From Flavobacterium limnosediminis JC2902 (GTDB taxonomy: Bacteria; Bacteroidota; Bacteroidia; Flavobacteriales; Flavobacteriaceae), in assembly GCF_000498535.1 (NCBI RefSeq), contig NZ_AVGG01000002.1:248001-312000 (forward strand): a stretch of DNA of 64,000 nucleotides, in the 5' to 3' direction. The stretch's first letter is position 1; the number at the start of each line of letters is the position of its first letter. Under the pieces are notes generated by a model that ran no database searches, was not told where the DNA came from, and saw only the letters and a list, made by a program, of their open reading frames with translations. The translations under genes were made by a program, and so were the position numbers. This document shows, piece by piece, positions 1 to 64,000 of the stretch.

Positions 1-1193
1 CTCATTTCCACCAAAGGCGTTGCGCTTTTGGTATTATTGCGGATACTGTTCATTACCAGACCAACCGCGGTTGCGTACATCGGACTTGAAATTTCCTCAT
101 CAGAATCTCCAGCCAAATGCTCGTTAGGATATCCGATTCTGGTATCCATTCCCGTGATATACTCCACCAACTGCTTAATATGTTGCAATTGCGCACCACC
201 ACCGGTTAAAACGATTCCTGCAATTAATTTTTTACGCGGATCCTCGTGACCGTAAGCTTTAATTTCAGCAAAAACCTGTTCGATGATTTCCACCACGCGT
301 GCGTGAATGATTTTCGAAAGGTTTTTTAACGAAATCTCTTTTGGCTCACGACCTCTTAATCCAGGAATAGAAACAATTTCGTTGTCTTTATTTTCACCCG
401 GCCAAGCCGATCCGAATTTTACTTTTAATAATTCAGCCTGTTTTTCGATAATCGAACAACCTTCTTTAATATCGTCGGTAATCACATTTCCTCCGAAAGG
501 TATCACAGCTGTATGACGAATGATACCGTCTTTGAAAATTGCCAAATCCGTTGTCCCGCCCCCGATATCAATCAAAGCTACTCCGGCTTCTTTTTCTTCC
601 TGACTTAAAACAGCATCAGCAGACGCCAACGGCTCTAAGGTCAATCCGGATAAATCCAGGCCGGCACTTTTAATACATCTTCCGACGTTTCGGATGGAAG
701 AAGCTTGTCCTACCACGACATGAAAACTGGCTTCCAAACGACCACCGTACATTCCGATAGGCTCTTTAATTTCAGATTCACCGTCGATTTTAAATTCCTG
801 TGGCAATACGTGGATAATTTCTTCACCCGGAAGCATCGCCAATTTATGAACCTGATTAATCAGCAAGTCGATATCCGCATCACCGATCACCTCTTCAGGA
901 TTGCTTCGGCTGATATAATCACTATGCTGAATACTGCGGATGTGCTGACCGGCAATACCCACCACCACATCGTTAATCTTATAACCCGAATCAGCTTCCG
1001 CTTCAACAATGGCCTGCTGAATCGATTGGATTGTTTGTGTAATATTGTTTACCACGCCACGAGCCACACCAAGGCTTTTGGATTTTCCAACGCCTAAAAT
1101 CTCTAACTTCCCGTACTCATTTTTCTTGCCGATCATCGCAACAATCTTTGTTGTCCCGATGTCTAATCCTACTGCAATACTTTCTTTTTCCAT
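1..1193 (-). CDS. ftsA: Cell division protein FtsA (3' end outside window)
   Basis: Actin-like ATPase that tethers FtsZ to the membrane and recruits later division proteins. The minus strand reads from an ATG at 1193 (start MEKESIAVGLDIGTTKIVAM) and stays open to base 1, about 397 codons, so only the C-terminal tail with the expected membrane-targeting helix is missing. Actin-fold signatures are visible: the N-terminal phosphate loop GLDIGTTK, a second one in ALIDIGGGTTDLA, and the adenosine motif LTGGGAQL. It follows ftsQ by 9 bp as the last visible gene of the dcw operon. ftsZ would be expected next, outside the window. Confidence 0.96.
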   Translation of the reverse strand, partial: MEKESIAVGLDIGTTKIVAMIGKKNEYGKLEILGVGKSKSLGVARGVVNNITQTIQSIQQAIVEAEADSGYKINDVVVGIAGQHIRSIQHSDYISRSNPEEVIGDADIDLLINQVHKLAMLPGEEIIHVLPQEFKIDGESEIKEPIGMYGGRLEASFHVVVGQASSIRNVGRCIKSAGLDLSGLTLEPLASADAVLSQEEKEAGVALIDIGGGTTDLAIFKDGIIRHTAVIPFGGNVITDDIKEGCSIIEKQAELLKVKFGSAWPGENKDNEIVSIPGLRGREPKEISLKNLSKIIHARVVEIIEQVFAEIKAYGHEDPRKKLIAGIVLTGGGAQLQHIKQLVEYITGMDTRIGYPNEHLAGDSDEEISSPMYATAVGLVMNSIRNNTKSATPLVEM

Positions 1194-1202
1194 ATTCTCC
1201 TT

Positions 1203-1925
1203 CTATTTGGTGCACACAACCTGTTGTGTAAACTTCAAATTAATCATTTTATATTCGCCTATCAAGGTATCTTTCATCGCATGCTGAAAGAAAGCTTTGT
1301 AATTATTAAACTTCTTATCAACATTTATCGGTTTACCGAAAAGAATTTCATAATTGTAATTCCGATTCGTCATCAGCACACTTCCCGACTCTAAAATCTT
1401 AGCTCCGGTGATGTTTTTTTTCAGAAAATCATCATCGTGAATATTCTGAAAAACTTCCGTCAGCCCTTTTCTGTTTTCGTTATTTATCTCACCAAAAACA
1501 AGCGGCACTCTTGCGGAAAAATGATCCGATAAAGGCATTTTATTCCCTTCGTAGTCAATGTAATAAGAACTTCTTTCGTTACTCACTCTCGCGATTGGGG
1601 TCTTTTGCGTTACGAGTGCTTTTAGAGTTCCGTCAACAGTAGCGTAAACCTGTGCATCGGCAATCATCTGATGACTATCGAGTTCGCGCTCTAATCTATT
1701 CAAATCTAATTTTTCTTTTCGTATGCTCGTAACACTCCCCGAATTTTGTATTAACAAGTTATTAACCATTTCATCTGTAAGAAAAGGCATGTTTTCTCCT
1801 GCAAATTTCACTTCGGTTTTCACCAATTTCCGGCTTTCGTTTCGCTTTTCAGAGAACGAATACAAAAAAATCAACACGCCTAACATGAGCACCAATCGCA
1901 CATCTGTCCATTTAATTTTCCTCAT
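1203..1925 (-). CDS. ftsQ: Cell division protein FtsQ
   Basis: Bitopic division protein that links early and late divisome parts. The 240-residue product has a short cytoplasmic start (MRKIKWTDVR), one membrane segment at about residues 11-26 (LVLMLGVLIFLYSF), then a periplasmic POTRA/FtsQ-type region. I chose the ATG at 1925 because it overlaps the end of murC by 14 bp and puts the membrane segment close to the N terminus. A longer reading from 1988 would add 21 residues lying inside murC. Sequence conservation in this family is low, so position in the dcw cluster carries much of the call. Confidence 0.9.
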   Translation of the reverse strand: MRKIKWTDVRLVLMLGVLIFLYSFSEKRNESRKLVKTEVKFAGENMPFLTDEMVNNLLIQNSGSVTSIRKEKLDLNRLERELDSHQMIADAQVYATVDGTLKALVTQKTPIARVSNERSSYYIDYEGNKMPLSDHFSARVPLVFGEINNENRKGLTEVFQNIHDDDFLKKNITGAKILESGSVLMTNRNYNYEILFGKPINVDKKFNNYKAFFQHAMKDTLIGEYKMINLKFTQQVVCTK

Positions 1926-3267
1926 TTTCCAACGCTTTTTTAATATCCGGAACCATTTCACCAACATCACCCGCGCCGATCGTAACAATCACCTGAGCAT
2001 CAGAGGCTTTCATCAGTGAGATCAATTCTTCTTTCTGAACCAGTTTTTTATTGTCATTTTTCATTTTATCCAACAACCATTGCGAGGTAATTCCCTCCAT
2101 CGGCAATTCTCTGGCCGGGTAAATATCCAACAACATCACTTCATCAAATTGCGATAAACTTTTGGCAAAATCATCGGCAAAATCTCTCGTTCTGCTGAAC
2201 AAATGCGGCTGAAAAACCGCCAACACTTTTTTACCCGGATACAACTCGCGAACCGCCTGATGCACTGCGTTAATTTCCGTAGGATGGTGCGCATAATCGT
2301 CGATATACACCAACTCCGGTTTTCTGATCTGAAATGAAAAACGGCGTCGCACTCCCTGAAATGTTAAAAAAGCCTTGGCAATGTCCTCGGTCGGGGTGCC
2401 GAAAGTACGTGCCATCGCCAAAGCTAACAAAGCATTGGTCAGATTGTGTCTGCCCGGTAGGCCAAATTGTAAATCTTTTATTTCTTCTGTTGGCGTTTTC
2501 ACGTCGAAAACATACCAACCGCTTTCTATTCTTATATTTTTTGCCACGAAATCAGAATCATCATTCACACCAATGGTAATCGCTTTTAAAGGCAATCCGT
2601 TGTTGATGAAAAGATGGTTTTTGTCTTCGACTTTATCGGCAAACTCCACAAACGAAGCCTCAATCGCTGTTGCATCGCCATAGATATCCAAATGATCCGC
2701 ATCCATCGATGTTACACAAGCGATATTCGGATGCAGGTGTAAAAACGAACGATCAAATTCATCCGCTTCCACTACCGTTACCGTTTTTCCGCTTCCGATT
2801 AAATTCGAATTGTAGTTCTCCACAATTCCACCTAAAAAAGCAGTCACATCGGCACCGCTTTCATACAACACGTGACCCAAAATACTTGAAGTCGTTGTTT
2901 TTCCGTGCGTTCCTGCAACCGCAAAACAGAACGTATCTTTGGTGATAATTCCCAAAACCTCGGCCCTCTTTTTTACCGTGAATCCGTTATCGAGAAAATA
3001 ATTCCACTCCGTATGGTTTTTCGGAACCGCCGGCGTGATTACCACCAACGTATTTTCCTTATTCAGATACTCCTGACCAATCAACTTCACGTCGTCTTCA
3101 AAATGAATCGCAATACCGCTTTCCTCCAATTCACCTGTTAAATGCGTATGCGTTTTATCATAACCCGCCACATTTTTTCCGATGAATTTGAAATAACGCG
3201 CTAAGGCACTCATTCCGATGCCTCCGATTCCGATGAAATAGACGTTTTGTATTTGGTTCAGGTTCAT
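1912..3267 (-). CDS. murC: UDP-N-acetylmuramate--L-alanine ligase MurC
   Basis: Cytoplasmic ATP-dependent Mur ligase that adds L-alanine to UDP-MurNAc, the first amino acid of the peptidoglycan stem. The 451 residues include the N-terminal Rossmann motif GIGGIGMSALA (about 13-23), the ATP loop GTHGKTTT (119-126), the central DADHLDIYG segment and the YAHHPTEI motif of the C-terminal domain. Length is normal. The 3' end overlaps ftsQ by 14 bp. The gene is separated from upstream murG by a 99-bp spacer that contains repeated words such as ctaaggcactgag. Confidence 0.97.
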   Translation of the reverse strand: MNLNQIQNVYFIGIGGIGMSALARYFKFIGKNVAGYDKTHTHLTGELEESGIAIHFEDDVKLIGQEYLNKENTLVVITPAVPKNHTEWNYFLDNGFTVKKRAEVLGIITKDTFCFAVAGTHGKTTTSSILGHVLYESGADVTAFLGGIVENYNSNLIGSGKTVTVVEADEFDRSFLHLHPNIACVTSMDADHLDIYGDATAIEASFVEFADKVEDKNHLFINNGLPLKAITIGVNDDSDFVAKNIRIESGWYVFDVKTPTEEIKDLQFGLPGRHNLTNALLALAMARTFGTPTEDIAKAFLTFQGVRRRFSFQIRKPELVYIDDYAHHPTEINAVHQAVRELYPGKKVLAVFQPHLFSRTRDFADDFAKSLSQFDEVMLLDIYPARELPMEGITSQWLLDKMKNDNKKLVQKEELISLMKASDAQVIVTIGAGDVGEMVPDIKKALENEEN

Positions 3268-3366
3268 ATTCTTTTTAGGTTCTGAGGCGCTAAGGCACTG
3301 AGTTATTAAGGTTTTTTTTGTGATAATTCCAACTTCTAACTACTGCAATCTGCCTTCTGGCATCTG

Positions 3367-4461
3367 TTATCTGATCAGCTTTACGATTTCGTCAACGATT
3401 TGTTTTGTCGCGTTGGGCAAAGCCAATTGTTTTATGTTTGTACTCAATTGTTTCTGTTGTTCTTCATTGGAAATTAAATTCTGAAAAACAGTTTCGAACT
3501 GAGTGTCTAATTCTGATTCTTTAAGCAGAAGCGCTCCGTTTTTGTCGACGATGGCTTTTGCATTTTTGGTCTGATGGTCTTCGGCCACGTTAGGCGACGG
3601 GATGAAAATTACCGGTTTTCCCACGATGCACAATTCGGACACCGAAGAAGCACCTGAACGGGAGATTACCACATCTGCGGCAGCATAAACCAAATCCATC
3701 CGATCAATAAATGAAAGCACCTGAACATTTTCCTTATCCGAAAAATGCTTGTACTCTTCAAAATACAATTTTCCGCATTGCCAGATAATCTGAACGTTTT
3801 GCAACAACAGAAAATCCAGTTCTTTTTCAAGCAACTGATTGATTCTTCTTGCCCCTAAACTTCCTCCTAAAACCAGCAATGTCTTTTTGGAAGCATCCAA
3901 ATTGAAATGCGCTATGGCTTCACTTCTTTTTTCACCAACCGAAATCAGATCCTGACGCACCGGATTACCGGTTAAAATCATTTTTTCTTTCGGAAAGAAG
4001 CGCTCTAAATTTTCGTAAGCCACACAAATTTTATTGGTTTTTTTACTCAATAATTTATTAGTGATTCCGGGATAGGAATTTTGCTCCTGAATTACCGTTG
4101 GAATTCCCATCATGGAAGCTACTTTTAAAACAGCACCACTGGCAAATCCGCCGGTCCCGATAACCACATCCGGTTTAAAACTTTTCAGAATTCCTAATGA
4201 TTTTGACAGACTCGAAATCAGCTTCAACGGAAACATCGCATTTTCCAAGGTCAGTTTTCGCTGAATTCCTGCAATCCACAATCCTTTAATCGGGTAACCA
4301 GCCTGAGGCACTTTCTGCATCTCCATTTTATCTTTGGCGCCTACAAAAAGAATATCGGCATCCGGGAAACGGTTTTTCAACTCGTTCGCAATCGCCACCG
4401 CCGGATAAATATGCCCTCCGGTTCCTCCTCCGCTGATTATGAATTTTGGATTATTCTTCAT
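3367..4461 (-). CDS. murG: UDP-GlcNAc:lipid I N-acetylglucosaminyltransferase MurG
   Basis: Peripheral membrane GT28 glycosyltransferase that converts lipid I to lipid II. The 364 residues begin with the nucleotide/lipid-binding loop GGGTGGH (11-17). The C-terminal half carries the UDP-sugar site [20 protein letters not shown] followed by AEDHQTKNA. Length is normal. It sits between ftsW and murC, with a 154-bp non-coding spacer (4462-4615) on the ftsW side made of low-complexity words (cttagtttctgagttactta, cgcaaagactcaaag, and ctattttctatattct-type runs). Confidence 0.97.
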
Positions 4462-4615
4462 TTTTTTAGTTACTGAATTGCTTAGTTTCTGAGTTACTTA
4501 GTTTTCCTTTTTTACCGCAAAGACTCAAAGTCTCTAAGTTTTTTTCTACCCTCTATTTTCTATATTCTATTCTCTTGACTCTTGTCTCTTGCGTCTTTTC
4601 CCTTTCCCTTTTCCC

Positions 4616-5953
4616 TTACTTCTTATTCAAAACCGCATTCATCGGATTATCCGTATGATCTTCTATCGAGTAGTTTTCGCCGGCTTCCGCTTTTTTGGCT
4701 CTTTCGACTATTTCGTCAATTTCATTTTCGCTTTCTGATTCCAGTGCCACTTCACGATCGATGATGCGTTGCAATGCTTCATCTCTTAATCTGGCTTCGG
4801 CTTCAATTTGCGCTATTTCTTCTTCCTTCTTCGTAACACTTAAAATGATGCCGACCGCAATACAGGTCATCCAAATAGACGTTCCTCCACTACTTATTAA
4901 TGGCAAGGTCTGTCCCGTTGTCGGCAATAATTCGACCGCCACGCCCATATTGGTGAACGCCTGAAAAATGATCGGAAAACCGAGTCCGACAATGAGCAGT
5001 TTCCCGAATAGTGTTGGCGCCTTATGCGAGGTTATCAGGAATCGAAAAAACAATAACAGGTACAATCCCATTATGACAAATCCGCCCAACAAACCATATT
5101 CTTCCACGATAATCGCGTAGATAAAATCGGAAGACGACTGTGGCAAAAAGTTTTTCTGAACACTTTTACCCGGACCCAATCCATAAATCTTACCGGATGC
5201 AATGGCTATTTTTGCTTTTTCAATCTGATAATCGTCCTCATTTTCCTCATCCGAACTGAAACGCTCGATACGACTCATCCAGGTATTTACACGGCTAGTC
5301 AACTTGTTATCTGGAAAGGCTTTCGCTATCAGGATGAAAATTAACAAACTGGCTATCCCAAGTCCGATAATCGTAAACAGGTATTGCAATCTGTATTTCC
5401 CGACAAAAACCAACATACAAACCATCGAAAACATTAAGGCTGCAGTGGAAAAATTGGCCGGCAAAATTAAGCCAATTATTCCGAAAACCGGCATCCATAA
5501 TTCAATTAATGACGATTTAAATGTATATTCTTTTTCATCAATTTTAGAGAGGTATCGCGCCACATAAACCATCATCACCAGGAAGGCGAAAGCGGAAGGC
5601 TGAAACGACACCCCGATAAACGGAATCTGCAACCATCGACTAGCATTAGCACCCCCGATAGTAGTTCCCTGAAGCATGGTAAATCCAAGCAAAATAATAA
5701 CTACCGGCATCAGCCACCAGGAAAATGCTTTAAAATAATGATACGGCGTCCTGTGAACGAAATAGATAAAACAGAACCCGATAAAAACATGGACCAAATG
5801 CTTAATCAAATGTCCAACTATAGACCCATTCCCCACCACATACACAAGATTGGTACTCGCACTGAAAACAGGCATAAAGGAAAACAGCGACAACAGAGCC
5901 ACAAACGCCCAAATTCCCCTGTCTCCTTTAAGTTTACCAATTAGTTCTTTCAT
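4616..5953 (-). CDS. ftsW: SEDS peptidoglycan glycosyltransferase FtsW
   Basis: Multipass SEDS protein that polymerises lipid II at the septum together with FtsI. About ten hydrophobic segments are visible, with the family signatures MSRIERF and LPTTGQTLPLISSGGTS. I use the ATG at 5953 (MKELIGKLKGDRG); starting at 6001 would add 16 residues translated from a repetitive spacer. The protein has an unusual C-terminal tail of about 75 residues after the last membrane segment, highly charged and likely coiled coil (EEEIAQIEAEARLRDEALQR onward). Spacers flank it on both sides, unlike most neighbours in the operon. Confidence 0.95.
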   Translation of the reverse strand: MKELIGKLKGDRGIWAFVALLSLFSFMPVFSASTNLVYVVGNGSIVGHLIKHLVHVFIGFCFIYFVHRTPYHYFKAFSWWLMPVVIILLGFTMLQGTTIGGANASRWLQIPFIGVSFQPSAFAFLVMMVYVARYLSKIDEKEYTFKSSLIELWMPVFGIIGLILPANFSTAALMFSMVCMLVFVGKYRLQYLFTIIGLGIASLLIFILIAKAFPDNKLTSRVNTWMSRIERFSSDEENEDDYQIEKAKIAIASGKIYGLGPGKSVQKNFLPQSSSDFIYAIIVEEYGLLGGFVIMGLYLLLFFRFLITSHKAPTLFGKLLIVGLGFPIIFQAFTNMGVAVELLPTTGQTLPLISSGGTSIWMTCIAVGIILSVTKKEEEIAQIEAEARLRDEALQRIIDREVALESESENEIDEIVERAKKAEAGENYSIEDHTDNPMNAVLNKK

Positions 5954-6076
5954 TTCTTTTGAGTTGCAAAGTTGCAAAGTTGCGAAGTCACAGAGCAGCA
6001 AAGTTTCTTATACCTTACCTTTCATTAATATTCACAATCTTTAATCTATTTTCTATCTTCTATTCTCTATCCTCAA

Positions 6077-7408
6077 TTATAAATTCTGAACCGCGTTTTT
6101 GAACTGCTTCCCACGGTCTTCGTAGTTTTCAAACAAATCAAAACTCGCGCAAGCCGGTGACAACAAAACCGTATCCCCTTTTTCGGCCATGCGCTGTGCG
6201 ATTTTAACCGCCTCGGTCATGCTTGTCGTTTCAATCATTACATCCACAACATCTTCAAACGCTTTCATGATTTTTGAATTATCCACACCCAAACAAACGA
6301 TTCCTTTCACTTTTTCACGAACCAACGGCATTAATTCGGCATAGTCATTTCCTTTATCGACCCCTCCGACAATCCATACCGTAGGCGTATTCATGCTGTC
6401 CAGCGCAAAAAAGGTTGCATTAACGTTCGTTGCCTTAGAATCGTTAATGTACTGTACATTCTGAATTTTCAACACTTTTTCCAATCGGTGTTCAACCCCC
6501 TGGAAATTAGACAAACTTTCACGGATAGTTTCCTTGCGGATGCGCATTAATTGAGCCACAGTAGTAGCTGCCATCGCGTTTTTCACATTGTGTTTTCCTT
6601 CTAAAGCCAGTTCGTTGATTGCCATGGTAAATTGGTCGTTATTTATTTTGGTTGTTATATTATTTTCGTCTGCGTAAGCACCTTCTTCTAATTTTTTAAT
6701 AAGTGAAAAAGGAATTTTTTTGGCTCGTATTTCATTTTCCGATAACCATTTCACTATAGCCTCATCATCGTCATCGTATACAAAATAATCGTCTTCGGTT
6801 TGGTTTTTTGTAATTCGGAATTTAGCCGCGATATACAAATCGTAATCATAATTGTAACGATCTAAATGATCCGGACTGATATTCGTCATCACCGCAATGT
6901 GCGGGCGATAATTCACAATGCCGTCCAACTGAAAACTACTTAATTCCAAAACATAGGCATCAAACTTGTTTTCAGCAATCTGCCAAGCAAAGCTTTTTCC
7001 GATGTTTCCGGCGATTCCGATGTTCATTCCGCCTTGTTTCAGCAAGTGATGCGTTAACATCGTCGTTGTCGTCTTACCGTTGCTCCCGGTAATTCCAATG
7101 GTAACAGCATCCGAAAACTGGCTTGCAAATTCGATTTCAGAAATAATAGGAACGTTCTTTTTTTTGAGTTGCTTGACGATATTTGACTTATCCGGAATCC
7201 CGGGGCTTTTCATAATCACATCTGCATTTAAAATCAGTTCCTCCGTATGCTGGTTTTCTTCCCACGGAATCTGATTCAAAATCATCACTTCCTTATAATT
7301 ATTTTTTATCGCTCCGAAATCCGATACAAAAACGTCGTATCCCTTTTTCTTTCCCAGGATTGCGGTACCTACACCGCTTTCTCCTCCACCTAAAACCACT
7401 AATCGCAT
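6077..7408 (-). CDS. murD: UDP-N-acetylmuramoyl-L-alanine--D-glutamate ligase MurD
   Basis: Cytoplasmic Mur ligase that adds D-glutamate to UDP-MurNAc-L-Ala. The 443 residues show the N-terminal nucleotide-like fold (LVVLGGGESGVG), the ATP loop TGSNGKTTTT (about 107-116), the SPDHLDRY motif and NDSKATN in the C-terminal domain. It starts 1 bp after mraY ends, so translation is probably coupled. Downstream, 123 bp of non-coding spacer precede ftsW, including a run of repeated gcaaagtt words near 5960-6004. Confidence 0.97.
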   Translation of the reverse strand: MRLVVLGGGESGVGTAILGKKKGYDVFVSDFGAIKNNYKEVMILNQIPWEENQHTEELILNADVIMKSPGIPDKSNIVKQLKKKNVPIISEIEFASQFSDAVTIGITGSNGKTTTTMLTHHLLKQGGMNIGIAGNIGKSFAWQIAENKFDAYVLELSSFQLDGIVNYRPHIAVMTNISPDHLDRYNYDYDLYIAAKFRITKNQTEDDYFVYDDDDEAIVKWLSENEIRAKKIPFSLIKKLEEGAYADENNITTKINNDQFTMAINELALEGKHNVKNAMAATTVAQLMRIRKETIRESLSNFQGVEHRLEKVLKIQNVQYINDSKATNVNATFFALDSMNTPTVWIVGGVDKGNDYAELMPLVREKVKGIVCLGVDNSKIMKAFEDVVDVMIETTSMTEAVKIAQRMAEKGDTVLLSPACASFDLFENYEDRGKQFKNAVQNL

Positions 7409-7409
7409 C

Positions 7410-8633
7410 TTATCGTAATTTTAAGGATACTAATGAGAAAATTGCCAATAAAATAGCCACAATCCAGAATCGGGTTACGATTTTACTTTCGTGATACCCT
7501 TTCTTCTGATAATGGTGATGCAATGGCGACATCAGGAAAATCCTTCGGCCTTCACCGTATTTGTTTTTGGTGTACTTGAAGTAGGAAACCTGAAGTACCA
7601 CCGATAAATTTTCTGCTAAAAATATTCCGCATAAAACCGGAATCAACAACTCTTTTCTGACTGCGATGGCTAGAACCGCAATGATTCCGCCAATTGTCAA
7701 ACTTCCGGTATCCCCCATAAAAACCGTTGCCGGATACGTGTTGTACCAAAGAAATCCAATGAGCGACCCTACAAAGGCCGCAATGTAGACCGTCATTTCT
7801 CCGGAATTAGGAATATACATGATGTTCAGGTAATTCGAAAAAATGATATTCCCCGAAACGAAGGCAAAAATTCCGAGGGCGAGTACCGAAATCGCAGAAG
7901 TTCCTGCCGCTAAACCGTCAATACCGTCAGTTAAATTCGCACCGTTGGAAACCGCAGTTATGATGAAAATCACCACCGGAATAAAAATCAACCAAGCGTA
8001 ATCTTTATAGTTATCGCCTGTCCATGCCAATAATTCGGCGTAATCCATTTCGTTGTTTTTAAAGAACGGAATTGTTGTGGCAGTTGACTTTTCTTCTTTG
8101 GCAATGGCCGAAACCACAGCACCCGGTTTAAAAACATCCGTAGTTGAAGTATCCGTTCTGACAGTAACGGCAGGGTGAAAATACAACACCGAACCCACAA
8201 TCAAACCCAAACCAACCTGACCGATTACTTTGAATCTCCCTTTTAAACCTTCCTTATCTTTTTTGAAAATTTTGATATAGTCGTCTATAAATCCGATTGT
8301 CCCCATCCAAACTGTGGTTACAATCAGTAACAATACATAGATGTTATCCAATCTTGCCAACAACAATACCGGAATCAAAGTGGAAAAAATAATGATTAAT
8401 CCTCCCATTGTAGGAGTTCCAGCTTTTTGCGTTTGCCCTTCCAGACCTAACTCACGAACGGTTTCTCCGATTTGCAGTCTTCGCAAATAGTTGATAACCC
8501 TCTTACCGAAAATAGTGGAAATCATCAGTGACAAAATGATGGCCAAACCCGAACGGAACGTGATATACTGAAATACTCCTGTTCCGGGAACATCCATTAC
8601 TTTGTCTAAATATTGAAATAAATAATACAGCAT
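7410..8633 (-). CDS. mraY: Phospho-N-acetylmuramoyl-pentapeptide transferase MraY
   Basis: Integral membrane enzyme that transfers phospho-MurNAc-pentapeptide to undecaprenyl phosphate, giving lipid I. Signatures present are FIDDYIK, the catalytic [15 protein letters not shown] segment, FMGDTGSL, and the HHHYQKKG motif near the C terminus. At 407 residues it is longer than the about 360 of the E. coli enzyme. The extra residues lie in a polar insertion around residues 155-205, after the fourth hydrophobic segment. It lies 3 bp after murE and 1 bp before murD. Confidence 0.96.
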
Positions 8634-8636
8634 ATC

Positions 8637-10097
8637 TTACTTGTTTAGTTGATCTAATAGTTCTTTTACAATTTTCATATCGTCGAAATCATGACGGACA
8701 CCCTGAATTTCCTGATAGGTTTCATGTCCTTTTCCGGCTATCAGAATAATATCTCCGCTTTGCGCCAGTTGACACGCCGTTTTGATCGCCTGCTTTCTGT
8801 CGGTAATGGAAATCGTTTTTTTATAATCCTGAGGTTTAACACCTTGTTCCATTTCGGTAATAATCATGTCCGGATCCTCACTTCTCGGATTATCGGAAGT
8901 AAAAATGGCTTTATCACTCATTTCGGAAGCGATTTGCCCCATAATTGGTCTTTTCGCCGTATCCCTGTCACCGCCACAACCTACAACTGTGATCAGTTGT
9001 TCGTTTTTGGTTCGAATGTCTTCGATGGTCTTCAGTACGTTTTCCAAAGCATCCGGCGTATGGGCATAATCCACAATTGCCGTGATATTGGATTCGGAGA
9101 CAATAAACTGAAAACGTCCGGAAACACTTTGCAACTCGCTTAACAGACGTAATACTTCAAAGTTATCTAAACCCAGTTGTATTGCCGTTCCGTAAATCGC
9201 CAGTAAATTATAGGCATTGAACGAACCGATCAAACGCACCCAAACCTCGTGATCGTTGATTTTAAGCAGTAACCCTGACAATTGGTTTTCTAAAATCTGT
9301 GCACGATAATCGGCGTAGGATTTCAAAGCATACGTCATTTTTTTTGCTTTCGTATTCTGAAGCATCACCGCTCCGTTTTTATCATCAACATTTGAAAGTG
9401 CAAAAGCGGTTTTTGGCAGATTATCGAAGAATGATTTTTTCACATCACGGTATTCGGCAAATGACGTATGGTAATCCAAATGATCATGCGACAGATTGGT
9501 AAAAATACCGCCCACAAAATGCAGGCCTTCGGTTCTCTTCTGATGGATTCCGTGCGAACTCACCTCCATGAAACAAAATTCACATCCTTCTTCCGTCATT
9601 TCGTTCAGATAATGGTTTATCGTAAGCGAATCCGGCGTAGTATGTGTGGCTTTGTATTCGGTATCATCCACCAGAATTTTCACCGTCGAAAGCAATCCTA
9701 CTTTATACCCCGCATTTTTAAACAACTGATATAATAATGAAGCGATCGTTGTTTTTCCGTTCGTACCGGTTACACCTACCAATTTCAGATTGGCCGACGG
9801 ATTTCCGTAGAAGTTAGCCGCCATGAAAGCCAAAGCCGCGCTGGTATCGTTAACCTGAACGTAAGTGATTCCGTCTACAACTAAACCTGGAAACGTTTCA
9901 CAAACAATAACCGTAGCGCCAAGATTGATTGCTTTTTCGATAAAATCATGACCATCAGAAACCGTTCCTTTTATGGCCACGAAAACATCATCCGAAACGA
10001 TTTTTCTCGAATCGAATTCGATTTTGCCCACTTCGATGTCGGTTGAACCTTTTACCGCTTCAATGGCTACCTTATATAATATGTCTTTTAAAATCAT
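8637..10097 (-). CDS. murE: UDP-MurNAc-tripeptide synthetase MurE
   Basis: Mur ligase that adds the third stem residue. The 486-residue product has the ATP loop GTNGKTT (111-117), the SHDHLDYH segment and the DNPR motif (in SDNPRSEDP), which in this family marks specificity for meso-diaminopimelate, so the murein is predicted to be the DAP type. The start shares its A with the ftsI stop (TGATG), a coupling arrangement. A GTG one codon upstream (10100) would add a single residue and is less likely. Confidence 0.97.
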   Translation of the reverse strand: MILKDILYKVAIEAVKGSTDIEVGKIEFDSRKIVSDDVFVAIKGTVSDGHDFIEKAINLGATVIVCETFPGLVVDGITYVQVNDTSAALAFMAANFYGNPSANLKLVGVTGTNGKTTIASLLYQLFKNAGYKVGLLSTVKILVDDTEYKATHTTPDSLTINHYLNEMTEEGCEFCFMEVSSHGIHQKRTEGLHFVGGIFTNLSHDHLDYHTSFAEYRDVKKSFFDNLPKTAFALSNVDDKNGAVMLQNTKAKKMTYALKSYADYRAQILENQLSGLLLKINDHEVWVRLIGSFNAYNLLAIYGTAIQLGLDNFEVLRLLSELQSVSGRFQFIVSESNITAIVDYAHTPDALENVLKTIEDIRTKNEQLITVVGCGGDRDTAKRPIMGQIASEMSDKAIFTSDNPRSEDPDMIITEMEQGVKPQDYKKTISITDRKQAIKTACQLAQSGDIILIAGKGHETYQEIQGVRHDFDDMKIVKELLDQLNK

Positions 10098-12097
10098 CAC
10101 GATAATTCGAGTGTTATGATTTGATTTCTGTTAAATCGTTGTCCCGGCTGAATGGATTGCTGTTTCACTTTACCGATTCCTTTCACTTTAACTTTCATTC
10201 CGGAATTTTCCAATAAGGCAATGGCATCCATAGCCGACATTCCTTTTACATTCGGAACAACATTTTCTTTCTTCTGCGCTTTGTTATAATAATCAGCATA
10301 GTTTTTCTCCTGATGCTTGACTTTCACATTCAGCGTTTTAATTTCATTGGTGGACGGGACATCGGTGAAGATTTTCTGTGCAATTCTTTTAAAAACTGGT
10401 CCGGCCACATCTGCTCCGTAATACCCTGCTGCCACGTTGGGTTTGTGTACTACTACGACACACGAATATTTCGGTTCATCGGCTGGAAAGAATCCAACAA
10501 ACGAAGACGCATAGTACATTTTATCGTCGCCCTTGTGGTAATTCACCTGAGCTGTCCCGGTTTTACCGGCCATGGAGAAATCTTTGGAATATAATTTAGA
10601 GCCAGTCCCTTTTTTAACCACATTCTCCAAAACCGCTTTTATTTTTGCCAGAGCCTCATCCGAACAAATTTTCGGATTAATGACTTCCTTATCGAATTTT
10701 TTGATGGTCTTATTCCACTCTTTGATTTCGCGAACGAATTGCGGTTTCACCATTTCACCATTATTGGCAACGGCATTGTACAAGGTTAAGGTTTGCAAAG
10801 GCGTCATGGAAACTCCGTAACCAAAGGCCATCCACGGTAATGAAATAGCCGACCAGCTTTTCTCGCTCGGTTGCGGAATTTTTGGCTTTCCTTCCCCTTT
10901 AAATGGTAATCCGAGTGGCTTGTTCAACCCCAAGCCATTCAATCGGTTAACAAATTCTTCAGGATTGTTTTTGTAATTCTCATATACTGCCTGAACCATA
11001 ATGGTGTTAGAAGAAAGTTCAAAACCACGGGCTAAAGAAACTTTCCCATATCCTTTTCCGTTTGAATCACGAACCGGCTTACCTCTGTAAGTAACAACAC
11101 CACCTTTAGAATCGTATACTTTGCTCGTATCAACCTTTTCATCATCCAATAAAGCAATCAAATCCACCAATTTAAAGGTTGAACCCGGTTCGTGTGATTC
11201 TCTTATGGCATAATTATCGGTTTCGTAATAATTCCCATTCTCATCATCTCTGCCCAGATTGGAAATTGCTTTCACCTCACCCGTTTTGGTTTCCATTACC
11301 ACCACGCAGCCATGATCCGCCTTATAATATTCCAATTGCTTCAGTAAAGCATGGTGTGCTATATCCTGAACATAAACATCTATAGTTGAAATAATATCAT
11401 ACCCGTCACGCGGTTCGATCTCGTTGTTGTCACTGATGGGTTTCCACTGATTTTTTGCGATTTTCTGCATCAGTCGCTTACCATCCTTACCATTAATATA
11501 ATATCTGTACGCCCATTCTATACCTTTTCCATCGGATCTTTTGTCGTCGTAAGTCCTTTCATAACCAATGGTTCTGGCAGCAATTTTTCCGATAGGATGT
11601 TCTCGCACGGTTTTCTGTTCCGTGATGATTCCACCTTTATAAGCCCCTAAATTGAAAAGCGGAAAACTTTTCAATCGCATGTATTCGGTATAACTCAGTT
11701 TTCGAGCTACAAGATAATAGCGGTTTTTATTGGCGCGTGCTTTTCGCAATTCTCTTTGATAAAAACCGGAAGGTTTACCGAACATAATTGAAAGCGAATC
11801 GGACAAGTCCTTCACATTATCATCAAAATGCTCTTTCTTAGGCGCCACCGCATCAAAACGAATGGTATAATTCGGAATGGAAGTCGCCAGCAAACTACCG
11901 TCGGCTGAATACACATTCCCTTTATTGGCAGGGATTACAAAGTTTCTTACCGTTCTTTCTTTGGCTAATTTTCGGTAATAATCACCTTCAACCCATTGAA
12001 TATTGGTCAGTTTTATAGCAACGAAAATAGCCATCACGAAAATCGTGAAGGCTACCAAATAAATTCTGTATGAAATATTTTTATTTTCTACTGCCAT
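10097..12097 (-). CDS. ftsI: Septal transpeptidase FtsI / PBP3-type with C-terminal PASTA domain
   Basis: Class B penicillin-binding protein that cross-links septal murein with FtsW. The 666 residues contain one N-terminal membrane segment (about 11-30), a PBP dimer domain, and the transpeptidase motifs S306-T-F-K309, S362-S-N364 and K512-T-G514. A single PASTA domain follows at about 613-666 (start VVPNVKGMSAMDAIALL). E. coli FtsI lacks PASTA, but many Bacteroidota homologues have it. The start overlaps the ftsL-like gene by 10 bp and the stop overlaps murE by 1 bp. Confidence 0.96.
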   Translation of the reverse strand: MAVENKNISYRIYLVAFTIFVMAIFVAIKLTNIQWVEGDYYRKLAKERTVRNFVIPANKGNVYSADGSLLATSIPNYTIRFDAVAPKKEHFDDNVKDLSDSLSIMFGKPSGFYQRELRKARANKNRYYLVARKLSYTEYMRLKSFPLFNLGAYKGGIITEQKTVREHPIGKIAARTIGYERTYDDKRSDGKGIEWAYRYYINGKDGKRLMQKIAKNQWKPISDNNEIEPRDGYDIISTIDVYVQDIAHHALLKQLEYYKADHGCVVVMETKTGEVKAISNLGRDDENGNYYETDNYAIRESHEPGSTFKLVDLIALLDDEKVDTSKVYDSKGGVVTYRGKPVRDSNGKGYGKVSLARGFELSSNTIMVQAVYENYKNNPEEFVNRLNGLGLNKPLGLPFKGEGKPKIPQPSEKSWSAISLPWMAFGYGVSMTPLQTLTLYNAVANNGEMVKPQFVREIKEWNKTIKKFDKEVINPKICSDEALAKIKAVLENVVKKGTGSKLYSKDFSMAGKTGTAQVNYHKGDDKMYYASSFVGFFPADEPKYSCVVVVHKPNVAAGYYGADVAGPVFKRIAQKIFTDVPSTNEIKTLNVKVKHQEKNYADYYNKAQKKENVVPNVKGMSAMDAIALLENSGMKVKVKGIGKVKQQSIQPGQRFNRNQIITLELS

Positions 12098-12432
12098 ATC
12101 TTTTTGAGAATACTGCTTTCCTGTTCTTTAACTTTTATTTTCTTGGGCGGAACAGAGGACGGCAAAATACCGTGTGGTTCCATCTGAGTTGAAATCGTCG
12201 ATTCCATTTTAAGTTCCATCAGTTGGGAGCGTCGATCTACAAATTCCGACCGCAACTCTTTCACTTCATTGGTCAGCTCCGTAATTCTGTAATTCTTTTG
12301 TTCGTAGCTGTGTGAATTTCCAATCATTACCATCGCCAGCAAAATCAGGAATACAATAAACTTCCAGTTTTTCAGCGCATCATCATCGATTAGAAATTTC
12401 GCTTTCAGCAAGCTGTATACTCCACCCTTCAT
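12088..12432 (-). CDS. ftsL: FtsL-like division protein
   Basis: Small bitopic protein of 114 residues located exactly where FtsL is found in dcw clusters, between rsmH and ftsI. It has a short cytoplasmic N terminus, one membrane segment at about 25-41 (FIVFLILLAMVMIGN), then a heptad-rich, probably coiled-coil stretch to about residue 80 and a basic tail. FtsL works in a complex with FtsQ and FtsB homologues to activate FtsWI. Sequence conservation is poor, so the call rests on topology, size and position. It overlaps ftsI by 10 bp and is 1 bp from rsmH. Confidence 0.85.
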   Translation of the reverse strand: MKGGVYSLLKAKFLIDDDALKNWKFIVFLILLAMVMIGNSHSYEQKNYRITELTNEVKELRSEFVDRRSQLMELKMESTISTQMEPHGILPSSVPPKKIKVKEQESSILKKIWQ

Positions 12433-12433
12433 C

Positions 12434-13342
12434 TTATTTCTTTTCAGCTATTCGCAATTTGGCACTTCGGGCACGACTGTTTATTTTGATTTCCTCATCG
12501 GTAGGCACAATCATTTTTCCGATCAGTTTGAACGGCACCTCGAATCGTCCGAAGAAATCGCGTTCCGGCTCCCCCTCAAACATGCCGTTTTTCATGAAAC
12601 GTTTTACCAATCTATCCTCCAAAGAGTGATACGAAATCACACTTAATCTCCCGCCCGGCTTCAAAATCTCCAACGATTGCTCCAAAAATTCTTTCAGCAC
12701 GTCCATTTCCTGATTCACTTCGATCCGGATGGCCTGATAAATCTGTGCTAAAATCTTATTGCTTTTGTGTGCCGGTAAAAATCGACTTAACACCTGTTTT
12801 AATTGTTCGGTATTTTTTATCGGGCTTTCCGCTCTTGCCACAATTATAGCATGCGCCAATCCTTTTGCCGTGGTCAATTCACCGTAGTCTGCAAAAATGC
12901 GACGCAAATCAGCCTCTTCATATTCGTTCACCACATTATAAGCACTTATCGCATCCTTCTGATTCATACGCATGTCCAACTCAGCATCAAAACGGGTTGA
13001 AAAACCACGTTCCGCCACGTCAAACTGATGCGAAGAAACTCCTAAATCCCCCAAAACGCCATCCACTTCTTTCACACCATAAAAACGAAGAAACCTTTTG
13101 ATGTATCGGAAATTCTCATTGATTAACGTAAAACGCTCGTCGTCGATCGCATTCGCCAACGCATCCGTATCCTGATCGAAAGCAAACAGCTTCCCGTTCG
13201 GCCCCAAACGACGCATGATTTCTCTGGAATGTCCGCCGCCGCCAAAAGTCACATCCACATATATTCCATCCGGCTTGATATCCAAACCGTCCACAGTTTC
13301 TTTCAGTAAAACCGGATTATGATATTCCATTGTCATCGTCAT
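12434..13342 (-). CDS. rsmH: 16S rRNA (cytosine(1402)-N4)-methyltransferase RsmH
   Basis: SAM-dependent enzyme that modifies C1402 in the decoding centre of 16S rRNA; also called MraW. The 302 residues carry the SAM loop VDVTFGGGGHSREI (about 29-42), DLGVSSHQ, and the C-terminal ISYHSLEDRLVK signature. Three in-frame ATGs lie close together at 13342, 13336 and 13330 (MTMTMEYHNPV). All overlap the end of mraZ, by 14-26 bp, so coupled translation is likely whichever is used. Confidence 0.97.
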   Translation of the reverse strand: MTMTMEYHNPVLLKETVDGLDIKPDGIYVDVTFGGGGHSREIMRRLGPNGKLFAFDQDTDALANAIDDERFTLINENFRYIKRFLRFYGVKEVDGVLGDLGVSSHQFDVAERGFSTRFDAELDMRMNQKDAISAYNVVNEYEEADLRRIFADYGELTTAKGLAHAIIVARAESPIKNTEQLKQVLSRFLPAHKSNKILAQIYQAIRIEVNQEMDVLKEFLEQSLEILKPGGRLSVISYHSLEDRLVKRFMKNGMFEGEPERDFFGRFEVPFKLIGKMIVPTDEEIKINSRARSAKLRIAEKK

Positions 13343-13787
13343 TTAAATTACCCATTACATCCTCAGCCAAATCCGCAAAATCCATATCGTCTCCGGAAAT
13401 TGACAGCTCGTACAAATCTTTATCCCAGATTTCGATGATGTTCACTTTTGAAGTCAACACCAAATCTTTTGAGATTCCGGCAAAATCGATCAGATCTTTC
13501 GTAATCAGAAGTCGTCCTGCATCATCAATCTCAACTATCTTCACACCTGCCATAAACTTTCGGATAAAATCATTATTCTTTTTCACGAAACGATTCAGCT
13601 TGTTGATTTTCAGCATCATTACATCCCATTCCGATTTCGGCCAAAGCTCGACACATTTATCAAAAACCGAACGCTTCAACACAAAACCACTCTCCAAAGA
13701 AGGTAATTGCTTCTTCAAAGGCGCAGGCACCATCAGCCTTCCTTTTGCATCAATTTTACATTCGTATGTTCCGATTATGTTCGTCAA
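13317..13787 (-). CDS. mraZ: MraZ transcriptional regulator, TTG start
   Basis: DNA-binding regulator of the dcw cluster with two AbrB-like MraZ repeats. Both signatures are visible: CKIDAKGRLMVPAPLKK near the N terminus and VEIDDAGRLLITKDLI in the second half. The 156-residue frame has no ATG at the conserved N terminus. The codon at 13785-13787 is TTG (reading MTNIIGTYECK) and no in-frame ATG lies upstream, so a TTG start is most likely. The gene is first in the operon, 28 bp downstream of a TAnnTTTG box and the TGG repeat array that probably binds MraZ itself. Confidence 0.95.
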   Translation of the reverse strand: MTNIIGTYECKIDAKGRLMVPAPLKKQLPSLESGFVLKRSVFDKCVELWPKSEWDVMMLKINKLNRFVKKNNDFIRKFMAGVKIVEIDDAGRLLITKDLIDFAGISKDLVLTSKVNIIEIWDKDLYELSISGDDMDFADLAEDVMGNLNDDDNGIS

Positions 13788-13815
13788 CTGGAATCGTTTT
13801 TGAAATGATTTATAG

Positions 13816-13858
13816 CAAAAGTACAGATTTTTTTACCACATTTTACCACAAATCCCCA
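13816..13858 (-). promoter_or_regulatory. dcw operon promoter with putative MraZ operator
   Basis: On the minus strand, TACTTTTG (13816-13823) fits the Bacteroidota -7 consensus TAnnTTTG and lies 28 bp before the mraZ start codon. Just upstream are three 5-mers spaced exactly 10 bp apart: TGGGG (13854-13858), TGGTA (13844-13848) and TGGTA (13834-13838). This matches the known MraZ operator plan of TGGGN direct repeats with 5-nt spacers. No good -33 TTTG exists at the usual 19-bp spacing. Autoregulation is inferred from this match. Confidence 0.7.
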
Positions 13859-14152
13859 CTTTGTTGATAAGTTTTCCCACTCTCCCCTCTGTTCGTAAGA
13901 AAATCTGTTAAATCACTCATTGTTAATATTTAACGATAGTTTAGTATTTTAAAAGAATCATCGGAAAATATTCAAAAAACGACGCTGTTTGATTACATTT
14001 TCTATTGATTTAAAAAAATCAGATTTATTTCGGATTTTGTGATTTTAAAAATGAAAATTGTTGACAATTAAGCTTTTAGATCGAAATTCTGTTTTAATAA
14101 GAAAGTATTTCCGAATTTTACTTTGAAGACTTCCTATTTACTGAGAAAATCA

Positions 14153-14160
14153 TATATTTG
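14153..14160 (+). promoter_or_regulatory. Putative -7 box for the alpha/beta hydrolase gene
   Basis: TATATTTG matches TAnnTTTG and predicts a transcript starting near 14164, 35 nt before the ATG at 14199. I found no convincing -33 element. Confidence 0.5.
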
Positions 14161-14198
14161 TCTGATATTTATATTGGATAATTATACACCAAAAACAC

Positions 14199-14954
14199 AT
14201 GTTGAAAAAAGAAGGCAAATACAGATATTTTGAAGCTGGAGAAGGCACGCCTATCATTATTTTACACGGACTTATGGGAGGTTTAAGCAACTTTGACGGC
14301 GTTGCTGATTTCTTCCCGAAACACGGTTATAAAGTTGTAATTCCCGAATTACCACTATACACCAACAATATTTTAAAAACCAATGTGAAAGCTTTTTCGA
14401 AATTCGTAAAAGACTTCATCACTTATAAAGAATTTGACAAAGTAATTTTATTGGGAAATTCGCTTGGCGGACATATCGCGTTGTACCACACCAAAATGTA
14501 TCCGGAAAAAATGGCCGGACTGGTAATCACAGGAAGTTCCGGATTGTACGAAAGCGCAATGGGTGAAAGTTACCCGAAACGAGGTGATTATGAATACATC
14601 CGAAAAAAAGCGGAAGATGTATTTTACGATCCGAAAGTCGCTACCCAGGAAATCGTTGATGACGTTTATGCTACGGTAAACGACCGAATCAAACTGATCA
14701 AAACACTTACCATTGCCAAAAGTGCTATTCGTCATAATATGGCGAAAGATTTACCAAAAATGACCACGCCAACCTGTATTATCTGGGGAAGAAACGACAA
14801 GGTTACCCCACCGGATGTTGCCGAAGAATTTAACAGACTGTTACCAAACTCGGATTTATACTGGATTGACAAATGTGGCCACGCTGCCATGATGGAATGC
14901 CCGAATGAATTCAATCAGTTGATGTTTGAATGGCTTAAAAAATCGAATTTATAA
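14199..14954 (+). CDS. Alpha/beta-fold hydrolase
   Basis: Predicted cytoplasmic alpha/beta hydrolase of 251 residues. The oxyanion segment ILHGLMGG follows the first strands, the nucleophile elbow is GNSLGGH with Ser as nucleophile at about residue 87, and the catalytic histidine is in DKCGHAAMMECP near the C terminus. The acid residue is probably the Asp in GRNDKVTPP. There is no signal peptide. It precedes engB by 45 bp in the same direction, suggesting co-transcription. Substrate cannot be told from sequence; similar proteins are labelled esterases or C-C bond hydrolases. Confidence 0.85.
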   Translation: MLKKEGKYRYFEAGEGTPIIILHGLMGGLSNFDGVADFFPKHGYKVVIPELPLYTNNILKTNVKAFSKFVKDFITYKEFDKVILLGNSLGGHIALYHTKMYPEKMAGLVITGSSGLYESAMGESYPKRGDYEYIRKKAEDVFYDPKVATQEIVDDVYATVNDRIKLIKTLTIAKSAIRHNMAKDLPKMTTPTCIIWGRNDKVTPPDVAEEFNRLLPNSDLYWIDKCGHAAMMECPNEFNQLMFEWLKKSNL

Positions 14955-14999
14955 TATAGAAAGTTACAGGCGACTGTAACTTTTTAAATTTAAGAAAAC

Positions 15000-15617
15000 A
15001 TGAAAATCAATACCGCCGAATTTATAATCAGTAACTCCGAAGTAAGCAAATGCCCGAAAGAACCTTTGCCGGAATATGCATTCATTGGCCGATCCAACGT
15101 TGGAAAATCATCTTTGATCAACATGCTGACGAACCATAAGAATCTGGCAAAAACATCGGGAAGACCCGGAAAAACACAGTTAATCAATCATTTTAAAATT
15201 AACAGCAATTGGTTTTTAGTGGATTTACCCGGTTATGGTTATGCGCGTGTTTCTAAAAAAACAAAAGAAGTTTTCCAGAAATTCATCACCGATTATTTTG
15301 AAACCAGAGAGCAATTGGTTTGCGCTTTTGTCTTGGTCGACATTCGTCACGAAGCCCAAAAAATTGACTTGGAATTCATCACCTATCTAGGCGAAACCGA
15401 AGTGCCGTTTTGCATCATTTTCACCAAAGCCGACAAAATCAGCAAAGGAAAAATAGACCAGCATGTAGCCGCCTATCGCAAAGCACTTTTAGCAAATAAC
15501 TGGGAAGAGATGCCTCAGTATTTCGTTACCTCATCCACAGAAGAAACCGGAAGAGAGTCTTTATTGGAATTTATTGACGGTGTGAATCAGGAGATATTTA
15601 ACAGCAATGGATTTTAA
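15000..15617 (+). CDS. engB: Ribosome biogenesis GTPase EngB (YihA/YsxC)
   Basis: TRAFAC-class GTPase needed for 50S subunit assembly. The 205 residues contain the G1 loop GRSNVGKS (30-37), the G2 region with GRPGKT, the G3 motif DLPGYGYA, and G4 as TKAD in IIFTKADK. Length matches the family. The upstream 45-bp gap from the hydrolase gene contains no hairpin with a T-run. The gene is followed by a palindromic element and faces gldC. Confidence 0.96.
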   Translation: MKINTAEFIISNSEVSKCPKEPLPEYAFIGRSNVGKSSLINMLTNHKNLAKTSGRPGKTQLINHFKINSNWFLVDLPGYGYARVSKKTKEVFQKFITDYFETREQLVCAFVLVDIRHEAQKIDLEFITYLGETEVPFCIIFTKADKISKGKIDQHVAAYRKALLANNWEEMPQYFVTSSTEETGRESLLEFIDGVNQEIFNSNGF

Positions 15618-15623
15618 TTTTTG

Positions 15624-15680
15624 CCACGAATTCACAAATTTTCAAACTTATCCTTTCGATACCAATTCGTGAATTCGTGG
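15624..15680. repeat. Gene-free palindromic element between engB and gldC
   Basis: Two 17-bp arms, 15624-15640 and 15664-15680, match as inverted repeats at 16 of 17 positions; the first 12 bp (ccacgaattcac) are perfect. The loop is 23 bp. A T-rich stretch follows on the plus strand, so it may also act as a terminator for the converging genes. The word pattern, CACGAATTCACAAATT, closely resembles the inverted ends around the GxxExxY gene at 46681-47148. Confidence 0.7.
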
Positions 15681-15687
15681 TTGTTTT

Positions 15688-16023
15688 TTATTTATTCAAT
15701 TCCAGTTTTTCCGCAAAATAATCACAAAAATCTTTCATCGTAGCGGTCATTTTTTCGTCTTCGGTAGCTCGGTGAAATGTATCTGCCATAGCCACTAATG
15801 TCTGATGAAAAAACACTTTCATTTCATCCACCGGCATGTCTTTGGTCCACAAATCGATGCGCAAGGTTTCCTGCACATTGCTGTCCCAGATAGAAAGCAA
15901 CATCGCTTTTGCCTCTTCTTCATTTACGCCACCATCTTGTGCAGTCCATTTTATTTTTTCCGGTACGCGGTTTTCGTCTAATTCTACCGTAAGTTTAATT
16001 TCGGAAGTTATTGTTTTTGCCAT
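15688..16023 (-). CDS. gldC: Gliding motility protein GldC
   Basis: A 111-residue soluble protein with no signal peptide, matching GldC of Flavobacterium, which is needed for full gliding motility. The start MAKTITSEIKLTVELDENRV and the VDEMKVFFHQTLVAMADTFH stretch are what I recognise. It starts on the last base of the gldB stop (TAATG), so the two are translationally coupled, the same gldB-gldC arrangement known in F. johnsoniae. Its biochemical role is not established. Confidence 0.92.
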   Translation of the reverse strand: MAKTITSEIKLTVELDENRVPEKIKWTAQDGGVNEEEAKAMLLSIWDSNVQETLRIDLWTKDMPVDEMKVFFHQTLVAMADTFHRATEDEKMTATMKDFCDYFAEKLELNK

Positions 16024-16982
16024 TATTTCTTTGGTTTGTATTTTGAGTTATCGAATAGTTCCTTGGCATCCGTAGCCAACATTTTTTGAAGCGTTACATC
16101 ATTGTTATTCATATACGAGCGCACAATTTGCCAACCAAGCCATTGCCCTACTCTTCCCGGAGATTCCTGGTCAATCTCAAGATAAAATTTCGAATACGGT
16201 CCGATAGCCACAAAACGCTGCATTAATTTGGTATCCGTATCGTACAATAATTTATTGTTAACGAAATATTTCCACATTTCACTTTCATTTTCCTGACACC
16301 ATTTTATCTGATCCTCCGTATATTCGATTTTTGCTCCGTCCGCAGCATCAGGAAGCAACATATCTTTAAGGTATAATTCTTTTCCGAAGTAAATCATCTG
16401 TGCCAACAAGGTTCTGTCCGAAGGCGGTGCGATTTTACCCAATGAAAAACTGCTCACCAGATCCGGCATCATTTGCGAAGGCTCAAATCCCTGACGCATG
16501 TATTTCGGGAAACCTTCATAAAAACGGTGGTCTTTACCTAAATAAGTATCCAAAGAAAGCAACACCAAACTATCAGCGTAAATTGCTTTTGCATCTTTAT
16601 CCACTTCAGAAACCAAAGTGATTACCCTGGGCGTTTTGTATTCCGGGTAATAAAACTGAATACGCTTAAACAACTGCTCTAAATCATTTTCAAATGCAGC
16701 ATTATTCGGGAATTTCTTTTTAACTTCTCCGTATAATTCTCGCAACAACGGATTTTTTATTTTGTTAGTCCAGACCGAATCCGGGTTTCCTGCAGGAAAG
16801 AAAAAAGGATACTTATTTTTCAGTTGCACCAAATCTTCGGGATTGGATTCGTAGAAAAGTTTATCAAAACGTTCGATTTCAACTTTTACGGGAATAGCCT
16901 CTGCCGCTTCGGTAACTTTATCTTCCTTTTTACAGGAAATACTAAGCGCAGCAAAAACAGCAAGTAACAAATACTTCTTCAT
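16023..16982 (-). CDS. gldB: Gliding motility lipoprotein GldB
   Basis: Lipoprotein required for gliding in Flavobacterium. The 319 residues begin with a type II signal peptide, MKKYLLLAVFAALSISC, with Cys17 as the lipidated residue followed by KKED. The mature part is soluble and mixed alpha/beta, with the family stretch YPFFFPAGNPDSVW and the C-terminal WLGWQIVRSYM. It leads a two-gene operon with gldC. A TATATTTG box at 17030-17037 on the minus strand predicts a 44-nt leader. Confidence 0.93.
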   Translation of the reverse strand: MKKYLLLAVFAALSISCKKEDKVTEAAEAIPVKVEIERFDKLFYESNPEDLVQLKNKYPFFFPAGNPDSVWTNKIKNPLLRELYGEVKKKFPNNAAFENDLEQLFKRIQFYYPEYKTPRVITLVSEVDKDAKAIYADSLVLLSLDTYLGKDHRFYEGFPKYMRQGFEPSQMMPDLVSSFSLGKIAPPSDRTLLAQMIYFGKELYLKDMLLPDAADGAKIEYTEDQIKWCQENESEMWKYFVNNKLLYDTDTKLMQRFVAIGPYSKFYLEIDQESPGRVGQWLGWQIVRSYMNNNDVTLQKMLATDAKELFDNSKYKPKK

Positions 16983-17029
16983 ATTTTTTTTGTCAAAAAT
17001 TCATACTTTTATAGCAAATAAATTCGGCG

Positions 17030-17037
17030 CAAATATA
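17030..17037 (-). promoter_or_regulatory. Putative -7 box for gldBC
   Basis: The minus strand reads TATATTTG, a full match to TAnnTTTG, 48 bp before the gldB start. The divergent nadE ATG is only 34 bp away on the other side, so the two promoters share an 88-bp region. Confidence 0.5.
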
Positions 17038-17070
17038 CGCCACAGTTTTAAAACATTTTCATAAATAATC

Positions 17071-17892
17071 ATGGTAACGACAAACACTTTTCAGGCCGAT
17101 AAAATCAACTCTCATATTGTAAACTGGTTACGCGATTATGCAGTAAACGCAAAAGTGAAAGGTTTTGTTGTAGGTATTTCGGGTGGAATTGATTCTGCTT
17201 TAACCTCAACCCTTTGCGCACAAACCGGATTGCCGACCCTATGCGTGGAAATGCCGATTCACCAAGCACCCAGCCATGTCAGCAGAGGAAAAGAACACAT
17301 CGAACAACTAAAAAAGCGATTCCCGAATGTTTCGAATGCCGTAGCTGACCTGACTCCTGTTTTTGAAGAATTCAGAACCGAAGTTCCAACCTCCGAAAAC
17401 GAGTACCTACTAACCCTGACCCTAGCCAACACGAGAGCGAGACTTCGCATGACAACTCTTTATTATTATGCCGGTTTACACAGTGCTTTGGTTGCAGGGA
17501 CCGGTAATAAAGTGGAAGATTTTGGTGTTGGTTTCTTTACCAAATATGGTGACGGAGGCGTGGATGTCAGTCCGATTGCCGATTTATTAAAAAGCGAAGT
17601 GCGGAAATTGGCCGCATACTTAGAAGTTCCTAGCAGCATTTTAATCGCCAAACCAACCGACGGACTGTTTACCGATGCTGCTTATGAAGACGAACGAAGT
17701 GACGAAGATCAGTTGGGAGCGACCTATGATGAACTGGAAATTGCCATGCAGGCATTGGCGGACGGAAAGACCGAAAATGACTTCGAAGGACGCGAAAAAG
17801 AGGTCTTCAAAATTTTCTTACGCTTAAATATAACAAATCAACATAAAATGACAAAGATTCCTGTGTGTTTGATCCCAAATGAATTGAAATAA
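17071..17892 (+). CDS. nadE: Ammonia-dependent NAD(+) synthetase NadE
   Basis: Catalyses the last step of NAD synthesis, amidation of deamido-NAD with ammonia and ATP. The 273 residues have the PP-loop SGGIDSAL (about 38-45), GTGNKVEDFGVGFFTKYGDG, and the acidic AAYEDERSDEDQLG segment. There is no N-terminal glutaminase domain, so this is the short NH3-dependent form. It is transcribed away from gldB. The downstream response regulator starts 77 bp later. Confidence 0.95.
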   Translation: MVTTNTFQADKINSHIVNWLRDYAVNAKVKGFVVGISGGIDSALTSTLCAQTGLPTLCVEMPIHQAPSHVSRGKEHIEQLKKRFPNVSNAVADLTPVFEEFRTEVPTSENEYLLTLTLANTRARLRMTTLYYYAGLHSALVAGTGNKVEDFGVGFFTKYGDGGVDVSPIADLLKSEVRKLAAYLEVPSSILIAKPTDGLFTDAAYEDERSDEDQLGATYDELEIAMQALADGKTENDFEGREKEVFKIFLRLNITNQHKMTKIPVCLIPNELK

Positions 17893-17968
17893 ATTTCCTT
17901 CATTGATTATCAGTACATTATATTTTTTTTGTATCTTTACAGGATAATTACTATTAAAAATTGACGAA

Positions 17969-18598
17969 ATGATAAAAGTGTGTTTAGCCGATAATCATCC
18001 TGTTGTACAGTTTGGGGTGAAGGCCTATTTTAAAGACAATGCTGATATTAGTCTTGTAGGGGTCGTTAGTAATTTGGACGATTTGGACGAAATGCTAAAG
18101 AAGAAATCTATGGATGTAGTTGTTCTTGATTTAGAACTCGAAGGACTATCAAGCATCAACCTGGTAAAATCTCTAATCAGAGATTACTCTGACACTAAAA
18201 TTGTGGTTTTCACCAATTTAGGAGAACAAATCTATGCACCTAACGCGTTAAAAGCAGGTGTTTCCGCTTACATTCATAAGAATTCAAAACTGGAAGAATT
18301 AGAGAGTGCTATTAAGAAAGTTAATGAAGGTGCCGTTATCTTTAGTGACGCTGTAAAAAAGAATCTTGCATTGCTTAACAAAGGTAAAAAATCGGATCGT
18401 TTGTACCGAAAATTATCTTCCCGCGAGATTGAAGTTTTACGTTATTTAAGCGACGGAAAGAAAAACAAGGAGATAGCAAAACTGCTTACTTTAAACGAAA
18501 AAACCATCAGTACTTACAAGCTTCGTTTGCTTACTAAGCTACATGTAACAAATTTAGTTGATTTAGTGAATAAAGCTAAGTCGTTGGAAATCGTTTAA
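17969..18598 (+). CDS. LuxR/NarL-type response regulator
   Basis: Two-domain regulator of 209 residues. The receiver domain (1-120) has the acidic residue D8, phospho-acceptor D54 (VVVLDLEL), T82 and K104, all in the expected places. A GerE helix-turn-helix domain occupies about 140-205 (LSSREIEVLRYLSDGKKNKE). No histidine kinase is adjacent, so it is an orphan here; partner and targets are unknown. Its stop overlaps the end of the converging dnaG gene by 4 bp, so no terminator separates them. Confidence 0.92.
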   Translation: MIKVCLADNHPVVQFGVKAYFKDNADISLVGVVSNLDDLDEMLKKKSMDVVVLDLELEGLSSINLVKSLIRDYSDTKIVVFTNLGEQIYAPNALKAGVSAYIHKNSKLEELESAIKKVNEGAVIFSDAVKKNLALLNKGKKSDRLYRKLSSREIEVLRYLSDGKKNKEIAKLLTLNEKTISTYKLRLLTKLHVTNLVDLVNKAKSLEIV

Positions 18599-20571
18599 CT
18601 GTATCGGGACAGAACCCTACCTAACTTAGACGAAAAAGAATTAATCAATGTATAATAATCTACCGCGGTAGAGAGAATTTCAGTATTATCCGCTTCAGGC
18701 TCATTTGAAATACTGTTTTTCAATTCACTGATAATCTTATCAACCAAAAACCAGCGTAAAGTCAGTATCGTTTCTGAAACATATTGACTTATCGTCTGGT
18801 TTTTTTGTTTCACGACAATTTGTTTCGAATCCCAATTGTGCAGCACTTCACGCTCTTCTTCCATCAGAATGTGTGTTACCTCCTGAGCCAGCTGCGGATC
18901 AAGGCGCATTAAATACTGCTCCAATTCAAAGGTTTCGTGTTGATGGAAATAGTTTATCAGATCATTGTAAATAGCACGAAACAAAGGATTTGCCAATTCA
19001 ACCTCATCTTCCTGTAAACTCAGATAAATTCGCTGGTAGACCTTATAGTTGTTCATCTCTTTTGTCTCAACCGCTTCGCCTTCCTCATTGGCTTTCAGCA
19101 AAATATCTTCAAATTCTTCTTCAGCCGTTCCGTACAACAGTAAAATTTCTATTATTTTTCGTTCTAACTCATACTGAACATCCACCGCCGAATTAACCGC
19201 TTCCGGGATATTCTTTACAACATCGAACGCCTTTTGTTCGGTTTTTTGCTTCTTACCGACTTCCTGAATATCTTTCTGAACAAGTTGCGCTAACGTGTTG
19301 AAAAGCACTTCCTCGGAAATATCCATGATTCGGGAACATTCCTGAACGTAGATTTCCCGTTTGATTTTATCCGGAATCTTGGAAATACTGGTTACCATAT
19401 CCCTGATGAGTTCCGCTTTCTTGATCGGATCGTTTTTCGCTTCCTTCATCAACAATGAGGCTTTGAACTGAATAAAATCCATTGCACTGTTGCTGAGATA
19501 CGCAATCAAATCATCATAGGGTGTTTTCTTCGCAAAACTGTCGGGATCTTCCCCTTCGGGAAAAGTACAGACTTTCACATTCATTCCCTCTTCCAGAATC
19601 AGGTCGATTCCGCGAATGGAAGCACGAAGTCCCGCCGCATCCCCATCGAATAAAACCGTAATATTTTTTGTAAGGCGGTTTACCAATCGGATTTGGTCAG
19701 GCGTTAAAGCCGTTCCGGAAGACGCAACCACATTTTCGATTCCGGCCTGATGCATCTGAATCACATCGGTGTACCCTTCCACCAAAAAACAATTATCCAG
19801 TTTCGCAATTGCCTGCTTCGCATGGAAAATTCCGTAAAGCACTTTGCTCTTGTGATAAATCTCACTTTCGGGAGAATTCACGTATTTCGCCGCTTTCTTA
19901 TCATTGGTTAAAATACGCCCTCCGAAACCCAAAATACGACCCGACATACTCTGAATCGGAAACATCACACGACCTTTGAAGCGGTCAAACTGTTTCCCTT
20001 CTTTTACGATGGTCAAACCGGTTTTGTCAAGATAATCGAGCTTATAGCCTTTCCCCAATGCCTCCATAGTGAACGTATCCCAGGCATCAGGAGAAAAACC
20101 CAATCCGAATTTCTCTATGGTATCTTTAGTGAATCCGCGTTCTTTGAAATAGGAATACCCGATCGCTTTACCTTCATCGGTATGCATCAAAACATTATGA
20201 AAATACTTTTGGGCGAATTCGGAAACCAGATACATACTCTCCTTTTCATTGGCCACTTCCTTATCTTCGTCGGTTTGCTCCGTTTCCTCTATCTCGATAT
20301 TGTATTTTCGCGCCAAATAGCGAATGGCTTCCGGATACGAAAAATGTTCGTGTTCCATAAGGAACGTCACGGCATTTCCGCCTTTACCCGAACTGAAATC
20401 CTTCCATATCTGTTTCACCGGCGAAACCATAAACGAAGGCGACTTCTCATTGGAAAACGGACTCAGTCCTTTCAGATTACTGCCCGCGCGTTTCAACTGC
20501 ACAAAATCGCCGATAACCTCCTCGACACGGGCGGTTTCAAATACGGTTTCTATGGTGTTTTGTGAAATCAA
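18595..20571 (-). CDS. dnaG: DNA primase DnaG, zinc ligands absent
   Basis: Synthesises RNA primers at the replication fork. The 658 residues align with DnaG throughout: N-terminal zinc-ribbon-like domain (1-100), TOPRIM catalytic core (FLVEGYTDVI and VLFDGDAAGLRA present), and a C-terminal DnaB-binding region. The four zinc ligands of E. coli (Cys40, His43, Cys61, Cys64) correspond here to S37, S40, D58 and S61, in LSPFSNEKSPSF and KDFSSGKGGN, so no zinc can bind in the usual way. The rest of that domain is well kept, which argues against decay. Confidence 0.96.
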   Translation of the reverse strand: MISQNTIETVFETARVEEVIGDFVQLKRAGSNLKGLSPFSNEKSPSFMVSPVKQIWKDFSSGKGGNAVTFLMEHEHFSYPEAIRYLARKYNIEIEETEQTDEDKEVANEKESMYLVSEFAQKYFHNVLMHTDEGKAIGYSYFKERGFTKDTIEKFGLGFSPDAWDTFTMEALGKGYKLDYLDKTGLTIVKEGKQFDRFKGRVMFPIQSMSGRILGFGGRILTNDKKAAKYVNSPESEIYHKSKVLYGIFHAKQAIAKLDNCFLVEGYTDVIQMHQAGIENVVASSGTALTPDQIRLVNRLTKNITVLFDGDAAGLRASIRGIDLILEEGMNVKVCTFPEGEDPDSFAKKTPYDDLIAYLSNSAMDFIQFKASLLMKEAKNDPIKKAELIRDMVTSISKIPDKIKREIYVQECSRIMDISEEVLFNTLAQLVQKDIQEVGKKQKTEQKAFDVVKNIPEAVNSAVDVQYELERKIIEILLLYGTAEEEFEDILLKANEEGEAVETKEMNNYKVYQRIYLSLQEDEVELANPLFRAIYNDLINYFHQHETFELEQYLMRLDPQLAQEVTHILMEEEREVLHNWDSKQIVVKQKNQTISQYVSETILTLRWFLVDKIISELKNSISNEPEADNTEILSTAVDYYTLINSFSSKLGRVLSRYS

Positions 20572-20596
20572 ATTTTTAAAATAAGCTGCAAAGGCT

Positions 20597-20604
20597 CAAA
20601 GATA
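20597..20604 (-). promoter_or_regulatory. Putative -7 box for dnaG within repeated caaag words
   Basis: The minus strand reads TATCTTTG, 25 bp before the dnaG ATG. It lies inside a stretch of repeated words (20587-20638: caaagg, caaagatacaaag, caaaggttcaaag), several of which resemble the same promoter box. Confidence 0.45.
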
Positions 20605-20650
20605 CAAAGTTGCAGAATTACAAAGGTTCAAAGTTTCAGAAAAAATCAAC

Positions 20651-20678
20651 CCTTTCAAAGTCGGTACTCTGAAAGGGC
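20651..20678 (-). terminator. Hairpin terminator after the outer membrane protein gene
   Basis: Arms ccctttca (20651-20658) and tgaaaggg (20671-20678) pair over a 12-nt loop. On the minus strand a T-rich run follows, suiting the gene that ends at 20707. Confidence 0.65.
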
Positions 20679-20706
20679 TGCAAAAAAAGTATTTAACTCA
20701 AAAAAT

Positions 20707-21738
20707 TTAATTGAAATCAAAACGCAATCCCAGGGATATATTATTTTGATCTACCGCATTATTTTCAAACATGGGCTGCAAGTCATATTTCAGATACAAA
20801 CTTGTGTTTTTATACCCCACATAAGTACTGAGTCCGTACGTCCACTCGTTTACATTCCAGTCTCCTTTTTGTCGCTCCTTAATTTCATAGCCATCCACGT
20901 CATAACCTAAAAACTGTTTTGAATTCGTATTAATACCTACAAATCCACCGGTACCGAATCGGAATCCTTTATGTGACCTGCGATACATTTTTCCGTTAAT
21001 TTCTCTTTTCTTAGAAAAATCAAATTCCAAATGAAGCGGTACCGAAAAAAACACATTCTTAAAATACGTCTTGTCGTCCTTCAAATTGACCGGAAAAGTC
21101 TCCAATACCGTTTCCTCTCCTTTATCCACAAAATAACGGTTATCGGTAGCGTGTAAAATATTATACATAAATGAAAAACCGTATTTGAAATGAACCGGAC
21201 TGTCTTCAGCACCTAATCGGGTTCTTCCGGTAATCCCCCACTCGTAAAACGTTGAACGCCAATAACCGAAATCTGAGTTTGCAATGGCACCGTTGGTTAC
21301 CAAATTATTAACACCGAACGCTAGTACAAACTGGGAAGTCGTTCTCTTGGTTTTTTTATAATTATCGTAATCCCCTGGAATACTAAACGAAATTTTTTTC
21401 TCCATTTTAATTGTATCCTTTAATCTCCCATCCACTTTTTCCTGCACCAAAACATTGAGCTTCTCCTGTTCTTCACCAACTCTTTCTTCAATATTTTTGG
21501 CATGTGTGGTAGCCAACTCTATCTTCATTTTATCGGCCTCTTCCTGGGTGAGTTTCCCTGCTTCCAACTGTTCGTTAACATCATCCACTTTTTCTTTTAA
21601 GGCGAGTTTTTCTTCTTTCGTGATAGTTTCAATGTTCTTGGCAATGGCTTTAGCACGTTGCTCAAAGGTTTCCTGCGCAGTGACTTTGCTTACAAAAAAG
21701 CATAACGAGAGCACTACATAAAAGATAATCTTTTGCAT
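20707..21738 (-). CDS. Outer membrane beta-barrel protein with N-terminal coiled coil
   Basis: Predicted secreted protein of 343 residues. A signal peptide (MQKIIFYVVLSLCFFVSKVTAQ) is followed by about 85 charged, heptad-like residues (EQRAKAIAKNIETITKEEKL to about 105) and then about 230 residues rich in aromatic and alternating polar residues typical of an outer membrane beta-barrel, ending in GLRFDFN with a terminal hydrophobic/aromatic pattern. It is last in an apparent operon after a sigma factor gene and a single-pass membrane protein gene. I do not recognise a specific family and infer no substrate. Confidence 0.7.
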   Translation of the reverse strand: MQKIIFYVVLSLCFFVSKVTAQETFEQRAKAIAKNIETITKEEKLALKEKVDDVNEQLEAGKLTQEEADKMKIELATTHAKNIEERVGEEQEKLNVLVQEKVDGRLKDTIKMEKKISFSIPGDYDNYKKTKRTTSQFVLAFGVNNLVTNGAIANSDFGYWRSTFYEWGITGRTRLGAEDSPVHFKYGFSFMYNILHATDNRYFVDKGEETVLETFPVNLKDDKTYFKNVFFSVPLHLEFDFSKKREINGKMYRRSHKGFRFGTGGFVGINTNSKQFLGYDVDGYEIKERQKGDWNVNEWTYGLSTYVGYKNTSLYLKYDLQPMFENNAVDQNNISLGLRFDFN

Positions 21739-21771
21739 AATTTTAAAATTTAACGGTTCGATTTTGATTGA

Positions 21772-22446
21772 TTATTCGTAATTTCTGTTTGCTACAGCCG
21801 TTTTTACCGTTTTGAAATTGCGGTTCAAACGCTGTAAGGCTGTTTCTCTGAATTCCTGATTTAATTCTCCTTCCACAGAGGAAAGCAACGAATTGGCGCT
21901 GACTTTCACCTGAGGTTTTTCTTTAGGTTTGTCGGTATCAGCCAATAACTTTTCAGTATCAACTGTGATCTTTTGAATTTCCGGTTCATTTTGCGGAATG
22001 ACCTGAGCGATTTCTTCTTTCACATTCTGTTGTTGAAAATCTTGAGCCGCTTTTACAGCTGATTTTTTATCCGTCTTCGTTTTAGAAACGTCCTTATTTT
22101 CCGCAACTGCAACCTCATTTTTTACTTCCGAAATCACTTGTTGGGAAACGGAAGGAATTGTTTCTCCACCAACCTCCTTATTTTCTTCCGATATAACAAC
22201 CGATGGAGTATTCATCTGAATTTCCGGAGTATTTTTTTCCTGTTGAAACAAAAACAAACCCACCGTGAAAAACAGTGCCAGACCCGCAGCGATATACAAC
22301 CATCTGAAGTTGCGTTTCGGTTTTTTATTCTCGGTCACCGAAAGCATCGCATCCAACCGGTCCCATGCCGCACCGGAAGGCTGAATCTCTCTCGCATTCA
22401 GTTTTTTTCTGAATTCCTCTTCCATTTTATTCGGTTCCATTTTCAT
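21772..22446 (-). CDS. Single-pass membrane protein, probable anti-sigma-like partner
   Basis: The 224-residue product has a cytoplasmic N-terminal region of about 45 residues (GAAWDRLDAMLSVTENKKPK), one membrane segment at about 48-64 (YIAAGLALFFTVGLFLF), and a long Lys/Glu/Val-rich periplasmic part with no clear domain. Its start overlaps the sigma factor gene by 20 bp, the usual arrangement of sigma and anti-sigma pairs, so regulation of the sigma factor is inferred from position and topology. I see no ZAS-type zinc motif. An alternative ATG lies at 22440. Confidence 0.65.
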   Translation of the reverse strand: MKMEPNKMEEEFRKKLNAREIQPSGAAWDRLDAMLSVTENKKPKRNFRWLYIAAGLALFFTVGLFLFQQEKNTPEIQMNTPSVVISEENKEVGGETIPSVSQQVISEVKNEVAVAENKDVSKTKTDKKSAVKAAQDFQQQNVKEEIAQVIPQNEPEIQKITVDTEKLLADTDKPKEKPQVKVSANSLLSSVEGELNQEFRETALQRLNRNFKTVKTAVANRNYE

Positions 22447-22987
22447 AATTTTTAAGTTTATTCACTTGACTTTGGAGCATTTTTCGGGCGTGCGACAACT
22501 GCGATTTCGAAGTACCTTCAATGATATTGAGCATTTCGGCAATTTCCTGATGTTTGTATCCTTCTATCGCATAAAGGTTAAAAACCATTCGATAACCATC
22601 GGGAAGATTGTCAATTAAAAACTGAATATCTGCCACAGAAAACTGGCTTTCGATGTTATTGAAGCGTTCTTCGAAGAAATTTTCATCTTCGGTAAACTTT
22701 ACCTGTTTCTGAACCCTTAAAAAGGAAATGCTTTCGTTCACCATAATCCGTCGGATCCATCCTTCAAAACTGCCTTTGTGTTCGAAAGCTTTCAGATTGG
22801 AAAACACTTTCATAAAAGCAGTAATCATAATGTCTTCAGCCTGATGCACGTCTTTTATGTACTGCCGGCACACACTTAACATCTTGGGAGCGTATTGCGA
22901 ATAAATCTTGTGCTGGGCATGTCGGTTATTTTCGACAGCCAACTGTATGATTTCCTTTTCGTCCTGATGTAAGTCAATTACTTTCAT
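22427..22987 (-). CDS. ECF-type RNA polymerase sigma factor
   Basis: Sigma-70 family protein of 186 residues with region 2 (about 25-95, including HQAEDIMITAFMKVFSNL and GWIRRIMVNESISFLR) and region 4 (about 120-175, helix-turn-helix EGYKHQEIAEMLNIIEGTSK). Regions 1.1 and 3 are absent, as in ECF factors. It heads a three-gene run with the membrane protein and beta-barrel genes. Its start is abutted by a 17-bp tandem repeat, which leaves an unusual leader and no recognisable TAnnTTTG box nearby. Confidence 0.9.
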   Translation of the reverse strand: MKVIDLHQDEKEIIQLAVENNRHAQHKIYSQYAPKMLSVCRQYIKDVHQAEDIMITAFMKVFSNLKAFEHKGSFEGWIRRIMVNESISFLRVQKQVKFTEDENFFEERFNNIESQFSVADIQFLIDNLPDGYRMVFNLYAIEGYKHQEIAEMLNIIEGTSKSQLSHARKMLQSQVNKLKNYENGTE

Positions 22988-23272
22988 TTAGATTGTTAGA
23001 CTTCTTAGATTGTTAGACTTCTTAGATTGTTAGACTTCTTAGATTGTTAGAAAATCAGACTTTATTTCTAAGTCAGACTTCTATTAGCATAGACGAGTGA
23101 AGTTTGAAAATGGTTGCATGAAAGTAAAAAAAAACTAAAAATAAATTCCAAATTCCAATTAGACATGCTTATTCAGAACACAAATTTTAAAACTGATTAC
23201 TGTGACTGCGACTGAATACCGATCCCTGATTACTGCACACTGTGACTGCGACTGATCACTGAACACTGATCA
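22988..23272. repeat. Tandem repeat and low-complexity spacer upstream of the sigma factor gene
   Basis: A 17-bp unit ttagattgttagacttc is repeated at 22988-23004, 23005-23021 and 23022-23038, with a 12-bp partial copy to 23050. Later, 23199-23275 holds two copies of actgtgactgcgactga and several actgatcactga words. No ORF of useful length or clear promoter is seen in the 285 bp. Confidence 0.75.
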
Positions 23273-24253
23273 CTACTTCTTTCGTTCGATCACGTAATTC
23301 ACCATTAACGTAAGGGCTTCTTTGTAGGGAGATTGGGGGAAATTTTCCAGGAGTAAAAGTGCCTCTTGTTGGAATTGCACCATTTTTTGTTCGGCGTAGG
23401 CCAATCCGTTTTTATCTTTCACGAATTGAATGACTTCACGAACGCGTTTTTTGTCTTTATTGTGATTCTTTACCGAATTGATTACCCAACTTTTCTCTTT
23501 GGAAGAACAGTGGTTCAGGGCATAAATAAGCGGCAAGGTCATTTTCTGTTCTTTGATATCGATTCCGGTTGGCTTTCCGATAGCGTCGTCGGTGTAATCG
23601 AACAAATCATCTTTAATCTGAAAAGCCATTCCGATAAGTTCTCCGAATTTACGCATGCGTTCCACAACCTCAGCATCTTCGGGATTAACAGCACATGCTC
23701 CCAACGAACAACAGGCAGCAATTAGCGTTGCTGTTTTTTGTCGGATGATTTCATAATAGATATCTTCAGTGATATCCAGTCGGCGGGCTTTTTCGATTTG
23801 GAGTAATTCGCCTTCGCTCATTTCGCGAACGGCTACCGATATTATTTTAAGCAGGTCGAAATCGTTATTATCTATGGAAAGCAACAAGCCTTTGGAGAGC
23901 AGAAAATCGCCAACCAACACTGCAATTTTATTTTTCCACAGCGCATTGACAGAGAAAAATCCGCGACGACGGTTACTATCATCCACCACATCATCGTGGA
24001 CCAGAGTAGCAGTGTGAATTAACTCGATCACCGCAGCGCCGCGATAGGTTCGTTCGTTTACCATTCCGCCGGAGACCATTTTTGCAGTAAGAAAAACAAA
24101 CATCGGACGCATCTGTTTTCCTTTTCGGTTAACGATATAATGCGTGATTCTGTTTAAAAGTGCTACTTTGGAAGACATCGAATCCCGGAACTTTCGTTCG
24201 AAAAGTTCCATCTCATCTCCAATGGGCTGTTTTATCTGTTCAACGACTTTCAT
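23273..24253 (-). CDS. Polyprenyl synthetase (trans-isoprenyl diphosphate synthase)
   Basis: Condenses isopentenyl diphosphate units into a long-chain polyprenyl diphosphate, most likely for the menaquinone side chain. The 326 residues carry both aspartate-rich motifs: DDVVDD in TLVHDDVVDDSNRRRG and DDLFD in FQIKDDLFDYTDD, plus the C-terminal KDKNGLAYAEQKM. I use the ATG at 24253 (MKVVEQIKQPIG), which fits family N termini; an upstream ATG at 24283 would add 10 residues. It resembles octaprenyl diphosphate synthase, but chain length is not readable by eye. A TATCTTTG box lies at 24348-24355. Confidence 0.92.
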   Translation of the reverse strand: MKVVEQIKQPIGDEMELFERKFRDSMSSKVALLNRITHYIVNRKGKQMRPMFVFLTAKMVSGGMVNERTYRGAAVIELIHTATLVHDDVVDDSNRRRGFFSVNALWKNKIAVLVGDFLLSKGLLLSIDNNDFDLLKIISVAVREMSEGELLQIEKARRLDITEDIYYEIIRQKTATLIAACCSLGACAVNPEDAEVVERMRKFGELIGMAFQIKDDLFDYTDDAIGKPTGIDIKEQKMTLPLIYALNHCSSKEKSWVINSVKNHNKDKKRVREVIQFVKDKNGLAYAEQKMVQFQQEALLLLENFPQSPYKEALTLMVNYVIERKK

Positions 24254-24443
24254 CCTATGAGATTGTATATTGCACAGATACAAGATGATATCCGCATTCG
24301 CACTTCTTATTTAAACAAATATCAGTCATAATTCGTTTCGTAGGACTCAAAGATACAATTCTATATGAAATAAAAAATACACTTTTTCCGTTAAACCTTT
24401 TTACTTACTTTGCGTCTATCAATTAAACCAAAAAACTAATCTC

Positions 24444-25292
24444 ATGAAAACAAGCAATTTACTCAAATCAATTGTAGTTATAACAGCCCTTTCCCTGATT
24501 GGCTGTAACAAAGATCAGGAAGAAAACAACGATTCCGGACGATTAACCACAGAAGATATCAGCGCCAATGCCAAAATGGATGCCATTTCAAACGATATCT
24601 CCGAAATAGCGGAAGACCGACTGAACACTCAGAGTTCTGCCAGAACGGCCAACTTTCAGTCTATCCTTCCCGATTGTGCCAGTGTTACCACTACCGTAAG
24701 CGGAAACACCTGGACCAGCGTGATTAACTTCGGCACAACCGGTTGTCAGTATTATAACGGAGCGATGTTACGTGGGGAAATTATTGTTAGCGGAAGCACC
24801 AATTTCGATCAGTCGCCTTATGTGTGGACTTACAATTTCAACAATTTTTATTACAACGACATCTTAGTGGAAGGAACCAAAACACTTTCCAGAACAGTTC
24901 AGGCTACAGCTGCACTTGCAACTCCGCACCCGGTTGTGGTTATTGATTTGGATTTAGACATCACACTCCCTAACGGAAATGAGTACTCAAGAGTAGGAAC
25001 AAGAACAAGAGAATTAATCGAAGGTTATGATACGCCGTTGCTTTTCCTGGACAACGTATATCAGATTACCGGAAACTGGACTACCACAGGAGCAAACAGT
25101 TCACATATATCTACTATAACTACCCCTTTAAGAGTGGAAATTGATTGTCTGCATAAATTGGTTTCGGGCGTAATTACGATAACGAGAAACAACCATATTG
25201 CCGTATTGGATTACGGAAACGGAAACTGCGACAATACCGCTACCATTGCCATGGATGGCGGAGCACCTTATACCTTTACGTTTGGAAATTAA
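24444..25292 (+). CDS. Predicted lipoprotein of unknown function
   Basis: The 282 residues start with a type II signal peptide ending in the lipobox LIGC (Cys at about residue 21), followed by NKDQEENNDSGR. The mature part is Thr/Asn/Ser-rich with many short predicted beta strands and no motif I recognise. Four cysteines occur in the mature region (SVTTT and GTTGCQ area, ID-C-L, GNC), possibly as disulfides. It stands alone between divergently and convergently transcribed genes and ends at a strong terminator. No function is inferred. Confidence 0.75.
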   Translation: MKTSNLLKSIVVITALSLIGCNKDQEENNDSGRLTTEDISANAKMDAISNDISEIAEDRLNTQSSARTANFQSILPDCASVTTTVSGNTWTSVINFGTTGCQYYNGAMLRGEIIVSGSTNFDQSPYVWTYNFNNFYYNDILVEGTKTLSRTVQATAALATPHPVVVIDLDLDITLPNGNEYSRVGTRTRELIEGYDTPLLFLDNVYQITGNWTTTGANSSHISTITTPLRVEIDCLHKLVSGVITITRNNHIAVLDYGNGNCDNTATIAMDGGAPYTFTFGN

Positions 25293-25313
25293 ACCAAGGT
25301 AACAGCATAAAAA

Positions 25314-25340
25314 AACGTTCGCTTTTTACAGGCGAACGTT
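25314..25340. terminator. Bidirectional hairpin terminator
   Basis: Perfect 9-bp arms aacgttcgc (25314-25322) and gcgaacgtt (25332-25340), flanked by A7 on the left and T7 on the right, serve the converging lipoprotein gene and rlmN. Confidence 0.9.
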
Positions 25341-25347
25341 TTTTTAT

Positions 25348-26385
25348 TTATCCTTCTTTATTAGCCAACTGACCGCAGGCAGCATCAATATCCTTACCTC
25401 TGCTTCTGCGCACTTTGACCACTATATTATTTCGTTCCAAAGCGATGATATAATGCTCAATGGCTTCTTGCGAGGCCTGCTGAAAATGACCATCGTCTAT
25501 CGGGTTGTATTCGATTAAGTTGACTTTACACGGAACGTATTTGCAGAATTTCACCAAAGCGTCAATCGATTTTTTATCGTCGTTGATCCCTTTCCACACC
25601 ACATATTCGTAAGTGACTTTACTTTTGGTTTTCATGTACCAGTATTCCAGCGCTTCCCGAAGTCCGGTTAAAGGGAAATCTTTGGTAAACGGCATGATTT
25701 CGTTTCTGGTTTCCTCAACGGCGGAGTGCAATGAAACTGCCAATTTGAACTTCACGTCATCATCAGCCATTTTCTTAATCATTTTGGAAACACCTGAAGT
25801 CGAAACCGTAATTCGTTTGGGCGACATTCCCAATCCTTCCGGAGAAGTGATTTTATCAATCGCTTTCATTACGTTGGGATAATTCATTAACGGCTCACCC
25901 ATTCCCATGAAAACGATGTTGGACAACGGTCGGTTATAATACAGACGGCTTTCACTGTCGATGGCCGCCACCTGATCGTAAATCTCATCCGGATTCAGGT
26001 TTCGCATTCGTTTCAGTCTTGCCGTAGCGCAGAAATTACAATCCAGACTGCATCCCACCTGACTGGAAACACAGGCTGTTGTTCTGGTCTCGGTCGGAAT
26101 TAAAACCGATTCCACGATTAAATCATCATGCAGACGAACGGCATTTTTCACGGTTCCGTCCGAACTGCGCTGCATGGTATCCACCTTAATGTGATTGATT
26201 ACGAAATTCGCCTCCAGCATATCACGAGTGTGTTTGGACACATTGGTCATGTCCTCAAACTTGTGCGCGCGTTTGTGCCAAAGCCATTCATAGACTTGAT
26301 TCCCGCGAAAAGCTTTGTCGCCATTCGCCACAAAAAAATCACGTAATTGATCTTTGGTTAAAGCGCGTATATCCTTCTTTTCCAT
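25348..26385 (-). CDS. rlmN: 23S rRNA/tRNA adenine C2-methyltransferase RlmN
   Basis: Radical SAM enzyme that methylates A2503 of 23S rRNA and A37 of some tRNAs. In the 345-residue reading the cluster-binding motif is C112-SLD-C116-NF-C119, and the methyl-carrying cysteine is in DAACGQL near the C terminus. GMGEPL is also present. Two ATGs fit: 26385 (MEKKDIRALT) and 26391 (two residues longer). A TAACTTTG box at 26396-26403 would place the transcript start within a few bases of either codon, so the message may be nearly leaderless. Confidence 0.96.
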   Translation of the reverse strand: MEKKDIRALTKDQLRDFFVANGDKAFRGNQVYEWLWHKRAHKFEDMTNVSKHTRDMLEANFVINHIKVDTMQRSSDGTVKNAVRLHDDLIVESVLIPTETRTTACVSSQVGCSLDCNFCATARLKRMRNLNPDEIYDQVAAIDSESRLYYNRPLSNIVFMGMGEPLMNYPNVMKAIDKITSPEGLGMSPKRITVSTSGVSKMIKKMADDDVKFKLAVSLHSAVEETRNEIMPFTKDFPLTGLREALEYWYMKTKSKVTYEYVVWKGINDDKKSIDALVKFCKYVPCKVNLIEYNPIDDGHFQQASQEAIEHYIIALERNNIVVKVRRSRGKDIDAACGQLANKEG

Positions 26386-26462
26386 TTGCATGGCGCAAAG
26401 TTAATTACAATTTATGGATTTGGTTATTGCTTAATTTGTAAATTTGTGTGAAAACTTTTTAA

Positions 26463-27011
26463 ATGAAAAACTCACTATACCTTATTCTTATTTCGTTGGT
26501 CATGAATTTTCATTCCTTCGGTCAAAATAAAAAAGAAACAATTACTTACGATTCAGCAGTAAACAAAACATTGCTTGCAAATTGTTTTAGAGCCGACACT
26601 GTTACCATTAATGACAATTGGATAAAAACGAATACTATCAAAAAATTTCACTCTGTTAGCCCTCACTTTCTTGGACTGAAAAATACAAACAAAGATTTTA
26701 TTGAAATTGGGATTCGAAGAAAAAAAGAAGATCAGTTTTACGTAACAAACATAACGGATGCCGAGTTATTAAGTAAGGACGCTGCGTTTGAAACGCACAG
26801 ATATAAGGTAAATAAAAACTTATTTGAGAAAATTCACAATAACGATTCCTGCTACGTTTTTAATGAAAAGAGAAACGGACTGAAAGCTGTGACACTAGTA
26901 GGCATAAAAAACGATTATATAACCGAAATAGTACTCTATCCTGCAATAGAAGACCAAACCAAAAATCTTGATTACCTGCTTACTCTTTTTGAAAATTTAA
27001 ACATCAAATAA
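26463..27011 (+). CDS. Secreted hypothetical protein
   Basis: The 182-residue product has a signal peptide (MKNSLYLILISLVMNFHSFGQ) and a mature part with no domain I recognise; it is Lys/Asn-rich and its DNA is more AT-rich than the neighbours. It ends immediately before the ATG of the O-methyltransferase gene, so the two are probably co-transcribed. A TAAATTTG box at 26439-26446, with TTTG 16 bp upstream, is a plausible promoter. No function is inferred. Confidence 0.7.
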   Translation: MKNSLYLILISLVMNFHSFGQNKKETITYDSAVNKTLLANCFRADTVTINDNWIKTNTIKKFHSVSPHFLGLKNTNKDFIEIGIRRKKEDQFYVTNITDAELLSKDAAFETHRYKVNKNLFEKIHNNDSCYVFNEKRNGLKAVTLVGIKNDYITEIVLYPAIEDQTKNLDYLLTLFENLNIK

Positions 27012-27653
27012 ATGCACTTTATATCCGAAGCCTTAGAAGACTATGTAGCGTTGCATTCCGAAAACGAACCGGAATTGTTAGCCCGTTTAAATAAAGAAAC
27101 CCACCAGAAAATATTACAACCCAGAATGTTGAGCGGACATTTTCAGGGACGATTCCTTAGCATGATTTCGAAACTCACGCGACCGACGACAATTCTTGAA
27201 ATCGGAACCTATACCGGTTACGCGGCTTTGTGTATGGCAGAAGGTTTACCGGAAAACGGAACGCTGGACACCATTGACAACAACGAAGAACTGGTTGATT
27301 TCCAGAGAAAATATTTTGATCAATCGCCGTGGGGCAATCAGATTCACCAACATTTAGGCAATGCATTGGAAATTATTCCGACGCTGAATAAAAAATTCGA
27401 CTTGGTTTTTATTGATGCCGATAAGGAAAACTATATCAACTATTTCAACATGATTGTTCCGATGATGAACAAAGGCGGTTTGATTTTGTCCGACAATGTT
27501 TTGTGGAGCGGAAAAGTGTTAGAAGAAGTGAAAGCCAACGACAAAAGCACCAAAGTCTTACTGGAATACAATGAAATCCTGAAAAACGATCCGAGAGTGG
27601 AAACGGTTTTACTGCCGATTCGCGATGGTTTGACCATGAGTCGTGTGGTGTAA
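27012..27653 (+). CDS. SAM-dependent O-methyltransferase
   Basis: Class I methyltransferase of the O-methyltransferase family 3 (catechol/caffeoyl-CoA type), 213 residues, cytoplasmic. The SAM loop is TILEIGTYTGYAALCMAEGL, followed by the acidic residue in TIDNNEEL, and the metal-binding region DLVFIDADKENY with SDNVLWSGKV. Its start directly abuts the preceding gene's stop. The natural substrate is unknown. Confidence 0.9.
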   Translation: MHFISEALEDYVALHSENEPELLARLNKETHQKILQPRMLSGHFQGRFLSMISKLTRPTTILEIGTYTGYAALCMAEGLPENGTLDTIDNNEELVDFQRKYFDQSPWGNQIHQHLGNALEIIPTLNKKFDLVFIDADKENYINYFNMIVPMMNKGGLILSDNVLWSGKVLEEVKANDKSTKVLLEYNEILKNDPRVETVLLPIRDGLTMSRVV

Positions 27654-27709
27654 AAAAGGCAGATTACAGGTTGCAGAAGACAGACTGCCGAAATTAAAAT
27701 GGTATGCTT

Positions 27710-27800
27710 TTAGCCCTGATGGGAGCGACATCCTTTTTGTCCCGTTTCTTTAAAGAACGGGGCAAAAAGATATAGCGGACGGCAGGAAAAAGGAAACCAA
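27710..27800. repeat. REP-like hairpin element A
   Basis: This GC-richer block in the convergent gap between the O-methyltransferase and PAP2 genes has a central hairpin at 27733-27768 (ctttttgtcccgtt pairing with aacggggcaaaaag) framed by gggagcgacatcc and gatatagcggacggcagg. The same plan, in reverse orientation, occurs at 58147-58234. It may double as a terminator. Confidence 0.65.
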
Positions 27801-27824
27801 ATAAATCCCAAGCCATCCCGCTCC

Positions 27825-28391
27825 TTATAAACTATCGGGAAAGTATATTTTTCTGAAAATAAAGTACATTTTTGAAAATCCGAATCCGAACAACGCTCCG
27901 AAAATGTATCCGGAAAGAATGTCGCCCGGGAAATGCAAGCCCAGATAAATACGGCTATACGCAAATATGAGCGGAAACAGGAACAACAAGAAGGCATACC
28001 TGTAATATTTTTTCAGAACGGAAAACACCAACACCGTGGTTGCCATCGAATTGGCCGCATGACCCGAAAAATAGCTGAATGTATCACTTGCTTTTACAAT
28101 TCGGATAATATTTTTGATTTCCAGATCGTTACAAGGGCGTAATCGCTGGACATTATTTTTAACCAAGTTGGTAAACTGATCGGTAAAAGCAATCGTAACG
28201 GCAATAAAAATAAGAATTAAAAGCAGGTGCTTCCATCCCAATTTTTTGTAAAGCAGGTAAAAAACAAACAGAAAAACAGGGGCCCAATGGAATTGCTTGG
28301 TAATCAACAGCCACAATCCGTCGTATTGTTCGGAACCCAATCCGTTTAGGAAAACAAAAAGCTGCTTGTCTAAATGAATAATTTTTTCCAA
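27825..28391 (-). CDS. PAP2-family membrane phosphatase
   Basis: Integral membrane lipid phosphatase of 188 residues with five to six hydrophobic segments and the three-part PAP2 signature: KNNVQRLRPCND, a central FSGHAAN, and YSRIYLGLHFPGDILSG. Such enzymes dephosphorylate phosphatidic acid, phosphatidylglycerol phosphate or undecaprenyl pyrophosphate; which one applies cannot be told here. The gene starts 2 bp after tatA-like ends and is probably co-transcribed with it. Confidence 0.92.
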   Translation of the reverse strand: MEKIIHLDKQLFVFLNGLGSEQYDGLWLLITKQFHWAPVFLFVFYLLYKKLGWKHLLLILIFIAVTIAFTDQFTNLVKNNVQRLRPCNDLEIKNIIRIVKASDTFSYFSGHAANSMATTVLVFSVLKKYYRYAFLLFLFPLIFAYSRIYLGLHFPGDILSGYIFGALFGFGFSKMYFIFRKIYFPDSL

Positions 28392-28393
28392 AA

Positions 28394-28693
28394 CTACATC
28401 TGTCTTTTAATCGGTCCGGTCATATCCTCAATATTCTCTTTGGCTTTATCAATTTCTTTGGTGATATCGGAAGTCAGGTCCAATTGTTTCATCGGATTCA
28501 AATCGGTTAAATCATTCAACCCGTTCATTTCGGCGCTTTTCTGGATTTCGCTTTTGATATCGTTGGTCGCGTTTTTAAGTTGCGCCATACCTTTTCCTAA
28601 AGTGCGTGCGATATCCGGAATCTTATCCGATCCGAACAACATCAAAGCTATCAATATAATGAAGAATATTTCTCCGCCTCCTATTCCGAACAT
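28394..28693 (-). CDS. Twin-arginine translocase TatA/TatB-like subunit
   Basis: The 99-residue protein has a very short N terminus, a membrane helix at about 5-20 (GGGEIFFIILIALMLFG), then the amphipathic helix DKIPDIARTLGKGMAQLKNA with the conserved FG and LG positions, and an acidic tail. That architecture is typical of TatA/TatE proteins. No tatC lies nearby. A TAACTTTG box at 28722-28729 is a plausible promoter. Whether it acts as TatA or TatB is uncertain. Confidence 0.88.
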   Translation of the reverse strand: MFGIGGGEIFFIILIALMLFGSDKIPDIARTLGKGMAQLKNATNDIKSEIQKSAEMNGLNDLTDLNPMKQLDLTSDITKEIDKAKENIEDMTGPIKRQM

Positions 28694-28765
28694 GATCTTA
28701 TAATTACAGGTTGTAATGTCGCAAAGTTACAAAGTTTTCAAATGGAATTTGTTATTAAAAACCAA

Positions 28766-28792
28766 AAAGACCACCTGAATAAGATGGTCTTT
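28766..28792 (-). terminator. Hairpin terminator after the M1 peptidase gene
   Basis: Arms aaagacca (28766-28773) and tggtcttt (28785-28792) pair perfectly. On the minus strand the hairpin is followed by TTTTGGTTTTTAA, 6 bp after the gene's stop. Confidence 0.8.
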
Positions 28793-28797
28793 GGTAA

Positions 28798-31077
28798 TTA
28801 TTTTGCGTTTTGTGAAAGTTCATCAAATTTTGATTTCACTTCTTCTTTTGGCCAGGTATTATTGGTCACGTCGATATCAGCAGTTTCCAGTTTCGGATCC
28901 AGTTGAATTTTTTTCACCGGTTTCTCCGTAGCGAAAACGCGTTTTACCGTGTCATTCCCTTTTCTCCAGATCTGTACCGGGAAATGATGGTTTTCTGTCG
29001 TACCGTCTTCAAACTGCAATTCTACAATTACCGGCATCATCATGCCTCCCGGCTTGTCGAATTCCACTTCATAGAAATACTTTGGCTGTTTCAATTCGTT
29101 TCTCACTTCCGGACTTAGCTTGCTTACATATTCATTCAGCGTTTTCACTTCCTGAATGTTTAATGGTTTTTTCAGTTCCGGTTTGAAATCTTCGGCTGTA
29201 TCAGTAACCATATACACCATTGGTTCGCCACTGTTTATTTTTCGGCCTCTTCGATTGAATTGCTCTTTCACTTCCTTGGAAGGATCTTCGGTAACAAAAT
29301 ACTGTTTCACTTCTTTGATTCCCATATCCACATAATCCGTAGAATAGAACCATCCTCTCCAGAACCAGTCCAAATCGACAGCCGAAGCATCTTCCATCGT
29401 CCTGAAGAAATCTTCCGGCGTAGGATGCTTAAATTTCCAACGCTGCGCGTAGGTTCTGAACGCATGGTCAAACAACTCATGCCCCATAATGGTTTCACGA
29501 AGAATATTCAGTCCGGTTGCCGGTTTTGAGTATCCATTAGCTCCGAAGTTGTAAATCGTTTCCGAATTGGACATGATTGGTTCCAAAAATTTCTGGTCAC
29601 CGCTCATGTACGGAACAATTTTAGCGGCAGGTCCGCGACTTGACGGGAAGTTTTTATCCCAGCTTTGTTCGGTTAAATATTCCAAAAAAGTATTTAAACC
29701 TTCATCCATCCAGGTCCATTGACGCTCATCCGAATTTACAATCATTGGGAAGAAATTGTGTCCTACTTCGTGGATAATTACGCCCATCATTCCGTATTTG
29801 ATTCGGTCACTCACGTAGCCTTTTTCATCCGGACGGCCGTAATTCCAACAAATCATCGGATACTCCATTCCCTGATCTTCGGCAGAAATGGAAATCGCTT
29901 TCGGATACGGATAATCAAACGTGTATTTTGAATATGTTTTTAGCGTATGTGCGACAATACGCGTTGAATAATCGCCCCAAAGCGGATTGGCTTCCGGTGG
30001 ATAACAAGAGATTGCCATTACCGTTTTTCCGTTTTCCAGTTTAACAGCCATGGCATCGTAAATGAATTTTCTTGAAGTTGAGAATCCGAAATCGCGCACA
30101 TTAGTTGCCTTGAACTTCCAGGTTTTCTTTTGAGTTGAAAAACCTTTTGCAGCGGCTTCTGCTTCGGCCTGTGTTACAATCACAACGGGTTTGTCATAGG
30201 TTTTCTCAGCCAATTCGTAACGTTTTACCTGCTCGGCATTGTACACCTCTTTTCTGTTTTGCAACACACCGGTTCCTTCCATAACATGATCGGCCGGAAC
30301 GGTAATGCTCACGTCAAAATTTCCGAACGGCAGTGCAAATTCACCGGATCCCCAGAACTGCATGTTTTGCCATCCCTCCACATCATTATAAACCGCCATT
30401 CTTGGATAAAACTGTGCGATTACATATAAGTTATTACCGTCTTTATCGAAATGTTCGTATCCGGAACGTCCTCCGTCTACCATATAATTATTAATGTTGT
30501 ACCACCATTTCACATCGAAAGAAACCTTCTCCCCTTTTTTCAATGGCTTCTCCAAATCGATACGCATCATGGTTTGATTGATGGTGTATTTCATTGGTTT
30601 TCCTTTGGCATCTTTTACATACTCGATGTTAAAACCGCCGTCAAATCGCTGTTGCATGAATTGTCTAGAGAACTCTCCGGCACCCATCGAGTTATTCACT
30701 CTTTGCCCTTGCACTAATGGCGATTGTCCGTCCCTTTTCTTTTCATTCTGATCCAACTGCACCCAGAGATAAGTCAGTGTTTCCGGCGCATTGTTGTGAT
30801 AGGTAATCGTTTCCGTTCCGTATAATTTGGTGTTTTTATCATCCAGTTCGATGTCGATTTTATAATCGGCCTGTTGCTGATAATAGGCCGGTCCCGGAGC
30901 ACCCGAAGCCGTTCGATAGGAATTGGGCGTTGCCATTTCATGGTACATCTGACTGAATTTATTCGTGTCATAATGTCCTTGCTCGCGCTTTTTTTCTACC
31001 GGTTTTGTTTCCTGTGCTAAAGCAATAAAAGGGATTGCCAACGCAACCAAAGAAAAAACGGATACTGATTTCCTCAT
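28798..31077 (-). CDS. M1-family zinc metallopeptidase, secreted
   Basis: Aminopeptidase-N-like protein of 759 residues with a signal peptide (MRKSVSVFSLVALAIPFIALA). The substrate-anchoring motif is GMEYP (403-407) and the zinc site is H436-E-V-G-H440 with the third ligand E459 in WMDEG, an HExxH-x18-E pattern. After the catalytic domain lies a C-terminal beta-rich region. No T9SS C-terminal sorting domain is apparent, so it is probably periplasmic. A DUF6702 gene lies 23 bp upstream in the same direction. Confidence 0.92.
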   Translation of the reverse strand: MRKSVSVFSLVALAIPFIALAQETKPVEKKREQGHYDTNKFSQMYHEMATPNSYRTASGAPGPAYYQQQADYKIDIELDDKNTKLYGTETITYHNNAPETLTYLWVQLDQNEKKRDGQSPLVQGQRVNNSMGAGEFSRQFMQQRFDGGFNIEYVKDAKGKPMKYTINQTMMRIDLEKPLKKGEKVSFDVKWWYNINNYMVDGGRSGYEHFDKDGNNLYVIAQFYPRMAVYNDVEGWQNMQFWGSGEFALPFGNFDVSITVPADHVMEGTGVLQNRKEVYNAEQVKRYELAEKTYDKPVVIVTQAEAEAAAKGFSTQKKTWKFKATNVRDFGFSTSRKFIYDAMAVKLENGKTVMAISCYPPEANPLWGDYSTRIVAHTLKTYSKYTFDYPYPKAISISAEDQGMEYPMICWNYGRPDEKGYVSDRIKYGMMGVIIHEVGHNFFPMIVNSDERQWTWMDEGLNTFLEYLTEQSWDKNFPSSRGPAAKIVPYMSGDQKFLEPIMSNSETIYNFGANGYSKPATGLNILRETIMGHELFDHAFRTYAQRWKFKHPTPEDFFRTMEDASAVDLDWFWRGWFYSTDYVDMGIKEVKQYFVTEDPSKEVKEQFNRRGRKINSGEPMVYMVTDTAEDFKPELKKPLNIQEVKTLNEYVSKLSPEVRNELKQPKYFYEVEFDKPGGMMMPVIVELQFEDGTTENHHFPVQIWRKGNDTVKRVFATEKPVKKIQLDPKLETADIDVTNNTWPKEEVKSKFDELSQNAK

Positions 31078-31100
31078 ATTTTATTGTGTTTTGTTTTTGT

Positions 31101-31604
31101 CTAAAATTCTACATTTCCGTCCGGTTCACTATCCGTTAGCAGCAGACTTTTTTTGTTGCCGTTTATAGTGAAGTGAACGATATTCTGTTGTTCGGAATAT
31201 ATTTCGGTTAACACGGAATTGTATATTTCCGCCGATGTTATTTTTTCGGTTACCGGAGTGGTAAGATAACAAATCAGGACATTATCTTCGGTTTCTTTTC
31301 CTAAAAATTTCAGGTTTCTGACCTTCCCGTTTACTTTGAGTTGAATTTTTTCAGACAGATAGCTTTTAATCAGTCCGTTGGTTTCGGCAATTTCCTTTGG
31401 GGTAGCCAGATACAGTTTCTTTTTGGATTTGGATTCCAGTGCTTTTTCTATATCATCAATAAAGATTCGAGCCGTTATCTGAACCTCTTTTTTCTTGTCT
31501 GAATAAGTTATCTGATAGATGCCCACATAAAATTTGTGCACCGCAAAAGAGCTGAGCGCTGCGAAAAGGAACACGAAAAAAAGGCACTGAAAAAATTTCC
31601 TCAT
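31101..31604 (-). CDS. DUF6702 family secreted protein
   Basis: The 167 residues have an N-terminal hydrophobic signal/anchor (CLFFVFLFAALSSFAVHKFY) and the family's HKFYVGIYQITYSDKKKEVQ start of the mature part, followed by a beta-strand-rich domain. Function is unknown. It lies directly upstream of the M1 peptidase gene, which suggests co-expression. A TACATTTG box at 31609-31616 ends 4 bp before the ATG, so a transcript from it would be leaderless; alternatively it is read through from the gene 26 bp upstream. Confidence 0.82.
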   Translation of the reverse strand: MRKFFQCLFFVFLFAALSSFAVHKFYVGIYQITYSDKKKEVQITARIFIDDIEKALESKSKKKLYLATPKEIAETNGLIKSYLSEKIQLKVNGKVRNLKFLGKETEDNVLICYLTTPVTEKITSAEIYNSVLTEIYSEQQNIVHFTINGNKKSLLLTDSEPDGNVEF

Positions 31605-31630
31605 GTGCCAAATGTAATAAAAGAAACTAT

Positions 31631-32425
31631 TTACTGATTTTTTTTATGATATTCTTCACTTTTTTTTAGCAAATATTCGATCAGTTCGAATTCTTTTTTG
31701 GGGTTCAGCAATGCGCGGTTTTCGGAAGGCGTTTCATCACAATAAGCAAGAAACAAATCGACTTCCTCCGGTTTGACATGAAGTGTTTCGGTAAAAAACT
31801 GTGGGTCGAATTTCTCTTTTACCGCATCGGAAAATATTTTCTCGGATACATATTCAATGTGTTCCTTTTTGGGTTTGGGTTTAAAAATAGCTTCTTTAGC
31901 CATTTTACCCACCGCAACAAAATCGATACCCTGGAAACTGTTTCCGCTTCCCGGCGTAATCTGTGCCAGAGAATTATCCACCTTATTGTATTTTGGCAAC
32001 GGGTTTGAAAAATCCACTTTACGGGTATCCAGACTGACCACTTCGGCTTTGATGCTTTTAGAATCCGTTTCAAGATTACCTGTCAGTGCATAAGGCCGTA
32101 CAACAAGTTCTTCGAGTGCGTTAATTTTAACCGCCAATCGTATTTTAACCGTTTTATCCTCAAGATGCAACTTACTGATAATCAAAATCGAGGATTCAAA
32201 GGAAATACTACTAAAAACCAACGTATCTCTTTCTTTCACAAACAAACTAAAATTCCCTTTGACATCCGTGACCGTAATTTTATTTGACGTCGTATTTTTG
32301 ATGATAATATTATCCACATCGACAGAATCAGAAACCACTGTCCCCCTGAGCAATACTCGGTTTGTATGTTGCGCGTTTACTGTTATCGAAAACAGCAACA
32401 AAAATAAAAGCACTTTAGTTTTCAT
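31631..32425 (-). CDS. CarboxypepD_reg-like domain protein (paralogue 1)
   Basis: Secreted protein of 264 residues. A signal peptide (MKTKVLLFLLLFSITVNAQ) precedes a carboxypeptidase regulatory-like beta domain (LLRGTVVSDSVDVDNIIIKN through the DTLVFSSISF strand, about 27-105), then a Lys/Glu-rich helical C terminus. I use the ATG at 32425; one at 32449 would put eight extra residues before the signal peptide. It overlaps the upstream paralogue by 11 bp. It is clearly related to, but more diverged than, the next two genes. Function unknown; such domains are common in envelope proteins. Confidence 0.78.
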   Translation of the reverse strand: MKTKVLLFLLLFSITVNAQHTNRVLLRGTVVSDSVDVDNIIIKNTTSNKITVTDVKGNFSLFVKERDTLVFSSISFESSILIISKLHLEDKTVKIRLAVKINALEELVVRPYALTGNLETDSKSIKAEVVSLDTRKVDFSNPLPKYNKVDNSLAQITPGSGNSFQGIDFVAVGKMAKEAIFKPKPKKEHIEYVSEKIFSDAVKEKFDPQFFTETLHVKPEEVDLFLAYCDETPSENRALLNPKKEFELIEYLLKKSEEYHKKNQ

Positions 32426-33164
32426 CAGATATTCGTTTAAGATATTCATACCCCAGTTTAACCAGCTCCAATTGTATCAGCGGTTTGTTTTTTTGTTTTA
32501 CGATGTCTGCCAGGGCCTCATTCTCGGCGGCAAAAACATAAAACCCATTCAACTGCGACGGTGGTATCTTTAATTCGTCTACGAAATAGGCTTCATCGAA
32601 CAGTGCGGAAAGTTTTTTCTGAAGCAGTTCCGAACGTTCTATTTTAATTTCTTTTTTAAGTCTGTCGGTTCTTCCGTTTATTTTATTAAGTATCGGATCT
32701 ATGGGTAAACTCCCACCCAAAATCCCCAACAAATGTATTGTCTTAAAATCTCCCGCCGTCTGTAACCTTCGTTCAGCCGGCGTATAGGTCTTTATTCCTT
32801 TAGGCACCAATCCCAGACTTTCGGCCGTAATACTGCTTTGGGTAATTACCACCTCTTCCAACTGGGTGACTTTCATTTTCATTTTTACCACAAAAGGCAA
32901 ATAATCAAAATCCTCTTTTTCAACAACAAGCCGTTTTTCTCCCAGCTGAACAGCTGTTAAAAGCAATGTATCACCAGGCTTGGCATAAATTGAAAACGAC
33001 CCGTTGACTTCCGTGGCAACTTCCTTCTTTGATGCAAGATTCACCACATTAATCCCCTGCATATCTTTTACATCGGCTACTACCTGCCCATTCAGAAGCC
33101 TCACATTCTGAGCTGAACAAACTGACGCAATTAAAAAAATAACGAAAAGTAATTTATTTTTCAT
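32415..33164 (-). CDS. CarboxypepD_reg-like domain protein (paralogue 2)
   Basis: 249-residue secreted protein: signal peptide MKNKLLFVIFLIASVCSAQ, a CarboxypepD_reg-like domain (RLLNGQVVADVKDMQGINVV to about residue 105, with the GSFSIYAKPGDTLLLTAVQL core), then a C-terminal half ending in a Leu/Lys-rich helix. It is a close paralogue of the gene at 33547-34269; signal peptide and first domain are nearly identical, and similarity continues into upstream DNA, marking a tandem duplication. Start taken at 33164; an ATG at 33170 adds two residues. Function unknown. Confidence 0.78.
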   Translation of the reverse strand: MKNKLLFVIFLIASVCSAQNVRLLNGQVVADVKDMQGINVVNLASKKEVATEVNGSFSIYAKPGDTLLLTAVQLGEKRLVVEKEDFDYLPFVVKMKMKVTQLEEVVITQSSITAESLGLVPKGIKTYTPAERRLQTAGDFKTIHLLGILGGSLPIDPILNKINGRTDRLKKEIKIERSELLQKKLSALFDEAYFVDELKIPPSQLNGFYVFAAENEALADIVKQKNKPLIQLELVKLGYEYLKRISDEN

Positions 33165-33546
33165 CCACAATCTTTTTTGAGTTATTGGTCAATAAACCAT
33201 GAAAATCCACCGCATTACCGTAAACTCTTTTGTAAAACATAGCTGACTTGTAGTGAAAACATTACACCTTAAAGTTACGCTAATTATCTGAATTTCTTAT
33301 ACATACAAAACAAAAAATCTTTTTTCCAGAACCGATGCAGAATACGGACTATTCTCAACACTTCAAAAAAATCATTCTTCAATAGAAAAAGATTTTTACC
33401 ACAATACAAAAGCATCAACGGGGCTTACCAATGCAATGCCAAAGGATTTGTGTTTTTTGTCAAATGAGAAATCCGATTCCTTCCAACAACCCCCTGTTTA
33501 CATCCTAAACCTTTGCTAATAACAAAAACAGCAGAAAAAAAGCACT
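33165..33546. repeat. Duplicated upstream region of paralogue 2
   Basis: This 382-bp gap has no ORF of note. Two blocks match the upstream region of paralogue 3: 33190-33230 (caataaaccatgaaa and gcattacc) with 34290-34330, and 33449-33484 (tcaaatgagaaatccgattc) with 34450-34486 (ttaaatgagaaatccgaatc). So the duplicated unit reaches about 320 bp past the start codons. Confidence 0.65.
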
Positions 33547-34269
33547 TTACTTCTCATCGGATATGTTTTTAATGTATTCGGAAGCCAGTTTTATCAATTC
33601 AAATTTTATCAGCCATTTGTTTTTCTGTTGCATAACATTCTCAAATCCCTGATTTTCGGCAGCAAAAACATAAAACCCATACAAGTGTTCTGATGGAATC
33701 TTGAGTTCGTCAACAAAATAAGCCTGACTGTACATCGACTCCAGTTTATGCTGCAACCTTTGACGCCCCACGACAGCTACAATTTCTTTCTTCCGCCGTT
33801 TGGCCGTCCCGTCTATGGCATAAATCAAAGCTTCTAACGGTCCCGTTTGTGCCGTATAATATCTTTTTACAGCTCTTTCTTCCGGCGATTGCGTTTTCAT
33901 TCCTTTCGGCACCAAACCCAAACTTTCTGCGGTAATATTGCTTTTTTCGATAAAAACCTCCTGCAACAGGATCACTTTTACTTTCATCTTTACCAAAAAA
34001 GGCAGATAATCAAAATCTTCTTTTTCGACAACTATATGTTTTTCATTCAGCTGCACAGCGGTAAAAACCAAAGTATCTCCGGGTTTTGCATAAATGGAAA
34101 ACAATCCGCCGGATTCCGTGGCTATTTCTTTCTTTGATGCAAGATTCACCACATTAATTCCCTGCAAGTCTTTAATGTCTGCCACTACCTGGCCTTTCAG
34201 AAGCCTGGTCCCTTGAGCCGAACAAACCGTCACAATTAAAAAAATAACAAAAAGTAATTTATTTTTCAT
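33547..34269 (-). CDS. CarboxypepD_reg-like domain protein (paralogue 3)
   Basis: 240-residue secreted protein with signal peptide MKNKLLFVIFLIVTVCSAQ and a CarboxypepD_reg-like domain (RLLKGQVVADIKDLQGINVV, SGGLFSIYAKPGDTLVFTAV). It parallels paralogue 2 almost residue for residue to about 130 (ITAESLGLVPKGMKT) and again in the C terminus (YFVDELKIP, LYGFYVFAAEN), while the middle (about 135-175) has diverged. Function unknown. It is transcribed divergently from pepE. Confidence 0.78.
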   Translation of the reverse strand: MKNKLLFVIFLIVTVCSAQGTRLLKGQVVADIKDLQGINVVNLASKKEIATESGGLFSIYAKPGDTLVFTAVQLNEKHIVVEKEDFDYLPFLVKMKVKVILLQEVFIEKSNITAESLGLVPKGMKTQSPEERAVKRYYTAQTGPLEALIYAIDGTAKRRKKEIVAVVGRQRLQHKLESMYSQAYFVDELKIPSEHLYGFYVFAAENQGFENVMQQKNKWLIKFELIKLASEYIKNISDEK

Positions 34270-34507
34270 TCACAATCATTTTAGAGTACTTGGCAATAAA
34301 CCATGAAATTCCATTGCATTACCATTAACTCCTGATTAAAAAAACAGCTGTTTTAAAAAAGAAAGACACATTTCTTCCATTGCAAGGAAAGAATTTATTT
34401 ACCAAAGTATAAAAATATCAGTTGTCCTTCCCAATTTTGTGCCAACAGATTTGTAATTTTTTGTTAAATGAGAAATCCGAATCCTACAAAGCATTTTTGA
34501 AAATAAT

Positions 34508-34515
34508 TACCTTTG
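34508..34515 (+). promoter_or_regulatory. Putative -7 box for pepE
   Basis: TACCTTTG matches TAnnTTTG, 17 bp before the pepE ATG at 34533. It favours that start over longer in-frame readings from 34422, which would begin upstream of the transcript. Confidence 0.55.
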
Positions 34516-34532
34516 CAGTCAAATATTTGAAA

Positions 34533-35240
34533 ATGAAGAAAATTATCATTGCCAGCACCTCAACCTTATACGACGGAAGCTATCTGGACTACCTGCTTCC
34601 CACACTAAAAAAACATTTCAGAGGAATCACTCAACTGCTTTTTATCCCATTTGCCAGACCAGGAGGCATTTCACATTATGACTACACGAAGAAGGTCAGT
34701 GATACTTTTGCTCAAATCGGTATCGCTGTAAAAGGAATTCACGAATTTGAAAATCCGACAGAAGCACTGCAACAGGCCGAAGGTATTTTTACCGGTGGTG
34801 GCAATACTTTTCTACTTGTAACCCAGTTATACAAAACCGGAATTATAGAAACCTTAGAAAAAGTGGTTAAAAACGGTACGCCTTATTTGGGCACATCGGC
34901 AGGAAGCAATATCTGCGGACTGACCATGGGAACAACCAACGATATGCCCATAGTGTATCCGCCGAGTTTCAATACACTGGCGTTTGTTCCTTTCAACATC
35001 AATCCGCATTATTTAGATCCGATTGAAGGCTCAACCCATATGGGAGAAACCCGGGAAACCCGTATTAATGAATTCCATCATTTTAATTCGCAGCCCGTAT
35101 TGGGATTGCGCGAAGGAAGTTGGCTGGAAGTCAAAGGAGATAAAATCGTTTTAAAAGGAGCTCTTCCCGCAAGATTATTCAAAAAGAATCAGGAAGCCGT
35201 CGAATTGGAAACCGGTGCCGATTTATCGGATTTGAAATAA
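34533..35240 (+). CDS. pepE: Alpha-aspartyl dipeptidase PepE (S51)
   Basis: Cytoplasmic serine peptidase that cleaves Asp-X dipeptides. The 235 residues align with Salmonella PepE: nucleophile S122 in GTSAGSN, the residue equivalent to Asp135 at D137 (TNDMP) and His159 in NINPHYLDP, plus FTGGGNTFLL and the HYLDPIEGSTHMGETRETRI segment. I chose the ATG at 34533 (MKKIIIASTSTLYDGS), consistent with the about 229-residue family length and the promoter box 17 bp upstream. Confidence 0.93.
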   Translation: MKKIIIASTSTLYDGSYLDYLLPTLKKHFRGITQLLFIPFARPGGISHYDYTKKVSDTFAQIGIAVKGIHEFENPTEALQQAEGIFTGGGNTFLLVTQLYKTGIIETLEKVVKNGTPYLGTSAGSNICGLTMGTTNDMPIVYPPSFNTLAFVPFNINPHYLDPIEGSTHMGETRETRINEFHHFNSQPVLGLREGSWLEVKGDKIVLKGALPARLFKKNQEAVELETGADLSDLK

Positions 35241-35303
35241 ACCACTTTAACCAGGAAACACATCTTTTGGTTTGACATACAGAAATTAAAAATCTTTTAT
35301 TTC

Positions 35304-35360
35304 GCCGCAGATGAAAATGATTTAGACGGATTCATCAGCGCTAACCCTTAAATCTGCGGC
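35304..35360. repeat. Inverted repeat with gccgcagat arms
   Basis: Perfect 9-bp arms gccgcagat (35304-35312) and atctgcggc (35352-35360) enclose 39 bp containing gatttagacggattcatcagcgc. The 295-bp gap between pepE and the next gene holds nothing else I can identify except a TAAATTTG box at 35512-35519. No T-run follows, so it is unlikely to be a simple terminator. Confidence 0.6.
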
Positions 35361-35511
35361 CAAAATATTTTCAAAAACGGAAAGCATAATAAACCAAAAC
35401 AAATAGTTTAAATGCCTTTTCGACCAATAAAATTCCCTACCATTTATTTATTCTGTTCATCAATTCGGATACAACAACAAGCCAAACAGAATTTCGTAAG
35501 ATAAATTTTCT

Positions 35512-35519
35512 TAAATTTG
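35512..35519 (+). promoter_or_regulatory. Putative -7 box for the DUF155 gene
   Basis: TAAATTTG matches the consensus, 16 bp before the ATG at 35536, predicting a leader of about 13 nt. Confidence 0.5.
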
Positions 35520-35535
35520 TATAAATCAGTTTGTT

Positions 35536-36318
35536 ATGAAAATCAGGATCGAAGCAATGCAGATTGCCGAATCTTTCAATATCAAAAAGTTTCGTGCCGA
35601 ATTCCGAACCGAAGTATTTTCAGGTTCGACCTCCGAAGTATTTTACGCTCTTACGGAAAGCAACCGCTATCTGTATATTTTTGATTACGGCGTGGTCGTT
35701 TTCGCAAATTACGATCCCGTGGCCAAAAGTGAATTCCTGAACTTTGTTAAAAATTACGCCACCAATCCTGTCGATTTAAATTTATCGGAGGAATACACCA
35801 TTGAAAGTGACGGTACCCTGAACAAAACAATAGTTAAGAACAACTACATGACCGTTTCGCAAATTGATTCTTCCCTCCTGCGAATTGTTATGCTCAACAC
35901 GGGACAATCTGTTGCACTGGAATATTACGAAGCATTGACAGACGATCTCATTACCTCTTCAAAACATTACATATTGGAACTGGAACAAAAAGGAAGGCTC
36001 AGCATCTCAAAAACCAATCTTCTGAAATACATCGGTAAAGTATTGAACGTCAAAAACAGTATCGTAGACAACCTGTACATTCTGGACGACCCCAATCTGG
36101 TTTGGGACAATGAAGAACTCAACCTGCTCAACCGCAACCTGAAGAACAATTTTGACATTCATCCCCGTTTCAAAGATCTTGATTATCGTTTACAGATAGT
36201 CGAAGACAACCTAACGCTGTTTACCGATGTTCTTAACGTACGGGAAAGCCATCGACTGGAGTGGATCATCATTATTTTAATTGCTTTCGAGATAATAATG
36301 GCCTTGTTTGTCCATTAA
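35536..36318 (+). CDS. DUF155 / RMD1-family membrane-anchored protein
   Basis: 260 residues matching the RMD1/Sif2/RMND1 (DUF155) family known mainly from fungi and mitochondria and scattered in bacteria. Recognisable parts are the N-terminal FRTEVFSGSTSEVFYALTES, YIFDYGVVVFANYD, the helical LNLLNRNLKNNFDIHPRFKDL and the conserved RHE-like VLNVRESHRLEWIIIILIAF leading into a single C-terminal membrane segment (about 241-258). Mitochondrial relatives affect translation, but bacterial function is unknown. It is monocistronic, facing the tRNA-Gly array across a terminator. Confidence 0.85.
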   Translation: MKIRIEAMQIAESFNIKKFRAEFRTEVFSGSTSEVFYALTESNRYLYIFDYGVVVFANYDPVAKSEFLNFVKNYATNPVDLNLSEEYTIESDGTLNKTIVKNNYMTVSQIDSSLLRIVMLNTGQSVALEYYEALTDDLITSSKHYILELEQKGRLSISKTNLLKYIGKVLNVKNSIVDNLYILDDPNLVWDNEELNLLNRNLKNNFDIHPRFKDLDYRLQIVEDNLTLFTDVLNVRESHRLEWIIIILIAFEIIMALFVH

Positions 36319-36338
36319 TCAAACGTATAAAAAACAAA

Positions 36339-36367
36339 AAAGCCCCAAACTTTCGCTTGGGGCTTTG
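36339..36367 (-). terminator. Terminator of the tRNA-Gly array
   Basis: aagccccaa and ttggggctt form a GC-rich stem around a 10-nt loop. On the minus strand it is followed by TTTTTTGTTTTTT, fitting the tRNA transcript; it also lies 20 bp past the DUF155 gene on the other strand. Confidence 0.85.
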
Positions 36368-36440
<73 letters not shown>

Positions 36441-36477
36441 ATTTGATGATCTTTTAAAACTTTCATCTGAGTTTTGG

Positions 36478-36550
<73 letters not shown>

Positions 36551-36587
36551 ATTTGATGATCTTTTAAAACTTTCATCTAAGTTTTGG

Positions 36588-36660
<73 letters not shown>

Positions 36661-36672
36661 ATTATTGAGGTG

Positions 36673-36706
36673 CAAATATAGACAAATATTTTTTTTTAAA
36701 ACCAAA
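36673..36706 (-). promoter_or_regulatory. Promoter of the tRNA-Gly array
   Basis: On the minus strand TTTG (36703-36706), a 22-bp spacer and TATATTTG (36673-36680) fit the Bacteroidota -33/-7 promoter. Transcription would begin about 9 nt before the first tRNA. Confidence 0.75.
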
Positions 36707-36832
36707 CTTTTTTCAAAAAAATATCATTCACTTTGAAGCAACTTTTAAACTGTTTTTTCATCTATTAGATAAATGATTTATTTTTAAACCATTAGGCACA
36801 CAAAAAGTCTCACTAAACACAACTGGAAAATC

Positions 36833-37270
36833 ATGATTCTAATCCGACAAATAGAAGCCGAAGACACATTTTCTGTCAGACAACCCGTTTTAAGACCGGG
36901 CAAATCAATAGAAAGTTGCCATTTCGAAGGGGACAATTTGGGAACAACAGCCCACTTTGGTCTTTCAGAAAACGAAGAATTGCTTGCTGTGGTCTCACTC
37001 TACAAAACAAATTATCCCAATTGCAAAATAGAAAACCAATTCCAAATGCGTGGTATGGCAGTTTTGGAAAAACACCAGCGTATGGGTTTGGGAGAACAAT
37101 TGGTTAAAAAAGCGGAGCATTACGTGAGAGAAAAAAACGGAAAGCTGATCTGGTTTAATGCCCGAGAAAAAGCAGTTCCTTTTTACGAGAAACTAGGATA
37201 CAAAATCAACGGAAACCCTTTTGAAATAAACGATATCGGCACGCATTTCGTAATGTACAAGCGCCTTTAA
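36833..37270 (+). CDS. GNAT-family N-acetyltransferase
   Basis: Cytoplasmic acetyltransferase of 145 residues. The acetyl-CoA loop is QRMGLGEQL (about 82-90), preceded by the strand MRGMAVL and followed by WFNAREKAVPFYEKLGYK, the classic end of GNAT motif B. Substrate unknown. It ends 67 bp before the L,D-transpeptidase ATG and may be co-transcribed with it. Confidence 0.88.
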   Translation: MILIRQIEAEDTFSVRQPVLRPGKSIESCHFEGDNLGTTAHFGLSENEELLAVVSLYKTNYPNCKIENQFQMRGMAVLEKHQRMGLGEQLVKKAEHYVREKNGKLIWFNAREKAVPFYEKLGYKINGNPFEINDIGTHFVMYKRL

Positions 37271-37337
37271 AATGTTAAATAACGATGACAAAACTCATAT
37301 TTTTTGTAACTTTCACGGTGCAAAAACAATATTAATC

Positions 37338-38930
37338 ATGTCCTACAAATACCTCTTTTTTTTACTTCCGATACTTTTTATAAACTGTAAAAAAGAGATT
37401 GCTTTGGCCAAAAACAGCCAGCAGGACACTTTAAAAGTCATCCCGATTTATTCTCCGAAATCAATAGTCTTTGACAGTGCTGTGCTTTGGGACAAGCAGG
37501 AGCGTACAAAAGAATTCTACCGCAACAATCTTTTCAAAACAGTCTGGACCGAAAACGAAGACCGAAAGGCACTTATCGACTTAATAAAAGATTCTGAAAA
37601 CGAAGGACTGACTCCGGAGGATTACAACTACAGCTCTCTGGAAAAACAAGAGAACCTGAAAGTAAAATTAACCGCGGGCGAATTGATCGCCTACGATATT
37701 CTTTTAACCGAATCTTTTCAAAAATTGGCCAATCACCTCTATAACGGAAAATTGAATCCGAGACAATTGTATTCCAACTGGGACGTCGGCAACAAAAAAC
37801 TGAAAGCCATCGACTTACTTCAGGAAGCAATCCGACATCATGCCGTGGAGACAACATTGGACACCTTAAAACCAACCCACGTCGCATACAAACTTCTGAA
37901 AAAAAGTCTGAAAAAAATAAATGAAATGCCGAGTGACGACTTCAGTCCCATCACGATTGAAGATAAGATAAAGCCCGGCGACACCACATCAACCATTAAA
38001 GCCATCAAAAAAAGACTCATTTACTGGGGCGATTACACAGAAACGGATGTGCTGACCAAAATTTACGACGATGAAACCGCTACTGCCGTAAAAAAATTCC
38101 AGCAACGACATGGCTTACTGGCTGACGGAATCATCGGAAACAACACGATTACAGCTCTGAACTTCACAAAAGAACAGCGAACCCAACAAATACTTGCGAA
38201 TCTGGAACGCTGGAAATGGTTTCCGAGAGATTTAGGCGAGAATTATATCGTTATCAATATCCCCGATTTCAAATTACATGTCATAAAAGGGAACGATACG
38301 GTACGATCACACAAAATCGTGGTGGGAAAAGAAAAACGCCAAACTCCGGTTTTGTCTTCAAAATTCAGCAATCTTGTGATCAACCCCACCTGGACTGTTC
38401 CGCCCACAATCATAAAAGAGGATTTGGGTCCTACCGCTGCAAAGAACAGAGGTTATTTCGCATCTACAAGAATAACCATTTACGACTCAAAAGGGCAACA
38501 AGTTGACCCATACAGTTGGAATGCAGCGAAACCAAACAATTACAGATACGTACAAAAACCGGGAAGCAACAACTCATTAGGTCTGGTAAAATTCAATTTC
38601 CCCAACGGCCATTTGGTTTATCTCCATGACACCAACCATAAAGAATTGTTCGAATTAAGCGGAAGAGCTTTAAGTTCGGGTTGTATCCGTGTGGACAATC
38701 CGCTGGATCTGGCTTACTACATTCTGGAAACCGACCAAAGTGTTATGAATCAGAAAAGAGTCGAAAAACTTATTGCCAGCGGAAAAACTTCGGGAATACC
38801 ATTAAAAAAATCCATTCAGATTCATGTACTGTATTGGACAGCGTGGATGAATGAGAATGGATTTCAGTTTCGAAACGATATTTACAACCTCGATTCCGAA
38901 TTATATCAAAAACTAAGAAATCAGCTTTGA
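37338..38930 (+). CDS. L,D-transpeptidase, YcbB-like lipoprotein
   Basis: Murein cross-linking enzyme of 530 residues. A lipoprotein signal (MSYKYLFFLLPILFINC) is followed by a helical scaffold domain, a PG_binding_1 domain (about 205-265, with VKKFQQRHGLLADGIIGNNT) and a YkuD catalytic domain whose active site is HDTNHK ... GRALSSGCIRVDNP with the catalytic Cys. The domain order matches E. coli LdtD (YcbB). I took the ATG at 37338 because it gives the signal peptide; an in-frame ATG at 37272 gives a poor N terminus. Its 3' end overlaps the converging second L,D-transpeptidase gene by 18 bp. Confidence 0.92.
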   Translation: MSYKYLFFLLPILFINCKKEIALAKNSQQDTLKVIPIYSPKSIVFDSAVLWDKQERTKEFYRNNLFKTVWTENEDRKALIDLIKDSENEGLTPEDYNYSSLEKQENLKVKLTAGELIAYDILLTESFQKLANHLYNGKLNPRQLYSNWDVGNKKLKAIDLLQEAIRHHAVETTLDTLKPTHVAYKLLKKSLKKINEMPSDDFSPITIEDKIKPGDTTSTIKAIKKRLIYWGDYTETDVLTKIYDDETATAVKKFQQRHGLLADGIIGNNTITALNFTKEQRTQQILANLERWKWFPRDLGENYIVINIPDFKLHVIKGNDTVRSHKIVVGKEKRQTPVLSSKFSNLVINPTWTVPPTIIKEDLGPTAAKNRGYFASTRITIYDSKGQQVDPYSWNAAKPNNYRYVQKPGSNNSLGLVKFNFPNGHLVYLHDTNHKELFELSGRALSSGCIRVDNPLDLAYYILETDQSVMNQKRVEKLIASGKTSGIPLKKSIQIHVLYWTAWMNENGFQFRNDIYNLDSELYQKLRNQL

Positions 38931-39623
38931 TTGTTTTTCGTAGGTTCTTGAAGGATGGTAGATAAACAAACAGGATTTGTTTTTAATCAGGTTGATGATT
39001 TCTTTATGAATAGCATAAGGAACCGCAGGACAACCTTGGCTTCTGCCTAATCTACCTTGTTGTTTAATGATACTTTCCGCCGCATAATCAGCACCGTGCA
39101 TAACAACTGCTCTGTTTCTGGCGTTACTGTTGATTCCGGATTCCAGACCGTCCAATTTCAAAGACAATCCGTGTTTACCGTTATATGTTTCACCGGTCGT
39201 GTAAAAACCTAAACTGCTTTTATAGGAATTGGATTCATTTGAGAAAGAAGTCGCAAATTCTTCGCCACTGTTTCTACCATGAGATACCACCGACTGCAAT
39301 AAAACCGTATTAGTCAACATATCGATTACCCAAAGACGTTTTTGAGTCGAAGACAAACTGAAGTCAACAATAGTCAAAACATCCTTTTGAATAACACCCT
39401 GCTCCTTTAACTGAAGATAACCCTCTACCCCTTTTGAAAAAGCTTCCATTTTGGGCATTGTAAAAGAATTTAAATTCAAAGAACCATATAAATTCTTAAC
39501 CTTTAATTCCAATGAAGATTTGGCACTTGCAGCCAAAGCTTTCGGATCGCTGTTTACTTTTACCGTTACGGGTTTGAACGATGAAAGAAACAAAAACAAA
39601 AATGGCAATAATCTGTAATTCAT
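38913..39623 (-). CDS. L,D-transpeptidase catalytic domain family protein (YkuD_2 type)
   Basis: Secreted protein of 236 residues with signal peptide MNYRLLPFLFLFLSSFKP and a YkuD_2-type domain: VVSHGRNSGEEFATSFSNE, VVMHGADYA and the catalytic GRSQGCPAVP with the Cys. This family differs from the YcbB type in its GCPAV core. The ATG at 39623 is preferred over 39662 because of the signal peptide and a consensus promoter ending at 39660. It converges on, and overlaps by 18 bp, the other transpeptidase gene. Confidence 0.9.
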   Translation of the reverse strand: MNYRLLPFLFLFLSSFKPVTVKVNSDPKALAASAKSSLELKVKNLYGSLNLNSFTMPKMEAFSKGVEGYLQLKEQGVIQKDVLTIVDFSLSSTQKRLWVIDMLTNTVLLQSVVSHGRNSGEEFATSFSNESNSYKSSLGFYTTGETYNGKHGLSLKLDGLESGINSNARNRAVVMHGADYAAESIIKQQGRLGRSQGCPAVPYAIHKEIINLIKNKSCLFIYHPSRTYEKQSKLIS

Positions 39624-39659
39624 TGATAATCTTATTGTTATGCTGTAATTAAGTTGAGT

Positions 39660-39690
39660 CAAAAGTATACAAATATTTTAAACCTCCAAA
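39660..39690 (-). promoter_or_regulatory. Consensus promoter of the YkuD_2 gene
   Basis: On the minus strand TTTG (39687-39690), 19 bp, then TACTTTTG (39660-39667): both elements and the spacing match the Bacteroidota sigma-A-type consensus. The predicted leader is about 33 nt. Confidence 0.8.
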
Positions 39691-39791
39691 TTTTTTTTGC
39701 ATTATATCGGTAATATTTAACATTTTATCGACACTTTAATATCTGTATCGTTAAACATTTCTTAATATTTATAAGGGTTTCGGGAAATATT

Positions 39792-39799
39792 TATCTTTG
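39792..39799 (+). promoter_or_regulatory. Putative -7 box for the DUF5916 gene
   Basis: TATCTTTG lies 28 bp before the ATG at 39828. No TTTG is found at the usual -33 position. Confidence 0.5.
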
Positions 39800-39827
39800 A
39801 CATGTCAATCATCAAAAAAATCAAAAA

Positions 39828-42251
39828 ATGAAATTAAAGCTGTCATTATTAATAAGCTTTATTTGGTCTTCCATAGTTTTTTCACAAGAAAACCCAACTG
39901 CCTCATCACCAGCTAGTCCCGAAAAAAAGACTCTTACTGCATTAAAAATAGATCAGAACGTTACCATAGACGGAAAACTTGACGAACCATTCTGGAGCAA
40001 TGCCCAATCCGCAACAGATTTTGTAATGTTTCAGCCTGATAATGGAAAACCAGAACTCGAGGAAGAAAAATCTATTGTAAAGATAGCCTATGACAATGAG
40101 GGCTTATATATAGGAGCCGAGTTATACCAAAATAAAGAAAACATCCTCAAGGAAATCACCCAAAGGGACAATTTCGGAACGTCCGATCATTTCGGAATAT
40201 TTTTAAACGGTTATAATGACGGACAGCAGGACTTCCGACTTATAGTCAGCGCCGCAGGAACACAAATGGACTGTATCGCCACTCAGGAAAACGGGGAAGA
40301 TTACTCCTGGGATGCGATTTGGTACAGTGAAGTCAAACAGACCGATTTCGGCTGGGTGGTTGAAATGAAAATTCCGTATGCCGCCATCCGGTTTTCATCA
40401 AAAGACAAACAAACATGGGGCTTGAATATATTCAGGGAAGTACGTTACAAAAAACAAAAATACGCCTGGAATAAAATTGACACCAACATTGGAAACATCA
40501 TACAACAGGCCGGAATCTTAACCGGAATTGAAAATATAAAACCGCCAACACGACTATTCTTTATCCCTTATGCGTCGAGTTACGTAAATCATAATGACGC
40601 CGGAACCGAAACCACCTTTAAAGGGGGAATGGACATTAAATACGGTATCAACGACTCTTTTACCCTCGATGCGATTTTGGTACCTGACTTTGGTCAGACC
40701 ACTTTTGACAATAAAATCCTTAATCTTGGTCCGTTCGAACAGCAACTGAATGAAAACCGTTCTTTTTTTACCGAAGGAACCGATTTGTTCAACAAGGGCG
40801 GATTGTTCTATTCGCGAAGAATCGGAAGCACGCCTTCCGGGGATGTGACATTAAATGATAATGAAGAAATCGAGAAGATGCCGGCCGCCATTGACCTGCT
40901 CAATGCCCTGAAAGTTTCCGGACGAACATCCAAAGGATTGGGTATCGGAGTTCTGAATGCCGTTACCGAAGAAACGAAAGCAACCGTAATCAATACCGCA
41001 ACCGGAGAAAAAAGAGGTGTAGTGGTGGAACCATTGGCCAATTACAACGTATTGGTATTCGATCAGCGTTTCCGAAAAAACTCCTCCATCACCCTTGTAA
41101 ACACCAATGTAACCCGTGACGGCAGTTTCAGGGATGCGAACGTTTCGGCTTTATTATTCGACCTGAATACCAAAGGAAACACCTACAAACTTTCGGGAAA
41201 TTTCAAGTACAATCACATTAACGACGTCGAGGATAAAAACGGATACAGTTCCAATATTTATCTCGCGAAAACTTTCGGAAAATACCGTTTTAACGCAGGT
41301 GCGAATTACGTTTCCGAAGATTTTGACATTAACGATTTAGGGATCAACTTCACCAATAATTACCATAACGCATTTGCGAATTTCAGTTATCGAATTTTGA
41401 ATCCCACCAAAATTTTCAACACTTTCTACCTGAACGCCAACAGTTCCTTAGAATGGCAAAACACCACCGGATTAGTTCAGAACGCATGGTTTAGCGGAAG
41501 CATGAACGCATCGAACAAAAGAAATGATGACTTTGGAATCGGGGTCGATATTAATCCGATTGTAACCTACGATTTTTACCAACCGCGAACCGCAGGACGC
41601 TATGTTTACCGACCTAAAAATATAGGCGGCTGGATTTATTATTCTTCCAATTACAACAATCCGTTTGCCATAGATTTCAATCCGTATTTCTACGTTTACG
41701 ATCAGGACAAACGCAATTCTTATGGGTTTAACCTGAGTCCCCGTTACCGTTTCAGCGATCAATTATTCCTTACTTACGGGTTGAATATCGCCAGAGACAA
41801 CGACGACAAAGGCTATGTGGACCATAAGGATACCGACATCATCTTTGCTAACAGGGATGTAACAACCATAGAAAACTCTATCGGTGGAAAATATGCCGTG
41901 AACAGTAAAATGACCTTTAATCTGAGAGTGCGTTATTATTGGTCGTATTCCGAAATCAAAAACTACCTAACCCTTTTGGAGGACGGTTATTTCGAACCGA
42001 ACACCACTTACGACGAAAACAACAACGATAATTTCAAATCATGGAATTATGATTTATCCTACACTTGGTGGTTTGCTCCGGGCAGTCAGGTATCGGTTTT
42101 GTACCGAAATAACGCAACTCATTACGAACAGCGTTTAAATAAAAATATAATTGATAACTTAGCACATACTTTAGAGAACGATTTAAACCATACGTTTTCT
42201 GTGAGTGTTAAATATTTTATTGATTATAACAAAGCCAAAAACTGGCTGTAA
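39828..42251 (+). CDS. DUF5916 outer membrane protein with CBM9-like N-terminal domain
   Basis: 807-residue secreted protein. After the signal peptide (LLISFIWSSIVFSQ) comes a CBM9-like beta-sandwich (about 38-225, including ITIDGKLDEPFW-type start VTIDGKLDEPFWSNA and WGLNIFREVRYKKQ), then a long DUF5916 region rich in alternating aromatic/polar strands typical of an outer membrane beta-barrel. Function is unknown; a carbohydrate-related role is only suggested by the CBM9 fold. gpmI follows 4 bp later, so the two are probably co-transcribed. Confidence 0.9.
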   Translation: MKLKLSLLISFIWSSIVFSQENPTASSPASPEKKTLTALKIDQNVTIDGKLDEPFWSNAQSATDFVMFQPDNGKPELEEEKSIVKIAYDNEGLYIGAELYQNKENILKEITQRDNFGTSDHFGIFLNGYNDGQQDFRLIVSAAGTQMDCIATQENGEDYSWDAIWYSEVKQTDFGWVVEMKIPYAAIRFSSKDKQTWGLNIFREVRYKKQKYAWNKIDTNIGNIIQQAGILTGIENIKPPTRLFFIPYASSYVNHNDAGTETTFKGGMDIKYGINDSFTLDAILVPDFGQTTFDNKILNLGPFEQQLNENRSFFTEGTDLFNKGGLFYSRRIGSTPSGDVTLNDNEEIEKMPAAIDLLNALKVSGRTSKGLGIGVLNAVTEETKATVINTATGEKRGVVVEPLANYNVLVFDQRFRKNSSITLVNTNVTRDGSFRDANVSALLFDLNTKGNTYKLSGNFKYNHINDVEDKNGYSSNIYLAKTFGKYRFNAGANYVSEDFDINDLGINFTNNYHNAFANFSYRILNPTKIFNTFYLNANSSLEWQNTTGLVQNAWFSGSMNASNKRNDDFGIGVDINPIVTYDFYQPRTAGRYVYRPKNIGGWIYYSSNYNNPFAIDFNPYFYVYDQDKRNSYGFNLSPRYRFSDQLFLTYGLNIARDNDDKGYVDHKDTDIIFANRDVTTIENSIGGKYAVNSKMTFNLRVRYYWSYSEIKNYLTLLEDGYFEPNTTYDENNNDNFKSWNYDLSYTWWFAPGSQVSVLYRNNATHYEQRLNKNIIDNLAHTLENDLNHTFSVSVKYFIDYNKAKNWL

Positions 42252-42255
42252 CAGC

Positions 42256-43773
42256 ATGAATAAGAAAGTAATTTTAATGATTTTGGACGGTTGGGGAAAA
42301 TCTCCCGACCCGAAAGTTTCCGCAATAGACAATGCCAACGTTCCGTTCATCAACAGTTTATACACGAAATATCCCAATGCCCAATTAAGAACCGACGGTT
42401 TAAATGTTGGCTTACCCGACGGACAAATGGGAAATTCCGAAGTAGGCCACATGAACCTTGGTGCAGGACGCATTGTGTATCAGGATCTGGCAAAAATTAA
42501 TCTGGCGGTGGAACACAAATCCTTAAACCAGGAAAAAGTACTTAACGACGCTTTTACTTACGCGAAGCAGAACAACAAAAAAGTTCACTTTTTAGGTTTG
42601 GTTTCCGATGGCGGTGTGCATTCTCATACTTCACATTTAAGAGGTTTACTGGATGCCGCACAGGATTTCGGGCTGGAAAATGTATACGTTCACGCTTTCA
42701 CTGACGGACGTGATGTCGATCCGAAATCGGGCGCAAAATACATTCAGGATTTACAAAGTTACCTTCAAAATTCATCCGCAAAACTGGCTTCCGTTATCGG
42801 GCGCTATTATGCGATGGACAGGGACAAACGTTGGGAACGAATTAAAAAAGCGTACGATCTGATTGTAAACGGAACCGGAATCCATTCCATCGATGCGGTA
42901 AACAGTATTTTAACCAGTTATCACAATCATGTTACCGATGAATTCATCGAACCGATTTTAATGGTCGACATGAACAACCAACCGATTGCGACGGTTCAGG
43001 ATGACGATGTGGTTATCTTCTTCAATTTCAGAACCGACAGAGGCCGCCAATTAACCGAAGCCTTATCACAGCAGGATTTCCACGAACAAAACATGCACAA
43101 ACTGTCGTTGTATTATGTTACGATGACCAATTACGACGATACTTTCAAAAATGTTCATGTGATTTACGACAAAGACAACATCACTGAAACTTTGGGTGAA
43201 GTTTTGGAATACAACAATAAACTGCAAATCCGAATTGCCGAAACTGAAAAATATCCGCACGTGACGTTTTTCTTTTCCGGAGGACGTGAAACCCCTTTTA
43301 TTGGCGAAAGACGCTTACTTTGTCCGTCGCCAAAAGTAGCTACATACGATTTGCAACCCGAAATGAGTGCCTTCGAAATAAAAGACAAATTAATTCCCGA
43401 ACTAAAAAAAGGGGAAGTCGATTTCGTTTGTTTAAATTTTGCCAACGGTGATATGGTTGGACACACCGGCGTTATGGAAGCAGCTATCAAAGCCTGTGAA
43501 GCAGTAGATGTTTGCGTGAAAGAAGTCATCGAAACCGCTCTGGAAAACAATTACACAACTATCGTAATTGCCGATCACGGAAATTGCGAAACCATGATTA
43601 ACCCGGACGGAAGCCCGAATACCGCCCACACAACAAATCCGGTTCCTATTATTTTGGTAGATAAAGAATTAAAACAAATTCACGATGGTGTTTTAGGCGA
43701 CATTGCTCCTACTATTTTGGATTTAATGGGAATTGAGAAACCGGAAGCCATGACACAACATTCTCTTTTATAA
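42256..43773 (+). CDS. gpmI: 2,3-bisphosphoglycerate-independent phosphoglycerate mutase GpmI
   Basis: Glycolytic enzyme that interconverts 3- and 2-phosphoglycerate using two manganese ions. The 505 residues begin MNKKVILMILDGWGKS; metal ligand D11 and phosphorylated S61 (GNSEVGHMNLGAGR) are visible, as are HAFTDGRDVDP, FFNFRTDRGRQLTE and the second metal site IADHGNCE. I rejected a longer start at 42205, which would lie inside the upstream gene. Length is typical (about 510). Confidence 0.96.
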   Translation: MNKKVILMILDGWGKSPDPKVSAIDNANVPFINSLYTKYPNAQLRTDGLNVGLPDGQMGNSEVGHMNLGAGRIVYQDLAKINLAVEHKSLNQEKVLNDAFTYAKQNNKKVHFLGLVSDGGVHSHTSHLRGLLDAAQDFGLENVYVHAFTDGRDVDPKSGAKYIQDLQSYLQNSSAKLASVIGRYYAMDRDKRWERIKKAYDLIVNGTGIHSIDAVNSILTSYHNHVTDEFIEPILMVDMNNQPIATVQDDDVVIFFNFRTDRGRQLTEALSQQDFHEQNMHKLSLYYVTMTNYDDTFKNVHVIYDKDNITETLGEVLEYNNKLQIRIAETEKYPHVTFFFSGGRETPFIGERRLLCPSPKVATYDLQPEMSAFEIKDKLIPELKKGEVDFVCLNFANGDMVGHTGVMEAAIKACEAVDVCVKEVIETALENNYTTIVIADHGNCETMINPDGSPNTAHTTNPVPIILVDKELKQIHDGVLGDIAPTILDLMGIEKPEAMTQHSLL

Positions 43774-43806
43774 TATCAGTCTCTGTTTCCGGAAAAAATC
43801 AAAATT

Positions 43807-44355
43807 ATGAAAACGACAGTCACTTTATTGGCCATGACAGTTTCATTATGGAATTGCAAAGCTCAATCAAAACCGATTCCAATTATGTCTTCGGAAACCA
43901 CCGTGGTACAAACCAAAGACACATTAATAGGCAAGCAGTCCAAGGAAGCTTTGTTAAAAAATCCGTACAGTCTTTGGTACAATCCGAATCACGAAAACTA
44001 CAAACCAAACGCCGCTACCCTATCCGAATTAAAAAAGCACATGACAGGCGTTTCCGTTACTGTATTTATGGGGACATGGTGCGAAGACAGTCAGCAACAA
44101 ATCCCCTGTTTTTACAAAATCCTGGAGGCACTGCAATTTGACAACGCCAACGTTAGCCTGATTGCTGTCGACAAGAACAAAATCACTCCGCAACAGTTTG
44201 AAAAAGGACTGGACATCACCAATGTACCAACCTTTATCTTCTACAGAAACGGAAAAGAAATTCATCGTATCGTAGAGCGACCAATGGAAACACTGGAAAA
44301 AGACATGTTGAAAATCCTTTCGGGACAACCTTACAAACACGCTTATCAGAACTAA
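43807..44355 (+). CDS. Thioredoxin-like lipoprotein with WCEDS motif
   Basis: 182 residues: a lipoprotein-type signal (MKTTVTLLAMTVSLWNC) and a thioredoxin fold (about 80-178). The usual CxxC site reads TWCEDSQQQIPCF, so the second redox cysteine is replaced by Ser and another Cys lies six residues on. Cis-proline is in TNVPTFIFYRNGK. Such CEDS-type proteins are of uncertain redox role. It lies 33 bp after gpmI and ends at a strong terminator. Confidence 0.82.
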   Translation: MKTTVTLLAMTVSLWNCKAQSKPIPIMSSETTVVQTKDTLIGKQSKEALLKNPYSLWYNPNHENYKPNAATLSELKKHMTGVSVTVFMGTWCEDSQQQIPCFYKILEALQFDNANVSLIAVDKNKITPQQFEKGLDITNVPTFIFYRNGKEIHRIVERPMETLEKDMLKILSGQPYKHAYQN

Positions 44356-44390
44356 TCAGGGTCATTTCACCTTAAAAAAAGATAAAAAAC

Positions 44391-44426
44391 AAAAAGGTTA
44401 GCATCTATATATTAGCTAACCCTTTT
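44391..44426. terminator. Bidirectional terminator between thioredoxin-like and CoA-transferase genes
   Basis: ggttagc (44396-44402) and gctaacc (44415-44421) pair, flanked by A-run and T-run on both sides, ending two convergent genes. Confidence 0.85.
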
Positions 44427-44429
44427 TTG

Positions 44430-45704
44430 TTATTGGCCTTTCAGCATCGCATGGTATTCCCTTTCAATCCATTCCTGATGGTTGGGGTGTGCGATTTTAA
44501 CCATTTCGGCGAAACGTTGTTTTAATGTTTTTCCGTATAAATTAGCGATACCGTTTTCCGTAATAATGTGTTGGACGTGCGATCTCGTGGTTACAACTCC
44601 GGCACCCTGTTTTAAATATGGAACAATCCGGCTTTCTCCTTTTTTGGTTACCGATGGCAACGCAATGATTGCTTTCCCGCCTTCACTTAAAGAAGCGCCT
44701 CGGATAAAATCCATTTGTCCGCCCACACCGGAATACATTTTTGCTCCTATGGAATCGGCACAAACCTGTCCGGTCACATCCACTTCGATAGCCGAATTAA
44801 TGGCCACCATTCTCGGGTTTCTTCTGATTACTGCCGTATCATTCACATACGATGACTCCCGCATTTCAATAAACGGATTATCATTCACAAAATCGTACAA
44901 CCGTTGCGAACCGATTAAAAAAGTAGCCAAAGCCCTTCCGCGGTTCACGCCCTTATAATTGCAGTTAATCACATCACTTTCAATCAGATCGATCACGCCG
45001 TCTGAGAACATTTCGGTGTGCAATCCCAGATCTTTGTGATTGGTCAGTTTTGCCAAAGCCGCATTCGGAATGGAACCGATTCCCATTTGCAGCGTGCTTC
45101 GATCTTCAATCAGACTCGCTACAAAACCACCGATTTTTTCTTCTTCCGGAGAAATCACCGCCATGCCATGACCGTGAATTACTTCATCAACTTCCACCAG
45201 ATAATCAATTTCGGAAACATGCAAAATACCGTCACCAAAAGTTCTTGGCATTTTCGGATTGACCTGTGCCACTACAATTTTGGCATTTTCAATAGCAGCC
45301 AAAGAAGCCTCCACTGAAACCCCTAACGAGCAATACCCATGCTTATCCGGCGGGGAAACATGAATAAAGACAACATCTAAATGCACTGCTTTTTTTCGGA
45401 ACAACTGAGGCAATTCACTGAGAAAAACAGGCGTATAGGAACCGTTTCCGGCAGTCAGTGTGTGACGCACATTACTTCCGATGAAAAACGAATTCACATG
45501 AAAACTTTCCGACAATTCGGGATTTGCATAAGGTGCTTCTCCTTCCGTATGCAGGTGACAAACCTCAACATTTCGCAATTCCGAAGCTCTTTCGGCCAAC
45601 GCTTTCGTTAAAACAGACGGAGCGGCAGCGGCAGCCTGCACATAAATTCGGTTACCGGATTGCACTACTTTGACAGCTTCTGCTGCCGAAACATACTTAC
45701 TCAT
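44430..45704 (-). CDS. Acetyl-CoA hydrolase/transferase family (acyl-CoA:acetate CoA-transferase)
   Basis: Class I CoA-transferase of 424 residues, cytoplasmic, moving CoA between acetate and another short acyl group. Catalytic Glu231 lies in GLHTEMFSDG; the glycine-rich GVGGQMDFIRGASLS near residue 335 binds CoA. The ATG at 45704 (MSKYVSAAEAV) is supported by a TAATTTTG box 15 bp upstream; an earlier ATG at 45722 would lie on that box. The exact acyl partner (butyrate, succinate, 4-hydroxybutyrate) is not determined. Confidence 0.9.
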   Translation of the reverse strand: MSKYVSAAEAVKVVQSGNRIYVQAAAAAPSVLTKALAERASELRNVEVCHLHTEGEAPYANPELSESFHVNSFFIGSNVRHTLTAGNGSYTPVFLSELPQLFRKKAVHLDVVFIHVSPPDKHGYCSLGVSVEASLAAIENAKIVVAQVNPKMPRTFGDGILHVSEIDYLVEVDEVIHGHGMAVISPEEEKIGGFVASLIEDRSTLQMGIGSIPNAALAKLTNHKDLGLHTEMFSDGVIDLIESDVINCNYKGVNRGRALATFLIGSQRLYDFVNDNPFIEMRESSYVNDTAVIRRNPRMVAINSAIEVDVTGQVCADSIGAKMYSGVGGQMDFIRGASLSEGGKAIIALPSVTKKGESRIVPYLKQGAGVVTTRSHVQHIITENGIANLYGKTLKQRFAEMVKIAHPNHQEWIEREYHAMLKGQ

Positions 45705-45719
45705 ACCTTGAATTTTAAA

Positions 45720-45727
45720 CAAAATTA
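45720..45727 (-). promoter_or_regulatory. Putative -7 box for the CoA-transferase gene
   Basis: The minus strand reads TAATTTTG, 15 bp before the ATG at 45704, predicting a leader of about 12 nt. Confidence 0.5.
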
Positions 45728-45801
45728 AGCCGTATGAAGTTACGAAAACATGACAAAACTCATAACAAAATATCGAATAAAGATTTATCGTCAGAATATT
45801 G

Positions 45802-45809
45802 TATTTTTG
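45802..45809 (+). promoter_or_regulatory. Putative -7 box for map
   Basis: TATTTTTG followed by CAG lies 20 bp before the ATG at 45830, supporting that start over an in-frame ATG at 45734 that lies upstream of the box. Confidence 0.6.
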
Positions 45810-45829
45810 CAGTCCAACAATTTGAAGAT

Positions 45830-46648
45830 ATGATTATCGTTAAAACCCGTGAAGAAATTGAATTGATGCGCGAAAGTGCCTTAATCGTTTCTAAAACCCT
45901 GGGAATGATTGCTTCTGAAATCAAACCCGGCGTAAGCACTTTATATTTAGACAAATTAGCCGAAACGTTTATTCGTGACCACGGTGCAACCCCGGCTTTT
46001 TTAGGAATGTACGGATTTCCGAATTCGCTTTGCATGAGTCCGAACGCCCAGGTAGTTCACGGTATTCCGACCGATAAACCTTTGGAAAGCGGCGATATCA
46101 TCTCGGTAGATTGTGGTGCGTTGAAAAACGGATTTTACGGTGATCACGCCTATACTTTTGAAGTGGGCGAGGTAAATGAAGCCACCAAAAAACTATTGAA
46201 GGTTACGAAAGAGTCGCTTTATGTGGGTATCCGCGAACTGAAAGTGGGCAACCGTACGGAAGACGTTGGTAATGCGATTCAGAAATATTGTGAAAGTCAC
46301 GGTTATGGTGTGGTTCGGGAATTGGTCGGACACGGAATCGGACGTACGATGCACGAAGCTCCGGAAATGCCGAATTACGGTAAAAAAGGACGCGGAAAAC
46401 AATTGGTTGAAGGAATGGTTGTTGCCATTGAACCGATGATTAATCAGGGAACAAAAAACATCAGACAACATAAAGACGGTTGGACAATCACAACTGCCGA
46501 TAACAAACCATCGGCACATTTCGAACACGATGTAGCAATTATTGACGGAAAACCTGAATTGCTATCGACATTTGCGTATGTACACAAGGCTTTGGGAATT
46601 ACTTCTGATGAGGAAAATGAATTCAGAAAAGTACCGTTTGTAATTTAA
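45830..46648 (+). CDS. map: Type I methionine aminopeptidase
   Basis: Removes the initiator Met from nascent proteins using two metal ions. The 272 residues show the active-site His77 (VVHGIPTD) and metal ligands D94 (ISVDCGA) and D105 (YGDHAYTF), plus GHGIGRTMHEAPEM, MVVAIEPMI and HFEHDVAI for the remaining His and Glu ligands. The start at 45830 (MIIVKTREEIELM) fits the family and the promoter. Length is standard, slightly extended at the C terminus. Confidence 0.96.
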   Translation: MIIVKTREEIELMRESALIVSKTLGMIASEIKPGVSTLYLDKLAETFIRDHGATPAFLGMYGFPNSLCMSPNAQVVHGIPTDKPLESGDIISVDCGALKNGFYGDHAYTFEVGEVNEATKKLLKVTKESLYVGIRELKVGNRTEDVGNAIQKYCESHGYGVVRELVGHGIGRTMHEAPEMPNYGKKGRGKQLVEGMVVAIEPMINQGTKNIRQHKDGWTITTADNKPSAHFEHDVAIIDGKPELLSTFAYVHKALGITSDEENEFRKVPFVI

Positions 46649-46718
46649 GTTGTTCCGCTAAAGATGCTCGAGGAAAAATAAAACACAAATTTCACAAATT
46701 GTCACAGATTACTTTTTA

Positions 46719-47093
46719 ATGGAAAATTTTTATTTAAAAGAGGAAACTTATACGATTATTGGAATTTGCATGGAAGTTCATAAAATCCTCGGCAAAGGTC
46801 ATAGCGAGATAATTTATGGTGATGCTTTAGAATATGAATTCAGAAAAAATGGAATTCCTTTTGAAAGAGAGAAAAAGTTTAACGTCACCTATAAAGACAT
46901 AGTTTTACCCCATCATTATTTTTCGGATTTTGTGATTTTTGAAGAAATCATCTTAGAGATAAAAGCAATTCAACAACTTTCAAGTAGTGAGACAAAACAA
47001 ACACTCAACTATCTTGCTGCTTCAAAAAACAAAGTTGGATTACTTGTGAATTTTGGAGAAGACAGTTTAAAATACAAAAGAGTTGTCTTGTAA
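46719..47093 (+). CDS. GxxExxY protein
   Basis: 124-residue protein of the GxxExxY family, named for a motif seen here as GHSEIIY (in LGKGHSEIIYGDALEYEF). It has no signal peptide or membrane segment. Conserved acidic and lysine residues (DFVIFEEIILEIKAIQQLSS) recall PD-(D/E)xK nuclease-like folds, with E and ExK spaced appropriately, but this is my inference. Biological role is not known. The gene is the only ORF between two inverted repeats and lies downstream of map. Confidence 0.88.
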   Translation: MENFYLKEETYTIIGICMEVHKILGKGHSEIIYGDALEYEFRKNGIPFEREKKFNVTYKDIVLPHHYFSDFVIFEEIILEIKAIQQLSSSETKQTLNYLAASKNKVGLLVNFGEDSLKYKRVVL

Positions 47094-47109
47094 AATCTAA
47101 ATCAATAAG

Positions 47110-47128
47110 AACACAGTGCATCTGTGTT
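47110..47128. repeat. Short perfect dyad in the right end of the GxxExxY cassette
   Basis: aacacag (47110-47116) and ctgtgtt (47122-47128) are inverted around tgcat, overlapping the right-hand inverted repeat. Confidence 0.6.
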
Positions 47129-47164
47129 AATCTGTGAAACCTGTGTTTACCTTTTATTCATCCT

Positions 47165-47935
47165 ATGAAAAAACTCTTTAAATTCATCTTAAATACAATT
47201 CCGCGTCCAATATTAATCCGCTTGAGTATTGTTGTGCGTCCCGTTTTGGCTTTTTTACTCAAAGGAAACACCTTCACGGATCCCATTGACGGGAAAAGTT
47301 TCCGGATGTTTTTACCGTACGGATACGGATCACAACGCAACAATGTTTTGTCTCCAAGCACCTTATCCTTGGAAAGACACCGTTTGCTTTGGCTATATTT
47401 AAAAAACGAAACCGATTTTTTTACGGCTACCGAAAAGAAAAAAGTATTGCATTTTGCACCGGAGCAGGAATTTTACAAGCGTTTCAAGAAACAACAAAAC
47501 ATAGATTACACTACAACCGACTTGTTTTCACCCTTAGCGGATGTAAAAGCAGATATCTGTAATTTGCCGTTTGATGATAATTCGTATGATATTATTTTCT
47601 GCAACCACGTTTTGGAACACATTCCGGATGACACCAAAGCGATGCAGGAACTCTTCCGGGTTTTAAAACCGGGCGGTATTGGCATTTTCCAGATTCCGCA
47701 GGATTTATCCAGAGCAACAACTTTTTCGGATGATTCCATAACCGATCCAAAAGAACGGGCTAAAATATTCGGGCAGTACGATCACGTTCGTGTTTACGGA
47801 AGAGACTATTTCGACAAATTAAGAAGTATTGGCTTTAAAGTCACCGAAGAAGATTATACCAATAAAATAGCTCCCGAACTGGTAGAAAAATATTGTCTCG
47901 CGAAAGGCGAAATTATCCCGGTTTGTTACAAATAA
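47165..47935 (+). CDS. Class I SAM-dependent methyltransferase
   Basis: 256 residues. The methyltransferase core spans about 95-200: VLHFAPEQEFYKRFKK (motif I region, without a canonical GxGxG), TTTDLFS, ADICNLPFDDNSYDIIFCNH and VLEHIPDDTKAMQELFRVLKPGG. The N-terminal 60 residues are basic with a hydrophobic stretch (IRLSIVVRPVLAFLL). The substrate is unknown. It ends at a hairpin facing the M16 peptidase gene. Confidence 0.85.
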   Translation: MKKLFKFILNTIPRPILIRLSIVVRPVLAFLLKGNTFTDPIDGKSFRMFLPYGYGSQRNNVLSPSTLSLERHRLLWLYLKNETDFFTATEKKKVLHFAPEQEFYKRFKKQQNIDYTTTDLFSPLADVKADICNLPFDDNSYDIIFCNHVLEHIPDDTKAMQELFRVLKPGGIGIFQIPQDLSRATTFSDDSITDPKERAKIFGQYDHVRVYGRDYFDKLRSIGFKVTEEDYTNKIAPELVEKYCLAKGEIIPVCYK

Positions 47936-47940
47936 AAAAA

Positions 47941-47960
47941 CTCCCTGCTGTAGCGGGGAG
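47941..47960. terminator. Terminator between methyltransferase and M16 peptidase genes
   Basis: ctccctgc and gcggggag pair around tgta with one mismatch. T-rich sequence follows on both strands, stronger on the minus strand. Confidence 0.75.
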
Positions 47961-47988
47961 CTTTTCGTTTAACTAACTACCAACCTAT

Positions 47989-50802
47989 TTATTTACTATT
48001 TTCAGGCATCAGCATTCCCACAACTTTTTCTTTTGTAAGATACTTTTTCGCCACATCCTGAATTTCTTTAGCCGTTAAAGCATTTACTTTTTCTTCAAAT
48101 TTCAACACTTCTTCAGCACTTTGATCGTTTGTATACGATCTTGTGAAGTTTGACAACCAGAACCTGTTTTCTTTACTTTCTTTCTTGAAATCCAACAATT
48201 CACCTTCTTTGAACTTGGCCAAATCCTTCGCTTCCGGTCCGTTAGCGATAATTTTCTGAAGTTCATTTAAAGCCGAAGCCGTTAATTTTTCCGCATTATC
48301 AGGTCCGCAAGGGAATGAAATACTGAAATTAAAATAACCGTAAGGCACTTTACTCATGCTTCCTCGCGCTCCTACACCGTAAACTCCGCTTTCGTTTTCA
48401 CGTAACTGTTCCACTAATTTAATAGTCAGCACTTCACCCAATGCCTGCATAGCAAAAGCTTCTTTAGCAGAATATTGTGCATCACCATAATACATGATGT
48501 TCACGGTACTCTTAGGATCTTTCCCTTTATTAACCACTTTTTTATGTTCCCCTTTCAGCATTCGATACCCTAAATCTTTCGCTTTTTCTCTCATTGGCTT
48601 TGCCGGCAATGACGCTAAGTATTTCACTGCATACTCTTCGATAACCTTGTCATCAATATTTCCTACGAAGAAAAATTCAAAATCGGATGCATTCGCAAAG
48701 CGCTCTTTAAATTTATCGTATGCCAATTTGTAATCGGTTTCCGCCCATGTTTTGTCTGTCGGAACCAAACCGTTAAAACGCGGATTTTCCTTGTTTAGGT
48801 ACGTATAAAACTCCTGTTGGAAATAAAATGCCGGTTGGGACGTCATGTTTTTATAGAAGGCCGATTGTTTTTGTTTGTAACCTTCGAAAGCCTCAGCATC
48901 GTAATTCAAATCGGTAAAATAAGCATACGTTTGCTGGAACAAATACTCCAGATCTTTTGGTGTTGCATTTCCTCTTAAACCTTCAGTGGTATTACTGATG
49001 TACGGATTAACCGATGCAATTTTACCTGTCATGAATTTATTGATATCGTTCAGCTTCAATCCGGAAAAACCAGCTTCGGCTAAAGCACCGTTCGCAAACT
49101 GGATTTTTTTCATTTCCGCATCAGAATACAAATTACTTCCTCCAAAACTTACTGCTTCAAATAGTACCTCATCATTTTTGAAATCCGTTTTCTTATACGT
49201 CACTTTCGCGCCGTTGGACAAGAACAATGTTTTGGTTCCCAATTTTTCGTTGTTTTCTCGGCGGATAATCGTTCCAGGATTCGGTTCTGCTTTCAGTAAT
49301 CCTTTTGCCACGGCTACGTCTTCATACGCCGTAATCTCCGCATCGTTGACTTTCAACGCATTTAAAACTTCCTGTTCGGTTGCTTTTTTAAGGTTTTCTT
49401 TTTCCGGACCGGTTAAAATCACCACACGGTTTTCATCTTTAATAAACCCATTCATCAGGCCGTTAATATCTTTCAGTTCTATCAACGGTAAAATCTGTTT
49501 CACGGTTTTATACGTCCATTCGATTCCCGGCGTCGGTTCTTTTTCTAAGAAATGTGATTGATATTCGCTTACGAAATTCTCCGAATTCGTTTTATCCCTA
49601 TCATTGTACATCTTCTCTATTCCGGCAGCTATCTCTGCTTTTGCCCTGTCCAGTTCCCCCTGCGTGAAACCAAATTTTTTAGCTCTTTGATTTTCTCTTA
49701 CCAAAACCTTTAATGCCTCGATTTGCTTGTCTTCCTGCGACATCGCTACCGACTGAAATGCTTCTTTGCTTCTCGCCCACGTACCTCCGTGATACGAATA
49801 TCCATAGGTAAACGGCGGTGTTGCTGAATTAGTAAGTTCGTCAAATCGCGCATTAATCATGGATGAGAACAAACCTTCCGCTAAATCATCCTTCAGATCT
49901 TTCAGGCTAACCGTTGGTTTTGGCAAACCGGTATCTTTGTACATCAATTGTACCTGAGCACTGGATGCTTCTTTATCACTTTCAATCGCAACGAAAGTTT
50001 CTTTGTGATTCGGAACATCAAATGTCTTTCTTGGTTTTTCGTTCTTCGGATTTTGGTAATTTGAGAAATGATCGATAATTTTTTTCTCCATTTCGGCCAC
50101 ATCGATATCTCCTACCACGATAACACTCATCAGGTTCGGACGGTACCAGTCTTTGTAGAAACGGATTAAGGATTCGTGTTTGAATTTCTCAAGAATTTCC
50201 TTCTGACCGATTGGCAAACGTTTTGCATAATGAGAATTGTACATCAATTTTGGCATAAAACGCCCCATCATTCTTTTTTGGGCACCTAAACCCAAACGGT
50301 ATTCTTCCAAAACAACACCTCTTTCCTTATCAATTTCTTCCGGAGTAAGTACCGTATTGAAAGCCCAGTCCTCTATAATCTGAAATCCTTTTTCGAGTTT
50401 TTCGGGACTGTCGGACGGAATCGGTAAAAAGTAAACCGTTTCATCAAAGCTGGTATACGCGTTTAAATGCTGACCGAATTTCACTCCGATGCTTTGCAGA
50501 TAATCCACCAGTTCATTTTTAGGAAAACGCTTTGTCCCGTTAAAGCACATGTGTTCCATAAAGTGCGCCAATCCCTGTTGATCATCGTCTTCAAGGATGG
50601 AGCCGGCGTTAACCACTAGGCGTAAATCGACTTTATTCTCCGGCTTGGCATTTTTCTTGATGTAATACGTCAGACCGTTTTTCAGTTTTCCGGTTTTTAC
50701 TTCCGGATCAAACGGAATCGCTTTTGAAAAATCTATTTCCTGAGCGAAAATTACAGCAGGAAACAAAAATAACCCGAAGGTCAGTTTGCTGAGTTGTCTC
50801 AT
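47989..50802 (-). CDS. M16-family (pitrilysin-like) zinc peptidase, secreted
   Basis: 937-residue protein with a signal peptide (LTFGLFLFPAVIFAQ). The inverted zinc motif H80-FME-H84 (HxxEH) with a distal glutamate in ERGVVLEEYRLG marks the active N-terminal M16 domain. A second, inactive M16-like half follows (about 500-937). The two halves form a peptidase chamber. Signal peptide and absence of a T9SS sorting domain suggest a periplasmic location. It is monocistronic, with 174 bp of AT-rich DNA upstream. Confidence 0.93.
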   Translation of the reverse strand: MRQLSKLTFGLFLFPAVIFAQEIDFSKAIPFDPEVKTGKLKNGLTYYIKKNAKPENKVDLRLVVNAGSILEDDDQQGLAHFMEHMCFNGTKRFPKNELVDYLQSIGVKFGQHLNAYTSFDETVYFLPIPSDSPEKLEKGFQIIEDWAFNTVLTPEEIDKERGVVLEEYRLGLGAQKRMMGRFMPKLMYNSHYAKRLPIGQKEILEKFKHESLIRFYKDWYRPNLMSVIVVGDIDVAEMEKKIIDHFSNYQNPKNEKPRKTFDVPNHKETFVAIESDKEASSAQVQLMYKDTGLPKPTVSLKDLKDDLAEGLFSSMINARFDELTNSATPPFTYGYSYHGGTWARSKEAFQSVAMSQEDKQIEALKVLVRENQRAKKFGFTQGELDRAKAEIAAGIEKMYNDRDKTNSENFVSEYQSHFLEKEPTPGIEWTYKTVKQILPLIELKDINGLMNGFIKDENRVVILTGPEKENLKKATEQEVLNALKVNDAEITAYEDVAVAKGLLKAEPNPGTIIRRENNEKLGTKTLFLSNGAKVTYKKTDFKNDEVLFEAVSFGGSNLYSDAEMKKIQFANGALAEAGFSGLKLNDINKFMTGKIASVNPYISNTTEGLRGNATPKDLEYLFQQTYAYFTDLNYDAEAFEGYKQKQSAFYKNMTSQPAFYFQQEFYTYLNKENPRFNGLVPTDKTWAETDYKLAYDKFKERFANASDFEFFFVGNIDDKVIEEYAVKYLASLPAKPMREKAKDLGYRMLKGEHKKVVNKGKDPKSTVNIMYYGDAQYSAKEAFAMQALGEVLTIKLVEQLRENESGVYGVGARGSMSKVPYGYFNFSISFPCGPDNAEKLTASALNELQKIIANGPEAKDLAKFKEGELLDFKKESKENRFWLSNFTRSYTNDQSAEEVLKFEEKVNALTAKEIQDVAKKYLTKEKVVGMLMPENSK

Positions 50803-50976
50803 AATGTTTTTGGTTAATTATTTTTTTTTGTAAAACTATTCATATAACTCCAAAGTAAGTTTTTTATTATAACTAATTTAACAAAATTTAAAATTCGGAT
50901 TAACTCCACAAAATCAAAAACAATTTAAATCAATGTTAATCATTATATTTACACTTTAATTCCTACACCTCAAAAG

Positions 50977-52230
50977 ATGGTTGCAAAAAAAATATATTCC
51001 CTTTTACTGGTATGTTTAAGTTTTTTTCAGGCAGTGGCACAGATTGAAAAAGAAGTAGCTCCGCCTTTCAACATTAAATCGGTAGCTTTTGTTCAGAACG
51101 GAAACATTACGATTCCCATATTCCGTCTGGGTGAGCCTTTTCAGTTTGAATTTGACGACGTTTACGGAAACGAAGCCGACTATTACTATACCATCACCCA
51201 GTACAATTACGATTGGACTCCGACCGATTTAGGCAAAGCCGAATACTTACAGGGAATGGACAATCAGCGTATCATCAACTATAAGAATTCGTTTAACACA
51301 CTACAGTTGTATTCGCATTATACACAAGCATTTCCAAATCGGTTCAACCAAATTTTACTGACCGGAAATTATATGCTGAAAATCTTTAACTCCCAACAGG
51401 AATTGGTTTTTTCACGCAAATTCATCATTTATGAAGAACGTGTTCCGGTCGCGACGCTGGTAAAACGTTCCCGTGATCTTGAGACCATTGATAAAATGCA
51501 GAACCTGTATTTCACCATCAACACCGGAAACTATCTGCTTCAGAATCCGAATCAGAACGTCAAAGTCGCCTTATTTCAAAATGGAAAATTCAACAACGCG
51601 ATTTACAATATAAAACCGCAGTACACCATCGGCGCCGATTTAATCTACAGATTCGATAAAGAAACGAGTTTCTGGGGCGGAAATGAATATTTGAATTTTG
51701 AAAACAAAGACATTCGTGCGGTCGCAAATAATGTCGGACATGTGAGTGCCGGAGAAATCTACAATTCCCACCTCTACATGAACACGTCCCGAAAAAATGC
51801 AGGGTACACCTATTACCCCGATCTTAACGGAAGTTTTTTACCCAACAACCTTAACGCGGAAGACAACACTATTGAGGCCGATTATGCCTGGGTTTACTTT
51901 ACATTGAACACGAATACCTTTATGGACAAAAACGATGTCTATATATCGGGAATGTTTAACAATTACGCGCTCACTCCTGAATTCAAAATGGATTACAATG
52001 CCGATAAAGGATTGTTTGAAAAAGCCCTTCTGATAAAACAGGGATTCACGAATTACGAATATGTAATTGCAGATAAAAACGGAAAAATCGATCATCAAAA
52101 TGCCATTGACGGTAATTATTGGCAAACCGAAAACAATTATTTCGTTTTGGTATACTACAGAGGTAACAACGACCGTTATGACAGAGTCATAGGAAAAGGA
52201 ATGGCAACTTCCGTAAACATAACCAATTAA
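50977..52230 (+). CDS. Type IX secretion system plug protein (DUF5103)
   Basis: 417 residues with a signal peptide (IYSLLLVCLSFFQAVAQ). It matches the DUF5103 family, now assigned to the T9SS Plug that closes the SprA outer membrane translocon on its periplasmic side. Recognisable stretches are FQFEFDDVYGNEADYYYTI, YNYDWTPTDLGKAEYLQG and the C-terminal GNYWQTENNYFVLVYYRG. With gldB/gldC elsewhere in the window it indicates a gliding/T9SS-bearing organism. apaG follows 73 bp later, and that gap carries its own -7 box. Confidence 0.88.
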   Translation: MVAKKIYSLLLVCLSFFQAVAQIEKEVAPPFNIKSVAFVQNGNITIPIFRLGEPFQFEFDDVYGNEADYYYTITQYNYDWTPTDLGKAEYLQGMDNQRIINYKNSFNTLQLYSHYTQAFPNRFNQILLTGNYMLKIFNSQQELVFSRKFIIYEERVPVATLVKRSRDLETIDKMQNLYFTINTGNYLLQNPNQNVKVALFQNGKFNNAIYNIKPQYTIGADLIYRFDKETSFWGGNEYLNFENKDIRAVANNVGHVSAGEIYNSHLYMNTSRKNAGYTYYPDLNGSFLPNNLNAEDNTIEADYAWVYFTLNTNTFMDKNDVYISGMFNNYALTPEFKMDYNADKGLFEKALLIKQGFTNYEYVIADKNGKIDHQNAIDGNYWQTENNYFVLVYYRGNNDRYDRVIGKGMATSVNITN

Positions 52231-52268
52231 AAAAAACATAATTTTTACAATCAAAAATAAATATTTCC

Positions 52269-52276
52269 TATTTTTG
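52269..52276 (+). promoter_or_regulatory. Putative -7 box for apaG
   Basis: TATTTTTG lies 27 bp before the ATG at 52304, supporting that start over one at 52274 inside the box. Confidence 0.5.
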
Positions 52277-52303
52277 AAGTTCAAATCCATTTTTACAAAA
52301 AAT

Positions 52304-52690
52304 ATGGTTTCACAAATAACAAGCGGTATAAAGATTTCTGTATTAACCAGTTTTGAAGGCACGTACTTTAAAAACTACAAGATTCACTTTGCCTTCAGTT
52401 ATGAGGTAACCATAGAAAACCAGAGTAAAGATTCGGTTCAACTGAACTCCCGCCACTGGGAAATCCACGATTCGCTCAACGATCTTGAAGTTGTTGACGG
52501 AGAAGGCGTTATCGGTAAAAAACCGGTTTTAAAACCGGGAGAAAAACACACCTACAGTTCCGGTTGCCTGCTGTCATCTCCTTTCGGAGCCATGAGAGGC
52601 TATTTCAACATGGTAAATTTCACGTCCACAAGAAGTTTCCGCGTTATCATTCCGACTTTCAAATTGAGTGCTCCTTTTGCACTGAATTAA
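52304..52690 (+). CDS. apaG: ApaG-domain protein
   Basis: 128-residue cytoplasmic protein with a fibronectin-III-like ApaG fold. The family signatures YEVTIENQSKDSVQLNSRHW and GVIGKKPVLKPGEKHTYSSG are clear, as is the C-terminal RSFRVIIPTFKLSAP. ApaG is linked to Co2+ resistance and Mg2+ efflux in enterobacteria, and the domain may bind pyrophosphate-containing nucleotides; the role here is unknown. It lies between the T9SS plug gene and pruA. Confidence 0.93.
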   Translation: MVSQITSGIKISVLTSFEGTYFKNYKIHFAFSYEVTIENQSKDSVQLNSRHWEIHDSLNDLEVVDGEGVIGKKPVLKPGEKHTYSSGCLLSSPFGAMRGYFNMVNFTSTRSFRVIIPTFKLSAPFALN

Positions 52691-52795
52691 ACCATTAATT
52701 TTACAAAACCATTAACAATTAACCGATTAACAAATTGGCTAATAATTTGTATCTTCGCTACGCGAAATTTTTGATAACTCAAATTATAACAAATT

Positions 52796-54424
52796 ATGCC
52801 AAAAGGAATCTACAATGTTCCGACCGCGGTTAACGAACCCGTTAAAACATACGCTCCCGGAACCCCTGAAAGAGAAGCTGTTGCAGCCACTTTCAAACAA
52901 ATGTTCAACAGTACAGTTGATGTACCTTTATATATCGGCGCAGAGGAAATCCGTACCGGAAAAACCAAAAACATGACGCCTCCATTCGACCACAAACACG
53001 TGGTGGGACAATATCACGAAGCCGAAAAAGAGCATATTGAAAAAGCGATTGCATCGGCTTTGGAAGCAAAGAAAAAATGGGCCAACATGCCTTGGGAACA
53101 GAGAGCTTCCATTTTCTTAAAAGCTGCCGAGTTATTGGCAGGTCCTTACAGAGCTAAAATCAATGCTGCTACCATGATTGCACAAGCAAAAACAGTGCAT
53201 CAGGCAGAAATTGATTCAGCATGTGAGTTGATTGACTTCTTACGTTTTAACGTACAGTTCATGACACAAATTTATGCAGAACAACCCGTTTCATCGGAAG
53301 GTATCTGGAACCGAATGGAACACCGTCCATTAGAAGGATTCGTGTATGCCATCACGCCGTTCAACTTTACTGCAATCGCTGGAAACTTACCGGCTGCACC
53401 TGCTTTAATGGGTAATGTGGTAATTTGGAAACCGGCTGCAACGCAGGTATATTCGGCTAATGTAATCATGGAAGTTTTCCAACAGGCAGGTTTACCGGCA
53501 GGTGTTATCAACATGATTACCGGAAATTCAGGAATGATTTCGGATACATTATTGGCAAGTCCTGATTTCGCCGGAATTCACTTTACTGGATCAACCGGAG
53601 TTTTCAATGATATGTGGGCGAAAATCGGTCAGAATATCAGCAAATACAAAACATACCCAAGAATTGTAGGAGAAACAGGTGGAAAAGATTTCGTTCTTGC
53701 TCACCCTTCTGCAATACCTGCTCAAGTGGCTACCGCTTTAACAAGAGGTGCTTTTGAATATCAGGGACAAAAATGCTCTGCGGCTTCAAGAGCGTATATT
53801 CCGGCTTCACTTTGGCCTGAAGTTAAAGAATTATTATTAGCTGATTTGGCTTCGATTAAAATGGGATCTCCGGAAGACATGAGTAATTATGTTTCATCTG
53901 TGATTTCAGAACAATCCTTCGACAAACTAGCAGGATTCATCGATCAGGCTAAAAAAGACGCCGATGCTGAAATTATTGCCGGTGGAGGTTACGACAAATC
54001 TGTGGGATACTTCATTCAGCCTACGGTTATCTTAACTACGAATCCGAAATACAACACTATGTGTACGGAATTATTCGGACCAGTTCTTACAATCTATGTT
54101 TACGAAGATGCTAAATGGACTGAAACTTTGGCCTTAGTTGACGGAACTTCAAGCTATGCATTGACGGGAGCTATCTTCAGCCAAGATCGTTACGCGATTG
54201 TTGAAGCTACAAAAGCACTTGAAAATGCAGCCGGAAACTTCTACATAAACGACAAGCCGACTGGAGCAGTTGTTGGTCAGCAGCCATTCGGTGGTGCGAG
54301 AGCATCAGGCACGAATGACAAAGCAGGTTCTATCTTAAACTTATTACGTTGGGTTTCTCCGAGAACAATCAAAGAAACTTTCGTTACTCCTACGGATTAT
54401 CGTTATGCTTTCTTAGGAGAATAA
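52796..54424 (+). CDS. pruA: L-glutamate gamma-semialdehyde dehydrogenase (1-pyrroline-5-carboxylate dehydrogenase)
   Basis: Oxidises glutamate semialdehyde to glutamate in proline breakdown, using NAD. The 542 residues show the aldehyde dehydrogenase fold with TPFNFTAIAGNL, the NAD-binding GIHFTGSTGVF segment, catalytic Glu293 (VGETGGKDF) and Cys327 (YQGQKCSAASR). Length fits the monofunctional P5CDH type. No proline dehydrogenase gene is adjacent. A near-consensus TATCTTCG lies at 52750-52757, 38 bp before the start. Confidence 0.95.
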   Translation: MPKGIYNVPTAVNEPVKTYAPGTPEREAVAATFKQMFNSTVDVPLYIGAEEIRTGKTKNMTPPFDHKHVVGQYHEAEKEHIEKAIASALEAKKKWANMPWEQRASIFLKAAELLAGPYRAKINAATMIAQAKTVHQAEIDSACELIDFLRFNVQFMTQIYAEQPVSSEGIWNRMEHRPLEGFVYAITPFNFTAIAGNLPAAPALMGNVVIWKPAATQVYSANVIMEVFQQAGLPAGVINMITGNSGMISDTLLASPDFAGIHFTGSTGVFNDMWAKIGQNISKYKTYPRIVGETGGKDFVLAHPSAIPAQVATALTRGAFEYQGQKCSAASRAYIPASLWPEVKELLLADLASIKMGSPEDMSNYVSSVISEQSFDKLAGFIDQAKKDADAEIIAGGGYDKSVGYFIQPTVILTTNPKYNTMCTELFGPVLTIYVYEDAKWTETLALVDGTSSYALTGAIFSQDRYAIVEATKALENAAGNFYINDKPTGAVVGQQPFGGARASGTNDKAGSILNLLRWVSPRTIKETFVTPTDYRYAFLGE

Positions 54425-54478
54425 TCTGATTTGTAAATTTCGATTTTAAGATTTAAAATCTCCATATAAAACGATAAA

Positions 54479-54519
54479 CCCGCCAGAATCAAATTGCTTT
54501 GAATTCTGGCGGGTTTTTT
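54479..54519 (+). terminator. Strong terminator after pruA
   Basis: Perfect 11-bp arms cccgccagaat (54479-54489) and attctggcggg (54503-54513) followed by T6. Confidence 0.92.
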
Positions 54520-54555
54520 ATATCTTTAGGTTAACTCCTCTTAATCAAACACACA

Positions 54556-54927
54556 ATGAAAGATAAATTTATGTACCCGGTTTCTATTGGAACAGGTATA
54601 ATTTTCTGGATAACACTGTGTAATCTTACAGATCAAACGGAAGCCTGGGACAGCGTTCACTATTATACAATTGGACTGCCTGTCTTTATGCTGATCAACT
54701 TATTTTTCGGCTATATTGCACCAAACAATGCATGGAAATGGGGCGCTTTGAGCACTATGGCACAACTCATCCCTTTGATACTCATGTCCGAACCCAGTCC
54801 CTTTTGGGCGGTGGGTGTAATTACATTCGTCATATTTTCGATTCCTGCAATCTTGGCAGCAATGCTGGGATCAAAATTGAGCAAAAAGAAATCAGAAGCA
54901 ACAAAAGAAGATTTTACAAATAAATAA
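54556..54927 (+). CDS. Small multipass membrane protein of unknown function
   Basis: 123 residues with four predicted membrane segments at about 7-22, 38-55, 62-78 and 83-105, ending in a charged tail (SKLSKKKSEATKEDFTNK). I recognise no family. A TATCTTTA sequence at 54521-54528, one base off the -7 consensus, may be its promoter. It stands alone between the pruA terminator and the converging rsmG gene; the 103 bp to rsmG show no clear terminator. Confidence 0.7.
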   Translation: MKDKFMYPVSIGTGIIFWITLCNLTDQTEAWDSVHYYTIGLPVFMLINLFFGYIAPNNAWKWGALSTMAQLIPLILMSEPSPFWAVGVITFVIFSIPAILAAMLGSKLSKKKSEATKEDFTNK

Positions 54928-55030
54928 AGTTTCTATTAAATCTTCATTGCAACCAAAAAAACCAAAATATCTAAATCACTTAGAATATTGCGGACTCATT
55001 TTTGCATCACGAATCAAAAATTTGTAATTC

Positions 55031-55660
55031 CTAAACCTTAAATTTCAGTGGCAAGTGCACCACTTTCTTCGTTTCAAAAAACTCATCTTCAAAGAAATCC
55101 GATAAATTGTATTCCGTGGCTTTCGGGAAATCTTTTAATTCTTCGGTTAAATCACCACCTTTCAAATACAGGATTCCGTTTTTCAATTCGTGATTCTGTT
55201 TCTTTTTGATTTTATCTTTCACCCAAGAAAAGAAATCCGGCATGTTGGTTACAGCACGGCTTACAATGAAATCGAACTCTTCTTTTACATTTTCGGCACG
55301 CATTTGTTCGGCTTTCACATTTTCCAACCCCAATCCTTTTGCCACTTCATTCACCACACGGATTTTTTTTGCAATCACGTCAATCAGATAAAAATCGACT
55401 TCCGGATATAAAATCGCTAGCGGAATTCCGGGAAAACCACCACCAGTTCCCACATCCAATATTTTAGAGCCGGGTTTGAAGTCAATAATTTTCGCAATTC
55501 CAAGCGAATGCAACACGTGTTTGGTATACAATTCATCGATGTCTTTTCTCGAAATCACATTGATTTTTGCATTCCAGTCTTTATACAATTCTTCCAATTT
55601 TCGGAACTGTTCTATCTGATTATCAGATAGATTAGGGAAATATTTTACAATATTCTGCAT
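55031..55660 (-). CDS. rsmG: 16S rRNA (guanine(527)-N7)-methyltransferase RsmG
   Basis: Modifies G527 of 16S rRNA; loss confers low-level streptomycin resistance in other bacteria. The 209 residues show the SAM motif ILDVGTGGGFPGIPLAI, the next strand YLIDVIAKKIRV, and the FIVSRAVTNMPDFFSW segment. Length is normal. A TACTTTTG box at 55677-55684 lies 17 bp before the ATG. It is divergent from the desaturase gene. Confidence 0.95.
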   Translation of the reverse strand: MQNIVKYFPNLSDNQIEQFRKLEELYKDWNAKINVISRKDIDELYTKHVLHSLGIAKIIDFKPGSKILDVGTGGGFPGIPLAILYPEVDFYLIDVIAKKIRVVNEVAKGLGLENVKAEQMRAENVKEEFDFIVSRAVTNMPDFFSWVKDKIKKKQNHELKNGILYLKGGDLTEELKDFPKATEYNLSDFFEDEFFETKKVVHLPLKFKV

Positions 55661-55676
55661 TATTCTGAATTTTCAA

Positions 55677-55684
55677 CAAAAGTA
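55677..55684 (-). promoter_or_regulatory. Putative -7 box for rsmG
   Basis: The minus strand reads TACTTTTG, predicting a leader of about 13 nt. Confidence 0.5.
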
Positions 55685-55741
55685 CACATTTTACTGTTGA
55701 AAATTTTGACTAATTTAACGGTTTGCGTTTCCATTAATACT

Positions 55742-55749
55742 TACCTTTG
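55742..55749 (+). promoter_or_regulatory. Putative -7 box for the desaturase gene
   Basis: TACCTTTG, with TTTG at 55722-55725 after a 16-bp spacer (slightly short). Predicted transcript start near 55753. Confidence 0.55.
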
Positions 55750-55771
55750 AAGCGAATTAATGCATTTGATT

Positions 55772-56866
55772 ATGAATACACAAGCTCCGATATTTTCAAA
55801 AACGGACAATATGAAATTTTTCCGAACGCTGAACAAACGCGTGAATGACTATTTCAAAGACAACAATATCAAAAAAACCGGAAACTGGAAATTGCATCTG
55901 AAAACCGTTATTATGTTTTCACTTTTTCTGACACCATATTTCCTGATTCTTACTTTGGATTTACCTTTTTGGGCACACATTTTAATGACTATAGTTATTG
56001 GAATCGGAATGGCCGGTGTGGGGATGAATGTAATGCATGACGGGAACCACGGCTCCTATTCCACAAAACCCTGGTTAAATAAAATCATGGGCGGTAGCAT
56101 CTATATTTTAGCCGGAAACGTATACAACTGGCAAGTACAACATAATGTATTGCATCATACGTACACGAATATCCCAGGCCACGATGAAGATCTGGAAGCT
56201 GGTAGGGTAATCCGATTCACTAAACATGCCGACTGGTCTCCCATTCATAAATTCCAACATTATTATTCAGTTTTCCTTTACGGTTTGCTTACGTTCAATT
56301 GGGCAATTACTACAGATTTCAAACAGATGAGAAACTATCTCAAAAGAAAATTATCATATGGCGAACCTAAAAATCCAAAAATTCTTTGGACAACTTTAGT
56401 AATCACAAAAGTGATTTATTTCTCTATTTGGTTAGTGATTCCGATGATTTTAGGAATTGTCTGGTGGCAAGTTCTTATCGGATTCTTCGTAATGCATTAT
56501 ACAGCCGGACTGATTTTAAGTATCGTGTTCCAATTGGCGCATGTGGTAGACGAAACCACCAACCCGACTCCGAATGAAGTAGGCGAAATCGAAAACACCT
56601 GGGCTATTCATCAATTGTTCACCACAACCAATTTCGCTCCGAAAAACTGGATCGTAAACTGGTACACCGGAGGACTGAACCATCAGATTGAGCATCATAT
56701 CTTCCCGAATATCAGTCACATTCACTACGGAAAAATTGCTGAAATCGTAAAACAAACCGCAAAAGAGTGCAACTTGCCTTACTACGAATACAAAACAATG
56801 ACCAGCGCCGTTATTGCCCATTTCAAACATTTGAAAGAACTGGGACAAAAACCGCAAATGGCATAA
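55772..56866 (+). CDS. Membrane fatty acid (acyl-CoA/lipid) desaturase
   Basis: Di-iron desaturase of 364 residues with four membrane segments and three histidine boxes: HDGNHGS, HNVLHH and HQIEHH. Gln instead of His at the start of the third box is typical of front-end desaturases such as linoleoyl-CoA/delta-6 types. There is no fused cytochrome b5 domain. The ATG at 55772 is preferred; one at 55760 adds four residues. It is followed 37 bp later by an aminotransferase gene, with no terminator between. Confidence 0.9.
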   Translation: MNTQAPIFSKTDNMKFFRTLNKRVNDYFKDNNIKKTGNWKLHLKTVIMFSLFLTPYFLILTLDLPFWAHILMTIVIGIGMAGVGMNVMHDGNHGSYSTKPWLNKIMGGSIYILAGNVYNWQVQHNVLHHTYTNIPGHDEDLEAGRVIRFTKHADWSPIHKFQHYYSVFLYGLLTFNWAITTDFKQMRNYLKRKLSYGEPKNPKILWTTLVITKVIYFSIWLVIPMILGIVWWQVLIGFFVMHYTAGLILSIVFQLAHVVDETTNPTPNEVGEIENTWAIHQLFTTTNFAPKNWIVNWYTGGLNHQIEHHIFPNISHIHYGKIAEIVKQTAKECNLPYYEYKTMTSAVIAHFKHLKELGQKPQMA

Positions 56867-56903
56867 TTTTAAAACTAAGAATAACTACATAACACATCTT
56901 AAT

Positions 56904-58106
56904 ATGAACCCGCTTTCGGATAGAATTAACAATTTATCTACGTCACAAACGTTAGCCATGGCTGCCTTAGCCAGAGAATTAAAAGCTCAAGGAAAAGACA
57001 TTATCAGTTTAAGTTTAGGGGAACCGGATTTCAACACCCCGGATTTCGTTAAAGAAGCTGCCAAAAAAGCCATCGATGAGAATTACAGCACGTATACTCC
57101 CGTTGAAGGTTATTTAGAACTGAAAGAAGCTATCTGTCGTAAATTCAAAAGAGATAATAATTTAGACTATACCCCTTCGCAGATTGTAGTTTCTACAGGT
57201 GCGAAACAATCCTTATACAACATTGCGCAGGTAATGTTAAACGACGGAGATGAAGTAATCCTTCCCGCGCCGTACTGGGTTAGTTATTTCGAAATCATCA
57301 AACTTTCGGGAGGAACTCCGGTAGAAGTACCAACCTCTGTAGATACTGATTTCAAAATCACACCGGAACAATTGGAAGCCGCCATCACACCAAAAACAAA
57401 AATGATGTGGTTCAGTTCGCCTTGTAACCCAAGTGGTTCGGTTTACAGCCGTGAGGAACTTACTGCTTTGGCAAAAGTATTGGAAAAATATCCGAACATT
57501 TACGTGGTTTCCGATGAAATCTACGAACACATTAACTTCTCAGGCACTTTCTGCAGTATCGGATCTATTCCGGGAATGTTGGAAAGAACCATCACCGTTA
57601 ATGGGGTAGCAAAAGCATTTGCCATGACGGGTTGGAGAATCGGTTATATCGGTGGTCCGGAATTCATCGCGAAAGCATGTACAAAAATCCAGGGACAGGT
57701 AACCAGCGGAGCGAACTCTATTGCACAACGCGCGACCATTGCAGCTGTTGACGCTGATCCTTCGGTTTTAAAACATATGGTAGATGCCTTCCACAGTCGT
57801 CGTGACTTAGTGGTAGGTTTGTTAAAAGAAATCCCGGGTATTAAAATCAATGTTCCGGAAGGAGCGTTTTATGTATTCCCGGACGTTTCTGCGTTCTTTG
57901 GGAAAACATTAAAAGGAACCGAAATTAAAGACGCAACAGATTTCTCGATGTATCTTTTGGCAGAAGCCAATGTAGCCACAGTAACCGGAGACGCTTTCGG
58001 AAACCCGAACTGCATCCGTTTCTCTTACGCCACCAGCGAAGATTTACTGAAAGAAGCCTTACGCCGAATCAAGGAAGCAGTAACCACTGCCGAAGTTTTA
58101 GCATAA
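56904..58106 (+). CDS. PLP-dependent aspartate-type aminotransferase
   Basis: Fold-type I class I aminotransferase of 400 residues, cytoplasmic. The PLP lysine is in VNGVAKAFAMTGWRIGYIGG (Lys at about 236), with SPCNPSGSVY, SDEIYEHI and the carboxylate-binding Arg in NCIRFSYATS. It most resembles AspB/AspC-Ib type aspartate aminotransferases. The exact amino donor cannot be told from sequence. It ends at a terminator. Confidence 0.92.
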   Translation: MNPLSDRINNLSTSQTLAMAALARELKAQGKDIISLSLGEPDFNTPDFVKEAAKKAIDENYSTYTPVEGYLELKEAICRKFKRDNNLDYTPSQIVVSTGAKQSLYNIAQVMLNDGDEVILPAPYWVSYFEIIKLSGGTPVEVPTSVDTDFKITPEQLEAAITPKTKMMWFSSPCNPSGSVYSREELTALAKVLEKYPNIYVVSDEIYEHINFSGTFCSIGSIPGMLERTITVNGVAKAFAMTGWRIGYIGGPEFIAKACTKIQGQVTSGANSIAQRATIAAVDADPSVLKHMVDAFHSRRDLVVGLLKEIPGIKINVPEGAFYVFPDVSAFFGKTLKGTEIKDATDFSMYLLAEANVATVTGDAFGNPNCIRFSYATSEDLLKEALRRIKEAVTTAEVLA

Positions 58107-58111
58107 AAATT

Positions 58112-58137
58112 AAGCCTCAAGGAAACTTGGGGCTTTT
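58112..58137 (+). terminator. Terminator after the aminotransferase gene
   Basis: aagcctcaag (58112-58121) pairs with cttggggctt (58126-58135) with one mismatch over a 4-nt loop, followed by a T-run. Confidence 0.85.
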
Positions 58138-58146
58138 TTATATTTG

Positions 58147-58234
58147 GGCGTGACCACAAGGGTCGGGCTTTCCGTTGCAATCTTTTGCTTTTTAAAGAAA
58201 AAAGCAAAAGGATTTCCACTGCAATCCCTCACGC
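58147..58234. repeat. REP-like hairpin element B
   Basis: Bounded by gcgtga and tcacgc inverted ends, with gggtcgggctttccgttgcaat and atttccactgcaatccc framing a central hairpin (cttttgcttttt pairing with aaaaagcaaaag, about 58182-58210). Read in reverse complement it follows the same order as element A at 27710-27800. It fills the gap between convergent genes. Confidence 0.7.
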
Positions 58235-58262
58235 AGTACGATAGTTCATGAACTGTCCCAAC

Positions 58263-59246
58263 TTAATACGCCGAAATCACATACCCAATTCCGATATTAT
58301 AAACCGGATATTCCTTCCCTTTTTTATAGACCATCGGCCTGTCGATTTTGCGCCATTTTTCGGAGCTATCGAACACATGTCGAAATAGCGTTAATGGTCC
58401 TTTCGGAGCTTCAACCAGTGGGTAATTCGGTAAAATTATTTTAATGAATTTCTTCTTTTCTCCATGCACTTCACGAACACCATAAGGCATTTCCGGTACA
58501 TACTCCCCTTTTTCATTTGTTTTTCCGATTACAGTCATGACCACAAAAAAGCCTTCATCCGGTACAGGAATTGATTCCTCAAATTTTACCTCAACTTTTT
58601 GAGAAACTTTATCGGATTGAATCACAAAAACTTTATCACAACCGTATAATTTAGCACCCGGCAGCTTATCCGAATTACTCATAAATTCAAACCGAACCAT
58701 CGTTCCGTAAGGATGCTCCTCAAAAGAAGAATCTGCCATCCCCTGATAGAGATCTTTCACTATCAAAGGAATCGTAACCGATTTCAAAACACCGTTTCCC
58801 TTTTCATTCGGAATATAAAATGCGAATTGCTGTCCGATAGATGACCAATACATTTCATCAATATTGTCATGCAGTGAAGGTTTGACAACATACTCTTTTC
58901 GCTTTTTTAAATCTTTCCGTGTTACCGGGATTTTCATTTCATTCAACACATTGGTTTCGGGCTGAAGTAAAACTACATTATCGATTAATGTATCGATGGA
59001 AACCATTCTGGAACTATATCCGATATGCGTAATTTTTATTGTTTTCGGAATATCCTTATCCAATGTTACTTTTCCGTTTTCATCGGTAAATAATCCATAA
59101 CCGTTTTGCAAATTAATGCTTGTATACGGAAGCGTTTCCTTGGTGATGGAATCTTTCACAATTAAATAATGTTCCTGAGAATATGCTTTTGAGAAAGAAA
59201 TATGAAGTAACAGGAACAGCAATACATTAATTATCTTTTTAAACAT
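58263..59246 (-). CDS. CarboxypepD_reg-like domain protein, secreted
   Basis: 327 residues. Signal peptide MFKKIINVLLFLLLHISFSKA, then a CarboxypepD_reg-like domain (SITKETLPYTSINLQNGYGL through KTIKITHIGYSS, about 30-85) and a beta-rich C-terminal region of about 200 residues without a recognised domain. The ATG at 59246 is chosen for the signal peptide; in-frame ATGs up to 59372 would run into a terminator hairpin. Function unknown, probably periplasmic or outer membrane. Confidence 0.75.
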   Translation of the reverse strand: MFKKIINVLLFLLLHISFSKAYSQEHYLIVKDSITKETLPYTSINLQNGYGLFTDENGKVTLDKDIPKTIKITHIGYSSRMVSIDTLIDNVVLLQPETNVLNEMKIPVTRKDLKKRKEYVVKPSLHDNIDEMYWSSIGQQFAFYIPNEKGNGVLKSVTIPLIVKDLYQGMADSSFEEHPYGTMVRFEFMSNSDKLPGAKLYGCDKVFVIQSDKVSQKVEVKFEESIPVPDEGFFVVMTVIGKTNEKGEYVPEMPYGVREVHGEKKKFIKIILPNYPLVEAPKGPLTLFRHVFDSSEKWRKIDRPMVYKKGKEYPVYNIGIGYVISAY

Positions 59247-59338
59247 GACGAACAACAATAATTTTAATGGTTTTTGATTTCGCAATATTAAGACTTCTAC
59301 TACACATAACTTCGAAAGCCTCATGTTTAGTATCAAAA

Positions 59339-59363
59339 AAGCCTCAAGAAAATCTTGAGGCTT
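59339..59363 (-). terminator. Terminator of the PadR-controlled operon
   Basis: Perfect 11-bp arms aagcctcaaga (59339-59349) and tcttgaggctt (59353-59363), with T6 following on the minus strand, 20 bp after the serine hydrolase stop. Confidence 0.92.
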
Positions 59364-59382
59364 TTTCAACATTGTTTAGTTA

Positions 59383-61032
59383 CTACTGATTTTTCTCAAA
59401 TCGAATCTCTCTGACCGTTCCTTCTGCAAAAAGTAACATCCCCGATATTTCATTTTTATCGTTTCGAACAAAATGATATAAAGCCCTTTCACCATTTCCC
59501 ATTTCATCCTTCTGCACCGTAATCAGCGGAATATTTTCATGATTGCGATAGCTCAACAACAATATATTGTCTTTCATAAAAAAGCGATAGGTCACACCCA
59601 GTTCTTCTGAAGAATAACTCCCGACAAACTCTGTCAGGTTAACCGTTTGCGGATTTACAAAAACAGCCCGCTTAAAATAGAACGGCGTCCCTCCAAAGGA
59701 AATCATCATATCACAAGGTGCATTTTTCTCCGTAAAGAATTCGTATTTTACACTTTCATTATTGATCCTATGGAATTTATTCGGCTCACATCCCTGTAAT
59801 GCAATTGCTTTCCGAGACTGAGCTCCTTTTGCTTTCAAGGTATCGTTTTCCATCAGGATTTCCATTTTCATATCGCTGTTCAGCTCCTTATACTGTCCAA
59901 TAAAGTGGTGAAAATCTTTTGATTTCGGAATAAAAATTTTCTTTTTAGCGGTCGGTTTTTCATTAACAGCGTCGAGAAACAAATCCAACACCTTATAAGA
60001 AATCGGCGTTGGGTTTATCGATTCCAAATTTGTCATAATAATAACTGATATTTGTTTTTCCGGCAAAGTAATCAATTGGGATTGTCCTCCTAAACCGTAA
60101 CCGCTGTGACTGATTGCCTTCCAACCTTTATAATCATCCACCATTACTCCTCTTCCATAATGCGCTTTTTCACCGGAAGGCAACATTTCACACGTTGTCA
60201 AAAACTGAGTAAGTTCCGTGAATTTTTGATTTTTACCATTAAGGACCTCAACCCATTTTACCAAATCCAACACTGTTGATCCCATGCTTCCCGCACCATA
60301 ACTTTTTTGCACTCTTGGAAATTGCAGATAACCTTTATCCGAACTTTGGTAACCAACCGCCCTGTTTTTTATCAAACTGTTGTTTTCGGTCCGAATTAAT
60401 GTATGTGACATCCCCAATGGCTTAAAAAGATTTTCATTGGCATACTCATGGAGATTTTGTTTTGTAATTCTTTCGATGATAATGGCCAAAAGATTATAGG
60501 GCGTGTTGCCATAAATCACTTTTTCACCGGGAATATTGTTCAATCCTTTTTGCTTACAGGCAAGTTGCAATAAGGTTTGATTGTCATAATATTCCGTATC
60601 ATAATCGAAACCCATCAGGTACATCAACGAGTTATAATCCCGAAATCCGCTGGTATGATTCAGTAAATGACGGATTTTAATTACTTCTCCGTACTCTGGC
60701 AATTCGGGCAGATACATCCTAACATCGTCGTCCAATGCTATTTTTTTATCACGAACGAGCGTCCACACACAAGCCGAAGTAAATTGTTTGGCAATGGAAG
60801 CGATACTAAAAACCGTGCTGTCTGAATTTTTAATATTGTATTCCAAAGTTGAAAACCCGATTCCCTTGGAATAAATCAGTTTCCCATTTTGCACCACGCC
60901 AATACTTAGTCCTGGAGTGTTTGGTTTTTCGTATTCTTTAAGCAACTCGTCAATTTTACCCAAAGTGCTCATCTGTGAAAACGTAGTTTGTGTTGTCAAC
61001 AGCAGCAAATACAATATAAAAAAGCCTCTCAT
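59383..61032 (-). CDS. Serine hydrolase, beta-lactamase/class C-like (PBP4*-type)
   Basis: 549-residue secreted protein with signal peptide MRGFFILYLLLLTTQTTFSQ. The catalytic S79-I-A-K82 (SxxK) is in VFSIASIAKQF, and the second motif YGN lies in VIYGNTPYNLL. HSGYGLGGQS takes the third-motif (HxG) place. A beta-rich C-terminal extension of about 180 residues follows. Family members are D-Ala peptidases, esterases or beta-lactamase-like proteins; activity is not predictable. It is the last gene of the PadR operon, 2 bp after a 57-codon gene. Confidence 0.9.
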   Translation of the reverse strand: MRGFFILYLLLLTTQTTFSQMSTLGKIDELLKEYEKPNTPGLSIGVVQNGKLIYSKGIGFSTLEYNIKNSDSTVFSIASIAKQFTSACVWTLVRDKKIALDDDVRMYLPELPEYGEVIKIRHLLNHTSGFRDYNSLMYLMGFDYDTEYYDNQTLLQLACKQKGLNNIPGEKVIYGNTPYNLLAIIIERITKQNLHEYANENLFKPLGMSHTLIRTENNSLIKNRAVGYQSSDKGYLQFPRVQKSYGAGSMGSTVLDLVKWVEVLNGKNQKFTELTQFLTTCEMLPSGEKAHYGRGVMVDDYKGWKAISHSGYGLGGQSQLITLPEKQISVIIMTNLESINPTPISYKVLDLFLDAVNEKPTAKKKIFIPKSKDFHHFIGQYKELNSDMKMEILMENDTLKAKGAQSRKAIALQGCEPNKFHRINNESVKYEFFTEKNAPCDMMISFGGTPFYFKRAVFVNPQTVNLTEFVGSYSSEELGVTYRFFMKDNILLLSYRNHENIPLITVQKDEMGNGERALYHFVRNDKNEISGMLLFAEGTVREIRFEKNQ

Positions 61033-61034
61033 AC

Positions 61035-61208
61035 CTAAGCGTTTTTATATTTATGATAGAAGTACAACGGAATCAATCCGAAGTTAAGCAACAAAAAACC
61101 GGCGAATACGATAATTCCTCTCCAAGGCCAGTGCAAAAATTCGAACATTGCCCCGATTCCCAATACAAAACAGGTTAAGAAACCTAGTACATAAATTGAT
61201 TTTTTCAT
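61035..61208 (-). CDS. 57-residue two-helix membrane protein
   Basis: A short ORF (start MKKSIYVLGFLTCFVLGIG, end YFYHKYKNA) between two operon genes, 23 bp after the upstream stop and 2 bp before the downstream ATG. It has two membrane segments joined by FEFLHWPWRG. The whole protein matches the C-terminal 55 residues of the upstream protein, which reads FKLFHWPFAG and YERYKNA at the same places, so one arose from the other by duplication. That similarity and the tight spacing argue it is a real gene. Function unknown. Confidence 0.82.
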   Translation of the reverse strand: MKKSIYVLGFLTCFVLGIGAMFEFLHWPWRGIIVFAGFLLLNFGLIPLYFYHKYKNA

Positions 61209-61231
61209 ACATTATAGTAGTTTTAGTTGGT

Positions 61232-61660
61232 TTAAATAGTTTTCTGGATTGCGTTTTTATAGCGTTCGTAAAAGAGTACCGGCAACAATATAAGGTTCAG
61301 TGCAATAAATCCCGAAAAGAGAATGATTCCGGCAAAAGGCCAATGAAAAAGCTTAAACAAAACACCGGTACTCAACAGAAAGGCAGCTAAAAATCCACTA
61401 AAATAGACCACTCGTTTTCTCCTGATATTTTTCTTTTCATATAACTGGTAATGCGTTTCTTTTTGCAAACTTCCCAAAGCAGAATATCCCCCGAAACGTT
61501 GCAACGCTCCCCGATAAGCAGTTTCGAAATCAGTAAAATCACCGGTCTCAATAAACGTACAGATATGATCCAGCAAATCTTCGCGAAGCGCTTCGGAAGC
61601 CACACCATAAAATTTAAGGTTGGCTTCTATATACTCAATTTGATTATCGGTTAAAATCAT
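61232..61660 (-). CDS. PadR-linked membrane protein with N-terminal helical domain
   Basis: 142 residues. The N-terminal 70 (LTDNQIEYIEANLKFYGV, EALREDLLDHICTFIE) form a compact helical domain resembling the HAAS/DUF1700-type partner domains found next to PadR regulators. Two membrane segments follow at about 83-102 and 107-127 joined by FKLFHWPFAG. Its ATG overlaps the padR stop by 4 bp (ATGA). A role in relaying a membrane signal to PadR is inferred from the arrangement only. Confidence 0.78.
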   Translation of the reverse strand: MILTDNQIEYIEANLKFYGVASEALREDLLDHICTFIETGDFTDFETAYRGALQRFGGYSALGSLQKETHYQLYEKKNIRRKRVVYFSGFLAAFLLSTGVLFKLFHWPFAGIILFSGFIALNLILLPVLFYERYKNAIQKTI

Positions 61661-61995
61661 TTCGCAACGGCTTTAGGTTTAAAAATCAGTGAAAGCGTCT
61701 GGATAAAATCATTAAGCTCAGAAGAAACATCAATAGCGACTTTTTTTCCCGACTCGGTGATACTATAATACTTCCTCACCCGCTTTCCGATGAACACTTT
61801 TTCGGTTGTCAAAATCCCATCCGCTTCCAACCTATGGAGAATCGGATACAATGCACCCTCGGAAATATCAATTTTTCCCAGAGTGAGTTCTTTTACACAT
61901 TGTGTAATTTCATAGCCATACATTTTATCACTTTCGCTTATGAGTTTCAAAATGATGGGCTGCAAGGTTCCCTTGGTTAATTCTTTACTATACAT
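61657..61995 (-). CDS. PadR-family transcriptional regulator
   Basis: 112-residue winged-helix repressor: KGTLQPIILKLISESDKMYG at the N terminus, GALYPILHRLEADGILTTEK as recognition helix and wing, then a C-terminal dimer helix. The ATG at 61995 (MYSKELTKG) is preferred. The upstream ATG at 62010 lies before the predicted transcript start and within an inverted repeat. It heads a four-gene operon ending with a serine hydrolase, and a dyad in its own promoter suggests autorepression. Confidence 0.9.
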   Translation of the reverse strand: MYSKELTKGTLQPIILKLISESDKMYGYEITQCVKELTLGKIDISEGALYPILHRLEADGILTTEKVFIGKRVRKYYSITESGKKVAIDVSSELNDFIQTLSLIFKPKAVAK

Positions 61996-61999
61996 ATTG

Positions 62000-62030
62000 C
62001 AAATATACATTTTACTACAATGTATACAAA
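62000..62030 (-). promoter_or_regulatory. padR operon promoter with overlapping dyad operator
   Basis: On the minus strand TTTG (62027-62030), exactly 19 bp, then TATATTTG (62000-62007). The inverted repeat TATACAT (62004-62010) / ATGTATA (62020-62026) fills the spacer, matching the ATGT-N8-ACAT-like dyads bound by PadR proteins. The predicted start, near 61996, is one base before the ATG. Confidence 0.8.
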
Positions 62031-62136
62031 TAAAATATAATTGATTTTCAGTTATTTAAAAAACACTACTAAAGAAAACGCAATTATAACTGACAAAGTA
62101 TTTATTTTTACATCCTATTTAAACAACCCACAAACA

Positions 62137-63303
62137 ATGCAAAAGAAAATATTACTGTTAGGTTCCGGCGAACTCGGAAAGGAATTTGTCATCGCTGCAC
62201 AACGAATAGGACAAATCGTGATTGCTGTTGATAGCTATGAAAATGCTCCAGCCATGCAGGTAGCTCACGGATTTGAAGTCATCAATATGTTGGACGGCGC
62301 CGAACTGGATCGCATCGTGGCCAAACACCAGCCCGATTTTATTGTGCCCGAAATCGAAGCCATCCGAACCGAACGTTTTTACGATTATGAAAAACAAGGA
62401 ATTACCGTGGTCCCATCCGCGAAAGCTGCCAACTTTACCATGAACCGAAAAGCGATTCGCGATTTGGCTGCTAAAGAGTTAGGACTAAAAACTGCCAATT
62501 ACAGATATGCTACCTCAGCCGAAGAATTACAGAAAGCGGTATCCGAAGTCGGCATGCCTTGTGTGGTAAAACCATTGATGTCGTCCTCCGGAAAAGGGCA
62601 ATCGACCATAAAAACCGAATCCGATATTGAAAAAGCATGGAAATACGCCGTTGAAGGTTCCCGTGGTGACGTGGTGGAAGTAATTGTGGAAGCGTTTGTA
62701 AACTTCAATTCGGAAATCACATTACTGACCGTTACCCAAAACAACAATCACACTTTATATTGTGCGCCAATCGGACACAGGCAAGAACGTGGCGATTATC
62801 AGGAAAGCTGGCAACCAGCAAGAGTTTCTCAAAAAGATATTGAAGAAGCACAAGACATGGCTCGTAAAGTAACCGAAGCTTTGGGCGGCGCCGGACTTTT
62901 TGGCGTGGAATTTTTCCTGACCGACGAAGGTGTCTATTTCTCAGAATTATCCCCTCGACCACACGATACCGGAATGGTAACATTAGCCGGAACTCAGAAT
63001 TTCAACGAATTTGAATTGCATCTGCGTGCTATTTTAAGTCTGCCGATTGCCGAAATCACTTTGGAGAAAGTGGGTGCCAGTGCCGTAATTTTAGCTTCTG
63101 AAAATTCAGACAACCCAACCTATACCGGTATCGAAAAAGTGGCCGGTCTATCCAAAACCGATTTCAGAATCTTCGGAAAACCCACCTCCCGACCTTACAG
63201 ACGAATGGGCGTGATACTATCAAATGATACTATGGATACACCTGTGGAAGAAGTGGTGGAACGCGCTAAAAAAACGGCTGGTTTAGTAACTGTAAATGTA
63301 TAA
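62137..63303 (+). CDS. purT: Formate-dependent phosphoribosylglycinamide formyltransferase PurT
   Basis: ATP-grasp enzyme that makes formyl-GAR from GAR, formate and ATP in purine synthesis. The 388 residues show the N-terminal [36 protein letters not shown] (ATP-grasp), [16 protein letters not shown] and [21 protein letters not shown]. The ATG at 62137 (MQKKILLLG) gives the family length; an in-frame TTG at 62041 would add 32 residues with no homology. It is divergent from padR. Confidence 0.96.
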
Positions 63304-63372
63304 ATCAAGCTTTCTGACAGTCTCCGTTTTCAGTCACAGTGGTAAAACTTTAGAAACCGAAACCTATTCCAT

Positions 63373-63693
63373 ATGAAAAACATTTTCGTTACACTTCTAT
63401 TTCTTTCAACAGCCGCACTATCAGCTCAGGAAAAGAAAGAAAAACCAAAAACACAAATCGTGGAGGCTTCCTGCGGCCAATGTCAATTCGGAATGAAAGC
63501 CAAAGGTTGTGATTTGGCCGTACGGATTAATGGAAAAACCTATTTCGTTGACGGAACCACTATAGACCAACACGGCGATGCCCACGCCGAGGACGGCTTC
63601 TGCAATACCATACACAAAGCAGAAGTTTCCGGAGTTATTAAAAACGACCGTTTTAAAGTTACTACCTTCAGATTAGTGGAAGAAAAAAAATAA
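63373..63693 (+). CDS. DUF6370 family secreted protein
   Basis: 106 residues with signal peptide MKNIFVTLLFLSTAALSAQ. The mature part has four Cys, in the patterns CGQCQFG and KGCDLA plus DGFC, and His residues in DQHGDAHAEDGFC, suggesting metal binding; this is inference. It belongs to the small DUF6370 family of unknown function. It follows purT by 69 bp and ends at a terminator. Confidence 0.82.
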   Translation: MKNIFVTLLFLSTAALSAQEKKEKPKTQIVEASCGQCQFGMKAKGCDLAVRINGKTYFVDGTTIDQHGDAHAEDGFCNTIHKAEVSGVIKNDRFKVTTFRLVEEKK

Positions 63694-63716
63694 TTTATCC
63701 TACAAAAAATCTCTAC

Positions 63717-63760
63717 AAAAGCACGCTCTTGTCATAAACGACAAAAGATCGTGCTTTTTT
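63717..63760. terminator. Terminator after the DUF6370 gene
   Basis: aaaagcacg (63717-63725) pairs with cgtgctttt (63750-63758), with an inner ttgtc/gacaa stem, followed by T-rich sequence. Confidence 0.85.
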
Positions 63761-64000
63761 CTTTCCAACAAAAAACAACCTGCTCAAATTCAGGGTTTTA
63801 TATCTAAATTCTCCTGATCTGAATCCAACACCCCTTAAAAAGATCACCCTTAACAAAATAAAACACTTTGCACCAGACAATCACCGAAAAAAAAAATCAC
63901 AATATCCTATATTTATAACAAAATCAGGTGAATTATACAAAAATAAATGTAGTACTAAATTTGTTAAATTTTAAATCTTACAGATAGTAGACTTTTTATG
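63761..64000. other. AT-rich intergenic end of window
   Basis: No ORF is seen in these 240 bp. TAAATTTG at 63956-63963 on the plus strand is a candidate -7 box for a gene beginning just past the window edge, where the last bases read ttttatg. Confidence 0.5.

Follow-up and report, generated by a model that had tools for sequence, protein, structure and literature searches.

According to the accessible text of one study, RAYTs are marked by a gene lying between two inverted REPs, by co-evolution of enzyme and REP, by tandem arrangements, and by a correlation between gene presence and REP abundance (PMC2817692). The GxxExxY loci described here resemble RAYTs, as far as that account goes, in that the gene is flanked by inverted repeats also scattered through the genome, its presence predicts repeat abundance, and flanks and enzyme co-evolve, with tandem BIME-like arrays; a correspondence of one enzyme to one cognate repeat holds for GxxExxY at the locus and only partly genome-wide. 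RAYT is, however, a HUH tyrosine transposase, whereas the GxxExxY protein is a predicted PD-(D/E)XK nuclease of different fold. REPs, in the accessible text on these elements, are short hairpins that bear a GTAG or CGTC tag (PMC3733652), whereas the GxxExxY repeats are made up of 7-bp words arrayed at helical spacing; no such tag was noticed by eye at the feet of the palindromes that we displayed. On this comparison the GxxExxY system is not a member of that class, and we regard it as REP/RAYT-like in its working and unrelated in descent.

Other known elements offer partial likenesses. The short, gene-less inverted repeats dispersed in a genome that also has an apparent autonomous copy recall MITEs and the terminal inverted repeats of IS elements, but the GxxExxY unit has no known transposase, its arms consist of tandem words, and its gene sits at a fixed site. 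Homing endonucleases of PD-(D/E)XK or Vsr-like fold exist, and the GxxExxY locus is similar to them in carrying a small nuclease gene inside its own apparent target; it differs in that the gene-less targets are dispersed repeats and in that the copy in the window, by which we mean the whole 64,000-nucleotide stretch of Flavobacterium limnosediminis JC2902 DNA that was analysed, lies between genes and not inside one. We found neither a description of a link between GxxExxY and palindromes nor the array words in the open-access papers searched, where the accessible text gives the name 'GxxExxY' a passing mention only; an account elsewhere is possible. We consider it fairly probable that GxxExxY genes drive a dispersed palindrome family in a REP/RAYT-like manner, through a Cas4/RecB-type nuclease unrelated to RAYT.

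Inverted arms and a predicted nuclease at the window locus

The original prediction held that the flanks of the window GxxExxY gene (46719..47093, + strand, 124 aa) match as an inverted repeat, and recomputation bore this out: positions 46681-46708 and the reverse complement of 47121-47148 are identical at 23 of 28 bases, and the GxxExxY site was the only one of 63,532 window positions with at least 20 matches at that spacing (runners-up, 18-19). When spacings of 300 to 700 were scanned across the window, the top value was again that of the GxxExxY arms. The inverted ends around the gene are real and beyond chance. A repeat finder seeded on exact 9-mers did not report the arm pair because the arms share no exact run of nine. 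The left arm (46681..46711, + strand) consists of three inward words, CACAAATT-CACAAATT-CACAGATT, with starts 9 and 10 bp apart, and thus extends to about 46711 rather than ending at 46708 as first drawn. The right arm (47121..47148, - strand) carries the left-arm words on the other strand, where it reads AAACACAGGTTTCACAGATTAACACAGA from 5' to 3' and contains the words CACAGGTT, CACAGATT, and CACAGA. The ends had been described as built of CACA(A/G)ATT words; the repetition of words stood, and that spelling proved to be one variant of a broader C-R-C-N-R-A-K word. Between the arms there is one ORF of at least 80 aa, and no known RNA family matched the site at gathering thresholds. A stretch at 46650..46673 (CCGCTAAAGATGCTCGAGG; compare ACGCTAAGATCCACAAAGA at the same place in locus L057), to which strand does not apply, is tentatively read by eye as a possible decayed left array of another GxxExxY type. 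The sole other inward inverted array that the scan rule picked out in the window is a gene-less palindrome of the same word family, likewise without strand, at 15624..15680 (CCACGAATTCACAAATT...AATTCGTGAATTCGTGG), which gave a z of -3.9 when folded as single-strand DNA.

The window protein matched the GxxExxY family TIGR04256, whose name carries no function, with an E of 7e-40 (136 bits against a curated cut-off of 35) and PF13366 (PDDEXK_3) with an E of 2.9e-35 (121.6 bits against a cut-off of 22); the profile search of the gene returned PDDEXK_3, Phage_endo_I below its cut-off, and no others. In an alignment of 86 relatives, thinned from 143 full-length proteins, residues G27, E30, D70, E80, K82, Q94, N111, and R121 were invariant (with E80-x-K82) and Y98 was conserved in 90% or more of the sequences, which we take to be the PD-(D/E)XK pattern with the Q-xxx-Y signature of Cas4/RecB nucleases. 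An AF2 model of the protein (pLDDT 94.3, pTM 0.87) returned alkaline exonuclease LHK-Exo (E 6e-4) and then SSO0001 (E 8e-4, TM 0.62) as the top Foldseek entries, with the homing endonuclease domain I-Bth0305I at rank 20 (E 0.056). VIA-align placed SSO0001 (4ic1), presumably a Cas4, first with a Z of 10.0 and an rmsd of 3.1 over 98 aligned residues; the next entry had a Z of 7.7. HUH and DDE transposases did not appear among the fold entries listed, which does not count against them. By residues and modelled fold, GxxExxY would thus be a PD-(D/E)XK nuclease of Cas4/RecB type, and nuclease activity is likely on the same prediction. The likeness to SSO0001 lies in this top VIA-align and second Foldseek placing and in the E...D...ExK...Q-xxx-Y residues, but SSO0001 has 202 residues compared to 124 in the window protein, and the two neighbours of the window gene are not cas genes. 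The window protein also has a single cysteine, whereas the accessible text on a Cas4 structure describes an iron-sulfur cluster held by four (PMC4176176). Sequence search for a solved homologue gave one match, taken as chance (E 0.45). A PHROGs search with the window protein gave one weak endonuclease match (E 0.0026), and a PADLOC search for defence genes gave no match, on which we set aside a reading of the protein as a defence gene.

The home site and carriage of the gene

The window gene lies between an M24 metallopeptidase gene (45734..46648, + strand; PF00557, E 6.3e-49), which we take to encode a methionine aminopeptidase, and a methyltransferase gene (47165..47935, + strand; PF08241, E 2e-16), and these neighbours form the left and right boundaries of the unit in relatives. 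We surveyed this home site in the best 30 of 61 genomes' methyltransferase loci, the window's own included. A GxxExxY gene with words on both sides stood between the neighbours in nine of the 30, one of them (L059) internally broken, whereas in 16 the neighbour genes were 0-68 nt apart with at most one word between them. One locus (L046) had words and no gene, one had a peptidase that was not adjacent, and three (L043, L045, L049) had about 800 nt between the neighbours without GxxExxY; by eye, these 800 nt hold another ORF resembling a membrane protein. Except in L046, arrays and gene are present or absent together at the home site. Two GxxExxY clades occupy this same intergenic site in different species.

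All 20 readable loci among 22 close orthologs had both neighbour genes in their flanks, as judged by sequence motifs. Because orthologs keep the same neighbours, the window copy is a site-faithful, vertically kept resident that has been lost or gained repeatedly, rather than a cassette that hops freely. The original prediction had offered a passively mobilised cassette as one reading of a gene inside inverted ends without a transposase. As the main reading, a passive single cassette is rejected, since orthologs keep the same site, in 20 of the 20 that could be read, and relatives are rare or missing in the plasmid and phage collections searched. Orthologous loci without the whole unit, which the prediction had proposed to look for, do occur, at 16 of the 30 home-site loci; the pattern that would have spoken against the prediction, a gene always present among unrelated flanks, was not what we saw, as the gene is absent in many relatives and its flanks are arrays where it is present. 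At the home site, genome G012 has the gene and arrays; in G039 and G047 the stop codon is followed by 28 nt without words. At empty home sites, flanks were about 82-90% identical and the intergenic bases were too diverged to name exact ends or target-site duplications. Genome G010 gave the best match to a neighbour protein (95%) and has no GxxExxY gene, but could not serve for aligning intergenic sequence; its other neighbour gene is, by eye, only about four-fifths identical as DNA.

With one query protein, relatives were detected in eight of 72,556 records of a plasmid collection and in none of 50,697 phage records, and one scan of viral contigs found no relative. A strict rule of 'never in viruses' is contradicted by an algal virus genome that, in the accessible text, lists a GxxExxY protein (PMC12085832). 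Among the eight plasmid genes, from named strains, clear arrays on both sides were present in two (Bernardetia and Bacteroides finegoldii). The Gemmatirosa gene, with its ends assumed, had a complete palindrome downstream and one inward and two outward words upstream; the Treponema saccharophilum gene had one word per side, the Sphingomonas gene a one-sided array, and the Fusobacteria record words in direct orientation, and no clear array was seen at the Persicobacter and Prevotella nigrescens genes.

Word arrays and dispersed palindromes across genomes

The 149 GxxExxY loci that we gathered came from genomes of the genus and of the phylum and from a single scan that covered bacterial and archaeal genomes, and we retained 141 of 150 gene records after dropping those with flanks under 100 nt, with N, or with identical proteins. 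The inverted-repeat score was the best local match between the 200 nt upstream and the reverse complement of the 200 nt downstream, with a threshold of 12; 107 mechanically called ORFs of at least 80 aa in the same loci, which are not curated genes, served as controls. Scores of at least 12 were found at 104 of 141 GxxExxY loci compared to 5 of 107 control ORFs (Mann-Whitney p 7e-31), leaving 37 of 141 GxxExxY loci below threshold, and 100 of 141 exceeded all 50 dinucleotide shuffles. The inverted ends foreseen at other GxxExxY loci thus recur in other genomes and phyla, and the equal frequency beside unrelated genes that would have spoken against them was not observed. Flanks of different loci also match somewhat: a locus's own flank pair scored above all ten cross-locus pairs at just 75 of the 141 loci.

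The words have the consensus C-R-C-N-R-A-K, occur inward at 2.72 and 3.03 per flank compared to 0.73 and 0.62 outward, and show start-to-start spacings that peak at 9-11 bp, about one helical turn; arms usually contain two to four words each. At least two inward words on both sides were present at 104 of 141 loci, with 37 falling short. The consensus was read by eye from the first loci and is not an independent test for those; among loci from later genome contigs, at least two inward words on both sides were found at 50 of 73. By label, loci with at least two words on both sides come from Bacteroidota, Planctomycetota, Chloroflexota, Nitrospinota, Alpha-, Beta-, and Zetaproteobacteria, and a Treponema MAG; most of these non-Bacteroidota loci are from metagenome bins, and single names may be wrong. 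Mariprofundus sp. EBB-1, labelled a pure culture, is among the loci with words on both sides. One locus labelled Rhizobium sp. Q54 MAG (L199) encodes a GxxExxY protein that falls inside a Flavobacterium clade on a very short branch, and its contig is probably misbinned.

The window's genome has four GxxExxY genes, all with inverted-repeat scores of at least 14. At the window gene the words are CACAAATT/CACAGATT, and two other genes have CACAAATT or CACGAATT; the fourth has TCTGCG, which is CGCAGA on the opposite strand, and a whole palindrome on its upstream side. In this genome, pairs of CACARATT words no more than 6 bp apart occurred 49 times compared to 0 for the reversed pattern, and 4 of the 49 were beside GxxExxY genes; gene-less word clusters outnumber gene-bearing ones. 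From 30 of the 49 word-pair matches we read 17 gene-less clusters, of which 12 were palindromic beyond 20 shuffles (three narrowly) and all 17 lay outside ORFs of at least 120 aa. These gene-less palindromes are roughly 60 bp long, and one example, folded as single-strand DNA, formed a near-perfect hairpin (z -10.2). From the gene-less clusters of its own genome, therefore, the GxxExxY unit looks like a dispersed palindrome with a gene in its loop.

Palindromes stand in tandem near many GxxExxY genes, and some copies carry pieces of the gene ends (3' ends in L070, L082, L087, and L213; 5' ends in L087, L250, and L227). At L246, L215, L171, L181, L182, and L193, tandem direct palindromic units of BIME-like character, with periods of about 45-120 bp, adjoin GxxExxY. 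Among three related species, one gene-less palindrome was nearly unchanged at the same place in all, and another was kept in two, with a palindrome of other words there in the third. At one intergenic site the arrays of G039 and G047 differ and G012 has none, which is no more than suggestive of a polymorphic gene-less palindrome. Among the relatives compared, we saw change and amplification and no clean new insertion or movement of a palindrome. Several word-pair matches in G246 and G363 are found 40-110 bases from the start of a contig, which suggests that assemblies break at palindromes and that draft genomes show too few of them. A different palindrome, TTGTCATTCCGACAAAGGAGGAATCTC..., was observed in G039 (L104:1003-1102; with L298, L299, and L300), in a place taken by a terminator-like hairpin in G012 and by about 3.3 kb of other DNA in G047; copies similar to TTGTCATTCCGACAAAGGAGGAATCTC also occur elsewhere in G012 and G047, and this palindrome may be a CGTC-type REP, a type said in the accessible text to lack a dedicated transposase (PMC3733652). 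Another short dispersed repeat of G039 (L296:1802-1858) had well over a dozen matching sites in G012.

Gene presence and palindrome abundance were compared, on complete per-genome counts, in 150 genus genomes, 121 with GxxExxY, and 296 phylum genomes, 152 with GxxExxY (149 above the curated cut-off). Before any correction, with counts that include the genes' own flanks and statistics that ignore genome kinship, CACARATT pairs averaged 14.5 in the 121 genus genomes with the gene compared to 0.69 in the 29 without (p 1e-9), and at least two matches were found in 88 of 121 compared to 3 of 29; in the phylum, 46 of the 152 gene-bearing genomes had at least three matches to a different word pair, CACAGAG..CACRGAG, as did 1 of the 144 that lack the gene (p 3e-14). 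Flank matches, measured at 38 genus and 30 phylum loci, amounted to 0.11 and 0.8 per gene, respectively. Subtracting these measured values, with kinship still ignored, left 14.1 compared to 0.69 pairs and 84 of 121 compared to 3 of 29 genomes in the genus (p 3e-9), and 35 of 152 compared to 1 of 144 in the phylum at three or more matches (p 2e-10). A harsh subtraction of two per gene, which is more than the measured mean, gave a weaker 8.6 compared to 0.69 in the genus (p 0.005) and 23 of 152 compared to 1 of 144 in the phylum (Fisher 1.5e-6, Mann-Whitney 0.001). Co-occurrence of GxxExxY and palindromes stands after flank correction. Genomes with words and no detected gene include G303 (7 matches), G043 (8), and G002 (5), and, for CGCAAAG, G134 (31) and G094 (13); these five may have lost the gene. 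Seven CACAGAG-type matches lie on one contig of G303 (G303:C17:16106-17792), a genome without detected GxxExxY.

Word letters followed the protein tree, which rests on 126 columns and leaves many forks open. For 130 loci with three or more words, the CAC/CGC letter, counted on 126 tips with four ties omitted, changed 12 times compared to 33.9 in shuffles (minimum 28 of 200), and the AG/AT word end changed 3 times compared to 9.75; within Flavobacterium alone, these values were 5 compared to 15.5 and 1 compared to 5.78, respectively. Linkage of word and protein at the locus could be plain co-inheritance. Genome-wide, CACARATT pairs averaged 19.1 in 74 genomes with the window's clade compared to 7.2 in 47 with other GxxExxY only (p 6e-5), but CGCAAAG pairs were also higher in window-clade genomes (27.4 compared to 15.2, p 0.009), and ten or more CACARATT pairs were present in 12 of the 47 genomes whose GxxExxY genes are all outside the window's clade. 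A simple genome-wide rule of one clade to one word is thus only partly met; word specificity is partial genome-wide and weaker in trans than at the locus.

We also compared the two arms of single loci, using 20 of 22 loci at 69% protein identity or more, the window included, after L308 and L325 were dropped for an in-frame stop. Words and spacers vary by species among these 20 orthologs, and the mean match between a locus's own arms was 21.07 compared to 16.82 for permuted arms; the maximum of 20,000 permutations was 19.90, so that none reached 21.07. A 26-locus version gave 21.0 for own and 14.1 for cross pairs, whereas sequence outside the arms gave no signal (own 7.9, permuted 8.1). Something keeps the two arms of one locus alike; conversion from other palindromes would have this effect, and so would selection for a paired site.

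Proposed mechanism and rival explanations

Of the two readings in the original prediction, the idea that the protein acts on the repeats is the better one, given the co-occurrence of gene and palindromes, the words that follow the protein tree, and the arms that co-vary. We infer binding, cleavage, and transposition by GxxExxY. The unit would be an inverted, inward array of C-R-C-N-R-A-K words, about 10 bp apart, with the nuclease gene in its loop, and the roughly 60-bp gene-less versions elsewhere in the genome would be able to fold into hairpins. The protein may bind the words as a duplex array, a cruciform, or a single-strand hairpin and may nick or cut at the words, and repair or copying from another palindrome would then spread and homogenise the palindromes. 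The gene would persist by travelling with its own target and converting it, and the window copy would be a long-term resident between the M24 peptidase gene and the methyltransferase gene.

It is unlikely that GxxExxY merely rides in the loop of REP-like palindromes that are moved by another enzyme, such as a RAYT or an IS transposase. The unit lacks a transposase, gene-less clusters are more numerous than gene-bearing ones, and palindromes of another kind exist in related genomes, all of which agree with such a passenger; yet one and the same nuclease family occupies the loop in several phyla, and neither the genome-wide prediction of palindromes by gene presence nor the co-variation of arms around the gene is expected of one. 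Somewhat less plausible is a homing-type element, in which GxxExxY would cut a gene-less palindrome and the gene, copied in by repair, would end up inside its own split target. A gene in the loop of a palindrome resembling the gene-less ones, a PD-(D/E)XK fold with the I-Bth0305I homing domain low in the Foldseek list, and two GxxExxY clades at one intergenic site in different species are consistent with homing, which by itself, however, leaves the spread of gene-less palindromes unexplained and accords poorly with the few gene copies (1-12 per positive genus genome) compared to the often tens of word pairs.

We regard as very improbable the further reading that the arrays are bidirectional terminators or operators common to GxxExxY and other genes, with no nuclease action. 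Such a regulatory role would suit the position of every gene-less cluster read outside long ORFs and the conservation of one palindrome in three species, but it does not account for the near absence of palindromes in genomes without the gene, for word letters that track the protein, or for the joint loss of gene and arrays. Returning to GxxExxY genes as drivers of the palindromes, we give about an even chance to a broader claim: that they form a second, independently evolved REP-like class, in which a Cas4/RecB-type PD-(D/E)XK nuclease replaces the HUH transposase and would generate, spread, and homogenise palindromes by cutting arrays of degenerate 7-bp words, so that the 'CACAGAG', 'CACAGATT', and 'CGCAAAG' repeats of Bacteroidota and other phyla would share one cause.

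The link to dispersed palindromes provides a first testable function for GxxExxY (TIGR04256), and makes GxxExxY a candidate cause of one class of intergenic repeats for which we found no account in the open-access papers searched. If the proposal is true, unrelated enzymes gave rise to REP-like systems on at least two occasions, and repeat homogenisation could be followed in natural genomes through the way both arms change together at a fixed locus.
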